DNA of 64,000 nt from Phellopilus nigrolimitatus (Eukaryota; Basidiomycota; Agaricomycetes; Hymenochaetales; Hymenochaetaceae): NCBI GenBank assembly GCA_021029095.1, contig JAJOHG010000038.1:1-64000 (forward strand). The letters are read 5' to 3'. Every line of letters begins with the position of its first letter. Positions within the stretch are counted from its first letter, which is position 1. The notes under the pieces are model-generated. The model did not search any database, was not told the origin of the DNA, and worked only from the letters and a program-made list of their open reading frames with translations. The position numbers and the translations under genes were made by a program. Below, piece after piece: positions 1 to 64,000 of this stretch.

Positions 1-588
1 GCTGTCGCACAGGGCGAAGATTTCGCGCATCGGGTATGTAGAGTGCGGTCCATGCGTCGGGTCCTTAATCAGTAGCCGAAGATCCATTTCCGCCTTCAGG
101 GCGCCTTTGATCCCGTCGGCGAACCCGCGGTTAACGTCTAAGTCGCTAAAGATAGCCCGCGTCTTTAGATCGTCGGCTATCCGAGTATACTCTCGGTAGT
201 ACCGTGCAAAGGCTGGCCGATCGGCATGCCCGGTCGTCGGCTGCTCGCCTATCAGTCGCTTGGCGTCGGGAATCGTAAAGGTCGGTTTTGCTCCAGGATA
301 GAGGGCCAGAACGTCATCGCGGAAAGGGGTCCATAAGTGGCCGATAGCCGACGGGAGCGTCTTCCACGCGAGGCCGTCTTTCCCGGCGTAGAGACACGCG
401 CTTGATATTGCGTCCTCGTCGGTTAGATTGTTCCGCTGGATGAGAAGTTCGATGACCGTGAAGAAGTGCGGAAGTGCCTCTTCGTTGTCGGAAGAAAACG
501 TCGGCGCGCGTCTGTCTCCGGGCAGCGGCATATCGCCCGGATCTACGCCGGCGGCGGGATTAAAGAAGCGAGCTACTGCACCTGCCAT
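1..588 (-). CDS. Retrotransposon gag-like protein, partial
   Basis: A minus-strand frame runs without a stop from the window's left edge to an ATG at 588 (196 codons, C-terminus outside). The protein begins MAGAVARFF and contains a compact alpha-helical segment (EALPHFFTVIELL, WTPFRDDVL, FARYYREYTRIADDL) of the type found in gag capsid regions of basidiomycete LTR elements. The same frame stays open upstream to 1212 without another ATG; that stretch is rich in Ser, Arg and Pro (SPSPSPERGR-like) and may be translated through an upstream intron or be leader. No zinc knuckle or pol is visible because the element continues off the window. That it is gag-like is recognition of family style, not a search result. 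Confidence 0.6.
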   Translation of the reverse strand, partial: MAGAVARFFNPAAGVDPGDMPLPGDRRAPTFSSDNEEALPHFFTVIELLIQRNNLTDEDAISSACLYAGKDGLAWKTLPSAIGHLWTPFRDDVLALYPGAKPTFTIPDAKRLIGEQPTTGHADRPAFARYYREYTRIADDLKTRAIFSDLDVNRGFADGIKGALKAEMDLRLLIKDPTHGPHSTYPMREIFALCDS

Positions 589-1578
589 CGTACTAGCAGT
601 CGGGGCGGCTGGCGTAGATACTGTTGACGGAGTCGGGAACGTGAGTCGGGGGAGTGACGTCGGCGGTACGTGGAAAATCGAGTTTGTCGGCGTGTAGAAA
701 ACGGTGTTCGGCGGCGGCGAAGGACTTCCTAATGGAGTAAGCGGACTATTCGAGAAGAGTGCTTCGCGTATTCGTCGGCTATGCTGGCGATCTATCGACA
801 AGTCCTGGAGGCTGTCGGATACGGAAGCGACGGCCGAGTCGCCTCGAGTCGGAGTCTGCGGGTGCGGGTGTTCGTTCAAACGGGAGCTACGCGAGCGGGC
901 GGGCGAGTCAGTTCTTCGAGCAGAACGTCCTCGTTCGGGCGAAGGTGAAGGTGAACGGGGTGTGCGCGGCCCGTCGGACTCTTGGACGGTTCGGCTCTGC
1001 CTTATCGTTGTCGAGCGGAGGGACCGTGATCGGAAGGGAGAGGCCGATGGCTGTCGAGGTGCCGGGTACGGTCGAGGCGGAAGCGCGTATCGGCTACGGG
1101 TGCGGCGGGAAGATGATGCGACTTCTGATTCGTCCTCGGTGCGTGCCGCTTTTGATGTGTCGGGGCGTCTTCTCGGCGGCAGGTTTGCTGACTTCCAAAG
1201 CCGATTTGCGCGTCAAGCTCCTAATCGGCCAAACACTGTGTTACCCCCCGCGGTTGGTTCCAGGTTTACGAGATCCTTTCGTGCCGGGCGGGAAAACAGT
1301 CGAAGGACCGTACGTCCGCCGTTCAATGAATCTACAGTGCTTTAGCCAGGAGGGAACAAGCCGAAGTCGGACTCAACACTGGGTCTGATCAGAAACAGCC
1401 GCGTCCTCGTCGGGCGCGGGGCCGACTCGATCTGTTGGGGCGGGCCGACTGTCGGAGCGCTGAGAGGAACGAAGTAGGGCGATGTCTCACGATGACTAGA
1501 ACCTGATCGACGTCGCACAGAGAGAAGAGAAGTGGGCAATGAACTCTATAGAAGAAGAACGGGCAGGATTCCCCCCCC

Positions 1579-1867
1579 TGTCGTACATGATGCGAAACTC
1601 TACTCTAAATAGGGCGGCGGCCGGGCCGCATATCTTCCTTATCGCTATCCGCTAAGCGGCTAGCCGTCGCCTATCCCTCGTCCGACTCCACCGGCCGGCC
1701 GACCGCACGCGGTGTGTCGTAATAAGTCTATCCATTCTCCGACCGATGTCCGTTTCGGCCGCTGCTTCGTGATCCGTGTTCGGCCGACAGCCGCTTGCCG
1801 ACGTCGGGGGCCGCCGCATGCTGGTGTAGTTACGAAATCGGACTGTACCCAGTCGGATACTGGTACA
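1579..1867 (-). repeat. Candidate 5' LTR of the gag-bearing element
   Basis: A 289-bp block begins TGT and ends ACA on both strands (TGTCGTAC at the left, GGTACA at the right) and separates Argonaute-derived sequence from the gag leader. An AT-rich CTATTTAGAG near 1610 could be a TATA element. No second copy is in the window, so LTR status rests on position and ends only. Confidence 0.4.
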
Positions 1868-2335
1868 GCGGACGCCCACAGGTAGCTCGCGTCGTGCACA
1901 CCCTGCTGGATGTCGTCCACGGAGAACCAGTTCTCGTCAAATATCACCGTGTAGTGCGTCGCGCGCACTGTGCCTTGCTGCCCCGCGTGCGCCTGCAGGA
2001 AGAAATCGAAGTTCTACACTGCAGTAACGGCCCGGTCGACGAGCGTCCCGGCCTTCATGTTCGAGGTCTTATCCGCCTGCTTGGGCCTTGTCGGGTAGAA
2101 GCGCGTACGGAACCGCTTCCCGCAGATCGCGATGGTGAGCTTGGGACTGTAGCCCTTGAAAGAGCGAAATGCTGTTTTGATCTCCGGGAGCTCGTGAATG
2201 AGCACGTGTTTGAATTGGTCGTCGGAGACCCACCGCGGAACACGACGACACGTTCGGGAAGGGTCTTCATATGCTTCAAATATTCATTCAGACACTCGAT
2301 CATTATTTGCTTGACCCTGGTAATCTTCTGTTTTA
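1868..2335 (-). pseudogene. Argonaute pseudogene, C-terminal PIWI fragment
   Basis: Read on the minus strand, this block gives the second half of a PIWI domain in broken frames: KTLPERVVVFR, then VLIHELPEIKTAF, YSPKLTIAICGKRFRTRFYP, a TLVDRAVTAV segment, then VRATHYTVIFDEN and DIQQGVHDASYLW. These are the standard landmarks of fungal Argonautes (slicer of the RNAi pathway). The FRDGVS motif that supplies one catalytic Asp is destroyed by a one-base loss (Asp replaced, frame shifted). The fragment is cut at 1868 by the retroelement and at about 2335 by unrelated sequence next to the Brr2 fragment, so the Asp-bearing first half of PIWI is missing. It cannot encode a working slicer. Confidence 0.85.
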
Positions 2336-2462
2336 AAGAATACTGTCAGAATAGAATGATAAAAAATCAAAGACATCACTCGCCTCTTTTTCGTGTTCTT
2401 GGAGGCCAAGACTTGCGGGATAGAAGCATACGAAACTGTTCTCCTTGTGTCATGTATTGACT
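2336..2462. other. Unassigned spacer between two gene fragments
   Basis: About 127 bp of AT-rich sequence between the PIWI fragment and the Brr2 fragment. No open frame, terminal repeat or recognisable family was found. Confidence 0.4.
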
Positions 2463-2998
2463 AAGAGCATGCAGATACGTCCGAATGCTCAAGACACCTG
2501 GCCTTTATAGCGTTGGTCGGGATTATCTCGATGGTGACCCAATGCTCATCCAGAAGCGTGCCGACATTGCTCATTCGGCCGCAGCTATGCTGGAGAAGTG
2601 TAATCTCCTTAAATACGCGCGTTCGTCTGGAAAGTGCACATCGACAAAGTTAGGCAGATTTGCATCACATTTTTACGTCACGTACAACCCAATGGCAACA
2701 TACAACCAACATTTACGCCCATCTATGTCTACGTTTGAGCTCTTTAGGGTCTTTGCACTTTCTAATGAATTCAAACATATTTCCGTTCGCCAAGACGAAA
2801 AGCTGTAACTTAACAAACTGCTTGAACGTGTTACCCATTCCCGTGAAGGAGAGCGTCGAAGAGCCAGCTGCGAAGATCAACGTCCTACTTCAGGCCTACA
2901 TTCCGCAGCTCAAGCTGGATGGGTTTGTTCTTGTCGCCGACATGATCTTCGTGCAATCCCGCTATTGGATGCGAAAACAAGCATGATATTCGGACGCC
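2463..2998 (+). pseudogene. Brr2/SNRNP200 RNA helicase fragment
   Basis: The plus strand encodes a piece of the Ski2-like spliceosomal helicase Brr2: RYVRMLKTPGLYSVG, then [54 protein letters not shown], then in a second frame [20 protein letters not shown] and [16 protein letters not shown]. This matches the winged-helix/Sec63-type region after a helicase cassette, which normally helps unwind U4/U6. The copy is dead: a stop replaces Glu just after RQDEKL (about 2806) and one extra base near 2830 shifts the frame. It is only about 175 codons of a protein over 2000 residues long, lies antisense to the surrounding Argonaute remains, and has no intron in this stretch. Confidence 0.88.
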
Positions 2999-3019
2999 CA
3001 GGGAGCGTCTAAATATCAT
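2983..3019. repeat. Inverted repeat at the Brr2/Argonaute junction
   Basis: ATGATATT-cg-GACGC, a 7-nt loop, then GCGTC-ta-AATATCAT: 13 of 15 bases pair in each arm. It sits exactly where the plus-strand Brr2 homology ends and the minus-strand Argonaute MID homology begins. Confidence 0.85.
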
Positions 3020-4620
3020 TTCTCAATCACAACGATTGCTGCGGTACGCAGCGGGTCGCGTGGGTTCATTGGGGGGAGCCGCACGAAGAGCAGCGGTGGG
3101 AATGCGTCGTCGACCTGCATCCCGCCCGCCAGGCATGTCGCCAGGAACCGCGTCACGACACCGCACAGCGCCGGGTCCGAGGAATCCCTGAAGTCCTCGC
3201 GGCCGTTATCCGCAAGGACGAGAACGGCGGCGCCAGTAAGCGGCGCGTTCCGGTGTAAATGCACGTCACGGGTGTTCCAGGATCCGTTGGCGACGGTGAG
3301 AGGGCCTGTCGAGTATATGACTTTGGGTGGGCTGGACGACCGCTATGTCGATTGATAATTCGATGCCAAAGCCCTGTATGGGCGGCGGGCACTGACACAG
3401 ACCTAGTAATCTGATTCCCTGTTCTGTGATCGCCTTAGCATTGATGTACGGAGGGTTGGCCGAGTACTTCGTCATCTCCGCAGCCTCGCTCCCAGAGAGC
3501 ATGTCCGCGAAAGGCTGGCCCGGCTCAATCTCACAGAGTTCTGCGGGGACAAAGATATCCTTCATCTTGTTTCCCACATTGATAACGGAAAAAGTCGTCC
3601 GCATGTTGGAGGCGGATGTTGAAATCTGTACACTACCATGAGTATCTAAAACCCAGCTAGTCACACTTGCCAGTTGTGCTTACTTCATTGAAAGTACTGT
3701 TCCACGCTGACCATCCCACCCAGTTCGTCGCACTGGAAGACTGTCTTCCTCGCAGACTGGTTTCCGAAAGCCTTGATTTTGCTCTTCCTGCGGTAGCCTA
3801 GATGCTTCGTCGTGACCCTCACGTGCCGGTAAAAAAGCTCTGGGGGTTGCTTGCCCCGTACGATGTCTGTTTATGTTTGATCATCGCATTGCTAAGGCAC
3901 GCGTTCGGGACGTAAAACGCGCCCGTGCAGACGTTGATGTTGACCATGAGCATCTTGTACACTGGGCGCACACTTGCGAAGAACCCCTTCCATGCTTCGA
4001 GACCCGCACTGAGAGCGAGCGGAGATTCGCCCAAAACTGCCAGGGGAAACAAGCAGCCTTTCTTGTCGGGCATACCCGTCTGCGACGCGTGCGCGGTCGT
4101 GACGAGATTGAATGCAGAGATTATCGGAAGAGGATTATAATTCACATCCTCGCCTTGCAGGTAGCTAGAGACTTTTTTTTTTTTCAAGTAGGATCAGTCG
4201 CATATCTAGTTGAGAATATGAACGCTTACCGATCCAAGTCTGCAGCCCTAAGTTCCTTGGGCTCGAGGACCTTGACTGTGTAAACCCTCTCAGATCCTTC
4301 TGAGACTGTCGCAAAGAAATCTGCAGGAAGGCGGCTTCTCGACACCAGCCTCTGCGTACAGTCGTGTGCTATCTCGTGGGCTATGGTGCAACCTCCGGCG
4401 TGGATTATAGGAGCTTGAATACGCGCTTACGAACAGCCGCAGAGACTACATCGGGAGCAATCACGACTGGGTAGTCGTACAAAACGACATCCTTCGGATA
4501 CCCTTCGGATACTTGAGCGCAAAGAAATTTCCGCGAACTGCAATCGCGGCATTGCACTTCCCGAACCTCGGACACTGGCCAGCGGCGGGTTCGAGTGCAG
4601 CCCGGGCGGGTACGCATTGC
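3011..4620 (-). pseudogene. Argonaute pseudogene, N, L1, PAZ and MID regions
   Basis: In minus-strand order the remains run: N domain (GNFFALKYPKG about 4520, YPVVIAPDVVSAAVRKRVF about 4450, then HEIAHDCTQRLVSRSRLP about 4360), a GT-AG intron near 4160-4240, L1 (LEAWKGFFASVRP, KMLMVNINVCTGAFY, about 3900-4010), PAZ (HLGYRRKSK, VFQCDELGG, VSVEQYF, about 3690-3810; then PAELCEIEPGQPFADML and NPPYINAKAI, about 3400-3550) and MID (VLVLADNGR, GMQVDD, LFVRLPP, about 3030-3210). The reading frame changes several times; a short tandem duplication (CTTCGGATACC-type) breaks the N domain near 4490-4510. Sequence further upstream to about 4890 is Gln/Leu-rich and may be the N-terminal extension. Introns are retained, so this decayed in place and is not a processed copy. 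Confidence 0.85.
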
Positions 4621-4900
4621 CCACGCCGGCGAGGGCGAGGTTCAGTGACAAACCTTGCTGCTGCGCCATGGCGAGGCACTGCCGGTGCTCGAGACGCTGT
4701 TGCTCCTGCAACACGGCAAGCATCCGCAGGTTCATCACCGCGGGGTTCATGCTGCCCCAGGCACCGTAGTGCAAGCCGGATCCCAGTAGAGACGTGTCCC
4801 AGTTTGCGCATGTAAAGCTGAAAGTTTGAGAAATTGTGGGCGGGTGTCCGGGTCGACTCGCTCTACCAAACCCGAAGCCCATTACATCATCAACCATGTG

Positions 4901-5007
4901 AAACCATCACAAACCACAGCCAAACCACAGCCAAACCACAGTCTAAACCACAAAAACCACAGTGTTGCAGAAAAAAACCACAGTGTTGCAAAAAAAAACC
5001 ACAGCCA
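4901..5007. repeat. Degenerate AAACCACAG tandem repeat
   Basis: At least seven copies of an AAACCACAG-like unit, with two longer CCACAGTGTTGCA copies separated by A-runs. Plain low-complexity sequence; no gene seen. Confidence 0.85.
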
Positions 5008-5239
5008 AGGAATACAGGGAGTTGGACTTTCTGTACAGCACCTTAAGTGTTCGGCTTAGACACTTGATCTCTCGACAATATTTTTTTTGTACTTAGACCA
5101 GGCTCTATGAAGCATAGGTAAAAGTAAGTAGGAAGTACGATGTTGCGATTACAAAAAAGTTGGGTGTTGAGGAAAAAAGTTGGCAAATGAGTTGAAAGTT
5201 GGTAAAAAAAGTTGAGTCTTCGATTAAACAATGAAAAAT

Positions 5240-5410
5240 ACACTCATAGAACTGTGACCTCGACTTCTTAAATGACGTAACTTTTTAAAGTTCAACTTCG
5301 TACTTGCTTAAATTCCTACAACCTCGACTTCAGACTTGCACAATTCTTGTGAGTTCGATCTATGACTTGCTTTGTTTCTTACAAGTTCGACTTCGTTCTT
5401 TGTTAAACAG
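5240..5410. repeat. Degenerate tandem repeat, about 62-bp unit
   Basis: The phrases CCTCGACTTC, GTTCAACTTCG / GTTCGATC and ACTTGCTT recur with a spacing of about 60 bp through AT-rich DNA. The surrounding 5010-5470 stretch holds no gene I can recognise. Confidence 0.5.
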
Positions 5411-5472
5411 TGAAAAAAACGCCCATAAGAATGCCATCCAGAAAGGGAGAATGAAAAGAAGAAGGAAAGAAA

Positions 5473-5534
5473 ATAAATATTGTGCACCGAAGTGCATTCC
5501 ACTCTGAAAAGCGTGTCATCCTTGTGCAGGGGCC

Positions 5535-5565
<31 letters not shown>

Positions 5566-5589
5566 TTCGTATGTCACCCCGAAGGGGAC
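5473..5589 (-). ncRNA. U6 spliceosomal snRNA (possible pseudogene)
   Basis: On the minus strand a 5' stem-loop GTCCCCTTCGGGGTGAC (5589-5573) is followed by AATTGGAACGATACAGAGA and AGATTAGCATGGCCCCTGC, then ACAAGGATGACACGC. The ACAGAGA box, the AGC triad and the internal stem-loop region are fully conserved, so identity with U6, the catalytic snRNA, is clear. The 3' part is not typical: the sequence after GACACGC runs TTTTC at once (5510-5507), which could end pol III transcription early, and the next T-run is at 5473-5470. I see no clear TATA box 30 bp upstream. It may be a functional gene with an unusual 3' end or one of the dispersed U6 pseudogenes fungi carry. The 3' limit given is the second T-run. 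Confidence 0.82.
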
Positions 5590-5727
5590 AATATCCATTG
5601 TGTTAATGAACTCATGTGAGTCTCGGTTTCATGTTTAGGTGGATCGGCGGGTCTTGTGTTCCACATTCTTACACCAATCTGAGTACATATATGCCGTACT
5701 TGAAGCGAAAACGGTCGTTCTTCGAGC

Positions 5728-6300
5728 CTAATCGGTGTCAATACAGTTCTCAGGATTCTCAAAGTGAAAGTGGATAAACTGCATTACAAGGGCATCAACT
5801 TCGCCCCCACAGATGCGACGAGGACACCAGAAATACACATTTGAACATCTTGTTGCCCAGAATGAAATCAAGTCGTCTTTACCGTTATGCTTGTTTACCG
5901 AGAATATGATTATGTGCTCCGCATTCTTACTCCACTCAACAAAAGTCGTAAGCTCGTCTGAGCTCTGCTGATTCAAAAGATGTGCCCAGATGGAGGGTAT
6001 GCCAAAGGCAATGGGACGGAAGCGACTCAAGACGTGAGAAAGAATACGAGGGAATTTTGGCAGAGCTGCGGGTGCTCGTCGTACTTCATGCGAATGCGCC
6101 AATACAAAGATACGAGCAAGGATTTCGTTGGAAAGGGTATACACGCTGCCAGTGAACGCAACACGTTTTACTTACTGGTGCAGCATGGCCTCGCCCTTCC
6201 GGAATGATCGTGCCGCCACTATTGTCACATTTTGCATGTCATTGAAACGGCGAATGCAGGTCTTTGCGTCGGTTACGTGGTCTCCCGACATTGGTGTAAC
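5728..6300 (-). pseudogene. F-box protein remnant
   Basis: The minus-strand frame 6144-5728 encodes YTLSNEILARIFVLAH, then PKFPRILSHVLSRFRPIAFG and SIWAHLLNQQSSDELTTFVE: an F-box-like domain of the expanded Agaricomycete family that links substrates to SCF ubiquitin ligases. Upstream, 6300-6165 keeps a matching N-terminal frame (CIRRFNDMQN, RSFRKGEAMLHQ) but it stops at TAA just before the F-box; the 32-bp gap starts GTAAGT and ends AG, too short for a normal intron. The product ends after about 138 residues, without the leucine-rich C-terminal part such proteins have. I read it as a truncated pseudogene related to the complete copy at 7138-8587. Confidence 0.6.
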
Positions 6301-7137
6301 TTTTTCGTGTAATGTGTAACATAAGCCCCATTCAAAGGCAAAAGTATACTTTCACTCACAGAAAGTCAACTGCTATGTCGCACAAGTTTGTCTCGCACAT
6401 CCGACCGCCGTTCTCTTCGAGATGCTATTGCGCACGGATGAGTTAGTCAATGGTCCCTTTATCGATGTATACTTTATGCTTTCCCGCATGGATTCGCAAC
6501 CATATCACCTAGTGAGCGAGCAGTAAGAAAGTCTTCCGCTTCCGCTCAGTGATTTCAGTTTGGTTTTAAAAAAGTGCAAGTGTCCAGCCTGTATCGGCCT
6601 GGCCATAGTGTTTACAGGAACTGAGAAAGGCCGACGCGCTCGCGTGCTGGTGTTTCGTGTACGTAAGCTGTATTAGAATTACGTTTTGTTGATATCATAC
6701 ATCATCGTCGACGCGACGCGTTCTGGCGCGACTCTTCACGCCCCGTATATGCTTGCGACTTTGTTTTCCGCCCTCACTATTCTGCTCTTCCAGAAAAAGA
6801 AGATTAAGCAATCTCTGAAGACCTGATTTCGCCTGCATAAAATTTGTGGAAGACCCGCTACTCACGCCTCTCGTCTGTGCACATACAAACCGCCGTCGAC
6901 ACTCGACATCAACAGTTCGTCGGGCGGTATGGCACCCTTTTCATCAGACGTGTTCATCGACACTGAAATCATCGACGTTCTAATCGATGCACTATTGCGT
7001 CTCAAGAAGAGCGGAGGACGTATGCGCGAAAATGACCTATGGGGGGAGTGCTGCTTGTGCGTGCTGTTTGTTTGAAAGGTTTGATTCACGAATTGTCACG
7101 CCTGACATTCTGTCCTTGGATTGACGATTATCCAACT
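6301..7137. other. Intergenic region between two F-box loci
   Basis: No gene recognised with confidence. An ATG at 6929 opens a short frame (about 40 residues, IDVLIDALLRLKKSGG) that could be a first exon of the downstream F-box gene, but I find no clean splice pair. The phrase TATGCGCGAAA occurs at both 7020 and 7137. Confidence 0.4.
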
Positions 7138-8587
7138 ATGCGCGAAATCACACCTCCACCCTCTAGTCGAACTGATGTTGGTCTCAAGACGAGCTTCCGC
7201 CAATTTAAAGATGCCTCGGACGCTCTAGATATGCTAGCCTCACACTTTCGGAAAGGTGCTGCTTCTATCTGCCGAAAGTTATTGAAAAATGACGACTCTG
7301 CTTTCAAGTGTGGCGTTCACAGTCTTCCAGACAAGATTCTCTCACGTATATTCCTGATCATGCACGAAGTGGAAACGGTATACAGCGCGCCCATTATTCT
7401 TTCTGTCGTCTCGCGCCGTTTCCGTGCGATCGCGCTAGACACACCTGCTCTATGGACGTGTGTTTCGAACGAAATGAGCGCCGATGAATTGAAGACGTTT
7501 CTTTCGCGAAGCAAAGACCAGAAGCTGCTTGTTCGCCTTCGCGCCAATGGCATCCCTAGGCGCACACACAAATTTTCACCGCGTCTGGAAATGTTTCTTA
7601 GTAATGTGCTGCCCCATGCCGGGCGTTGGCGCGAGCTGCGCCTGGCTGTCGGGAGGAATGGACGCATTCGCGGGCGCCACTAAAGACTGGCGAGAACTCT
7701 TTCACCTTCTTCTCGGATACACCGAAGGCATGCGGTTCCCCTCTATGGAAGTGTTAAGAATCCATTTCCCAAACCGTGACTCACCTGGTCTACAACCTTC
7801 ACCAGATTATCCAGCAGCCCTCCGGTGGAAGCTCCCCAAACTTCGTCATCTCGAGTTGCTTAATTTTGTACCACTACGCAAATTGGCGATTGAAAAACAT
7901 CTCGAATCATGCCGCGTGGACTTCAAGCATGAGCTCCGAGATATCTCAACTCTGCTAAAATTCTTGAGGAATGTTTCTGGCGTGAAAAAGCTGTCTCTGG
8001 ACTTCCCCGCTCATTCAGACGTTCATCTTTCTTCTCCCATCGACTTTCCACACCTCGAAGAGCTTGAAATATCCGCTACAAATATCGTTTTCACTCAACT
8101 TCTAACTGCCATTCGAGCTCCGATCTTGACCACACTCCTCGTCAAATCTTACGATTTTCTCGACTTTCCACAGGCTGGTAGCATCCTTCCTCTAGGCTTC
8201 TGCCTCCCGACTGTGCGGAAATTAACTATTCTATCCGATCTGAGAGCTACGCCGGACGGGAGAAACATGGTGCCCTTCCTTAATAGCATCTTTAGCGGAG
8301 TGCAGGGAACGACGGCTCTTTCACTGACATTCCCTAATACTCCTCCTCCAAAATCATTCGCCGGCCTCCTTACTCTTCCGCATCTCTACAAACTCGAATT
8401 GGACCATTGCAACCTCTTCACGAAAACAGCGGTGATAGCCCTGGCAGATGGACTGTGCAGCAGGAAAAGGGGTCGTCGTATGTTGGGAAAACTAGATATC
8501 GCGGTGGAGCGGCGACTCTCGAGGAAGGATCTAGAGAGTGCGTTTCTTTTCACAAAAATCAACTGGGTGGAGGATGAAGAAGATTGA
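7138..8587 (+). CDS. F-box/LRR-type protein with an apparent frameshift
   Basis: The frame from 7138 (MREITPPPSS) encodes an N-terminal helix region, an F-box-like stretch (SLPDKILSRIFLIMHE, VVSRRFRAIALDTPALWTC, about residues 60-105) and the SADELKTFLSRSKDQKLLVRL segment typical of Agaricomycete F-box proteins. This frame ends at 7683; the protein clearly continues one frame over from about 7650 (KDWRELFHLLLGY, then leucine-rich repeats such as LPKLRHLELLNF, FPHLEELEIS, LPTVRKLTIL, LPHLYKLELDHC) to 8587. The 38-bp overlap is too short for an intron, so this is a one-base frameshift: mutation or base-call error. An alternative start is an in-frame ATG at 7039. The role would be substrate recognition in an SCF complex; the substrate cannot be inferred. 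Confidence 0.7.
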
Positions 8588-8902
8588 AACAATGCGTAAG
8601 CGATATTTCGGAATATTGTCTGGACTTTATATGACCTTAATTTTGTCATCGCAGATAATTGATAGACGCTTTCACTTTCTGTGCGCTCAATTGAAAAGTC
8701 ATGTACTTCGTCGACGCATACTATCCCGCGTCGCGTAATTGGCAGTTTTACTAAATAGAACCTAATTCAATCCTTCTATATACTTTATTTCTTTTATTTC
8801 GGCTCTGTTCTTAATTCACTTTCTCGCACGTAGCTAGAGCTCTTTAATTTATGTTTCGCTTTTTGGGGGTTGCCTGCTAGGACAATTGTGGCTCTTGACA
8901 CG
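8588..8902. other. Intergenic region upstream of SMC1
   Basis: AT-rich 3' flank of the F-box gene passing into the GC-richer SMC1 promoter. Nothing else recognised apart from the MCB listed separately. Confidence 0.5.
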
Positions 8903-8913
8903 ACGCGACGCGT
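8903..8913 (+). promoter_or_regulatory. MluI cell-cycle box (MCB) upstream of SMC1
   Basis: ACGCGACGCGT: one perfect ACGCGT palindrome (8908-8913) overlapping a near match, 78 bp before the SMC1 ATG. ACGCGT is the known site of the fungal MBF factor (Mbp1/Res-Swi6/Cdc10) that drives G1/S genes, including cohesin subunits in yeasts. Function here is inferred. Confidence 0.55.
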
Positions 8914-8990
8914 CCCGTGATAGTTCGCGCGCTTTTGTCACAGTCTTGCTTAGTTGTCGAACGCCGCGAGCACAGTCTAACGTATCCGCC

Positions 8991-11900
8991 ATGCCGCTGT
9001 TGCGTATCGAACTATGCGACTTCAAGAGCTACCGCGGTCATCATGTTATTGGCCCGTTCACCCCGTTCACTTCCATTATCGGCCCTAATGGTGCCGGCAA
9101 GTCAAACCTCATGGACGCCATCTCCTTCGTACTTGGGATCAAGAGCGCGCAACTCCGGAGCAGCCAGCTCAAAGATCTTGTATACCGCGGACGCAGGCTC
9201 GAGAAGGGAGATGCGGATGCGTCAGGTGCCGTGGATGACGATGAAGAAGAGGATGAGGAAGGCGGAGCCGGGGAGGGGGACGCGAAGAAAGCTTGGGTTC
9301 TTGCCGTGTACGAGGACGCTGAGAAGAAGGAATGGAATTACCGGCGAACGTGAGCTCAGCCATTCGTGTCTGATGCAATTCTCATCATGTCTCAGGATAT
9401 CAACGAGTGGCTCGAGCGAGTACAAGATGAACAATCAAGTCATTTCAGCCCAAGCATACTCTGCTGCACTCGCAAAACACAACATCCTCACCAAGGCGAA
9501 GAACTTCCTCGTCTTCCAGGGTGACGTCGAACATATTGCGTCTCAGTCGCCCAAAGACCTTACGCGTCTTGTCGAACAAATCAGCGGTTCTCTTGAACTT
9601 TCCGCTGAGTACGAGCGAGCGAAGAAGGCTGTCGACCGCGCGGCGGAAAATGCTACAGAGAGCTTTAACAAGAAGCGTGGCTTTGCGGGAGAAATTAAGG
9701 TGTTCAAGGAACAAATGACTGAGGCGGAGCGCTTCGAGGAGCTTGTTGCTAAGCGCGTATGTATCTATTTCGTCGAGTGTCTGCGCATTTTCTGACCGAT
9801 AACGGCTTTACAGGATGATTTCATTCTCAGGCGCTTCCTTTGGAAGCTCTTCCACATTGAGGAGCAAATCGAAGAGGATGCCAGCGAAATCAAAGAGAAG
9901 AACAAAACGCTCACAGGACTTCGCAAGGACCAAGCTATACATGACAAGGCCCTTGAGGAAGCTCGAGCGAAGCAAGCGAAGGCGCGCTCGGAGGTTGTCA
10001 CGGCAGAGAAGAAAGTTAAGAAGGCCGAAAAGGCACTGGAGAGCCGGGTAAGACCCTGTTGTTGTTGAACAAACATTATAACCTCAATTGTTTGCGAAGA
10101 AACCGGACCTTGTCGCAGCAGAAAGTAAGATCCTTCATGCACAGCGCAAACTGCGAAATCACGAGGCGACACGCGAGCTTGCTGCTAAGGATGCTAAAAA
10201 GAAAGAGGAGCTACTGACCGTCTTGCGGAAGGACTTGGTCGCAGAGAAGAAAGCAGCTGAAGCAGCAAAGGGTACGTCAGACTTCCCATTTCTTCTACTC
10301 ATTTGGTTTCTGATTGTTCTAAAATTTAGAAGCCGCACGGCGTGCATCCCAGAAAAATCTTTCGCTGAGCGAGGAGAGTCTGGAGGAGTACAATCACTTA
10401 AAGGCACAGGCTAACACTCGAGCCGTGGACGAACGCCAGGCACTTCAGGCTCTCGGGCGCGACGAGAAGACGGGTGCACGAACGCTCGCAGGTCTGCAAG
10501 AGGTTTTCTCTGGCTTCGAAGATAAGAAAACGAAACTCGAGAACGAAATATCCGACGTTGAAGAGAAGAAAGGAGAGGTGAAGACTTATCTCATTGATTG
10601 AATCCTAGGAATGCTAATAATAATGGGATTTTCTGAAGCTTGAAGCCAAAGTATCATCTTTACAGGGCGACTATAGTCGTGCGAAGCAGGAGCTGAACAA
10701 CCAGCAGACTGAATTTGCTCGTATCGTGTATGTCCTATTTTTTTTCTAGACCGAAATTATCTCACGAGCATATTTTGTACAATGTTATTTTAGTCAGCTC
10801 GAAACAGAGCTTAATGAGAAGCTCGGTGAATGCCACGAAAAGCTTCTTCAAGCTGGAGTCGATAAAAAGGAATCAGAGCGAGATGCACGATTAAAAGAGA
10901 CATTTTCAAATCTCCAACGCATTTTCCCTGGTATGTTGCATTTGTTTTTCAGGTAGAAGGGAAAGTCTCAAGAATGATTGTAGGTGTACGAGGAAGGGTA
11001 GTGGATTTGTGCAAGCCCACCCAGCGGAAGTACGAGACAGCAGTCTCCGTCATTTTGGGTCGCAACATAGACGCTGTTGTCGTCGACCAGGAGAAGACAG
11101 CCATCGAATGCATCGAGGTAACGCGTTACATTTTGAGATAATCGTTTCCTCGATCTTACTCTATGCCTGCTATTTAGTACATGCGGAATCAGCGTGCGGG
11201 TCAAGCGACGTTCATCCCTCTGGACACCATCCAGGTGAAGCCAATCAATGACAAGTACCGGAGCTTTGCGAAGGGCGCTCGCCTCGCTGTCGATGTAATT
11301 CAGTATGAGCCCGCCGTGGAACGCGCGATGCATTATGCATGCGGGAATGCGCTTGTTTGCGACACGATGGACGTTGCTCGTTACGTGTGCTACGACAAGG
11401 GCCAGGAGGTGAAAGGTACTGGGGCTGTTTATCGTATTCCTGTGCAATTTCAAATGTCTAACGCATTCTTGACATGCGTAATAGCTGTTACTCTTGAAGG
11501 CACGGTCATTCATAAAAGTGGGCTTATTACTGGTGGTCGGAGCTCGCACGCGAACAACAAAAAGTGGGAAGAAAAGGACATTCAAGGTGTGTTTTTCTCA
11601 ACTTGCCGTTTCTGTTCGTTCTTACTTGAGATCTATGAAAGGCGTGTACCGAGTGCGGGACTCTTTGCTCTCGCAGCTTAGAGACTTAAACAAGTCAAAG
11701 CCACGTAGCAAGGCAGATGAGAATCTCGTTGCTGAAATTACCCGGCTCGAGTCTTCACTTACTTTAGCGAAAGACGACCTAGTAAGTAACCCATTCTTTC
11801 TGACATGACATTTATAGCTAAAGGGGGACGGCAGGCCGCGCTGAATGCAAGTCTGAAAGGCAAGCGTGACGAGCTCAAGCATGTCAAGAGTGAGTTGAAG

Positions 11901-13910
11901 AAAAAAGCGCCGGAATTGAAACAGGTCGGTGTATAAACGAATAAAAGGGTATACTAGGTTCTTACCAAAATTACTCAGGCAAAGACAAATTACGATGCAC
12001 TGGTCATGGAGATTGAGGAGCTATCAGCTGTCGTTAACGAAGCAGAAGATGCAGTTTTCGCAAAGTTCTGCGAAGAGATTGGCGTAGAAAATATCCGAGA
12101 GTATGAGTCGCGACAGCTCAAGGTTGCTCAAGAAGAGGCCAATGCTCGTCTGCGGTTTGACACGCAGATCGCACGTCTGACGCATCAGTAAGCTCTCTTG
12201 GGTTATATCATCTCGCGCATGCTCAATCCGATGTTTAGGTCCAAGTTTGAGGAACAGCAATTGACAGCTTTGCAGGAACGCCTCACCGCCCTCGACAATG
12301 CTATAAATGCTGAACGTACAGCCATTGGGAAGCATGAAGGGGAAAAACATGCGACACAGGAAGAGATCGATCAAGCGCAGGAGGCGATTACTGAGTTACA
12401 GGATGAGCTGAAGGAATTGAACGAAGTCCTTGATGGGAAGACGAAAGAGCTCGAAGCGGTGAAGAAAAATACATCGAAAGCCTCTAAGGTCCTTGATCAA
12501 GCATTGAAGGATATCGCGACAAGGGTGCGTTAACGTGCTATGTTCGATTCTACATTTTCTAACGCCTTTTTCCCAGAATGATGACATAGAGAAGCTCGCG
12601 TCTGAAAGATCAACCATCTATCGAAGATGTCGTCTCGAAGAGATTGACCTGCCTTTGCTGTCAGGAAATTTAAAGGATGTGCCGATTGAAGAGGTAAGCA
12701 TTCAAGGCAAAATCCATATAGCGTACGATGTAGCGTTTATTTTCTTTTTTCTTTTTTGCAAATTACAGAATCTTCGGGAGGAAGTCACAATGGATGTCGA
12801 CGAGGAGGACGGCACGCAGAGACCTCGTCGCATAGCTGACTACGGGATTGAGGTTGACTTTGAGCAAATGGAGGATGAGGAGCGTGAAGTGAGTATACTT
12901 GAGCTCATGCCCAACTCGTAGTGTCCTGACAAAGAGCAGGATGCGTCGGCAGAGATGGCCGCCCAATTCGATTCTTCAATCACGAAATTGAATGCAGAGA
13001 TCGAGCGCATGGCCCCGAACATGAAAGCCATCGACCGGTGAGTACATTTTCTTTAATCAGCCAAGCTTTTATTTATACTATTGATATAGGCTCGAAGACG
13101 TGCAATCCAAACTCGAGGGCACTGAAAAAGAAGCGGAGAAAGCTCGCAGGGAGTCTAAGAAAGCACGAGATGAATTCAACGACATCAGAAAGCGCCGGTC
13201 GGTGCAAATAAATCTGCATGCAATCTATCGTTCTCATTTGGTTGATCTTAACAGATGCGATCTCTTTAACAAAGCCTTCACTCACATTTCTGAATGCATC
13301 GATCAGATCTACAAAGATCTTACGAAGGGGAAAGCAGCGCCCTTGGGCGGTGTAGCGTACTTGAGTTTAGAAGACAACGAGGTAAGTAAATTTACAAAAT
13401 GCCTTTAATTGGTCATCGACCACACCTCCGATTTAAGGAACCGTACGTGGGTGGCATCAAATACCACGCCATGCCGCCGATGAAGCGCTTCAGAGACATG
13501 GAGCAACTTTCTGGTGGTGAAAAGACAGTTGCGGCTCTCGCGCTCCTTTTCGCAGTTCACAGGTACGGTTGTCTGTGGTTATCGCTTAAATCCTATTTCT
13601 TACTTGCATATCAGCTATCAACCAGCACCTTTCTTCGTCCTTGACGAAGTCGATGCTGCTCTGGATAACACCAACGTTGCCAAGATAGCGAACTACATTC
13701 GTCAGCAGGCATCGATTGCGTTCCAGTTTATCGTCATTAGTCTGAAGGGCTCGTTGTATGAACGTGGTAATTCATTGGTAGGAATTTATCGCGACCAGGA
13801 TGTGAATAGCTCGAGCTCTCTGACCTTAGACGTGAGTATTTATTGTCACTCTTAGAATGCACAAACTGATTGGTACGTTTGTATCCTAGCTTACTCAATA
13901 TGACGATTAG
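8991..13910 (+). CDS. SMC1: Cohesin subunit SMC1, 22 exons
   Basis: Core cohesin ATPase that pairs with SMC3 to hold sister chromatids. Start [16 protein letters not shown]; Walker [10 protein letters not shown] near residue 35; coiled coil; hinge ([15 protein letters not shown] through [12 protein letters not shown], about residues 530-670); second coiled coil; signature QLSGGEKT and Walker [13 protein letters not shown] near residues 1140-1185; end LTLDLTQYDD. Exons: 8991-9349, 9396-9756, 9814-10047, 10100-10271, 10330-10577, 10639-10727, 10794-10930, 10984-11117, 11178-11415, 11485-11586, 11642-11781, 11835-11924, 11979-12187, 12239-12524, 12577-12693, 12769-12888, 12940-13037, 13090-13197, 13255-13381, 13438-13562, 13615-13831, 13890-13910. 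They sum to 3732 nt (1243 residues), the usual SMC1 length, with no stop. Oddity: a Glu/Asp-rich insertion (about residues 70-95) in the N-terminal ATPase lobe, where animal SMC1 has a short loop. Confidence 0.97.
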
Positions 13911-14227
13911 TCGTCGTAACTATTACGATCAGCTTATGGTGCCTTCACTTCGCTTTATCTTATTCGTTCTCAGTGTTTTCTGTCATATTTGCGATTGTAA
14001 TAACAATATGTAGCACGTAAGCATGGAATCCCAACTAAAGAAAGAGGTTCAGAGTAGATGCACCGGGACAAGCCATAGGTGCCAAAGAAAAGCAAGAATT
14101 ATGCGGAAAGGTACAAGTACTCCAGAATTAAACGTGCGTAGTCGTCATGAAAGCATATGCAATAATGAGAGCAGCATCTCGAATGGTGTCGCTGGATAGC
14201 AATAAGAAATAAACGTTAGAATAAACA
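13911..14227. other. Intergenic region between convergent genes
   Basis: 317 bp between the SMC1 stop and the stop of the minus-strand gene. AT-rich, likely both 3' UTRs and terminators; no other feature seen. Confidence 0.6.
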
Positions 14228-17200
14228 TCACCGCTGGTGGGACGAAAACGAATGCGAATCGAAAGAGGGGATCACTTCTACAGGGCCGAATGTAGTGCGG
14301 CGGCTCTGGCGGTCTTGTCGCCCGGTAGGTTCGGGCTCTTCTAGCGGGTCCGCCCTGTCAGGGTCCTCAGGCGTGTTGCCAAAGTAGGACTGGATGATGG
14401 CACCAGGAGTCATAGTGTTCTGGCTGGGAGGGGCCGGAAAATCAGAAAGTTGCGAGATGCGAGAGGCGCTGGACGTAGAGGTCATGTAGCTCGCGCGTGT
14501 GTCGGCGGCAGATGATGTGGGAGGCGCAAGACTGGTGCGGGAGGGATGGCGTCCGCGGTTGTCATGCGATCCTGGACGTAGACCGCGATCCGGAGATCTC
14601 GGTAAGTCGCCAAAGTAAGAACCGTGCGCAGATGTGCGTTGCGCATGCGACATGGTGACTGGATCAGGCGTAGCAAGTGCTGGGACTTCACCTACGCGAT
14701 AGATAATCTCTGGAGACACGACAATGAGTCGCTGAGGTTCACATGATTATAATAATTTATATGAACATACCAGTGCCGTCCTCATTCTCAAACCGTTCCA
14801 GTATAGATGAGGCACGGGAAGATTCTACATCTTCAGGTATCAAGTGCGAAGGATCGTTAGAACTCAAAGGGCGAGATGTCGGTATTCTCAGAGGAAGAGT
14901 GGCACCAGGAGAAGATCCCTGTGACAGTATCGCATGCGAATCGTCAAAGTCTTCCTCAATGTTCATGAGCGAGCCATTGTGCCTGCTTAGTTCCTCGTCC
15001 CTTCCGAGAATATGCCGCCCGTCATCTACATGAGAGCTGTACTGTAAGCTGAGTTGACGGTGGAGGTTTGTCAGCGCACTGCCAGAGTCGCTCCTCGAGA
15101 GCGAAGCAGGAATACGACGATTTGCGCCATTGCTCACTTCCCGCGAGTTCGCCGCTCTCGCCAGCTCACTTGGGGGTATATGCCTACTCGAGCTTCCTGC
15201 AGTCTGCTGCCCGGGTCTGTAGAAGAGGTCACTGTAGTCTTCCATGTCATCGAACTTCTTGAATTGCCGAGGAGAGGTCATTGGCGACGAATCGAGGGAG
15301 ACCGGTGCTTGGGACGAATTTGATCCAGAGGCGAAGACGGACATTGACGTTGGATGCTGAGGCGCAGAGAGATTCGCATTGCTGTCTTCATCCTGAGAAT
15401 TTCGCCACGAATCGTGGCCAGATACTTCGTCGATTTGCGGCATCGTGCTCTTGTAGTAAGCTGTCGATCGCCCTGCCGGCGGTATAATGAGAATCTGCGC
15501 ATCAGTCCTGCCGAAATCTGCGTCTTCGTCATTCTCGATCTGCTTGTCCACCTGATCGTCGTCCATACTCCCACGGCTGAACGCCACGCTAAGCGCCTCC
15601 TCCACCCCAAGCGCATCGCTGTTGCGATTTGCGCGGCTAGGATTGCACCGGAGAGTAAGGCGAGTACTGAAATTCGTCTGGCTGAACCTCGCGCACTTTT
15701 CCTGTACCGACCTGTGCGAACATGCTTGCAGGCGACGGCAATTGCAGTGTCGGGCGAGAGAGCGGCTTGGCTACAGCATATGGATGGGGAAGAGATGGTT
15801 TGTGAGTATGACTATGAGAGGCAGTTTCGGGAACTCGACGCCGTGTGTTGACGTCGTTAAGCGCCGAATCATCCAGTGTATGATCTGCCATCTTCGAGAG
15901 ATGCGGACCAGCGTAATCAGATACACGGGGAGCATCGCTGGTACGCTGTACCCCAGAAGCAGAAGCATACGGATGGTCTGCAAACGAGAACAGTTGTTCC
16001 GGGTTCTCGAGGAGAGCGGTCGGGGTCGAAAGGGCGATGCCCACACCAGAATGGCTCGTAGAATCGCCGCTGCGATCTGACGGCACCGGAGAAGATGAAG
16101 CCGCGGCAGCCTGAGGTCGCGGTATGCTAAGTTGGGATGCTGCGTGCGGAGCGACGAGTACGACGCCGTCTCTTCCTGCTTCTCTCCTGTCCTCGCGAGC
16201 ATCCAGCCTGATGAACTTGGTTCGATCAAGTTCCAACGCATTGTCCAGTGCCATGGCCCTCTCGTCAACGGGAGACATGTCCTTGTTGAATGCGCACAAT
16301 CCTGCCGCATTCGCGGAGCTCTTGACGTTCTTCAGCACGGACTTGTTCCAGGACTCCTTCCGTGCATGGCCACGCGACGTGCCTGTACCTAACCCGCCCT
16401 GGCTCGCGTTGCTCGTGTTCCGCGAATGTGACGAGGTCGTATTTACCCCGGTGCTATTTGTGCCCCCGCTCTTTGTTCCTGAGGAGGCGTTAGCGAACGA
16501 AACTTTCGGCTTCAGCGTCTGGTGACCGTGGAACGCAGTTGCCGCGATCAGGTCAAAGCTTGTAGCGAGCTCACTTTCATCTTCTGCTGTCTTCGTGGGG
16601 AGCTTCGCCTTGGCCTTCATCCGCGATCGCGAAAGCGACCTTGATCGCTTGTTTTGAAACGATCGTGAAGCCATTTGTTTCCATTCGTCCCTTTCCTTGT
16701 TCAAAGCCTCATTCGTCTTTAGCACCCTGTGAATAAATAAGCCAATGGCTTAGACAATGTCATTTTGTAGAGAACTTACGTCGTAAGAGATGGTACTGGA
16801 GAGGGTAGCGCGAGATCGTCTTGAGCAAAAGACTTTGGTCGTGGAGGTCGCAAGGTCTTCGATGGTCCAGCCTTAGGTGGTGGGGCTTGTGGTGGGGCAG
16901 GAGGTGGAGTAGGGGAAAGTGCGAGGGGAGGAAGAGGAGGGAAATAACGAGCGGAGGACCAGACGGCGGCGTGAGCGGACTCTTCTGGCTATCCGCGGCA
17001 CTTTTCGAGCCAAAAAAAGTCTTTCTGTTTTTTGCCCATGACTGTAGAGGTGCGGAATGAGGGTGGACGTTTGTGACGGGGCTATCGGGCGGGCTGATGA
17101 CGTGTGCCGCCTTCATGCGGAAGCGCGGGCGGGGAAGAGCAGCGCGTCGCACCACGTCTCCGCGCTCAGCCATTTCCCGCTCGCGCTCGACGGGCTGGGG

Positions 17201-18579
17201 CTGTTCGCGGACGACCCGCCGCCGGCGTGCGCTTTCGCGTGCTGCGCGCCGGCTCCACGCAGGTTCGGCGTCGACACGGAGGCTTTGAGCTTGCTGGTCG
17301 AGTTGCGCAAACTGGCGAAGCTCTTCGAGGACGAGAGGAAAGGGACTGTGAGATTAAGGGTGGGGGGCTTTTGCTCACGGGAGCTTGGCTTCGAGGGCCG
17401 CCCCATGTAGCGCGAGTGTTCGCGGTGGCCCGCTGAGGGAAAGGCAACGGCGTAAGGATGCCGTTCGTAGGGAGAGGTTGCCCTGATAGCTTCAGGCAAG
17501 CCTGTTGGAGGTACGTGCTCCACCTGCTCATTATAGCGACGCTGCTGGGACATGGGAGGAGCAGGCGCAGATGATGAAGCAGCATGCGCCGGAGGAACTG
17601 CCGTATTCGCTCTTGGTCTCACTAGATGGGCATTCGCAGGTACCTGGCTTCTCCCCCCGATCGTCGCCGAGCGGTCGCGCGTGTGCGTACCTCCTTGCGG
17701 GGTGGCGTGGTACGCGCTCATACTCGGACGGCTGAAGTGCGTCTCCACCGACGGCCGGCCCCCGCCGCCCGAGTGTATCGAGGGCACGATGGGCGACGCG
17801 CTTTTCCTGGACGTCGTGCGCCCGAACGTCCAGAAGCTCGCGAAGGACTCACGTTGCGACGCGGTAGACGGCGCTCCGTGTTGGGGCTGGGTGTGCTCGG
17901 CGAGATCATGAACTTGTCCAGATCCGGATGCATGTCCGTGGCCATGTCCGTGTCCGTGCACGTTTCCATGCGGATGGCTGAAGCGCTGCGCAGGAATGGG
18001 GCTTTCGCCGATCCCTACGCCGCGCACGTTGTTGTTGTGCACGCGCGGCGAGACGGGGCTCGCGATTGGCGACACAACCGCCCGCCCGCGCCGCTCGTCG
18101 CCACCGCCACCGCCACCGCCGAGTGTCGCGATCGACTCCGAGTACTTGGACGACGCCGAGAACCCACGGGCGCGCGCACGCCCGCGGTCCTCGTCGTAGA
18201 ACGACTCCTGCACGTGTCCGTGCGCGGAGGATCCGTGTCCGTGCCCATGCCCGGACGCGGAGCCGCCACCGTGTCCGAACGCGCCGCGATCACGCTCGAA
18301 CGGGTCTAGAACGCCGCCCCCGCGTTCGCCCCAGCCGCCCGTGTCCCGATCCTTCCCCTTCCCCGCGTTTCGACCGCCCATTCCGCCCGCGTCCTTCGGT
18401 TCCTCGTACGGCCCGTTGTAGGGGATGTACCACTCCGCGTCGTTCGCGTCGGTGTACTGCCGCGGCGACTGCGACGCCCCCGGCGGAACGGACGTCCACA
18501 GGCCGAGCCCCGCACCTATACGCGCGAGTCGAGAGAGTGGTGGCGCGGGCTGCGTGGACGACGTGGCGGCCGCGGTCAT
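14228..18579 (-). CDS. Conserved disordered protein of unknown function, frames interrupted
   Basis: Four long minus-strand frames belong to one gene. From 18579 (MTAAATSSTQ): WYIPYNGPYE, a Gly-rich tract, a GHGHGHGHG tract, many Ser/Pro segments and KWLSAETWCDALLFP; then PRPRFRMKAAHV and a proline-rich tract; a clean 53-nt intron (16779-16727); VLKTNEALNKERDEWKQMA, RSRSLSRSR and long Ser-rich stretches (16726-15640); then EEALSVAFSRGSMDDD to 14757 and a last segment ending at 14228. I know no named domain; the WLSAETWCDALLFPRPR core looks conserved in Agaricomycetes (recollection). The frames do not connect: single-base shifts are needed near 17119, between about 16940 and 16980, near 15640, and at a 39-bp gap near 14720-14757. 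Either base-call errors in a C-rich region or a decaying gene. Function unknown. Confidence 0.6.
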
Positions 18580-20104
18580 CTGCAGAGGACGGACGGAGGT
18601 GAAGACGGCGTTTTCTGAAGAAGTGTCGGCAAGAAGAGTGGAAGCGAGGCAGAATAGCTGCTCACGTTCTTTCAGTCGGCGGTGCCCACGGCCCGTACGG
18701 CTTCGCGTATGGCCGCAGCACGTCGGCACCTATGGTGTTGCAGCTCGATCGCGCCTCCGCAAGTCTGTGTGTAAAATTTCGGCCTAACGGGTGCGCGGCG
18801 CGCTAGACACTGCTTTTCGGCGCACAATCCGCGCTTGCGCTTTGATGCGGAACGCGAAGTCGGCACAGACGGCGATAGCAGTGCTCAAGGGCGTGTTTTT
18901 GAGAGCGTTGGAGGCGGCAGGGACAATGGAAGTAGCGAGGGAACGCCCTTCTCGACGTCCATGGACGCCTTCAACGCCTTCAAGCACTTGACAAATGTAA
19001 TACTACGGTGAAAAGTATTCGTGAGAAAACATCCTGTGCTCATTCGGCTTATTTGGAATTGTCTTTCACATTTCTCAACCCGACATGACCGTAATATGTA
19101 GGTCCTCGAATCAAAACATCTGTTGTGCTTTTTCTGTTACATGATGCTTCTACGCTGTGCTTATATCTCTCAAACTTTGGATGCAAGTCATCAAGAAATC
19201 AAACGCGAACTGATATCCAGCTTTGATCTACTTGGAACGAAGCATACGGACTCAGTCGCAGAATTCACCCGCTGTTCTTCTTCAACTCCCATCTGCCGCG
19301 GTGAGCGGACTAGTAGCATGAATGATATGTCATTGCTTGGGAACCGCCAGACCATCCTTGCCCTTGTTTATCTCACCGGTCAGCGTCCAATTGTTTTCTG
19401 TTAGCCCTGTCTCTCGGTCTCCCTGGCATTACGTTGGGGGAATACGCGGCGATAGTCGGACGTGTCTAGTTGCGCTGCTTGAGAGACTCGGATGATGGAG
19501 AAGTTATGCGGCGTGTTTTTACAGAAGCCATAAACTCGTCAACTTCTTAACGAATGGCCCAAGGAAAATGCCACGAAGTACTTGTCCATCACTTTCAGAA
19601 ATAGTTGACGGACATATGCCGCTGGAGATAACAGTCGACATGTCATCGTTCTTCGCTTCTCTCCTGCACCGGGCTTCCACTGCCCTGACCGAGCGCGTCA
19701 CTTGAGCTCTTGTCATCAACACCTGCCGGCGTCACCGTTTGACAGAATCAGCCTTCAAGACGTAGCCTACTGCGAGTGTGCCTAGATTTTTTCTCTATCA
19801 AACGGACAAATTCTGGCGCTCAAGCCAGGCACATCTTTGACCGAATCTCTCGGCTGTAAAGCTCTTTCGAAAAGCAACATTTGCGGATCGTGTCGCTGTC
19901 GGGTGTACATGCCTCTACTGATTGACTGGTTTATGTAGTAGTTTCTCGTTACAGTGAGTGACTAAACCCGATACCATTTGAATATGCCATGCTATGTTAT
20001 AACCGACTCGGAACCATAGAGGATCTCAACATTGTCTTTATATAGCGTATATTTTCGACAAATTCGTGCCCGAATTTTAGACAATTTTAAACATTGCTTA
20101 TATA
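18580..20104. other. Gene-poor region
   Basis: 18580-19000 is GC-rich 5' flank of the minus-strand gene and contains short frames on both strands that I cannot assign. 19000-20104 is AT-richer and has no coding signal I trust. Confidence 0.4.
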
Positions 20105-21421
20105 CAGTTGAATATCTCATCCATAATATCTAATGATGCATGAAAAATCCGGGAACCGACTTCGTTCCCACCAATCTCAGCCAAAATATGCAAGCAACAA
20201 TAATTCATTTTGCATAATTGTTTTACATTAGTAGATCCTATTTAGGAGGGTAATTGCCAACAAAACCACCCATATTTAGCATCTCCAGGCTGACCTAATT
20301 GATCTTTAGCATATCTGACAGTAGCGTCTTTTTTTCGGTAATGGATGCTACGGTGTAGCCTCTAAAGAAACTCATCAGGCTTCTGTCAGACCTTGTTTTC
20401 TCTTTTTTTGTAAATCTGCTAAGAAAGAATATGCCGAAGGGATGAATTAGTGTTCTCAAAGGCCGGGTCAGACCCGTGCTGACCCGGAGTCGACCACAAC
20501 CTGACTTGCGGGTCAGGTCACTAGCGGATCAGGTCAAGCTGGGCCGTTGCTGGCCGTGCTGGTCGAGTCAAGGTCAGCATCAGCCAGAATTTCCCGACCC
20601 GCCTCGACCCCGGGCCGACCTTGACCCGGAAGTACTTGAGAGGTAGACAAGAAGCTGTGAAAGCTTGAGAAATTTCCGACCCAAGTCCACTCAGATATGT
20701 AATTTCCTAAACCAGACATTAATTTTCAGTTCTTTTGTGACAAATATACTGCATATGGTACAGGTGGATTTAAAAAGTTACGGACCGGCCGAAAAAGGAA
20801 GATGTGTCGACGCGCGTCAAAACTGTGATAAAAAATCTCGACGCACCAAATAAAAACCTCATAATCATTGTGGTTCTTGTTGATTTGTTCCGCAGTCAAG
20901 CCACAGGAGCCATACCCTTGAAAAAACTGGCATTGCAAGGGTGCTCAAGAGCTGGCACGAACAATTTCCTTCTTCGACTTGCAGTTTCGTGTCACTGCTT
21001 ACAAAGCTAAGGTTGGATTATATGCACCAAGTTGAATATGGTTTTCTAGCTTCCTAGAGAAAGGGAACATTTCTGTTAGCATTTTATTGTGATGAGTGTC
21101 TTATAAAGTGCAAATGGCATCTATAAAGTATTTTTGGAGAACATTTTATGGAAAAATATGTTTACTTGCAGGTCGGTGGCCGGCCCCGGGTCGACCCTGG
21201 CCTGACCTGCTAGGTCAGGTCAGCAATGGGTCACAGCGGGTCAGGTCAAGGTCAGCTAAGATTCAGAAAATCCCGACCTGGCCAGGTCAGGGTCGGGTGA
21301 AAAGGTACTCTGACCTGGCCCGGCCTGACCTTTGAGAATACTTCCACATACTATTGCATAATATTTAATAATGCATACAAAACCTCGGAACGGACATGAT
21401 GCATTATGAGATATTCAACTG
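20105..21421. mobile_element. Pogo-like non-autonomous transposon, 1317 bp
   Basis: Perfect 16-bp terminal inverted repeats CAGTTGAATATCTCAT (20105-20120) and its reverse complement (21406-21421), flanked by TA on both sides. CAGT-GAA termini with TA duplication are the pattern of Tc1/mariner-pogo elements, and a second family with related ends occurs at 53808. Homology between the arms continues imperfectly inward through a TAATGCAT phrase. No transposase frame inside; the middle is filled by the foldback at 20452-21341. Confidence 0.75.
20452..21341. mobile_element. GGTCAGG-rich foldback element nested in the pogo-like element
   Basis: The outer ends TTCTCAAAGGCCGGGTCAG (20453 on) and its near reverse complement ending CCTGACCTTTGAGAATAC (to 21341) form terminal inverted repeats. 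Each arm is packed with GGTCAGG/CCTGACC-type words; the centre (20640-21160) is AT-rich. No coding capacity. Target duplication not clear. Confidence 0.6.
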
Positions 21422-21531
21422 TATATATATACGCACTCTCCAGAGATCTATGCAATGGTAGATAACAGCTTTCTTGCGAGGAGTCCAGGTCCCTCCATTT
21501 CTATGCATTTTGAGGTTTATACGTTGATAGC

Positions 21532-21556
21532 TTATGCATTATGAGATGATCAACTG
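21532..21556. repeat. Solitary pogo-like terminal repeat
   Basis: TATGCATTATGAGATGATCAACTG repeats the right terminus of the neighbouring 1317-bp element with a 3-base difference and no partner, so it is probably the relic of another copy. Confidence 0.5.
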
Positions 21557-21636
21557 CCTTTTGCAAGAATAACGGGAGTCGAGTATGACGGTCGCTATCG
21601 GACAAAAAACATTGGACTTGGGGATTTTGGACTTTG

Positions 21637-21910
21637 ACTTGGGAAATTCATCGATGATCACTAGTGATCACTGGTGAAAACCAAGTCCAAGAGCTATTCA
21701 TCGATGATCACTAGTGATCACTAGTGATCATCGATGATCATCGATGAATGGAGACTTGGAATTCACTAGCCATCAATGATCATCAATGAAAAAAGTTATG
21801 TTTTCATTGATCACTAGTGATCACTAGTGATGACTACTCATTGATGATCATCAATGATCATCAATGAGTAATGATTTTTACAAGTCAAATCCTCAATCAT
21901 CGTTCATTGA
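21637..21910. repeat. Left subterminal palindrome array
   Basis: Runs of interlocking palindromes TGATCA, ACTAGT and ATCGAT, arranged as GATCACTAGTGATC and GATCATCGATGATC, interrupted by the GGACTTGG and GTTTTCA phrases. The mirror array lies at the right end (25820-26195). Such sequence can fold on itself repeatedly; it has no open frame. Confidence 0.85.
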
Positions 21911-22009
21911 TGATGCATGAAAACGACTTGAAAGGCCAGTTTTATTACAAATATTCTCCTTTCCGACCAGACCCGACATCCCTATGACACATTGTTCCTT
22001 GGCGGTACC

Positions 22010-23186
22010 TTATCCAAGGCGAGCGCAGACTGCACAGCATTCTGATTGTTTACTACCGGAAGCTTCAAGGTGAGCCCACTGAGCATATATACGACTACAC
22101 TCAGGTCCCGCAGACGAAAGTCTGCAGGGCCTTCAATGCCTTTTGCGCGCAGTTTATTTTTCGAAAGTTCAAGCTCTACCTCCGGGACATGCGTTTCGGC
22201 AGACGGCCTTCGTGCACGCCATGGGATTCTAAGTTCTCGAGGGAGCGCCTCACGGTCCTCGAGTCCCTCGACCGCAAGGGCGCATGGGTGCGCGAGCTTA
22301 CTCTATTCGACGCACAGAGCGGGAACGTCCCCGTGCTTCCCGACGAGTTCATGCCCGAGCTGATGAAGTCACTCAAGGGCTTTCCCGGGATAACAAGCTC
22401 CACGCAATGTCGAAAGGCCTGTGCCCGCGGAGCTGTGGAACTTAATCTGGGACCAACGTGACCAGATTAATAGTCTCACCTTCATAGGACATTGGACACC
22501 TCCAGCTGGAGAAGGTACCCTTCCCATTGACGGAATTAATTCGCTCACCCTGGAGCCACTATGCATACAGACAAAGCCGTTCTTGCAGGTACGTCCTTTC
22601 TTACATTCGCAGCTTCATTGATCGTCGTACTAACGCGTCTCGTAACCACCGTGCAGCTCGTGAAGACCCCGGAACTCCGCCTAGTTCACGAGTACTTCGG
22701 ATATGATGGAGAGAAAGCGGACCTGTACCCGTTCAAGAAGACACGCACCTGTGCCGCATCGAGGTCGATATCTACAGCCATGGGAGAAGCTTCAAGGGCG
22801 AACACACTGAGCATATATACGACTTCACTGAGATGCTGCAGACGAAAGTGAAAGCGAGCGTACACGGTCTCTGCGAGTACGAGATGCATTTTCCGGTGCG
22901 TTTTTTCAGCCTTGCTTTACTCTTCTGGCCATCATGACTGACGGACGCATAGTCAACGTGGAAGCGTGTCAAAGAGGTTCTCCCCAAACTGTTCGTGGAC
23001 GACCTCTCCACGTTTGATGTCCGTCATGTAGGCGGCAGCCCCGAAGCCATCATTGTACGCGAACCGCGGGAAGGCTGGACTCCGGTTAATCAAGCCCACC
23101 TGGAGGAGCAGGCTCAAGATGACGAGGAACAGAGAGATATGAACAACTACTACAGGTGGAAGACCTATATGCAGTTCGGCAGGTAG
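22010..23186 (+). pseudogene. Captured F-box/LRR-like gene fragment
   Basis: Plus-strand coding pieces: WVRELTLFDAQSGNVPVLPD, then MPELMKSLKGFPGIT, LWNLIWDQRDQINSLTFIG; a GT-AG intron (22589-22656); LVKTPELRLVHEYFGYDGE, LHRIEVDIYSHGRSFKGEHT; a second intron (22896-22952); then TWKRVKEVLPKLFVDDLSTF and an end at 23186. The alternation of Leu-rich beta/alpha units and the RELTLF phrase resemble leucine-rich C-terminal halves of Agaricomycete F-box proteins. At least two frame breaks are present (near 22400). A phrase of about 45 bp (GCATATATACGACT...) occurs twice, at 22083 and 22810, so part of the fragment is duplicated. Intact introns show it was captured as DNA. Confidence 0.6.
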
Positions 23187-23472
23187 ATCAAGTATAGGAC
23201 GTAGTCACACTCTTAACAAACCGCTGTCTAGATTTCATTTCCAAACTAAACACCCAATCATGTGAATATAACTTAGAGCGCCCTACGACGTGTTACTATG
23301 TCTTGTTTACGCGTTTTTCGCACTCTGAACCAACCCATAAATCTTTTCAAGAAATTTTGAAATGCGTCCACTACTTATACAACAAGCACTGGAAGTACAG
23401 GAGAACAAAGGCAGAATATATGTGATGCTAAATGCTAAATTGACAATAAAATGATAGCATACAGAAGTGACA

Positions 23473-24190
23473 TTACGAGTAATACAAGGGATAGTTCAGT
23501 ACCGGCGGACTCCCTTCCGGATTATCCAGCTCTGCGACGATCCTGCGAAGCAACGAGCGGTCAAGTAAAACGTGACACAGAGACATTTGTTCTCACCTGA
23601 AGATCTGCATATCCACCTAAAATAGAATAAACCGAGTTGTAAGAATAAGAGACACAAAAACTTAAAGCACAAGAGAACAAAGTATTCACCGGCGCCTTGA
23701 AAACATAGAAGAAATGGGTGCGATCGTGCGCGTGCGCATCCAAGTTTTCGCACACATCACAGAGATTCTTCGCGCAGTACACATAACGGAACCACTCGTC
23801 CTTGATGCGGTCCATGCAGTGGTCACACAGCGCCGCGTTGTGGTAGAGCGTCGCGAGATAAGCTGGGAGAGCAGATGCAAATACGTCAGAAAAAGGGATG
23901 GGTTTTCCGGACGTGGAAGGGCGTACGGACCTTTGGGATGAGAGGAGTTGAGTCGACCTGCTGGACCTGCCGGCTGCCTGTACCTGACATCCGCGAACAG
24001 ATGTTAGTTTACGAAACACGATATCTGAAGGAAATGCGATGGGGACGTACAGAATAGGCAGAATAGCAAATTGCGACTCAATTGGACGGTCCACGGGCCG
24101 CGGTAGCTTAAAATAAATATGCATTGGGTCGTGAAGAAGATGCGATTGCTGCTCGCAGCTGGCGCACTGAACGGAGCAATACGAAGAGCG
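23473..24190 (-). pseudogene. Captured ZZ-type zinc-finger protein, C-terminal part
   Basis: Minus strand: HLLHDPMHIYFKLPRPVDRP (about 24150-24090), an intron, then LYHNAALCDHCMDRIKDEWF, YCAKNLCDVCENLDAH and HFFYVFKAP (23870-23690). The C-x2-C ... C-x2-C spacing with an upstream HDPMH is the ZZ zinc-binding domain of a multi-ZZ fungal protein. Two more introns follow, and the exons join to KAPVDMQIFRIVAELDNPEG and a natural stop at 23473-23475, so the true C-terminus and 3' flank were captured. The upstream end is joined abruptly to ARG5,6 sequence at about 24150-24190. Copy 2 of the element keeps only the last exons. Confidence 0.75.
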
Positions 24191-25758
24191 AACAACAGCT
24201 CCTCGTAAAGCGCTTTCACCTCGCGCGCGGCGACCTTCCTGCTCGGCGGCGCGGACAGCACGCTGAGGATTCCGCTGAACCACGGCGCGACGGACGGCAC
24301 GAACGCGACCTTCATCTCGCTTCCGAATGCAGCAGGGAGGAGCGTCGCGAGGTGCCGCCCGGCCTCGCGCTCGTGGATGTGGTCCGTGAGCGCGTACGGG
24401 CGCACGCCGCCGTGCAGCGGCGCCGGCGAGACCTTCGGCTCGGTCGTGCGGCGCCCGGCCGCGTCCTGCGCGCCGGCGACGGTTCCCGCGCCGCTGTAGC
24501 CCGAGAGCCCGAAGACGGTCGGCCAGACTCCCGGCAGAACGAGTCCGGCCTTGACACGCGGCCCGAGGAGGAGCTGCGCGGACGTCGCGTAGCAGCCCGG
24601 GTTCGCGATGCGTGACGCGCGCCGCACGGTGGAGCGGCCGTACAGTTCTGGATGTCGTGTTCAGATTTCGCCAGTCGACGAGTAGCGTAAACATAGAAAG
24701 AAGTGTATTCAAAAATATAAAAGCAGTATTTTTTTTAGTTATAAGTACGTCAAGGAGCCAGTTTACATGGTGGGCGCATTCGCCTGCTCACCCGGAAGCC
24801 CGTACGTCCAGCCGTCCTCAAAGCGGTAGTCCGCGCTCAGGTCGACGACGACGCTGCCCTTCCCGCCCGCGCGCCTCTGCGCGCCGCTGTCAACCGCGTC
24901 CACGAACGGCTTCTCCGCGCCGTTCGGGAGCGCCATCACCCACGCGTCGACCTCCCCGGCCTCCTCCATCCGCTGCACGTCCGCTGCGGACAGGTTCGAG
25001 TACTCCACACGGTGCTTCGTGTACAAGTCGAGTACAGACCCCGCGAGCTGGCGCGACGAGACGTGGGTGAGGTCCAGATGCGGGTGGCCCGAGAGCAGGC
25101 CCGTGAGCGTGCGCCCGGTGTAGCCCCGCGCGCCGATGAGCGCGAGACGCTTCGGTTCTGTAGATGTCGGGGCAGCTGTGGTGGCGTAGCCGCGCGACGA
25201 GCCTGGGAGATGCATCGCGTTCCTCCGTGCGAACGTCGAGTAGGAGCGCACGCTGTTCAAGGGCGGAGCGCGGTGCGGCGGAGCCGACGGGCCCACGGGG
25301 AGATAAGCACGCTCGATGCGGCCCTTCACCTCGAGGTCCTTGACGTTCTTCTCGACGTCCTCAATGTTCTGGATGCCGCACCAGAGGAGGCTGCGGCCTT
25401 CGCGCGTGAAGCTGCCGTCCGCGCGCTCAAAGTGCCACTCCGCTCCCGGGCGCGCGATGGCTGCAGCCGCATCGGCCGCGTCGTCGCTCGTGCGCGCGGT
25501 CCAGAACAGGCGGCGGTGGTCGCGTCGGATGGCGGCGAAGACGTTGTCGATGACGCTGTTGAGCACGCCATTGCGAGACGCGAGGAGCTTCGTGAGCACG
25601 GGGACCTCGCCCTCCGGTTGCGATACGATGGCGACAACGTCAAAGGCCTCGTCGCCGTAGATCGTATAAGGCGTCTTTTTGAGCTCGTTGAGGATGCACG
25701 AGAGCGTGGGAACGAGGGCGGGTGTCCGCTCGATATCGCGTAACAGGACGTCGATCAA
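24150..25758 (-). pseudogene. Captured ARG5,6 fragment (acetylglutamate kinase NAT domain + AGPR)
   Basis: The minus-strand frame from 25758 encodes part of the mitochondrial arginine-pathway precursor: the NAT/DUF619 region (SRNGVLNSVIDNVFAAIRRD, RSLLWCGIQNIEDVEK), a linker, then N-acetyl-gamma-glutamyl-phosphate reductase (LALIGARGYTGRTLTGLL NAD-binding motif, HVSSRQLAGS, ADYRFEDGW). A GT-AG intron (24783-24643) leads to the catalytic NPGCYATSAQLL, FGLSGYSGAGT and LTDHIHERE, up to KALYEELLFALRI. The kinase domain proper and the AGPR C-terminus (the GVEVGGF part) are missing, so no full enzyme can result, yet the frame is open from 25758 through the intron to the junction. The real ARG5,6 must lie elsewhere. 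GC content is well above the flanking element DNA. Confidence 0.88.
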
Positions 25759-25819
25759 AGTTTGCGGCTGTGTTACTACTAAATATTAAATTATAGTATT
25801 TTTTGTCGGATGATCTCGG

Positions 25820-26195
25820 ATTTGAGGCATTCACCACTCATCAGTGAGTGGTGAATGCCAGTCAAGTTCATTCACTGATCATTGCTCATTTATGAGGCTT
25901 TTTATTAGACTTGAATAAATAGATTTTCACTGTTCATCAATGACTGGTGAACACTCAAGTCGAAGCACGACGTTCATTGATGATCACTGATGAACAATGA
26001 ACCCAAGTCCCCATTCATTAATGATCACTAGTGATCACTAGTGAACGATGAAAACCAAGTGCCCATTCATCGACAATCACTAGTGATCACTAGTGATCAT
26101 CGATGAATAGCACTTAGACTTGGTTTTCACCAGTGATCACTAGTGATCATCGATGATCATCGATGATCATCGATGATCATCACTATCTCAAGTCT
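25820..26195. repeat. Right subterminal palindrome array
   Basis: Counterpart of 21637-21910: strings of GATCACTAGTGATC and GATCATCGATGATC with AGTCCA phrases, in inverse order, ending before the GTCCAGTAACGACCGTCAA terminus. The same array is in copy 2 (35820-36190). Confidence 0.85.
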
Positions 26196-26235
26196 AAGTC
26201 CACTATTTTGTCCAGTAACGACCGTCAAAGTCGAG

Positions 26236-27094
26236 ACTCGAGACTGGTCAAAAATGAAATTGCGTGACCAGGCATTCGTCAATTCATCTTTCCCTCATCT
26301 GCAGTTCTAAAGCACCTCTGTGTCATGTGGTGCGTATTCTAATGAAAGTGGGCGTTTAAACAAACTCCTATTCAGTCACTATCAAATGCAAGGAAGGAAT
26401 CGAGGACGCCGCCTTCATGGTAAGTCTACGCGCGTCACCTCATTCACTGCCTCGCCCTCGGTGTGCATTTTTGTTTTTAAGTTTTTAAAGTTTTCACTCA
26501 TATTACATATTAGCTCTTCTCCTGACGATTGATGTTTTTCATTTTCATTTTTCTTCATTTTTTGGTACCGGTTCGGCTTAAGTCACCAGAAAGTGAAACC
26601 GTCCCGCAAATACCGGAGTTTCCTATACAAATCATAATACAGATTGTGAGGGAGACGTATGGACACCATTCAATATGACAATGGACGCGAGACGACGCGA
26701 AGTTGACTAAGTCCGTAAAACGGAGATCCTGATTTCATTATTGACTAATCCCATTATTTTCGCAAACGACTGAATGAGCAAGAATTGAGCAGACTCGTAC
26801 GATCATACGATAAAGCTCGAAGTGTGGAGTAAGTACTGAGATTGAAGATCTAGACCTAGGGAACCCGAGAGAGCATTGGCCTATAGCCGAGTGTTCTGGG
26901 ATCAAACATAGCCATAAAAGGAGATCGAAGGCGAGTGATCTCATCAGGCACAGCGACGCGCTCGTCGTGAACGGAAACAGCTTCCACGCCGTTCTGTCTG
27001 CGTAAAATTATAAGTAACTGTGAGAGTCACGCCATTCCGTCCTCTCGCTGTCATCTGTCGTCTCAACCCTGCAAGCAACCACGTCCTTCTCAGA
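26236..27094. other. Intergenic region
   Basis: No gene recognised. Contains the 5' flank of the P450 gene; short frames only. Confidence 0.5.
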
Positions 27095-29984
27095 ATGATC
27101 CAGTCTACGACGCTCTACCTTCTCCTCCTCTCCGCCCCGTTGCTATACGTCGCGCAGCTCGCCATAGACTTTCGGCGCGGCATTAAGGCTGTCGGGTACG
27201 TACACGTACCAATCGCGCCCTAGCGTCGCCTTTTCTGTCCTTGCTAACTATATCCGCGCCGCCCCCCTTCGTTCTTCTCGTCTTCCCCCCGCAACGGCGT
27301 GCGCTCGGCGAGAATAGCAACTTCCGTGGCTTCCGGCACCTGTTGAGCCCTGCGACCGTGCTCGCGAACATCATTCCGGTGTATATCCCTGGCATCGCCA
27401 CTGGTCGCAATCAGGCATGGAACAGCAAGTACAAAGGCGAGTTCGGAGCTTCTACTGTCTAGAAGCCCGAAGCTAAAAAATCACTTTCGTTCTCTAAGAT
27501 TTCGAGTATTATGGAACAGACATCTTCACCGTTGTATGGAAACTCAATTCCTGAATTCAGATTTTAGCAATTGATAGACTATATCCTGTCAGGTGTCTGC
27601 TTGGCCCCGTGCTCGGGTTATGATTAACGTTGCCGATCCAGCAGCTGTCAAGGTGCATAGCCCCCTCCTCTATCACGGTATTATCTATAACTTATAGCGC
27701 TTCATTTCCGCAGGAGATCACTTTATGGCGCGCAAAGTGGGTCAAGCCCATCGAGCAGTATGCAATGATCATGCAATTTGGAAGGAACATTGTCTCAACA
27801 GAAGGTTTTTTTTTAAATCGGCTTGATAAGAGAAAGGCCTGGTGCGACACATTCATTTTAAGGTGACGAGTGGAAGAAACATAGGAAAATTGCGAACCCT
27901 GCGTTCTCAGAGGCAAGCGTTTTTAATTAGAGTTTCTTCTTTCAAAGCTTAGCTATCTGCTGTCTTCCGCTTCTTCAGCCAAACAACAGACTTGTTTGGG
28001 ACGAGTCTGTGCGCATTACGCTCGACATGATCGACAACGTCTGGGAGAACAAGGAAGAAGTCGTCATCGACCACGCAGTGGACATCACTTTATCCGTCTG
28101 TTTTATTTTATTTTATCAGAACCCCGCTTATATTGAAGCTAAGACAAATTCGAACAGATCGCTCTTCTCATTATCGGCTCTGCCGGTACGTGCCTTCTTT
28201 TCTTTCTTTCGTTTAACTTATATATATTACCTCCCACCTTCCCCCCCTTCCCCCCATATCCCATACACTCCTTTCCCTTATTTTCATTCCGTGCTAAACT
28301 CAATATCTAGGTTTCGGCCGCAAAATCTCCTTCTCAGAGGACCGGAAGGTCCCGCCCGGAGGATACACGATGTCTTTCAAGGATGCCTTGCACGTCGTCT
28401 CGACAGACATGATACTCTACGTGATCGTCCCGAAGTGGGCGATGAACCTCACAGAGCGGCTCCGCAGGGTGCGCAGCGCGTTCTTGGATCTGCAGGTACG
28501 TTGCTGGGATCTTTCCTCGTGGTATGCTCCGTGTCTCTAAACTGCGGATTCGTACTTTCATGGGGCTCGATTAAATGAATAGAAATACATGCAAGCTATG
28601 ATCGACGACCGGAAAAAAGCGGAGAAGAAAGTCGAGCGGCACGATCTTTTTAGCAGCTTGCTCGACGCGAACCAGGACGAGGCCGGGACGCGTCTGGAAG
28701 ATAGTGAACTAATCGGTGTGCCCGTAGCCCCTTTTGAAGCTAACTCCTAGTCGTGTCGTGTTAACTGGCGATGATGTTCTTGAATTACAGGCAATATCTT
28801 CATCTTCCTCCTCGCTGGACATGAGGTATATAATATCACTGTTTTTTTTTTCTCGGGGTTTTTTTGTATTTCTCAACGCTGGCCATTGCAGACCACAGCA
28901 CACACGCTTTGCTTCACCTTTGGGCTGCTCGCGCTTTACCAAGACCAGCAGGAGATCCTGTATCAGCACATAATGAGCGTTCTTCCGGACAAGCGTGTCC
29001 CGGTGCGCCCTTTTCTATTTGTCCGTGTAATTCGTCTGCGATCGAATGTTGAAGTATAAATGCTAGACCTACGAAGACATGAACTCGCTGTCCTACGTCG
29101 TAGCGTGAGTCCATTTCCTAGCGGAATTGCCGTCCAAATGACAGATCGTCCTGATGTTTTGTACTTCTTATCAGCGTCTTCTACGAAACTCTCCGCCTTT
29201 TCCCTCCGGTGCGTGACACGCGCCGTCGTGTTCTAGTATATTTAAGCAACTTCTGCTTGCGCAGGTGACGACCATCCCGAAGAAAAGTGCGGAGGACACG
29301 ACGCTCGTCACAACCAATGCTGCCGGGGAGAGGTTCATCGTCCCCGTCCCGAAGGGGGCGAACGTCACCCTGCACACGCCTGGCCTGCATTACAACCGTC
29401 AGTACCGCCCGCCCTTCTGGCCGTTTCTTCTTGACTGATGTATATAAACAATTTGTTGTAATAAAATCGATAGCGCGGTACTGGAAGGATCCGCATGAGT
29501 TCAGGCCGCAGCGCTTCACCGAAGACTGGCCGCGCGATGCGTTCCTCCCGTTCAGTGGAGGTATGTGTGTCTTTTTTTCCGATTCGTCGCATATATTAAG
29601 ATCTCGCCGTTTAATTTAGGTGCTCGTTCGTGCATCGGCCGTCGGTACGTCCATTCCGCTGCACGCCTTACTTTTTTTTAAAGGAATACTAACTTTGATC
29701 GCTCGTCGCTTACGCCTCCCGCCGTTCAGATTCTCCGAGACCGAGGCGACGCCGATCCTCGCGATCCTGCTCGCGCGCTACCGCGTCGAGATCAAGGACG
29801 AGCCGCAGTTCGCGGCGGAGACGTTTGCGCAGCGCCGGGAACGCATCCTGGCGCTCAAGCCGGGGATCACGTCGACGTACGTATTGGCTCTTGCCTACTG
29901 GCTGTACTCTGTCCCTTCATCACACATATACTAACCTTACGCCGTAGCCCCATCCGCGTGCCGCTCGTCTTCAAGCGGAGATGA
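27095..29984 (+). CDS. Cytochrome P450 monooxygenase, 19 exons
   Basis: Membrane-anchored haem monooxygenase. N-terminal hydrophobic anchor (TLYLLLLSAPLLYVAQLA), ..., I-helix oxygen-binding AGHETT (exons 11-12), ExxR motif YETLR (exon 14), PERF-like RPQRFTEDW, haem ligand FSGGARSCIGRRF. Exons: 27095-27195, 27318-27436, 27499-27533, 27593-27652, 27714-27804, 27863-27912, 27979-28095, 28158-28185, 28311-28495, 28583-28715, 28791-28825, 28892-29002, 29067-29104, 29175-29208, 29265-29397, 29474-29560, 29620-29644, 29730-29876, 29948-29984; 1566 nt, 521 residues, normal for the family. Two introns use GC donors (27437 and 27913), judged from frame and protein continuity. Start chosen as the ATG just before the anchor. 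Substrate and CYP family not assigned. Followed by a phosphatase gene in the same orientation. Confidence 0.93.
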
Positions 29985-30559
29985 TTATCGCGTATTTCAC
30001 TCGCTGTCAGGATTTCTTGTGTTTCTAGCTGTGCGGGGTCTATCGAATGGAAGACATTGTATATCATTCCGTGATTCGGGACGAGCTCTGGGCCATTGCT
30101 TTCATCAACACACGCGCTGTTCGCATGTTTCGTTCTATGTCAGGATCTGTTGTGTTTCTAGCTATGCGGAGTCCATTCGTCGGATAGACACTGTATTGTT
30201 TATTTATTCCTGAATGGGCTCTAGGCCCTCGCTTTGTCCTCATACACTCGCTTTGTAACCTGTGGATACTAGTTATTCTTACTTACCGATTTTTGGAATA
30301 AGCTTTAGCGCGCTCAGAGGGGAGTGTACATGTGTATGACTTGTGAATGCTTCATGTTCGCGAGCTTCGAGGACCGCGCTTCGAGGGTCCTTGCTTACCG
30401 CACGCGTCTGAGCACGTGAAGTCTAGAAAAGGCAGCTACGCGAACGTGCCTCGGCGATTCGTCGGGGCCCCCGCTTCGCCACAAGCTCCCTTTCTTTGTC
30501 GCCGACTTATTTTCCTCGCCTTCGTTCTCGAATCCAGAGCTTTGCTATCACGAGAAAAA
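29985..30559. other. Intergenic region
   Basis: 575 bp between same-strand genes. GGATCTGTTGTGTTTCTAGCT at about 30140 nearly repeats GATTTCTTGTGTTTCTAGCT at about 30010, a small direct duplication of about 150-bp spacing. Nothing else seen. Confidence 0.5.
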
Positions 30560-31768
30560 ATGTCGGCAGAAGAGACTGCGCCGCTGAGCACGCTGCCGTA
30601 CCCGGCGCTGCACCAGGACAAGAAGTTCGTGGTGCTTTCGGACTGGTGCGTTTTGAGAGACTTTCGACGAGGAAGCGGAGGACTGACCGCGTCTGAACGG
30701 CGGGATATAGGGACGGCACGATCACGACGTACGATAGCAATGACTGCGAGTAACATTTTCCCTCATCGGTCTACGCCGAGATGTATGCGCGCGAGCTCAC
30801 GTGGCGCGTGCAGACATGACGGACAACCTGGGCTTCGGGAAGGCGAAGCGGCGCGAGGGGAACCTGGAGATCCTGGCGCACAGGACGACGTTCAGGTGCG
30901 CTCGTATACGGTTTCGAGATGCTTGGCGACGGATTGACTTTGACTGGGGTGCAGAGATGCATTTAGGGAGATGCTGGCCAGCGTAGCCGAGAAGCACACA
31001 TTCGAAGAATGCAAGGAGATCCTCAAGAACAGTATGTACCCCACCATCTCAGACCCCAGTGGATGTTTCAACGCAGGATAGACATCGTGCTTGACCCGGG
31101 CTTCAAGGACTTCCACAAGTGGTGCAAAGCGCACGACATCCCGATCGTCATCGTCTCGAGGTCAGTCCATGGACCGATTACCGCTTCGTCTTACCTACGC
31201 GTTCTCTGTCAGCGGGATGACGCCCTTGATCCGCGCGGTCCTCTCGAACCTGATTGGCGAGGAGGACGCAGCGACGATTGATATCGTGTCGAACGACGTC
31301 AAGTTGCTGCCCGATGGGAAGTGGGAAATCCAGTACCGCCATCCGTCTAGGTATGCCTACGCACTCTCATATGGTATAACTATGCTAAACCGTTTCTTGT
31401 GATAGTGGTTTCGGACACGACAAGTCGCAAGCTATACTGCCTTACAAAAAACTCCCTAACCCCCCAACTCTGTTCTTCTTCGGCGACGGCGTCTCAGGCA
31501 AGCGCGCACATATATCTACCGCGCCACAGGAAAACACTAATAGTGCCTTATACTCTAAGACATGTCCGCCGCGCGCCACGCAGACGTGCTCTTCGTGAAG
31601 CTCAAGGAGGACAACGAGAACGACCTGCACGAATATTGCAAGGCCGAGGGCATCCCGCACGTCCTTTTCTCAAACTTCTCGCACGCGCTGGGCGTCGTGG
31701 AGTCCATCGTGACCGGAAAGCGCACGAAGGAGGAGGTGCTCGGGTCGGGCACGGCCTTGGCGGCCTGA
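30560..31768 (+). CDS. HAD-superfamily phosphatase (phosphoserine-phosphatase-like)
   Basis: Soluble Mg-dependent phosphatase with all HAD motifs: motif I SDWDGTITTYDSND (residues about 27-40, spanning two introns), motif II VIVSSGMTPL, motif III Lys in GFGHDKSQ, motif IV FFFGDGVSDMSAA. This layout is that of fungal HAD IB proteins near the phosphoserine phosphatase and diketo-methylthiopentane phosphatase groups; the natural substrate is not deducible. Exons: 30560-30645, 30711-30745, 30814-30895, 30955-31031, 31082-31160, 31213-31350, 31406-31497, 31560-31768; 798 nt, 265 residues. Two introns start with GC (30746 gcgagt; 31498 gcaagc). The stop region (from 31765) is the left edge of the tandem duplication, and a shadow of it reappears at 34592. 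Confidence 0.92.
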
Positions 31769-31825
31769 TAGATGGATTTATAACAATGCTTCTGTATTTC
31801 AGATGAAGGTGGTCGACGACTTCGT

Positions 31826-31832
31826 AGAATAC
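31826..31832. other. Empty target site paralogous to the copy 2 insertion
   Basis: Single AGAATAC in the context CGTAGAATACTGAT-TC-ATAGA. In unit B the same position carries AGAATAC on both sides of the Pack-type copy (34645-34651 and 36222-36228), which establishes the 7-bp target duplication. Confidence 0.9.
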
Positions 31833-32700
31833 TGATATCAATAGATGTGCATCCTGATTGCGGTGTAGTAATATTGGTAAAACATGTATAGAATGGAATT
31901 CTAGAAAAGTCATTTGTATCGCAGACGAGGAAACAGATGAGGTACCCGCAAAGAACACAGCCACATGTTAGCAGCTGCGTTTCGTAAGCGCCGAATGAGC
32001 GCCGTTGCACTGCTTCGATATAGAGACTCTTGAAAATAACTTTGCAAAGGCTTTTGCAAAGTATTACCTTCAAAACATTCATTAACTCGGCTCCTGACTA
32101 ATTTGTGACGCGAGTCCGAAAGCTCCGCAAGTTGAATCCGGTTGTCACCCCGTCTACGGACTACAACGCAAAGCTCCAAGTATGTGCCTTTTCCAACCTC
32201 ACAGTCTTTATCTAAACTGTAAGTGGGCACACTCTATAAGCAATTCACATGCGGAAACGACTGGAGGTCCGATGAACTAGTCATGATCTAGTGATTCTTT
32301 CTGAAAGGGCGAGCTCGCGCTATATGGAAATCATACTTCAGAATAAAGAAAGGTTAGCTTATACCTTATAGGTTTACTATAAGTATTTGTTTGCTGAGAC
32401 TATTGATAGTCAGCTTTTCATGTTTCTCGCAATATCTGCGGAGCGAGGATTAGGTTTTCAGAAAGTACCACTTGCAAAGGTTCTAAATATATGGCATCAG
32501 CATCCCCACGCCTCGCGCGCAAACTTGAAGATTGCTATATTGCTCTTTGGCTTGCTAACTCTTATATCGCTGTAGGCATCTCTGCTGTTTAAGCTCAGTT
32601 AACACGGGACCTAAATCGCCAAAAAGCGTGAAAGCCTCACAGTTTATTGTCGGAGCTCCGGTGCTGTCTATACTTCTCCCCAGCCTCAATCTCGATAGCG

Positions 32701-33777
32701 ATGCACATCCCCTTATTTTCTTCTATGTCCAAAAAATTGTACCGTCGAAAGGGCGGAGGTGGCGGCGGCGGGCATGGAGGTGGAGAAGGCGGCGGCGGGC
32801 ACTCGGATGAAGGTGGAGAAGGCAGCAGCGGAGGCTCGTCTGGAAGCGGAGGGGCCAGCAGCGGTGCTCGCACGCCTGTTTCCATTGGCTCTGGGTCGAG
32901 CTCAGGAGGAAAGACATCTGCAATCTCGTACGGCAGCGGCGGAGGCAAAGCCGCGAAGATCCCGAGCGGCCAGCTGTTTGCCGGCAGATCGCAAGGCGGG
33001 GGGACACGCGGCGAAGTTTTCGGCTCGAGGTATATACTTTCGATCTAAACTAATTCAGTCGGGTATTGATCCCGCTTTTTGTTTTGAAGGACGTATGGGA
33101 GCGGGTACCCAGGTGTCACTGGCTCGCGCGGGGTCGCAGGTTTGGGCTTCCCGTTTTACTTCTGGCCAGTTGTTTGGGGTACAGGCCATCCCACATACTT
33201 GCACTCGACGGAGGTGTGTCCGCTGCGCGTGATTTGCCTTTCTGAACCGCTGATTTAGAATTATAACATTCAGTATGGTGATGTGAATAACAGCTCGCGC
33301 CCGGGTGGTGCTCTTACGACTGTCCCCTTCTCCTCCTCCTCGGGGAACTCGACCTTCCATGTCGTCTCCGACAGCGCGACGACTACCTCTCTCCGCTCGT
33401 CTGTCGCGGCGAAATGCTCATCCGTGCTCGCGAGCAACTCGAAGGGAAACCAGGCCGTTATCGCGTTCGCCCCGACGAACAAAGAGCAGCCGCAGCCCGA
33501 GCAGGCCGTGCAGTATTTCCGTGCCAGCAGCATCACGCTGACGCTCGACGGGTACAGCGACACCGCCGCGCTCGCGGGGGACGGCGGCGCGAACGAGAAG
33601 CACACACCACTCCCGGGGTGGGTCGACACGAACCTGTTGAACTGCCTGAATCAGACGATCGGTGCGGCTGCTCCGCTCGTCGACGGCGCGCCCTCGTTTT
33701 TGAGCCACCCGATTCACGGGATGAGCGCAGTGAGCTCGATGTGGCTGATATGGCTTTTGTTGACGGCATTTTTCTAA
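32701..33777 (+). CDS. Gly-rich, putatively membrane/wall-anchored protein, paralogue A
   Basis: Three exons (32701-33029, 33090-33213, 33274-33777; 318 residues). Order: short N-terminus MHIPLFSSMSKK, a basic RRK, a Gly/Ser-rich tract, the conserved IPSGQLFAGRSQGGGTRGEV, a Gly/aromatic hydrophobic segment (GLGFPFYFWPVVWG), then an Asn/Ser/Thr-rich domain with several N-glycosylation sequons and Cys pairs (NNSSRPGG, QAVQYFRASSITLTLDGY, CLNQTIGAAAPLVDG) and a hydrophobic C-terminus (SSMWLIWLLLTAFF) that could be a membrane or GPI-type signal. I recognise the family from Agaricomycete genomes but know no function. Compared with paralogue B it has lost three residues after FWPVVWG and has more substitutions there. 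Confidence 0.8.
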
Positions 33778-34591
33778 TCCTCGTGACTGCAAATAACCAT
33801 CCTCTCTTATTTTTCTTTTGGCTCATAGATTGATTGCACCTTTGAATGTCCTGTCATGTACCCTTAATGCCAGGCGAATAATAGACGTATCTCTTTGCGC
33901 TTTGCGTCATCCTCCGGGACAGGACAAGGTTTCCATTAAAAACTCTATACCTGTGTATAATTTTTTTATAAGAAAAAACGGAGCACCCTTTGAGAAAAAC
34001 TGTGCGCAAAATCCACGTATCTGTTGTTTAGGCACCGATCAGATGCTTGCTATCGACTCGGCCAGAAACTAAATGGTTGTTCAGAAATGCAGGTTAGATC
34101 CATTCTTCAGTGGTATGCAGCCTGTTCCAAAAATCCCAATTCAAGGCGATGTTACAGCGACTGAAGAGGGAAAGTAGCTTCATAAGTTATATCTAGACGT
34201 GACAGTAGACGATTAAGCTTTCAGTAAGGTGCGTCCAGACTCGACCTGAGAAACGTTCGCGGTCGCACCCACTCTGGTCCGCCGCGCGAAGGGAGTAGAC
34301 TAGATAATAGAGGCGATGCACTCGAGACAAATAGTCAGGAAAGGGAAGGGCGGTGAAGTTCCGGTGTCCTAGACGACGTGGCTAGAAGGCGCGCAACCTG
34401 CACAAGTGAGAAATTTCCTTGTAGTGACACTGTATGGCGCGGCGAGGTCCAAAGAAAGGAGAAAAAAAGAGCCAGTGAAAGTGACACCTCGTTCCCGTCC
34501 TTTCGATCGAAACATTCACGCTTTTTGTCCACTACGTCACGTGCTACTACATGTGACTCCCGCTATTCTCGGGTCGGGACAATGACACAGA
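33778..34591. other. Intergenic 3' flank of paralogue A
   Basis: AT-rich to about 34140, then mixed composition with duplicated blocks shared with 45530-45718. No gene recognised. Confidence 0.5.
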
Positions 34592-34651
34592 GACAGTGAT
34601 AGATGGATTTCTGACAATGCTCTGTATTTCAGATGTAGATAGTCAGAATAC

Positions 34652-36221
34652 TATGACGGTCGCTATCGGACAAAAAACATTGGACTTGGGGATTTTGGAC
34701 TTTGACTTGGGAAATTCATCGATGAATATCAATGAACGGAGACTTGGAATTCACCAGTCATCAATGATCATCAATGAAAAAAGTTATGTTTTCATTGATT
34801 ACTAGTGATCACTATTGATTACTAATCATTGATGATCATTGATGATCATCAATGAGTAATGATTTTTAAAAGTCAAATCTTAATCATTGTTCATTTATGA
34901 TCAATGAATACGACTTTGAAAGACCAGTTTTATTACAAATAACCTCCTTTCCGACCAGACCCGATGTCCTTACGACACATCATTTCGAAGCTGCAGTCGG
35001 TGGCACGTCATAGGGTAGATCCCGGAGGTCCATTCGAGCCACACTTTTGAACAATCCATTGTCTAATTTTCTTTTCCAAAGAGACATAAATTAGAGTGCC
35101 CCTCAACACGTTACTATGTCTTGATTACACTTTTTTGCACTCTGAGCCAACCCATAAATCTTCCAAGAAGATTGAAATGCATCCGCTACATATACAACAA
35201 GCACTGGAAGTACAGGAAGGCAAAATACATGTGATGCTAATTGGCAATAAAATGATAGCGAACAGAAGTGACATTACGAGTAATACACGGGATAGCTCAG
35301 CACCGGCGGACTCCCTTCCAGATTATCCAGCTCTGCGACAATCCTGCGAAGCAACGAACGGTCAGGTAAAACGTGACACAGAGACATTTATTCTCACCTG
35401 AAGATCTGCATATCCACCTAGAATAAAATAAACTGAGTTATAATAATAAGAGACACAAAAACTTAAAGCACAAGAGAGCAAAGTATTCACCGGCGCCTTG
35501 AAAACATAGAAGAAATGGCGGCGAAGACGTTGATGACGCTGTTGAGCACGCCGTTGCGAGACGCGAGGAGCTTCGTGAGCACGGGGACCTCGCCCTCCGG
35601 GTGCGACACGATGGCGACGACGTCAAAGGCCTCGTTGCCGTAGATCGTATAAGGCGTCTTTTTGAGCTCGTTGAGGATGCATGAGAACGTGGGAACGAGG
35701 GCGAGTGTCCGCCCGATATCGCATAACAGGATGAAGCAGAACGTCGATCAAAGTTTGCGGCTGTGTTACTACTAAATATTAAATTATAGTCTTTTTTGTC
35801 GGATGATCTCGGATTTGAGGCATTCACCACTCATCAGTGAGTGGTGAATGCCAGTCAAGTCCATTCACTGATCATTGCTCATTTATGAGGCTTTTCATTA
35901 GACTTTTATAAATAGAATTTCACTGTTCATCAATGACTGGTGAACACTCAAGTCGAAGCACGAAGTTCATTGATGATCACTGATGAACAATGAACCCAAG
36001 TCCCCATTCATTAATGATCACTAGTGATCACTAGTGAACGATGAAAACCAAGTGCCCATTCATCGACGATCACTAGTGATCACTAGTGATCATCGATGAA
36101 TAGCTCTTAGACTTGGTTTTCACCAGTGATCACTAGTGATCACTAGTGATCATCGATGATCATCGATGATCATCACTATCTCAAGTCTAAGTCCACTATT
36201 TTGTCCAGTAACGACCGTCAA
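34652..36221. mobile_element. Pack-type TIR transposon, copy 2, 1570 bp internal-deletion derivative
   Basis: Same termini as copy 1, perfect 7-bp duplication AGAATAC. The interior keeps about 300 bp of left end, the 3' end of the captured ZZ gene (35090-35518, antisense) and the start of the captured ARG5,6 fragment (35519-35760, antisense), then the right palindrome array. Relative to copy 1 it lacks the F-box/LRR fragment and, at one clean junction, the 1815 bp between 23714 and 25528; the junction is at a shared ATGG (35515-35518). Confidence 0.88.
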
Positions 36222-36357
36222 AGAATACTGATGTCGATAGACGTACATTGCGATGTAACAATGTTGGTAAAATATGTATAGAATGGACTTCTAGAGAGGT
36301 CTCCTGTATCGCAGACGAGAGGAAAAGCGAGAGAATAGAATTAGGGGAGCTCAAAGT

Positions 36358-36755
36358 TGTTATGACACGTATTTTATTTTACCTTTACCTTGTCTTGAAC
36401 TTGCGACCTCTCAGTCACGTGACTGCCTAGAACATTCTACACTGACGTCATTATGACATCGTAGTCTAGACCATGACATCATAGTGACATCATTGACGAT
36501 GACATCACTTATGACATCATTAGCTCCACTCGCTCCACTAGTGTAACTATATTAGGTAGTGTACTGCTTGGTCTGTGCGCACTAGACTTAGGTATATAAG
36601 GAGGCAATACATGACTGGGAGACTCAATCGAGTTCTCTTAGAATATCCACCACAAAGTGTGATCCCTACTAAGTCAGCTCAGCATTGTCTCTCTCTTGTC
36701 GTCTTGTGCTTTGGAGTTTGCGCCTCAGCCTTTTGGTTTGTGGTGTGCTCTAACA
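36358..36755 (+). repeat. 5' LTR
   Basis: 398 bp. Carries the promoter (bZIP-type sites, TATA) and the self-primer donor sequence; identical to the 3' LTR outside the MITE. Confidence 0.95.
36416..36600 (+). promoter_or_regulatory. LTR promoter: CACGTG, CRE array and TATA box
   Basis: CACGTG at 36416, a full CRE TGACGTCA at 36443-36450, then about five ATGACATCA-like half sites to about 36520, and TATATAAG at 36593. CRE sites are bound by ATF/CREB bZIP factors, which in fission yeast drive the Tf retrotransposons under stress; the same is inferred here. Confidence 0.6.
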
Positions 36756-36757
36756 GT

Positions 36758-36768
36758 AGAACTCGATT
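36758..36768 (+). other. Self-primer binding site
   Basis: AGAACTCGATT, 2 nt past the 5' LTR, is the exact reverse complement of AATCGAGTTCT at 36626-36636 in the LTR, about 30 bp after the TATA box, i.e. where the mRNA should start. This is the arrangement of Tf1-type self-priming, where the RNA 5' end folds back as primer instead of a tRNA. Confidence 0.8.
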
Positions 36769-37392
36769 CTTCTCATTGCGCATTCTCCAAACGTCTCTCT
36801 CATCTCTACCTCGCCCTCATCTCTATAAACTCTTGCCTTGTCGTCGCGACACGTTGCGGCGGCCTGTTTTCATCACTTCACAATTTCACCTCACACCCGA
36901 CGCGTGCGTTCAGAGCGGTACGACCTTCGACCTCGAGGACACCACCTTCGACCTGAACAGCACTTCCGACACACGCATCGACTCTCCATCTTCTACCTTC
37001 AGCGCCAACACTATCAAGAACGACCTCACCTTCGGTTCCCGCGACCTCGTCCTTACCGTCATTGATCCCTTGATCGACGCGCGGCTTTTTGATAGGAAAC
37101 CCCATACTCCCACACACGCGGAAATCAGAGTGTCAGGTTCCACTACCGACTCGCCGCGTGTTCACTTTCTACTCCTTGCTTTATTAAATCGCACCCCACG
37201 CGCTTGGTGAACTTTTGGTAGCGTAGGCTTAAGCCGAGCTATTGGGAACGATACCCCACGAGTAGTAAGGGACAGGCGAACACCACGTCGTAGCCCTCTC
37301 GTGCAATTGCTGAAGCGTGTGTGCCTGGCGGCGCCGTAGTTAGTAGAATTATATACCGAAACATATCTCGTTGCTAGTTAGTTTCCCCAGAC
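36769..37392 (+). other. Chromovirus leader
   Basis: 624 nt between primer site and gag ATG. An open frame crosses it from the LTR but has no coding features; probably untranslated and packaging sequence. Confidence 0.5.
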
Positions 37393-38604
37393 ATGGCGGG
37401 CAACTTTACGGAGCAGCAGTTGCTGAACCTCATTGGGACTCTATCGCAGGAGGTGGTACACTTGGGTGCACAGTTGGCGGCACTCACCACCAATGTTGCC
37501 AACCTCGCCGCAATTCCCCCTCCTGCAGCAGCGGCAGCACCTGCACCAGCTCCCATTGCGGCGCGACCTCCTATGCCTAAAACTGCTCTACCCCCAATCT
37601 ACGATGGAAAAAGGGAAGAGGCAGAAGGATGGCTGCTTGCAACACGACTCTACATTTCGACACACGCTGCATCATTCCCAACCGTATTTGAGGAGGTGGT
37701 GTTTGCGCTTTCATACATGCAAGGGGAGGTGGTGAATGATTGGAAGCAAATGTATCTGGATAGGATGGAAGCGAATGCTCGGGACCGCAGCGCGGCGGCA
37801 AATGCGACACCACCCCAAGCACCCCCTCCTGAAACCTTCCCTACATGGCCGAGTTTCGCGGAGGTCTTCAAGATGCGTTTTGCAGACCCCAATCCCAGAG
37901 CCACGGCTGTCTCCAAACTGGAGAACATACGCCAAGGAACAGAGTCGGCAGATGCGTTCATAGTAAAGTTCCAAGACCTTGCTGCGCGAACTGGTTATAA
38001 TGACGCTGCATTAATTGAAGTGTTCAAAAAGAAAATTAATGGTCAGCTACTTACGCGTCTGTACGCATTACCGGCAATGCCTACCACCCTCCAGCGATTC
38101 GAGCACCCACCAGGGTCAGGAGCGTTCATTGATGGATGGTACGAGTGGGCCCAGCGACTTGATCGACAGTGGCGAGAAAGCGAAGCCTATCGTCGCAGTG
38201 CGGTGGAGCAAAAGCGAGTGACTCCAGGACAGTCAGGGAATGCAGGGAAGGCGACGCAGACTCAGACTCAGACAAGGACGTACCAACAACCACAGGTGCC
38301 GGTACAACAAAGTTATGGACAGGGTAGGGCTCAGCCGGGTGCGTCAGGGACGTCGACCACGGGAGCGCCTAGAGACCCTAATGCGATGGATGTGGACCGG
38401 ACGGGCCGTAGGCCGCCGGTGAAGTGTTTCAAATGCGGTCGTCTTGGACATTATGCGAGGGACTGTAAAGTGGGCCTCGATGTCAGGGCGATGACGTATG
38501 ACCAGATGCGCGACTATTTCGAGCAAGAAGCTGCTGCGCAGAAGGACAAGGATGCTCTGGAGGGGAAGGCTAAGGAGCAGGGTTTTCAAACCGAGTCCAA
38601 GTGA
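37393..38604 (+). CDS. gag: Chromovirus Gag
   Basis: 403 residues. Starts [20 protein letters not shown]; Ala/Pro-rich linker (about 40-60); retrotransposon gag/capsid domain ([50 protein letters not shown], about 70-220); Gln-rich region; one CCHC zinc knuckle [14 protein letters not shown] near residue 345. Forms the virus-like particle and binds genomic RNA. Ends TGA overlapping the pol frame. Confidence 0.95.
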
Positions 38605-41600
38605 ACAATCTCCCGCTTGTGACTCAGAATCGATTTTCTTCTTTGAATGATGATGTAATATTAGACTGTAAAGGTTCAGGGGGGTCTCTGACTGGTTCAG
38701 AGCTCGGCGCCAAAAGGGCGTGCTTAATTCCCCATTCGAATACATGTTCTTGTCCCAATTCATCATCGGAAAAGGAAGGAAAAGGAGAGAAGAAATTCAT
38801 TCGATCGGTCAACAGTCGACATGTCGCAATGCGAATCACATTGCAGACTAGCGACACCAACGAAAGACTAGATGTAGAAGCGCTACTGGATAGTGGTGCT
38901 ACTGGCCTCTTCATTGACACCGAATTTGTAAAATCAAACCGTCTAAAGACACGTAAGCTTGCACGAAGCATACCGGTCTACAATGTAGATGGGACAAAGA
39001 ACCAAGGAGGGTCAATAGATGAGGAAGTAGACTTAATTGTGCAGTATGGGGAACATCGAGAAAAGGCAACTTTCGAAATCTGTAACCTGGGTAAAACCAC
39101 TGTCATTTTAGGGCACCCATGGTTAAAAAGACATAATCCAGAAATCGATTGGAGCTCAGGCGAAGTAAAGCTGACTCGATGCCCCAAAACATGCCAGTCA
39201 CTGCAGAAGCGAGAAAAGAGAGAGAAGGAGGCTAGGATACGAACAATAAAGCCTATGCCGGGCTTGATAGCCGATGAGGATGATGATGAGGAGGATGAAT
39301 TGGATAGGAGGATTGTGGAGGAAATGTTCTGGTTACGCTACATTGACGAGAAAGATGGACCTACTCCTGAACCCCTCAATTGGAAGGTGGCAGAACCGCC
39401 AGACTGGAAAAGCAAGGTGCCAGAAAGGTTTCATGAATTCCTGGACGTATTTGATCAGAAAACGTCGGAACGGCTCCCAACAAGAAAACCATGGGATCAT
39501 GAAATAAGCCTAAAACCTGACTTCGTGCCTAAAAAGTCAAAAGTTTATCCATTGTCTCAGGATGAGGATGACAAGGTTGGACGCTTTATTCAGGAACAGG
39601 AGGCAAAAGGATATATTCGGCCATCAAAGTCGCCAATGACGTCACCCATCTTCTTTATCAACAAAAAAGATGGAAAGCGTCGGATGATTACAGACCATCG
39701 GTATCTAAACTCCGGCACTGTCAAAAATGCGTATCCACTTCCTTTGATATCGGACATCATTGATAAACTCAAAGGCGCTAAGTACTTCTCAAAAATGGAT
39801 TTGCGCTGGGGGTATCACAATGTTCGAATTAAAGAGGGTGACGAGTGGAAGGCGGCCTTTGCAACAAGTAGGGGAGCGTATGAACCATTAGTCATGACCT
39901 TTGGATTGTGTAATGCACCAAGCACCTTTCAAAACATGATGAACGACATATTCAATGACCTAATGATTGAAGGAGTCGTTGTGATCTACATTGATGACAT
40001 TTTGGTTTTTACTGAAACTATGGAAGAAAATGATCGCATAGTAAAAGAGATCCTGAAAAGGCTTCGCGAAAACGATCTATTCCTAAAACCTGAAAAATGT
40101 GTCTTTGGCGTAGAAGAGGTGGAGTTTTTGGGAATGATGATTCGGAATGGTGAAGTTAGTATGATGGAGGACAAAGTGGAGGGAGTGAAGAATTGGCCTG
40201 TTCCAAAGAAAGTCAAGGACGTCGAGTCATTTTTGGGTTTTGCAAACTTCTATCGTCGCTTCATAAAAGATTTTGCAAAGATCACCAGACCCTTAAATGA
40301 CTTGAAAAAGAAAGACAAGACTTGGAAGTGGGGAGAGAAGGAACAAAAGGCATTTGACGAACTAAAAGCACGATTCTGCGCTAGACCAGTCGTAGTCATT
40401 CCAGATTCAAGGAAAGAAATGCGAGTTGAATCAGACGCATCGGACTTTGCCACAGGAGCCGTACTTTCGATGAAATGCGATGACGGTCTATGGAGGCCTT
40501 GTGCATACTTGTCTAAATCCTTGAATGATGTCGAGAGAAATTATGACGTGCATGACAAAGAATTATTGGGAATCATGCGAGCGCTAGAAGCATGGCGTCA
40601 TCACCTAGAGGGCTCCACCCATAAATTCGAAATCTGGACCGATCATAAAAACCTGGAGTATTTCATGAAAGCCAAAAAACTTAACCGTCGACAAGCGCGC
40701 TGGTCCTTATTCCTTTCTCGATTTGATTTTGAAATCATTCATAAACCTGGTGCAACAATGCGTAAAACTGATGCCCTCTCGAGACGAGTGGACCTTAAAG
40801 AGGGGGTGGAGAATGACAACAAAGACGTAGTCCTGTTGAAACCAGAATTTTTCAGAATCAAAGCGACTCAGCAAGGTCATGTGCTGTTAGAAGGGGCAGA
40901 AAAAGAATTATTGACGCAGATCAGAGGGGCTAAGGATTGGGATGAAGCAGTGGTGAAAGCGGCGGATGAACTGCGAAAGTCGGGAACGAGGCGGTTGAGA
41001 GGCGAGGAATGGGAGGAAGAACAGGGCCTGATTCTCTATCGAGGAAAGGTGTATGTCCCCAAAGATGGTCAGATTAGGAGAGAAATTGTCAAACTACATC
41101 ATGACTCAGCAGTAGCAGGACACCCAGGAAACTGGAAGACATTGGAATTAATTGCGCGAAACTATTGGTGGCCAGGAATGACTAAGTTTGTTCAAACTTA
41201 TGTCAAAGGCTGTGACACATGCGCACGCTACAAAATATTTCCAGAAAAACCTGCCGGAAAATTGATGCCTAATCAAACTCCCACTGCACCTTGGGAGGAC
41301 ATATCAGTGGATTTTGTGACCGGATTACCAGAAGCACAGGGCTTTAATGCGCTCTTAGTGGTTTGCGATCGCTTTTCAAAACAAATCCACGTGATCAACA
41401 CAAGAGAGGAGACATCGGCTCTAGGCTTAGCTGCGTTGTACCGAGACCATGTGTGGAAAATCCATGGCTTACCATTGACGGTGATTTCAGATCGAGGTCC
41501 ACAATTTGCGTCTGCATTCATGAAAGAGCTAAATGGCATTTTGGGGATCAAAACAAAACTGTCTACAGCATATCACCCACAAACAGACGGGCAAACAGAA

Positions 41601-42452
41601 CGAATGAATCAAGAAATCGAGCAGTATTTAAGGATGTTTATTGATCATCGCCAAGAAAACTGGCCATCCTGGACTGCTATGGCGGAATTTGCGTACAATA
41701 ATAAAGTACAAACAGCCACAAAGGTTTCTCCATTCTATTCTGTTTATGGACGAAATCCACGGATGGGTTTTGAGGTGCGAAGGGATTCAAAGGTGGAGGC
41801 GGCAGAAGATTTTGCGAATCGGATGAAGGGAATACATGAGGAAGCGAAGTCTGCTTTAGAAAAAGCAAAAGATGAGATGCAGAAGTATGCGGACCAGAGG
41901 CGAGGGGATGCTCCAAAATACAAAGTAGGGGACAAGGTTTGGCTGGACACAACGAATCTTAAAATAAATCGACCCTCGCGGAAACTTGCAGAGAAGAGGA
42001 TTGGCCCATACCCTATCACGCGTATCATCTCCCCTAATGCTGTGCAATTACGACTCCCATCCACCATAAAGATTCATCCAGTTGTCAATGTTTCGCGCAT
42101 ACGTCTACACACCGCCGCAAGCATCCCTGGACAAAGGGCTCTGCCACCACCAGCGATTGAGGTTGGAGAAGAGAAGGACTATGAGGTGGAAGAAATTTTG
42201 GACGCAAGACAGAGGCGTGGAAAGTTGGAGTTTTTAGTCAAGTGGAAGGGCTACACAGATGAGAACAATACTTGGGAACCACAGGAAAATTGCAAGCGTT
42301 CAAGGGGTTTGATAAATGACTTCTACAAAAAGCACCCAGCTGCACCCCGAGCCATCAGCATGATTGATTTCCAAGCCTTGAAATTCCGACCCTATGAGAA
42401 CTTCACCGCTACCCCATCTGATTTTGTTAATCGTCTGGAAGTCGATCCTTAA
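38601..42452 (+). CDS. pol: Chromovirus Pol (protease, RT, RNase H, integrase, chromodomain)
   Basis: About 1283 residues, no stop. Aspartic protease [12 protein letters not shown] (near residue 96); reverse transcriptase with [15 protein letters not shown] and the YIDDILVF catalytic box (near 462); RNase H with [11 protein letters not shown] (near 610) and DHKNLEYF; integrase zinc finger H-x-H-C-x2-C ([13 protein letters not shown] ... CDTCARYK, about 830-880) and DDE core ([27 protein letters not shown]); C-terminal chromodomain ([33 protein letters not shown], about 1192-1235) that would target insertion to marked chromatin. The pol frame is -1 relative to gag and is open from 38574, overlapping gag for 31 nt; it has no ATG until 38829, so expression needs a -1 shift or reinitiation near GTGA at 38601. 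Confidence 0.96.
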
Positions 42453-42463
42453 AGAGGGGGTGA
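42451..42463 (+). other. Polypurine tract
   Basis: AAAGAGGGGGTGA, directly before the 3' LTR, the expected plus-strand primer. Confidence 0.85.
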
Positions 42464-42992
42464 TGTTATGACACGTATTTTATTTTACCTTTACCTTGTC
42501 TTGAACTTGCGACCTCTCAGTCACGTGACTGCCTAGAACATTCTACACTGACGTCATTATGACATCGTAGTCTAGACCATGACATCATAGTGACATCATT
42601 GACGATGACATCACTTATGACATCATTAGCTCCACTCGCTCCACTAGTGTAACTATATTAGGTAGTGTACTGCTTGGTCTGTGCGCACTAGACTTAGGTA
42701 CAGGTGGGTGTAGAAATTGACGAACCACGTAAGCGATTATCGCCACCAAATAAGGAAGAAAAGTCTGTTATCTTCCTTTTTTGGCAGCGCCAATCGCTTA
42801 CGCGGTTCGTCAATTTCTACACCCACCTGTATATAAGGAGGCAATACATGACTGGGAGACTCAATCGAGTTCTCTTAGAATATCCACCACAAAGTGTGAT
42901 CCCTACTAAGTCAGCTCAGCATTGTCTCTCTCTTGTCGTCTTGTGCTTTGGAGTTTGCGCCTCAGCCTTTTGGTTTGTGGTGTGCTCTAACA
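42464..42992 (+). repeat. 3' LTR interrupted by a MITE
   Basis: 529 bp: the 398 bp of the 5' LTR plus 131 bp (129-bp MITE and a duplicated TA) at 42701-42829. Confidence 0.95.
42701..42829. mobile_element. 129-bp hairpin MITE in the 3' LTR
   Basis: Starts CAGGTGGGTGTAGAAATTGA and ends with its exact reverse complement; arms of about 48 bp pair with few mismatches (ACCACGTAAGCGATT versus AATCGCTTACGCGGT). The LTR reads GG-TA-[MITE]-TATATAAGG where the other LTR has GGTATATAAGG, a TA target duplication. Mariner-like non-autonomous element by ends and target; no coding capacity. Confidence 0.93.
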
Positions 42993-43527
42993 AAAGTTAA
43001 AATTGAGATTTACAACTCTCAAGCTCCTGCCTATTGCAGTGCATCTTAACTCGTCACGGCATACCGGCATCAAAGCTCGCGTAGCTGGCATCAGCTTGGT
43101 CAACGAGCAGTGGTAACCGCCGGAACATTTTTCAGATGTCCTAGGGTTACAATCCAAATCTGTTAAATGAGTGTCAAATCGATTTTTTCATTGCTATCTG
43201 TCCTTTTTTGCATAGCACTATCACACATTAGTATTTTTTCGGATATTTCAGCCCAATTGTGGTCAAAGTCTGCAGAAAAGGGTTTAAACACATGTACCAA
43301 CTTGTTACCCGATAACAAAATCATAATACGTGAAGAAGAACGGCTCAGAAAACGTATTTCTAACCCTAGTTACCTGAAGAGATTGCCGGCGGTTGCGTTT
43401 ACATGCTGACAGGACTGTGGTCCTGCTGATGAGATCGCGGAAGCCGGCGTGCCGCGATTCGTTGAGATGCACTGTAATAGGCAGGAGCTTGAGAGTTGTA
43501 AATCTCAATTTTAACTTTGAGCTCCCC

Positions 43528-44097
43528 TATTGACAAATATTCCGCAAAGAATACAGCCACGTGGTAACAGCCGTTAGCGCCGAATGAGCGCTGTTGCACT
43601 GCAACACATACGGGACGTCACTCACGCCATTGTGCCGTGAGCATATTTCGAGATTGCTAGGTTCCTTTGGCTTGCCAACTCTTATGTCGCTGCGGGCATC
43701 GTGCATATCTGCTAGCTACCTCGACGTTCTGCTGCTGCGAAACTGAAATCAACCCCTGGAGGCTAACAGTCCCAAAGTTTTCTTGCCGGAGCTCTGGTGC
43801 TGGCTATACTTGTCACGGTTTTCAGCACTAAGAAGCCGTACAGCCTCGTTTCATAGAGTAATCTGAGCCACTCATATCGATGTGAAACTCCACATGTATC
43901 TTGCCTGACACCCGTGTGTACTTATGCCTTCTGACACAGCCTTTCCAAGGACAGCGCCGCACGGGCAAAAAAACTTCCAGGCAGCCTCATATAAAGCACG
44001 TTTGGACCACGCTTGAACGAACCCAGAAGCGCAATCTGTATACCTTTACCAGCGCGCACGAGCGTCTATAGTAGCGAACGCGTCAATCTCTAAGGCG
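43528..44097. other. Intergenic flank of paralogue B
   Basis: Shared blocks with unit A (AAAGAATACAGCCAC, CGCCGAATGAGCGCTGTTG). No gene recognised. Confidence 0.5.
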
Positions 44098-45181
44098 ATG
44101 CGCATCCCCTTATTCTCTTCTGCGTCTGAGAAGAAAGTGTACCGCCGGAAGGGGGGCGGTGGGGGGCGCTCGGGCGGGGGTGGAGGAAGCGGCAGCGGGG
44201 GCAGCAGAGGGGGCAGCAGCGGAAGCTCGTCGGGAAGCGGAGGGGCCAGCAGCGGAGCTCGTGCGCCTGTCTCCATCGGCTCTGGGTCGAGCTCAGGAGG
44301 AAAGACATCTGCAATCTCGTACGGCAGCGGCGGGGGAAGAGTCGCGACGATCCCGAGTGGCCAGCTGTTTTCCGGCAGGTCGCAAGGTGGGGGGACACGC
44401 GGCGAAGTTTTCGGCTCGAGGTATGCACACTTTCGGGTTCTAAAGCAATTCAGTCGGATATTGATCCCGCTTTTTGTTTTGAAGGACATATGGGAGCGGG
44501 TATCCAGGCGTCACTGGCTCGCGCGGGGTCGCAGGTTTGGGCTTCCCGTTTTTCTTCTGGCCGGTTATCTGGGGCCCAGCGGCGCTAGGCGGTGCCGCAT
44601 ACTTGCATTCGACAGAAGTGAGTCCGCTGCGTGTGATTTGCCTCTCCGGTCCGCTGATTGTGAGTTATGATTTTCAGTATGGCGATGCGAATAACAGTTC
44701 GCGCCCGGGTGGTGCTCTTACGACTGTCCCTTTTTCCTCTTCCTCGGGAAACTCGACCTTCCACATTGTCGCTGACAACGCGACGAGCACATCGCTCCTC
44801 TCGTCTGTCGCGTCGAACTGCTCGTCCGTGCTCGCGAGCAACTCAACGGGCAGCCAGGTAATGCTCGCGTTCGCCCCGACGAACAGGACGCAGCCGCAGC
44901 CCGAGCAGGCCGTGCAGTACTTCCGCGCGAGCAGCGTCACGCTGACACTCGATGGGTACAACGACACCGCCGCGCTCGTGGAGGACGGCGGCGCGAACGA
45001 GACGCATGCGCCGCTCCCTGGGTGGGTCGACACGAGCCTGCTGAGTTGCCTGAATCAGACGATCGGTGCGGCTGCCCCGCTAGTCGACGGGGCACCTGCA
45101 TTTCTAAGTCATCCTATTCATGGGTTGAACGCGCTGAGCTCGATGTGGCTGATATGGTTTTTGTTGACGACATTTTTCTAA
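44098..45181 (+). CDS. Gly-rich, putatively membrane/wall-anchored protein, paralogue B
   Basis: Three exons (44098-44420, 44485-44617, 44678-45181; 319 residues) with splice sites at the same positions as paralogue A. Features: RRK followed by a Gly/Ser-rich tract, conserved IPSGQLFSGRSQGGGTRGEV, GLGFPFFFWPVIWGPAALGG hydrophobic segment, YGDANNSSRPGG, several NxS/T sites, VQYFRASSVTLTLDGY, CLNQTIGAAAPLVDG and a hydrophobic C-terminus SSMWLIWFLLTTFF. Exons are better conserved between A and B than introns and flanks, which suggests both remain under selection. Function unknown; a secreted or anchored protein is inferred from the Cys/sequon pattern and terminal hydrophobic segment. Confidence 0.82.
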
Positions 45182-46002
45182 TCCCTGAAGACCTTCTTTT
45201 CCTACCTGGGCCTATGTTATGAGCTGATTATTTTCATACTTATTTTCTAACTCGAGTAAGAATTTTCCTTTTCTTATGGTTCATAAAACACGTGTATTCT
45301 TTAAAGTCGTGTTATATACCCTACTCCGCGAGTACTATATGTATGTATTTTTCGACGTCATCTTCTGGGGTAGGGTATAGTCTCTTCTGTGAACTGTAGG
45401 CTTTTATACGTTATATAATGGGCTGAGTACCCTTCGAAAATCTGCGTCGAATCCATTTACCGGTTCGAAAAGTGTGGGATAGGCAGGTGGTGAATGTACG
45501 TGGGATGAAGCAGAACTACTTCTTTATGAATTACTTTTAGACGTGATTGTTGGCGATCAAGCTTTTATTAAGACTTTGACCTGAAAAACGTCGATCCTGA
45601 TCGCCATTTGTTCGGCGCGGTCGCGCTCTCGGGAATAAAAATTGTAAGCACGGTGTAATATATAGCCCGACACGAGACAGACAAGAAAGGGGGGAACGGT
45701 GATACGTCTTATAACGTGGTTTCGAACCAACCCATAACCTGCACGCAATTTGCACGAGAAAATGAATGTAAAGCCACACGCTACTGCTTGAGCAAAGCAC
45801 CTATTCCAGATGGCAATTATATAAACAATTATTTATATACAGCGGCAACTAATACATACATGGCAGTAAGGACAAAACAGAGCATATTAGTACAAATATT
45901 GAAGGTCCGAAAACATACCTTCGGACGCCCACATACAACGCCGGAGTTAGACTAACGTACACTGGTAACTGCTACATTTCTATCAGGATGGGCAAACCTA
46001 TT
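45182..46002. other. Intergenic region
   Basis: AT-rich. Its first part (to about 45718) repeats the 3' flank of paralogue A; the rest is the 3' side of the minus-strand regulator. No gene recognised. Confidence 0.5.
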
Positions 46003-49000
46003 TCAAACTGTCATGCTACTGGGATGGCCCCGTCCACCGTCGAGTCGAGGTCCGATGGGCCCGCTGCTGCCGCTGGCACCGCTGCCGTCCGACCAAGCAC
46101 CCGCAGCGAGCAGATGCTGCAAGTCGTAGTTGTCTACCGGCTGGACCAACATGCTTTGAATACTGTATGTTGACAGAAGGTCTTCCACATAGAATTGGCC
46201 TATGTCGAAGGACGTTAGATGTACAATCTCGATAATCCTGATTAGCCAAGAATGATACTCACTGGAGGCTGCAGCGTCCTCCTCCATCCAAGTACGTAGC
46301 GACGTCTCCGTCGCTGGCGCAGTGTTGTGCGGTAGATCCTTACCTGCACACGACATCAGTAGGGAAAAAGAAGGGAAAAGGGCCTCAATCAGTACAGGAA
46401 CTTGTACACAGGATTGAGACCAGACTGAAAAAGCTGCCATTCACTCACCCGAATACCGATGAAGCAGCCCCTTGTCGGGTAGCGAAATAAATGTTTTGAT
46501 TGGACTCGGTGTCGAGTCGGCACGCGAATATCCAAGGTCTACATACCGAAAATTTTCAGTTAGTATCTAATCCCCCAGACCAAGCCTTTTAACCCTTCAG
46601 GCAAGCTCCCTCCACTCACCTGCCGCACGTTGCTCGAGGGCGTTCGTCACATACAATATACCCGCCCAGTAACGCTCCATGCGCTGAAGCACCTTCGTCA
46701 GGACCGATAGGTTCTGCCGCGCGATCGATGTCAGAAATGTATCCGTCTCGTCCTGCGTTATACCACTTTGGTGGCCCAACAAATTGCACTTCATCTCATA
46801 GATGAACGTAAGGCTGCACGAGCATAAGAGTATAAGTATGGCAAAACAAGAGGGCGAGGCACCTACCACGCGACGTAGATGGGCTGCACAGCGAACGGAC
46901 TCCCAAGCTATCACATAGCCAAAACGAAGTCAGAGATTAATGAAGAAAGCAAATCAAATGAAAAGGCACTCACGTAGGCCTGCGAGGAGAATAGGTCCGC
47001 GAGTTCCAGACACTCGCTTATACTCCGCGAGCTCGAGAGCGACAGCCTTATCGAGTGTTGCAAGCCCTGCGAGAACGGCGACTCTGCGCCGGAGCGACTG
47101 CTCGTCAGCTCTGGGTGATACACGAGCGCCATGACCCCATTCGCCCACAGGTGGAGCGTCAAGAATGTGCCCTAATTGATACACAATTAGTATTTTTTTC
47201 TCCCGCCCTCCCTTCGAAATGCAACTTTCACTTACCCCATGGCCCCTTCCCTCGTGATGCTTGAAGTTATCCACACTCCATTTCATCGAGTCAGGCAAGG
47301 TCGCGTAGAACTGGACGAGTTGCGACTGGAGCGCGCTCAGCGCTTGTGGGTCCACATCACTCGGGCCAACGAGCGTGCGGGGGCGCCCGCGCCGCCCGTT
47401 GAGCATCGTCGCAATGCGCCCACATAACACGAGCACACGCACGAGGTACTGGAATGGGATTGGCTCGACGGGCTCGTGTAACGCAGCTACGTCCGTGTTG
47501 CGCGCGGGATCCGGGAAGAAGTCGTCGTCGGACGGTAAGGGAAGCTCGATGGCATCGTCGGGGATGGTAACCGGGCGACCGGTCGAGAATGAGATGATGC
47601 GATCCTAGTAGGATTTTAACAAAAAAAGCCATAAATATGGTATTCAGTCAAGATTTGGTAGACAAAATACCGTTATGTATAGGCTCCAGAAGAGCAGTCG
47701 CACCCGCATTTTATGACCTCCCGTTTCATAGATGTCGTTGACCTGCAGTTGAGTTTAATTTTTAAAGACTTATTCTCAGCTCGATTTTATTGAGGTGTAC
47801 CTCATGCATCCCAAGGTCCGCAGCCATTCGATATGCCATCCTACTCATCCGTGGTTAATGATTTAGAAATACAACAAAAGACTGCTATTGCATACCCGGA
47901 ATATTGCTTGGCGACGTTTTAGTAAGAAAAACATGTCTTCATACGGCGAAGTAAATCCTGCTCACCCATAACGCAGCATCTGAGTTCTACAAAAGACAAA
48001 CAGACCAAACCCTCAGCACAACTTATTTTGAATTCATCCGAGACCGCCCACCTGTCCATAGCTAGCCCAGGCCAGCAGAAGTAATCCCGTCACGCTGTCC
48101 GTGGTCGGGAGTTGCAAGAGTGGCACCATTAGTTCTTGGGCCTTCGTTATAAATGGGGCACAGGCCTGAATAAAAAACGCGAGTGTCAATAAATGATGCT
48201 TCTCCGGTAAGACAAACCGTTTTGAACCTCAGCTGGCTTTCTGTTTCGAGGCGGATGGAATCTTAAAAATGCAAGATATGAGTTTAAGAGAATCTAGGTA
48301 GAAGACGGTGAGAATGGCCACCTGGCGCTGATTGCACAGATACCTATACGTAATTTACGGGTTGTCAGTGCGGCTTCTAGCAATATTTATATATAACTTA
48401 AGTCGCGAAGAGGCCGCGCAGTAATGTGTACGTACAGTTTAGTAGGAAGGCCGACATGGTTCCAGTTTCAAGGCGCTCGTCCATGCGTCTGCGCGAGATG
48501 CTTGGGAAATGCTGGCTCATCGTGCGAAAGAAAGTGTCGAGGAGTGGAATGTACACGCTCGGTAGTGGCATCCTGTCCTCATCAAAGAGTTCTTCTGGTC
48601 GTGAATATTCAACCTGCGTTGGCTGCTTGCTCGGGACCGGCGCGCTCGCGGTGGAGGGAGTTATGTTGACTGACAATGACTGCAGTTTAAGCGATATGCG
48701 ATTGATCCCCGGGCTAGCATGCGATGAGCGGGCATGGAACATAGAAGAAAGAGGCAAACGAAGTGCGACTTACTGGATCGCGGTAGAGCCAGACTAAGCA
48801 CCGACATCAATATGTTCCTTCCAATTTTATTTGGAGAAAACCACGCACACAAATTCGGAAATAGAATAGTTCGAGATCTTGCTTCGTAGACGGATCGCCC
48901 TCGATGAACGCAGTGTGCGCTTGGAGAGCACGCATGAGTTGGGTCGCCTGAGTGCTGGACGACGCTGGCACACCGGCGCCTGCGAGCAGTTCTGCCGCGA

Positions 49001-49680
49001 AGTCACTCCCGAATGAGCAAGACCCAGCGGCGACAGTGCGTGAGGATGGATCTTGTCGCGGCCAGACGTACTCATCAGAGGATGCGCCGTGCGTCAAGGC
49101 CAGCGCCCTCTGGTCCATACCGGTAAAATCCTATTACCAAAGGAGAAACAGATACTGTAAGGACACGAAGAACATGCGGAGTTAGCTGGAGCTACACACC
49201 CAGACCGGCGTGTGGTGGGCATTCTGTGAATTATGTTGCGGGCTGGACTGTACAACAGTCGGGCTGCGTTTCTGTGCCGCTGAGGCTGCGACGGCCTCGC
49301 GCTCAAGGCGCTCTGCTTCTTCCATCTCCTTGCGTGTGCGTTTCCTCTTGCGCCCCTCTGGCCTGCGCACCACCGATTATTAGCATCTATTTCTGCATCA
49401 TTCGAATGTTGTAATCCTACCATAAGCATTCGACATTGGCGTTCTCGCACGCCTTACATCGGGGCCGCACACCGGAACAGCGGGCGCGTTTTGAGCGGCA
49501 GCGAAGGCACGCGAGCGGGACGCGCTGCTCTTTCGAATTCGATCTCGTTTGTTCCGATTTGGGATTCCTCGATCCTGGCTGATGGCCGAAGGCGTACTCA
49601 CTACTCGTTGAACTGCTGGGGGATGCATCGGACGCAGACGCGGACGCAGCGTCGGGAGACGTGGTGGGCGATGCGTACAT
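46003..49680 (-). CDS. Zn2Cys6 fungal-specific transcription factor
   Basis: Multi-exon minus-strand gene. From the ATG at 49680 (MYASPTTSPD) a Ser/Ala-rich stretch precedes the binuclear zinc cluster ACLRCRSKRARC...PRCKACENANVEC, a perfect C-x2-C-x6-C-x6-C-x2-C-x6-C, then a basic/coiled linker (RKRKRTRKEMEEAERLERE, about 49370-49300). The middle homology region follows: LPSVYIPLLDTFFRTMSQHF (about 48580-48500), MVPLLQLPTTDS (about 48110), RMAYRMAADLGMHEV (about 47830), then PFQYLVRVLVLCGRIATML and QSQLVQFYATLPDSMKWSV (47450-47260), LTLHLWANGVMALVYHPEL (47160-47100) and an acidic, Ser/Gly-rich C-terminus with STYSIQSMLVQ, ending at 46003. This is the standard Gal4-type regulator layout. It lies head-to-tail with the MFS permease gene and may control it and the aldolase/dehydrogenase pair. 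Exact exon list not fixed. Confidence 0.85.
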
Positions 49681-50220
49681 AGCCTCCACTAGTTGAAGGC
49701 CAAGGCGCGGGGTGTGGGGATGAAGTCTGGACCACTGAGGGCGCGCGTGCCTTTTACTTACAGGGGCGCCCATGACTACGATTTTTATGTAACAACCCCC
49801 AAAGAATGATGCGCCTATTACGAGTCCTCCACCAATTTTCGGAATTGCCTTGGAACTCATATAGGCTCATATGCATAGTGCATTACAAGTATTCTCTTTG
49901 ATCGCAACAAATAATCACAGCTACTCAGTACATGTAAAATATTGTACACGGTAAAGTAGAATGCTCAGGGAACTCGCAGACTTCAACCAAGTCTGCAACT
50001 GCTCGGGCCTCCGATGACGGCCGTCGGCCAAATCGATGAATTTCTACCCCACAAGTATAGTCGCAAATAAGACATCGACGATCAATACCCACAAACATTC
50101 CTGACACCACATCTGATATAAGGTGAAAGAGAGAAGCTCGCACTCCTGAAATCTGGATACTTCCATCGCCTTTCACAGCTTTACATGAGGCTTTTACGTG
50201 GGGGCAAGTGGGAAAACCGT
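49681..50220. other. Intergenic region
   Basis: 5' flank of the regulator (a possible untranslated GTAAGT donor at 49769) and 3' flank of the permease. A minus-strand frame at 50176-49925 has no recognisable features. Confidence 0.4.
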
Positions 50221-52069
50221 TTAAACGTCATTAGCCTTGTCCGAAGCCGGCGTATCCCTACCGCTCCTGTGTGCATTCAGCCCTTGGCTAGGATACTTGG
50301 CCACGAGATACCGGTTCACCTGCGCTAGGATTGCGAGGAGAACTAGGAACACACTAACCAGTAAACGTCAGTCCAGAACCCAAGTGAGTAAGGGGAAAGG
50401 GGAAGCGTACGTGGTCACGGTGAAGCCTTGTACGTAGCGGGGACCGGTGGAACTCGGCCAGAGGAACGAGCCGTAGATCGACGCGCTGTTTCCAAGTGCG
50501 TTAACGATTGCAATCGCAACTGCGCGTTTCTCCGCGGGGTGCGCGATGATGTTTGACACCCAGAGCAGTGTCAGTGGACACGCGGCATACACGCCTGCTA
50601 CGCCGAAGCATAAGAACACGTATTTGGCCTTCTTATTATCAACAGCCACCGCTACGCGAGATAAGGTACGTGAGCCCGCTTTCCAGAAATATGGAAGACA
50701 TCCAGAAGTCGTGAAACTCACTAATGATAAAGGACACCGCGGCGATCATCGCGGTGATGGAGATATAATGCGCGCGTTCCTTACGATAATCCGACATGAA
50801 AGAAAAGAAGACGATGCCTACGACAGCGACGGCGTATATGGGAATCGTCATGTATTGCAACATGAAGCCCGAGTAGTTAAGCTGACCGACCAAAGCTGCA
50901 AGCATGAAAAAATGTTTAGCGCAAGCTCCTACATAAGAGAAGAAATAAATGCAACGCACTAGGGATGAAGTACTGAATCGTCTGCGAGCCGGTCGCTAAC
51001 ATGTACATAACGACGAGCATCCATGTGCGCCAGTCGCGCAATGCCATGTCGAAAGCTTTCCCGTGAGTCGGCTGCGCCGCGCCCTCGGCACCGGATGACG
51101 CAACACCATCGTGGTTCAGGCGCTGGACCGCAAGGTACATCTCTTCCTGTGTCAGCCACTTCGTCGTGGACGGCCAGTCTGGGAGAATCATCCACGTGAA
51201 ACAACCAGCGAACGCGCTCGCGACGCCCTCGATGAGCAGCAGCCAGCGCCAGCCGGCGATACCGCGCGCGCCGTCAAGGTATTCCGTAATCACCCCCGCG
51301 AGTATCCCGGAGAACGCACCCGAGACCGCCGTCGCGGTGTAGTAGAGCGCGTAGCGCCTGGCGAGCTCGTGCCGTTTGTACCATGATGAGAGGTAAAAGG
51401 CAATTCCTGGCGCGAACGCAGCTTCGATAATACCCAGACAGAAGCGAATTGCCGCAATTTGTTGCCAGTTCTGACCCGCAGCCATAGCTGCCGCGATACC
51501 GCCCCATAGGACACAGACAGCCGACAGACTATACACAAACCATTAATCCGGAAAGAACCATGAGGCCCAAAGTTGCGACACATACAATAGCGAAGGACGG
51601 CAGCGCGTGAGGATCATGTTCGAGGGGACCTCAAAAATGACATAGGAGACCTATAAAACGCGTAAGAGCGTTTGCATTGTGTACAGGTTTGTCTGCACTT
51701 ACGAAGAACAGGAGGAGGATGACCGAATATTGCTGGAGAAAAGACAGTACGTTAGCACTCTCGCATTAGTTTAACAACGGAAATCTGCACACATCGGAGG
51801 TTAGCTTGAAATCCTTTTCCATGCCCCCCGACTTGGCATTACCGATGTTGGCGCGGTCCAAATACGAGAGCGTGTAGAGAACCCAAATGGCCGGGATCTG
51901 AGGCAAAGTTAAACGAAGATAAAGCACAAAGAGAAAAGGAGCTGACGATACGAAAGTCGATTTTGCGCAGAAGCTTCTTCTCGACCTCGGAATCAGGCTG
52001 ATAAGTCTGCATGCTCAGGTTGGCGGATTCTGTATCTCCCCATTCCTCGCCCTTCTTTCCGAGCACCAT
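50221..52069 (-). CDS. MFS permease, anion:cation symporter (Dal5-like) family
   Basis: Eight exons on the minus strand: 51947-52069, 51793-51897, 51703-51732, 51586-51650, 50960-51528, 50722-50895, 50411-50651, 50221-50353; 1440 nt, 479 residues, normal for the family. Signatures: KKLLRKIDFRIIPAIWVLY, the motif-A-like LDRANIGNAK, FEVPSNMILTRCRPS, then GIIEAAFAPGIAFYLSSWYKRHE and WLLLIEGVASAFAGC, a central loop with LTQEE, and the second six-helix half (LNYSGFMLQYMTIPIY, FFSFMSDYRKER). This is the family that imports allantoate, nicotinate, tartrate and other organic anions in fungi; the substrate here is not known. A 30-nt micro-exon (51703-51732) encodes QYSVILLLFF. Neighbours suggest a sugar-acid role. 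Confidence 0.93.
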
Positions 52070-53807
52070 AGTCCCTCCAGCCGAACTCTGTCACGGAGTT
52101 GAAGTTGTCTACGGGAGTGGAAGGGGACGAAGACGGAAACTCGAAGAAAGCGTCTCGCGACCTGTCTTCTTAAAAAACGGATCAGCTGGTTCGTCAGTCT
52201 AAGCAAGGGGATTGTTCTCGCCCCACAACCGTAAACATATCAGACTAGAAGTATTCGGCATGGATTGAATTGCAAACATAAGCGCTCGCATTCGTATTCA
52301 AAGCCCGCGGCACGGGCAGCCCGACAAAAATTCGAGCGCAGACTGAATGCTGGAATGTCATATCAGCCTAATTTTTGCTGCGACATGCCGCGAATGGAGG
52401 AGCCTGGAGATAAAGGAGTTTGCTGCAGCTGATCACCGTCGGTAGGACATGTGTTAGTCACCGCTTCTATTTTTGGCTAGGTTATTGATCCGGCCCGCTC
52501 ACATTGGCCCGGGCACGGAATCAAAAATTCGAGTCATCGTCGACCATAGCGTCTTGCAGGCAATGGTTGAGACAGAGACCATATTTACAGACGCACAGCT
52601 CACAAAGCGGCGAACGTCTACGTTTGTACCCCGGTTAAATTGCGTCGGGAAAAAACTAGTAGGCGGACGATGGCCAGCGCAATCGCTGAGTCCCCCAAAG
52701 GAGGTCTTGTCCTCGGCTGTTACGGACATGCTTTTCTTCTTCCGCAGTCTAGAGCGCATCTATATACGAACTTTCGGAGCGGCGGTAGGCGTATAACGCG
52801 AGGGAAGCTCGCTGCGGATGTTGAGAAGGCCCCGCACGTAACGGAGGACATCGACGTCCGCCGTAAGCTTGACGAGTTTGTCGTGCACTTCTGTATCGCA
52901 GTCATATTTGTGTAAGAAGGTTGACGTCGGCGATACTGGACGCGCTCTTCCCATCTGCGGCACCGACCTTGGTGCGCTTCTATCAGCATATCTGTCGGCC
53001 AACTAAATCAATTTAGTCCGCCTAAATCTTTTAGGCATCGTCATTTCTTGTGCGAAGGAGGTGCTAGGTATGCTTGCCGCCGAACAACGCAAAATACGAA
53101 CAGGTTCTGTGCATAGGAAACACGCGAAGGAGAGCTCGGTTATGTCTTTCATCCGAGTTTGCCGTATATAACAATGCTCGGTCTGTACTATCAGATCTAT
53201 AATAGTTGATAAAAATGTGGGATGATCACTACGTGTTTTTTCTTTCTTTCTGTCGTACGTGTATCTAATAATGCGGGTATGGAGCGACCTTGGGAGCAAG
53301 CCTAACTTGGGAGCTGATTTACAAGGAGTGTACCGAATGTCAAAGGATCGCCCGAGCTTCCAAAGCCTCAGCTCGGGGGTTCGCGACAATCTTGGGATTC
53401 TATCCCCGGTGTCTTTTAATATATGTCGTAAAGCTGCAGCCGCGCGAGGACGAGGGAGGATATCCGAATGTATACATAGCAAGAAGCGCCAAGACGCGGT
53501 CATCTACTTACATATATGCCTTCGAGATCGATGCGCTGCGGAACACAGCGCGACCCGCTAGACTCGACCTGCCCCGTGGAATGGTCCTGTTGCAGCCAAC
53601 TTTTCATGTTCTTGACGCCCGACGAACCCTGCCCTTTAAGAGAGTGTGAGCACACACTTTCTTCCGTGCGGTTCATCGGACGTTGATGGATATCCATAGG
53701 TGAGCACTGCAAGCTGGAGACTTTATCGCCTTCGTTCCAGATTAACAGATCCATGGAATGCTATGACAATTTGTTTGGAATGGCCATCGCAATTGACGCT
53801 GAGTCTA
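52070..53807. other. Intergenic region
   Basis: About 1.7 kb with only short frames. None shows a motif I recognise; a plus frame at 53290-53649 has CTECQ but no convincing family. Probably promoter of the permease plus old repeats. Confidence 0.4.
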
Positions 53808-54011
53808 CAGTCGAACCTCCCATTATGCATAACCAAAAACGATGGTATAAGCCCAGATAAGAATTCGACCTGCTCCATAACCTCGTGATGTATAGCTCCA
53901 TTTGAAAGATACATGATCCCTTTAGTATTGTGTGAGGTTTGGGGGGTCGAGTGGGTAGTAAACGCGACAGGATCAAAAAAGCAATTTTATGCATTATGGG
54001 AAGTTCGACTG
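53808..54011. mobile_element. Pogo-like MITE, 204 bp
   Basis: Left end CAGTCGAACCTCCCATTATG, right end the reverse complement with two changes over 25 bp (...CATTATGGGAAGTTCGACTG), flanked by TA on both sides (53806-53807, 54012-54013). No coding capacity. Ends resemble the larger element at 20105. Confidence 0.85.
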
Positions 54012-54013
54012 TA

Positions 54014-54338
54014 GTTCTTACAGGTTGATTTCAGAGGGTAGTCTGTTTAGGTACTTGCCGTAGTCGAATAGCCGGTACGCCGATTACGATTCGCGGAGCT
54101 TCTGGAAGACTGTAGAGGGCGATTCTTCCTCGCTGATGTGCCACTGCAGCGGAAAGACTAATGGTGTCCGTCGTGTTTTGAGCACCGGAGAAGCGTTTTT
54201 GAAGGCTCCTGGTTTGCGTTGACATGGCATGGCGGATATCCGTTCCAGAGGTTATGCAGCAATAAACAAAGTCATTTATATAATACACATTTCCTCGCCA
54301 TTCTTTATCCTTCCAGTCGATATTGCATACTTACGCAC
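54014..54338. other. Intergenic region
   Basis: 325 bp between the MITE and the aldolase stop. Nothing recognised. Confidence 0.5.
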
Positions 54339-55465
54339 CTAGGCCTTCCCTGCCGACCCGAACAGGTCGATAAAGCGCTCGCACACAGCCGCGAACACCT
54401 CCGTGCTCTCTTCAACAGCCTCGGGGAACGGCGTGCCGTTCGCGAGCTTCGTCGAGAGCGCCTTCACGTACGGATCGCGCGCCCAGCTGTTCACGTTGAT
54501 CTTTGAGACGCCGTTCGCGATGCATTCCGTGAAGAGCGCGTCCGGGAGCTCGTCTGTCCCGTGCAGGCACAGCGGGACGGCGCCGGCGAAGCGGGAACGC
54601 AGGTCCTTCAGGCTGGAGTGCAAAAGCGGCATATTTAAAACAGGAAGTCACGAAAAAGAAAAAAATAAACAAATGCATGCATGCAAACGCACATCTCCTG
54701 GCGGAAGTCGGGTGGGCTGAGATACGAGCCGTGCAGGTTCCCGATGCTCGGCGAGAGGATGACCGCGCCGGTCTCTTTCATGAAGTGCTCTGCCTTCTCG
54801 GGGTTCGTGAGCTTCGCGTCGGAGATGACGCGCAGGCCGGCTTCGCCGCCCTCGAGGCGCCCGAGCTCGACCTCGACCGCGACTCCCGCCCTCGCCGCGC
54901 GCTCGACGTGCGGGCGCGCGAGCGCGATATTCTCCTCGTCGGTCTGCGGATAAGATGAGGTAATTGACGACGTATTTTTGATAAGGCTGGACGTACGTCG
55001 GCGTGGCTGGCGTCTACCATGATGCTGTCGAACGCGATGCCTTGCTCGGCGAGGCTGAGCGCGAGCTCGATGTGGTCCTCGTCTGTGGCATGGTCAAGGT
55101 GTACGGCGATCGGGACGGAGGCCTGGTGTGCGCTGCAAGTCAAGTCAAGTCCAGTCAAAAAAATGTTCTATGCCCATCAAGTCGTACCACTTACACATTC
55201 AAGCAGAACTGGAGGAAAGGTCCCTTGCCATAGGCGAGGGTGACAGGAAAGAGCTGGAGGATGGCAGGGCTCTTTTTGCGCTCGGCGGCGCGCACCAGGC
55301 CGATGGCAGAGTGTGCGTCGTAGCTGCACAAACAAAGAGGTGGGTCAGAAAAATAAAAATCGAGAAGATCGCATGGGGTGTTGACCAGGTCTGTGCGAGG
55401 ATACCGTATCCTTGCTTCTCGGCTTTGCGGAGGATGCTGAGCGTCAGGTTGTTCGCGAGGGACAT
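54339..55465 (-). CDS. Class II ketose-bisphosphate-type aldolase
   Basis: Zn-dependent cleavage of a phosphorylated sugar to triose phosphate plus a second product. Five exons on the minus strand: 55386-55465, 55195-55323, 54997-55132, 54693-54943, 54339-54612; 870 nt, 289 residues. Motifs: N-terminal LRKAEKQGYGILAQTCYDAH, metal-binding VHLDHATDEDH, EVELGRLEGGEAG, the His of GNLHGSY, LHGTDELPD, then INVNSWARDPYV. Length and order match the GatY/KbaY and fungal FbaA-related families; it is not obviously the housekeeping fructose-bisphosphate aldolase. Related fungal proteins occur fused to a four-carbon-acid-sugar kinase and dehydrogenase (recollection). It shares a 561-bp divergent promoter with the dehydrogenase at 56027. 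Confidence 0.9.
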
Positions 55466-56026
55466 TATGGGCCCGGGGCGCTGTCTTGGTCGCGGTGTTT
55501 AGTCAGGAAACAGAAAGGCAGCTGCGGCGTATGACCAAGTCCAGGAATAACGGAAGTAACGCCTGGATTTGTCTGGCTTATTTATTTAATTTATAAAAAT
55601 GATGAGCGCAGGCGAGGGTTGTCGACGTGAGACTGACGGATAAGCCGGACGCAAGCGGACACACCAAAGATCGGAGCTGGACCCTGATCGCCGCTGCCGG
55701 TTAGGTTTAGCCGAGCCTGTCGAGCCCCGGGACGATATGTATCCGTCGGCTGAGATGCCGGCTACCCCATGGGTCCGGTCCGGCTCGGTCCCGCCAATGG
55801 TGGCTGGTGGCGGAACCGCGCACGCACAACATACCACCTGGACCGCATCGATGGAACGCGGAAGGGAAGCGCTTGCGCGGAAAGAAGGAAGTCTCCGCGT
55901 AATTACTAACACAACCACGGACCACAAATCTGAGCATTGCCGGGTACGCTATATTTAAGCCGAGGTTCTGCCCGACCCGTAACTCTCACTCGCTCTCCAG
56001 AACACCCACGTCTCCTTCTCTCTGCC
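55466..56026. promoter_or_regulatory. Shared divergent promoter of aldolase and dehydrogenase
   Basis: 561 bp between two start codons facing away from each other. Contains CCGGTCCGGCTCGG-type CGG triplets near 55775-55790, the kind of site Zn2Cys6 factors bind, and a TATATTTAA near 55950 upstream of the dehydrogenase. Specific binding is not proven. Confidence 0.45.
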
Positions 56027-57155
56027 ATGTCCAGTGATAAATCTGTCGTGCTAGTCACAGGCGCGGCTGGCTGGCTCGGTAGTGTCCTCACACACGAGCT
56101 TCTCCTTGACCCCCAGACGCCGAACCTCCATCTCATCCTCGCTGACATTACCGAAGTCACGGCCCCTGCCGGTGCAAAGGCTGCCATTGTCCAGGCCGAC
56201 CTCACCGACAAGGAGGCTGTCGCGCAGCTCTTCAAGACCGAGTTTGGCGTGCCCGACACCATTTATGCCCTCCAGGGCATCATGTCTCGCGGCTCGGAGG
56301 ACAACTTCGACCTTGGTCTCAGGGTAAGCCCTCTCTAAATAAATCAGCTAAATCTATATCTGACAAGTCGCTAGGTAAACGTCGACTCCGTCCGCCTATT
56401 GATTGACGCCGCGCGCCACGAGGGCGCCGCCGTCGGCCGCTTGATCAAGTTCATCTTCACCTCCTCGCTCGCAGTGTACGGCGGCCCACTGCCCGACGTT
56501 GTCACGCCCTTGACGATCGCGACGCCAGAGGGCGCGTACGGCATGGCGAAGCTCATGTCCGAGCTCCTTGTAAACGAATATACGCGTCGCGGCTTCATCG
56601 ACGGACGCATTCTGCGCCTCCCCACCATCGTCGTTCGCCCTGGCGTCCCCTCGAACGCCACCTCCGCCTTCATGTCTGGTGAGCACTCAATTTATCCTTA
56701 TTTCGTCTCCGCATCATGTCATTCTTGCACACTTAGGCATCGTCCGCGAGCCGCTCAAGGGCATCGAAGCCGTCTGCCCCGTCGGCACGTCGTTCGACTC
56801 GCCCGAGCTCGACCTGGCCGCCTGGCTCGCCTCGCCCGAAACGACCATCAAGAACTTCATCGTCGCGAAGCACGTCCCCGCCGAGAAGTTCTACCCGCAC
56901 ACGCGCGTCGTGTGCCTCCCCGGCTTCACTGCGACCGTGCGCGAGGAACTCGAGGCGCTCGCGGCGGTCGCCGGGCCCGACGTGCTCAAGTTAATCAGGT
57001 TCGAGGACAACCCGACCAACCGCCGCATCGTGTCGTCGTGGCCCGCGCGATTCGACAACACGTACCCCCTCAGCCTTGGGTTTCTCGCTGACGAGGGCGG
57101 CATGGTTCCCGTCATCGAGCAGTTTAAGAAGGACGTCGAGGCAGGCAAGGCATGA
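56027..57155 (+). CDS. NAD-dependent epimerase/dehydrogenase, D-erythronate dehydrogenase-like
   Basis: Extended short-chain dehydrogenase. Three exons: 56027-56323, 56375-56678, 56737-57155; 1020 nt, 339 residues. Features: Rossmann motif VTGAAGWLGSVL (residues about 9-20), LADITEV after beta2, the catalytic FTSSLAVYGG Ser and YGMAK Tyr-x3-Lys (about 160-190), then LRLPTIVVRPGVPS and a substrate region ending NPTNRRIVSSWPARFDNTYP and LGFLADEGG. This pattern is that of DenD (D-erythronate 2-dehydrogenase) and close fungal homologues, which oxidise a four-carbon sugar acid to the 2-keto form. Divergent partner of the class II aldolase. Other epimerase-like substrates remain possible. Confidence 0.88.
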
Positions 57156-57165
57156 GCGACGTGAG

Positions 57166-57187
57166 TGTGGTGGTGGTGGTGGTGGTG
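57166..57187 (+). repeat. GGT microsatellite
   Basis: Seven consecutive TGG/GGT triplets just after the dehydrogenase stop. Confidence 0.9.
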
Positions 57188-59294
57188 ACAATGGCCCGCG
57201 TAGATGCGTGATCGCTATGTATTTCTTGATTATTGTGTTATTGTACTTGGATGCGTTTCCTGAACAGATGAAACTGCACTTCGTGTTTGAAGCGATAGCT
57301 GGAGGCCATTTTACCGCGTGCACGTTGCATATATCTTACAAATATTGTTTTACCCTCCGGAAAGTACTTCGCGAGGAGGCCTCCAAACTAAGGACGTGCG
57401 ACTTCGGGGTCGACGGGCTCATCGCTCTTGCTGTACGGGTTGAGCGCACGTACCGCCGCGAACGACTTCTCGTCCTGCGCGTTTGTCAGGTGTGCACAAG
57501 CGCCCTCGCGGCGCCAACCGTTCGTCAAATTTCCAGATCTTCAGAGAGAAATTTGGAAAAAGACGGGAGTGGACTGACGAGTAGAAACCGTTGTCCCGGG
57601 ATCACCGCGAGACCCCCCTCAGGAAGCGTGCTCTGCTTCTTGAAACCGTGATATATTACAGGCATTGTCCCGTCAAATTAGATTAAGCCTCAAGTGGCGC
57701 AGAAAAGAGGGCCCACGAGAGCATGACTTTGCTGAGATCACAATTTGGGTTTAAATGCCGCAATGCGAAGACTAGCGGGGCCGCGGGAGCCTGGGTTGCC
57801 TGCGAAAATTTCTGGATAGATGATCGCTCCTGAGAATGCGCGTGTCTTGCGATCCAAGTGTTAAAGACGTATACCAAAGCGAACTAAAGAAAGATAAGGA
57901 GATCGAGGAGGCGTACACCGACGACGTCTACTGTCCTCTTGTTGCTAATAGTCATGTCATGGCTTTAGGCGGAAGACAACGCAGAGACGCACTCAGGACC
58001 TGAAGATATAAAGGGCTTTCTCGGAATCACAACTACCTATATAGAGCGGCAAGCGTGCCTTTCATGAGATTAATCGGTGTATTCGGTCTTTCCGGGTGGT
58101 CTGTAGGAGATGTTCGATCCGCGTGAGAGGGCAAAGAAGAAATTTCAGAACTAATAGAGAAATAGAAAGCGCCTTGTGTCTGGACGGGAGTCATTTGAGC
58201 CTCTGTATTGCCTCCCAGAATTCTGAATTGCGATGATTGAGCGGTGGACTATCAAATTGCAAATGACAACAAATATTGCGCACCCATCTTTGCGCGTACA
58301 GTCTTGCCAAGCGTGACTAGTCCTGTTAAGGTCTGGTTTGGTTTTTTTGCCGTCGTAACACACATGATCTTGTTGTCGTCATTAGACCGAGAATTCCGGT
58401 CCATCGACCCTTCAGTGTTCCGCTGGTCTCTCTCAAACAGAGGACTATCAGAAGTCTTGTAATAGTTCAGATAAAATACCGTTGTGTTGTTTTGTCTGAC
58501 AAAATCGAATATTATAAAAATTGAGTGCTGCACAAGATGGTTCAGTCATGAAAACACCGTAGCAGGGCTAACAAAACACGTACCTTCCTAATAGTACTCC
58601 GTTGGCCTGGTTTTCGAGAGCACAATCCAGCCATCATCAGTTACATGGATGATGATCCTCGAGTGCTGTGATGTATAGGCAATGGCGAGCAAGACATGCG
58701 CAGCAGAGAGCCAAATATAGTCACGTGACTTATGAGGAGTCAGCACGTGTGCATTTGTAGTTGTTTACATGTCTACCAAAAAAGGATTCTTGTTTTGCGG
58801 CTCATGAAGGCAAGTTACAGAACGGTTTTTGAGCTCAATTCTCATCCGTTTTGCACGATTTAAGTTATCAAATGCTCGTATGATATGAGACTGGGAGGCC
58901 TAATTTGTCAAATTTTTATTTTTTTTCCTCAAAGAACAGCCATGTGTCATGCCCACTTCGATGCCGCGAGCTCCAATCCCTCGGTTGCACTCTCGATCAC
59001 GGTCACCATCCTCTTCTTTCCCAGAAGGCGCTCTCCATTATTGTAACAAAACTTGTTTCTTATACTCAGCCGGCCTGGTTTTCGAGAGCACAATACATGG
59101 ATGATGACCCGCTCTTCTGTCGTGATTGTAGCGGCACAAGGCACGTGACTTTACACGTGACATTTCCTTCCGTTTCGGGAAAAATTGATGATACGACAAT
59201 TTCCTTCCGTTTTGAGCAGCGTGGTTCGTCAATTTCTGCACTCCTTCTTTCACTGCTCATGTATACTTTTATGCATATAAGATATGTGGGAAAA
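57188..59294. other. Gene-poor region with a degenerate duplicate
   Basis: No gene recognised. Two related blocks (58569-58725 and 59044-59150) share TAACAAAAC, GGCCTGGTTTTCGAGAG, ACATGGATGATGA and CACGTGAC, and look like decayed copies of one repeat. Confidence 0.5.
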
Positions 59295-59376
59295 TCCTGC
59301 TTAGCTCAGTTGGTAGAGTGCTTCACTAGTATAAGGAGGAATGAAGAGGTCAGTCGTTCAAATCGGCTAGCAGGAA
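59295..59376 (+). tRNA. tRNA-Thr (anticodon AGT) with a 9-nt intron
   Basis: Acceptor stem TCCTGCT/AGCAGGA (59295-59301 / 59369-59375) pairs fully; D arm GCTC-AGTTGGTA-GAGT; anticodon stem CTTCA/TGAAG; anticodon loop starts CT-AGT-A, with TAAGGAGGA (59332-59340) as the canonical intron one base 3' of the anticodon; T arm AGTCG-TTCAAAT-CGGCT. A box TAGCTCAGTTGG and B box GTTCAAATC are present, and a T-run follows at about 59381. Reads ACU (and ACC by inosine) codons. Confidence 0.88.
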
Positions 59377-59788
59377 TAATTTTTATGTGTCAACTCTTGT
59401 TTTAGGTAAACATACATGTAATTGTTTTTGCAAGACTAAGAGTGAACATGCAAGGAAAAATGTATACGACCACTGTATCTGCATAACAATTACGATTGCA
59501 AGTCTGTTTCCATTTTATATTTTGTAGAAACATCTGAAATTTCATATGGATGCTCTTATGTAATCCTTGTCCAGTCAGTTCATTTATGGTTTATATATCG
59601 TAGAACCAACTTGACCGTAGGGCCCTCAAATTTGTATGTTGAGCAGGGAAATAATGCAAGGACGGTACGACAAAGAAGATGCGTCGCGTGCATGAAGTTG
59701 TCTAGTAAAAGGCTGCGATCAACATAACAAGGGCGGTGTTTTACAACATAGTACAATAAATGATATTCTTTCACGCCCGCCTAGGCCA
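59377..59788. other. Intergenic region
   Basis: 412 bp, AT-rich; nothing recognised beyond the tRNA terminator. Confidence 0.5.
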
Positions 59789-60516
59789 TCATATGGAAAG
59801 ACTGTACTCATAGTCACTTGGTCCACTCTGAGCGATCCACAAAATAACAGCAGAGAGCATGACGGCGACGTTCTGCGATACGTTCGCATACCCGTAGTAG
59901 GTGAACTGCTCTGGAAAGTTGGGAACTACGTATTTGATCACCAAGATTGTCTGAAAAGAAACGGACCAGGTATTTTCAGATAAGGATCAAAAGGAAGAAC
60001 ATGTTCGGACTCACGACACTTCCAGCAAGTCCACCAGCCATCAACGCGAATCCGATAAAGAGAAACAGCCGTGCACGCCATACAGCACGCGCATCAGCGT
60101 ATACCTCCTCGCCCTTTATCCTATCCTTGTCGATCAAATTCACGACCAAGAAACCGAGTATAGACATGATGCCTGGCACCCAGTCCACGAAAGAAACGTG
60201 GACAGGAGCCGAGTCGTACGGTGCGTCAGGCGGAGGGTGATAGTGCGAAGAGAGAATCGCCGCATCTAGGAAAAGCCAGTGCGCAAACGCAAACTGATTT
60301 CCAAAACCAAATACATTGAACCGCACGAGGAGTGCGCGCCAGAAGTCAGAACGTCGGTGAATGCAAGACTACCGTCAAGGAGTCAGCTGGACGTACCAAG
60401 CCGCCCGCGACATAGACGCCAATTGACCGACGGTACTTCCCCAGGTGAAGGTCGAGATTAGGGAAAGGATTGAGACAGACACGTCGTGGATCGTAGTTTG
60501 ACTTTGGAAGCGACAT
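59789..60516 (-). CDS. VPS68: Vacuolar sorting protein VPS68 (UPF0220/TMEM50 family)
   Basis: Small four-helix membrane protein of the endosome/vacuole, partner of Vps55 in yeast in late endosome-to-vacuole traffic. Three exons on the minus strand: 60397-60516, 60015-60293, 59789-59950; 561 nt, 186 residues. Landmarks: YRRSIGVYVAGGLFAFAHW, FLDAAILSSHYH, VDWVPGIMSILGFLVVNLID, AVWRARLFLFIGFALMAGG, and a final helix YANVSQNVAVMLSAVILWIAQS. Length matches the family. Head-to-head with the DUF6699 gene at 61057. Confidence 0.92.
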
Positions 60517-61056
60517 TACGGTGCGGAGACGACAGACGAAGACAGCCTCCCGAGCGCAGTCGTCGTTAGGCGCTTGTCTCTTACACGTGACACGACGTCT
60601 GTATCCAACAAAGGCAGTTCGGGAACGGTCCACTGGTGAGTTCATCTCCCGAAGCGAACGAACTGACCTGCATGCAAGTCTTCGTTTTTTTAACGGAGAG
60701 CAGATTTATGAATTTCACTACAAAAGAGTCTTCGCGATATGTCTTGGCCTCGCCGGTGCTTATACGATGTCTTGTGCTCTCGGATCTCGGGCTTTTCGGA
60801 AAACTTATGCATATCCAATCTGCACAATTCGACGTGCTGCTGCTCATCGATATATTTACAGTCTCGAGGGCCTGGGCGCTATCGCGGGACTCAATGGAGC
60901 TTTATGAACATCATTTGCTTTGCGGTTTACACGAGGACGCTTCTAGCGGTCCGCACTCTTTCTCCTCTCGATCCTCAGCTCGAACTCTGATAAGAAATCG
61001 CCATCCGAGCTCGAGCAATCACTCTCCACTTTCTTACCTCTGAGTGACTTTGAGCA
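60517..61056. promoter_or_regulatory. Divergent intergenic region
   Basis: 540 bp between VPS68 and the DUF6699 gene, presumably both promoters. No defined motif identified. Confidence 0.4.
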
Positions 61057-62297
61057 ATGCCATACTACCCTATATACGCTCCCAGAAGGTCTGCACTTCC
61101 TCTCGGTGGTTACGGAAGGGAAAACACTGCCGCATACAGCTCTACTCTGACTATGGGCGCCACTTCTTACTATAAGCCGCTTCAGCCGCTCGGAGCTACC
61201 AAACCCGCCCCAACGAATCCGATTGCAGAGTCGCGGCGCGAAGATATTTGGCACCTTCCAGCTCCAGAAGCAGGTCAGAAGCCATTATGTTTCGAAAGCT
61301 TCGCCGACTGAATCCGTTTTATAACTCACATTTAAAGGGAGCAGCCCCCCCAGCTGGGAAGAGTGGGAAAATAACAGCAATTGGCCCTTTCCTGCCAACC
61401 AGCCTAGGAAACCACTGAGGAAACCTTCACCGGAACCGGCGCCATCTATCGCAGAAAGGAAATCCACCGCACAGGTCGAATCGGATCGTAACGCCAACTG
61501 GCCGCATCCTGCTCCCGCGCCGCGGAAAAGGACTACGTCGCAGCTATCTTCCCGTGCTGCCGCACCGCAGAGCCGTCCTGCAGAGAACACTGAACAGAAA
61601 CAGAATGCCGATTGGCCTTTACCCACCTCCAACGCTCCGAAGAAGCCGGTGGATCCGCCAGCCAACCCACGACCTATCTCTCGGCCACCATCCCAGCCTC
61701 GTGCAGATGTTGGTATGTAAACTTCCTCACATCGCATTACGTATTTTCCGACTTCGAGCAGCTCCAGTGAGTCCGCTCCTCACCAAAGGCTCGCCGACCA
61801 TGGTCTATTTCGACCTGCGCCTGCCATACACGTGCGCACGGAAACTCGTGAAGGGTACACATTGGACGCACCTGAACCACGACAATCTGAAGCAACCCGC
61901 GAGCCAGCCGCCACGCGAGCGCATGCACATCTACACGGCGGAGTGCCCTAACGACTGGGTAATCGAAGTGCGGGCCCGCCCGAATCGAGGGTGGAGTTAC
62001 GTCACCGTAGAGAACGTGCTCGAGGCGCTGTACGAAGGTCTAAACCGGCCCATCGAGCACGACCGTTGGGCGCGTGACAGCGTGAATCCCCGCCATGCGC
62101 AGCGAGTGACAAAGGCGTTTCATCGACGCGTAGAGCTGCTGGAGAAGAAGAGGCCCATCAGGTTCGAGGACGCACGGAAGAAAGGGCTCTTACGCATCGA
62201 TTATCTGGGATCGCAGTGCCGATTTGCCGGGCTGGTGTTCGGCGGCGAGGGGTCGGAGTGGTGGATGTTGAATGTTTCATCTGAGCCGACGTCGTGA
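61057..62297 (+). CDS. DUF6699-domain protein with WPxP repeats
   Basis: Three exons: 61057-61273, 61338-61712, 61762-62297; 1128 nt, 375 residues. The N-terminal half is disordered and contains four spaced Trp motifs (IWHLPAP, NWPFPA, NWPHPAP, DWPLPTS) among Pro/Lys/Ser-rich linkers. The C-terminal half is the fungal DUF6699 fold: PTMVYFDLRLPY, WVIEVRARPNRGWSYVTVENV, EALYEGLNRPIEHDRW, VTKAFHRRVELL, LLRIDYLGSQCRFAGLVFGG. This domain is widespread in Agaricomycetes and of unknown function. Repeated short Trp motifs may be docking sites (inference). Confidence 0.85.
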
Positions 62298-63016
62298 TGT
62301 TTACAACAATAATTCGAGTCCATATATGTTCCGTACGTTTTCTTGGTCTTTCCCGCCAGATATGGCCCATGTTTTCCCACTATTTCTCCATGTGATGATT
62401 TTTGTTCGTCTATACTATAGTACTAATGACTCTAGCACTTTTTACAGTGGAGCAACGGATAAACTTTCCAATGATCAATGTAAACCAATCTGCAAGCTTT
62501 CAGCGGTGAATGTGAGATTATTGTGGTGCCATAGGATTATTGTCAAGATAACAAAGATCCATGAGATTTTTGACCTGTATTTCTTTTTTATGAGATATTT
62601 TTGAACCCTGCCGATGAACTCTGGTCATCCCAGGTATACGTAACCTGTCAGCCAAGAAACCAAGACGAGACCTAGTCTACTTAAACTCCTGTAGTATGGC
62701 GGCATTATTTATTCTAGGCTTGGACGATCGCGGAGGCGAATAATCAGATATTGCTAATTGGAACGTACGCCCTAATGAAGACATTGAAAACGCCCGTCGG
62801 AGTCGGTATCCAGTTTTCAGAAGAATTTCCCGAGTGTCGTGCATTTGTCTAGTATAGGATTATTATACGGAAGAAATCTTAGCAGACAGTCTGCCTCAAA
62901 CGTTAGATGTGACCTGTCTCCCAGAGCGTACTGGTCCTCGGGGTTGGTGTAAAGAAAGGAATCTCGTTGTATACATGATCGAACAGTAAGTACAAGGGAA
63001 AGAAAAATCATGAATG
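62298..63016. other. Intergenic region
   Basis: 719 bp, AT-rich; nothing recognised. Confidence 0.5.
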
Positions 63017-64000
63017 TTACTTGCCGTGATGCTCCAAAACCTCTTCGGGAGGCGACAAATCTCCCGGTGCAAACGTAATCAGGTTCAAATTCTCGTTACT
63101 TAGTTCCGATGCATTCGCATAATAAAGATATTCACTCTTCTCGAGAACGTTCGCGCCCAGTCCGCCTTGTACGATCTTTGCGCGCAGCAAGTAGTCTATA
63201 CATACGTCCCGCGATTAATTGACGATACCCTGCAGATACATTTGGTAATGCGGAGGCTACATTGGCCTCGAGGTATGCCTGTCCATCTGAGACGGCGAGC
63301 ACAGTTATTGGCTATCTTAGTCAGATTTCCACTGTATTCCACTCCCAGGGAGACAAGAGAGGCGAGCATAGGTGCGTTCTCTGACTGTGGGGGATGAGCA
63401 GAAAGAATGCCCGGTGCAATAGGTCGGAAGGGATGGGGGAGCAGACGAGGACGCAAGGTGTAGGAGTGTTGTCAGATTGTATTGAAGTTCTATCGCGTCC
63501 GTCCAGGAATTTCGTTCTCGGAGGTGAACAGAGTCCTGTCTGCTACCCATATGCCTCAAGTCAGTGTTCCGTAGTAGAGAGGTCCCCCGGCGGAAGAATA
63601 TCGTTTAACCGGGACAGGTGATTGCATACTCACCCGCAGAGTAGCCAGCCATCCGCGAGGGCGTCAGAAAATGTATTACTAGGAGCTGGTAAGTTCTGCT
63701 CTGCAGTAAAGTCAGAGAAACCCGGAGGTGCTCATGTGCATATGTCTGGATTTACGTGTTCGGGATAGACAGGACAACTGGTCCCTTGCAAAGGTCAATC
63801 CAAGCGACCGCATACAGCATATCAGTACTAGAAGCTATCCGCCAAAAGATACACGAAATAGAGGACTGTATCTGTTCGCTTAAGACTATACCTACGACAG
63901 GTTTTTGATTTGGCTTTGCTGGTTGCAGCTGAGGAACGTTTGTATTCGTCAGTCCACTAAGCTGACCGTAGAGCATGGCATTTCTGGTGCGCGCTGGTGC
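63017..64000 (-). pseudogene. DUF1254/DUF1214-like gene, partial and probably degenerate
   Basis: Minus strand, entering from the right edge. 63976-63753 reads MLYGQLSGLTNTNVPQLQPA, an intron of about 57 bp, then STDMLYAVAWIDLCKGPVVL and SIPN, which matches the DUF1254 pattern (the Asn-x-x-x-LY-x-x-AW-x-D-L-S/C core). Near the other end a frame reads IVQGGLGANVLEKSEYLYYA, then LITFAPGDLSPPEE and a stop at 63017-63019, which fits the linker before a DUF1214 domain, itself missing. The middle (63100-63740) has no consistent frame. Family assignment is tentative; function unknown. Confidence 0.45.

Follow-up and report, generated by a model that had tools for sequence, protein, structure and literature searches.

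The element at positions 21584-26229 of a 64-kb window (the whole stretch of DNA analysed) from Phellopilus nigrolimitatus contig JAJOHG010000038.1 very probably belongs to a non-autonomous, Pack-TYPE-like family with terminal inverted repeats (TIRs), which captures genes and would depend for its movement on a transposase acting in trans, one that recognises its ends and makes 6-bp duplications. The element and its family are real and not a product of chance, and the reading as a gene-capturing transposon, proposed in a first-pass annotation of this DNA, is supported. In all probability the cargo serves no function in its own right. The features of the window are as follows.

21578-21583, no strand: GTCGAG, the 6-bp target duplication on the left side
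21584-21607, plus strand: left TIR, 24 bp
21584-21994, plus strand: left end of the family, containing subterminal palindromic repeats; the genome has 37 near-complete copies, this one included
22058-22121, plus strand: 64-bp piece from a later part of an F-box-like gene, out of order before an earlier part
22115-24202: one unbroken host-like stretch that contains the end of the F-box-like gene (plus strand) and part of a PB1-ZZ gene (minus strand); about 90% to contigs C603 and C181
24195-24202, no strand: ZZ/ARG5,6 junction, short imperfect homology (7/8)
24195-25697, minus strand: ARG5,6 piece, which takes in some of the NAT domain and the bulk of AGPR; 93% to C20 and C323
24648-24791, minus strand: ARG5,6 intron, 144 bp, GT/AG kept (coordinates from spliced alignment)
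25692-25697, no strand: ARG5,6/right-end junction, weak homology (4/6)
25692-26229, plus strand: right end of the family; across the genome its part 25775-26219 occurs in 39 near-complete copies, this one included
26206-26229, minus strand: right TIR, 24 bp, with 4 bases mismatched against the left TIR
26230-26235, no strand: GTCGAG, the 6-bp target duplication on the right side
34652-36222, plus strand: second family copy, 1571 bp, duplication GAATAC, with an ARG5,6 tail

The left terminus, starting at 21584, reads TATGACGGTCGCTATCGGACAAAA, and the right terminus, at 26229, reads TTTGACGGTCGTTACTGGACAAAA as its reverse complement. The start had been placed correctly before, and the end one base short, at 26228. 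The flanking duplication had likewise been recognised as perfect and given as 7 bp. Seven flanking bases agree only when the flank is given one terminal A of the element, and comparison across the family, which yields 6 bp, rules out the literal 7-bp duplication. Both flanks were read for 16 members; 15 show a perfect 6-bp duplication, and in the remaining one (C268) the two copies agree at 5/6 bases.

When the joint end pattern was searched in the organism's own genome with up to 2 mismatches allowed, 91 matches were obtained against none for the reversed-pattern control, and 82 of the 91 assemble into 41 oriented pairs. A looser pattern gave 109 matches (5 in its control). Rather than being peculiar to this copy, the ends are thus common to 41 pairs genome-wide: the inverted termini that the first-pass annotation ascribed to a transposon are borne out, and collecting the family by its TIRs, as it proposed, recovers many members. 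Cargo counts among the pairs are lower bounds: the ZZ segment is found in at least 36 of the 41, a ZZ+Myb (SWI3-like) piece in at least 9, the F-box part in at least 4, and the ARG5,6 and an LRR-like piece in at least 2 each. Recent copies lie at unrelated sites; members on C522 and C445 are 99.7% identical over the 3505 bp read and have unrelated left flanks.

Some contigs of the assembly duplicate one another: C1 and C407 have common flanks, and C603 and C181 are 97.4% alike across 7.3 kb. Such copying lends some colour to a segmental duplication or assembly artefact with chance inverted repeats at its ends. That explanation is extremely improbable in view of the sharp ends, the differing flanks and the 6-bp duplications in 15/16 members, whose occurrence at different sites already contradicts it. 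It is also at odds with the member at C624:15845-20639, which adjoins an older left-end copy (76%) that has a duplication of its own.

Donor-like loci for the cargo, which the first-pass annotation suggested looking for, are present in the same genome. The F-box-like and PB1-ZZ genes are adjacent on C603 and C181, and the fullest ARG5,6 copies are on C20 and C323, in both cases without family ends. The three genes are therefore not a row of ordinary neighbours. That the captured genes were not originally neighbours holds for ARG5,6 and fails for the F-box-like/ZZ pair; similarly, parts of three host genes are present as claimed, and the adjacency of two of them reduces three independent sources to two donor loci for the window cargo. 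The F-box-like and ZZ pieces would most simply have been captured together. The last bases of their segment (24188-24202) follow family member C25. The piece described earlier as F-box/LRR-like is indeed host-like gene sequence, but a Pfam scan of the gene returned no families, leaving the name F-box without Pfam backing.

The ARG5,6 piece matches the Pfam families NAT (E=8.2e-28) and Semialdhyde_dh (E=3.2e-21) and an argC profile (E=3.3e-49, positions 2-264 of 345, 168 bits), in agreement with its initial description as a NAT domain plus most of AGPR. The argC score does not reach the curated full-length cut-off (233.6), no surprise for a truncated piece; neither end of the enzyme is present. 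At four other loci with 3' parts of ARG5,6 (L049-L052), no family ends were found in the roughly 3.6 kb read. The intron is intact, as had been stated, and the spliced frame comprises 452 codons without stops. Unspliced, the AGPR frame meets stops inside the intron and is open only after splicing. The claim that ARG5,6 stays open through its intron up to the ZZ fusion does not hold, since the frame open across intron and fusion (23564-24787, 408 aa) is not that of AGPR. The ARG5,6 frame and the ZZ gene are out of frame with each other, which rules out an in-frame AGPR-ZZ fusion; as far as sequence can tell, a chimeric ARG5,6-ZZ transcript is possible.

The cargo might be kept for a function, with NAT-AGPR spliced and translated or its RNA acting on the parent gene. 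The stop-free spliced codons, the kept splice sites and a dN/dS of 0.15-0.19 would fit such a role, as would the changes confined to the window copy (31 synonymous, 18 replacement, no stops). However, the enzyme lacks both ends, and the constraint can be older than the capture: the two host alleles, 93-94% alike to the window copy, themselves differ at dS 0.10. The replacement share is also higher on the window branch (18/49) than in the host alleles (7/25 and 4/20). We consider a retained function improbable. Recent capture explains the constraint on the frame, but function would also explain it.

The second family copy in the window has an ARG/right-end junction identical to that of the 21584-26229 element, while its left half comes from another subfamily. 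This rules out a plain internal deletion of the larger element and indicates that cassettes are shuffled. The two ends of the larger element, too, have different nearest relatives. This last observation, and the layout of left half, ARG5,6 and right end, would also suit a family of the same kind in which capture occurs when two adjacent elements excise aberrantly and enclose the chromosomal DNA between them. The Pack-CACTA model of this type joins the left part of one element to the right part of another (PMC13317346, in the part available). Simple joining does not predict the out-of-order F-box piece, however, nor the LRR-like insert of the C66 member, where the backbone is interrupted at a single point with nothing lost. 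That insert has neither ends nor a duplication of its own, and was rejected as a nested transposon. Aberrant excision is thus a rather unlikely route, though one to be taken seriously.

In the capture model that we prefer, an early member would have captured one contiguous host segment with the F-box-like and PB1-ZZ genes and then spread, and later members would have dropped parts and gained additional pieces of host sequence (ARG5,6, SWI3-like, LRR-like). The likeliest occasion for capture would be the repair of an element that had been broken or excised: template from elsewhere would be copied, with the switch made at a few homologous bases; similar exchange could swap halves between members, and a transposase supplied in trans would recognise the common ends and make the 6-bp duplications. 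Such a capture family is supported by the 41 end pairs against none in the control, the 6-bp duplications, the end-less host loci, the several cargo types and the near-identical copies on C522 and C445, and further by the C66 insert, the out-of-order F-box piece and the two left halves joined to one ARG5,6/right-end cassette. Being short and imperfect, the homologies at the junctions discriminate weakly.

No transposase was found in the main frames of the window element, as claimed before, and its sequence is accounted for by the two ends and the host-like F-box/ZZ and ARG5,6 parts except for about 60 bp at 21995-22057. The members on C25, C66 and C101 likewise consist of ends and host-like parts, with no such domain in their main frames. 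A PDB search with the transposase core gave no matches at E<=0.1. The one transposase class tried, rva_4, which may be the IS3EU enzyme, has two loci in the genome (C616 and C489), neither inside an end pair. A related right end lies near the C616 gene, whose start is about 110 bp beyond it. C290 and C524 match C616 on the element side and not on the gene side, so a tie between this gene and an element with these ends is no more than a lead. No looser-pattern end adjoins the C489 gene among the matches listed, and neither these matches nor the rva_4 loci revealed an autonomous element with these ends.

Duplications of Mutator elements (MULEs) are generally 9-10 bp long, and Helitrons are not known to have TIRs or a target duplication. 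A 9-10-bp duplication is reported for one fungal MULE subgroup (PMC6446971), and hAT duplications are usually 8 bp, with 5-, 6- and 7-bp variants (PMC12730594, as partly available). The 6-bp duplication here does not fit the usual MULE, hAT or Helitron pattern; going by duplication length alone, a hAT6-type family is possible. IS3EU elements have 6-bp duplications and TA..TA termini (PMC10045372) and include fungal families with TET/JBP genes (PMC10045372, PMC12730594). The present family resembles them in its 6-bp duplications (15/16 members) and in left TIRs beginning TAT. The TA..TA termini are absent: the pairs whose terminal letters were read have left TAT.. and right ..AAA, and the right terminus here, TTTGACGG, gives TA..AA instead. 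Unlike the TET/JBP families, as described in the portions of these papers at hand, it has no transposase inside and carries gene fragments, not whole genes. A reading that combines IS3EU-like 6-bp targeting, repeated uptake and reshuffling of cassettes, and a NAT-AGPR that would be translated in truncated form or whose RNA would act on the parent ARG5,6 seems to us improbable.

Because one genome contains the source loci as well as the carriers, their sister copies and probable haplotypes, individual stages of capture, such as insertion at a single point, copying out of order and exchange of cassettes, become readable and testable in fungi. In genomes of this kind, genes predicted as ARG5,6-, F-box- or SWI3-like also call for caution, as they may be cargo of transposons.

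In the literature partly available, most descriptions of Pack-TYPE capture concern plants, and fungal TIR cases mostly pair a single gene with a hAT domain or transposase. The earlier impression of little comparable in fungi needs qualifying, since captures by TIR elements have been published for ascomycetes (PMC3538342, PMC6710886); it holds insofar as our search found no multi-donor basidiomycete case. In Dothideomycetes, hAT and Tc1/Mariner elements have transduplicated histone H3 and other genes (PMC3538342, PMC6710886). There, too, host sequence lies between TIRs and is amplified in a fungus. In the sections at hand, however, the main forms have the gene beside a hAT domain or transposase, and P. 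fijiensis shows 8-bp duplications, whereas here no transposase was found, duplications are 6 bp, and at least four donor loci are represented across the family. Helitrons of Pleurotus ostreatus have also captured gene pieces in a basidiomycete, but they are rolling-circle elements (PMC4289320, in part), unlike the TIR family here. The closest likeness is to plant Pack-TYPE elements (Pack-MULE, Pack-CACTA) as defined in the available part of PMC8903248: non-autonomous, with TIRs and target duplications, intron-containing fragments of several host genes, and copies that multiply after capture. Of these features, TIRs with a target duplication and coding fragments with source loci elsewhere are present, and no transposase was found between the TIRs in the main frames of the window copy, C25, C66 and C101; the differences lie in the fungal host and the 6-bp duplications.

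The element at 21584-26229 of the window ends in a 24-bp inverted repeat with four mismatches between left and right, and subterminal palindromic repeats lie inside both termini; one pair of arms (21648-21737 and 26067-26156) shows 96% complementarity across 90 nt. Searching the genome to which the window belongs (G000; 56,438,583 bases in 635 contigs; the window is C312:1-64000), we found at least 37 near-complete copies of the left end (88-100% identity) and one more at 74%, and at least 39 of the right end (91-100%) and one partial copy, with the window copy included in each count; both counts are lower bounds because the search tool scores best candidates only. A two-end pattern allowing up to two mismatches gave 91 matches, against none for the reversed pattern used as control. 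Eighty-two of these form 41 pairs of a left and a right end in the expected orientation, 1571 to 11022 bp long (median 4795), so that other copies do have the ends in common, the point on which the first-pass annotation had wished to see its transposon checked. The remaining nine are three single ends (contigs C24, C471 and C607) and six looser matches. A still looser pattern gave 109 matches versus 5 in its control. Features of the window are as follows.

5485-5589, minus strand: U6 spliceosomal RNA, full length (90.9 bits)
21584-26229: main element, duplication GTCGAG
34652-36222: second copy, 1571 bp, duplication GAATAC, with an ARG5,6 tail; its left half is of another subfamily
37378-42449: long frames resembling, by eye, gag and pol of an LTR retrotransposon

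The target duplication was scored in the 16 of 41 pairs with both flanks readable. In 15 of them the six bases that end the left flank recur at the start of the right one, and identity extends no further; in the sixteenth, on C268, five of the six bases match. The 7-bp duplication read earlier had counted an A at the element's own end as part of the flank, and comparison across the family makes it 6 bp. One member (C624:15845-20639) has inserted where an older copy (76% similar) ends, and is flanked by a 6-bp duplication of its own, CGATAG.

Near-identical members are found at unrelated sites. Those on C522 and C445 are 99.7% identical over the 3505 bp read, and their 1-kb left flanks do not match each other; those on C25 and at C2:178346 are 99.6% identical over 4494 bp, and their duplications differ. 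The family has been recently active. C1 and C407 represent one site, with 400 bp of left flank and 107 bp of right flank identical, at which the elements measure 4520 and 5547 bp (C1:972909-977428 and C407:1512-7058). Match positions put the difference of about 1 kb after the left end and ahead of the ZZ segment; it may be an internal change after insertion, and could come from either differing haplotypes or the assembly.

The cargo of the window copy comes from two places. A host-like locus on C603 aligns with element positions 532-2604 of the window copy and, in pieces, with 570-4085 of the member on C101; it is 97.4% identical over 7.3 kb to its counterpart on C181. No family ends align at either locus, the best likeness to the 24-bp end having nine mismatches. 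We read on C603 an F-box-like gene and, on the opposite strand, a PB1-ZZ gene (Pfam: PB1, E=1.8e-5; ZZ, E=4.8e-6), each of which continues past the captured segment. The F-box-like protein had no Pfam match, and its name therefore rests on the first reading and ours. Since the two genes are adjacent, they would most simply have been taken up together. Three captured host genes had been proposed; the three gene pieces are present, but two are neighbours at one locus and the third, ARG5,6, is from elsewhere.

The ARG5,6 piece (24195-25697) is 93.4% identical to C20 and 93.0% to C323 by local alignment; in a multiple alignment the values are 93.5% and 93.9%, with 96.2% between C20 and C323. By eye, these two carry the fullest copies, comprising a putative targeting sequence and kinase, NAT and AGPR parts; they are 92.3% identical over 4.5 kb and presumably represent two haplotypes. 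A shorter piece (90%) lies on C113. More distant pieces occur elsewhere, including four loci (L049-L052, on C323, C75, C168 and C446) with one recurring 3' portion of ARG5,6, at about 81-82% identity to the C20 gene; they have further sequence in common beyond it and, in the roughly 3.6 kb read, no end of the window-copy family, and are perhaps another element or old duplications.

As had been claimed, capture left the intron intact: the 144-bp intron of the ARG5,6 piece retains GT and AG, and splicing gives 452 codons with no stop. The dN/dS of the piece versus the two alleles is 0.19 and 0.15, and allele versus allele 0.11. Changes unique to the window copy number 31 synonymous and 18 replacement with 0 stops, those unique to C20 18 and 7, and to C323 16 and 4; when agreement with C113 is also required, the figures are 19/11, 12/4 and 9/2, respectively. 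Such an open, constrained piece is what recent capture from an allele outside our sample would leave, and is no demonstration of function. The first-pass annotation also had ARG5,6 open through its intron as far as the fusion with ZZ. A frame open from the intron to the ZZ finger does exist (23564-24787), but it differs from the AGPR frame, which continues past the junction but not in the frame of the ZZ gene.

Cargo in the other members was counted by mapping typed match lists to the 41 pairs, and every count is a lower bound. The ZZ segment is in at least 36 pairs (all 40 listed matches used), and five lack it among the matches listed. The F-box part is in at least four (8 of 42 matches; the other 34 start in the ZZ-side part), and ARG5,6 in at least two, both inside the window (20 of 49 matches; 21 from the initial 143 bases on the ZZ side were dropped, along with 8 second pieces). 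At least nine pairs hold a ZZ+Myb piece (14 of 21 matches, 7 second pieces dropped; Pfam: ZZ, E=2.2e-6; Myb, E=1.3e-6), which we take to be SWI3-like and which has a 90% match outside any pair at C57:560672-562432. An LRR-like piece, so named by eye, Pfam giving no match, is in at least two, on C66 and C630 (2 of 62 matches; the others, by eye, lie outside all pairs). It has many matches of 79-97% on C633 (29148-88469) and C33, in a cluster of genes likewise called LRR-like by eye; in the matches compared, about 340 bp separate two parts that adjoin in the element. A family member (C633:39020-43781) sits within that cluster.

Four observations point to capture via repair, during which template switching would bring in host pieces. 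The LRR-like insert of C66 breaks the backbone with no backbone bases lost, no duplication and no ends of its own. A 64-bp piece from further along the F-box-like gene is placed ahead of an earlier part, with the overlap CGAAAGT (score 83, versus at most 25 in 50 shuffles of the surrounding 102 bases). The ZZ/ARG5,6 and ARG5,6/right-end junctions have short, imperfect homology (ACAGCTCC versus ACATCTCC, and GGATGC versus GGTTGG), which taken alone would be a weak sign of template switching. Lastly, the ARG5,6/right-end junction is identical in the two window copies and their left halves differ: the left end of the main element is nearest C522 and C445 (97.6%; 28 of 41 left ends comparable) and that of the second nearest C2:178346 (98.8%), and among nine ZZ parts compared the nearest are C522/C445 and C147 and C25, respectively. 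Thus, the ARG5,6 cassette has been combined with two left halves. A tandem-element model, as proposed for Pack-CACTA capture (PMC13317346), would suit the way the ARG5,6 piece is arranged, but fits neither the loss-free insert of C66 nor the out-of-order 64-bp piece, and we consider it unlikely to lie behind these captures.

No transposase was found inside the window copy, in agreement with the first reading. A possible mobiliser, rva_4 (PF24764, integrase-like), was picked for search by guess from the duplication length, and has just two matching loci in the genome: C616:105362-107338, whose matched exons are without stops, and C489:178902-180291, with two TGA in one match; they are 63% identical over the first exon. 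About 110 bp separate the C616 gene from a related right end, TTTGACGGTCTGTACTGGACAAAA, outside which it starts; this end occurs also on C290 and C524. Inward of it (C616:100300-105252) are importin-beta pieces (E=7.9e-40, 6.1e-14 and 4.3e-11) and a cation-ATPase piece (E=1.1e-15) in scrambled order; a search for the other end of this element found none. The three related right ends perhaps mark a second capturing family, with these pieces as candidate cargo. C290:71186-78995 and C524:862-8672 have about 7.1 kb extra ahead of the end.

The initial remark that little comparable is known in fungi needs qualifying: published cases of transduplication by TIR transposons in fungi come from Pyrenophora tritici-repentis, where there is a shorter non-autonomous form too, and from Pseudocercospora and its relatives (PMC3538342, PMC6710886). 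It stands to the extent that our search of the openly licensed literature turned up no non-autonomous, multi-donor family of this kind described from a basidiomycete. PMC8903248 treats Pack-TYPE elements as a group found in plants, and TET/JBP genes are carried by fungal IS3EU and other transposons (PMC12730594). Although the present family lacks the TA..TA termini given for IS3EU in PMC10045372, and so is not filed under it, its duplication has the length seen in that superfamily.
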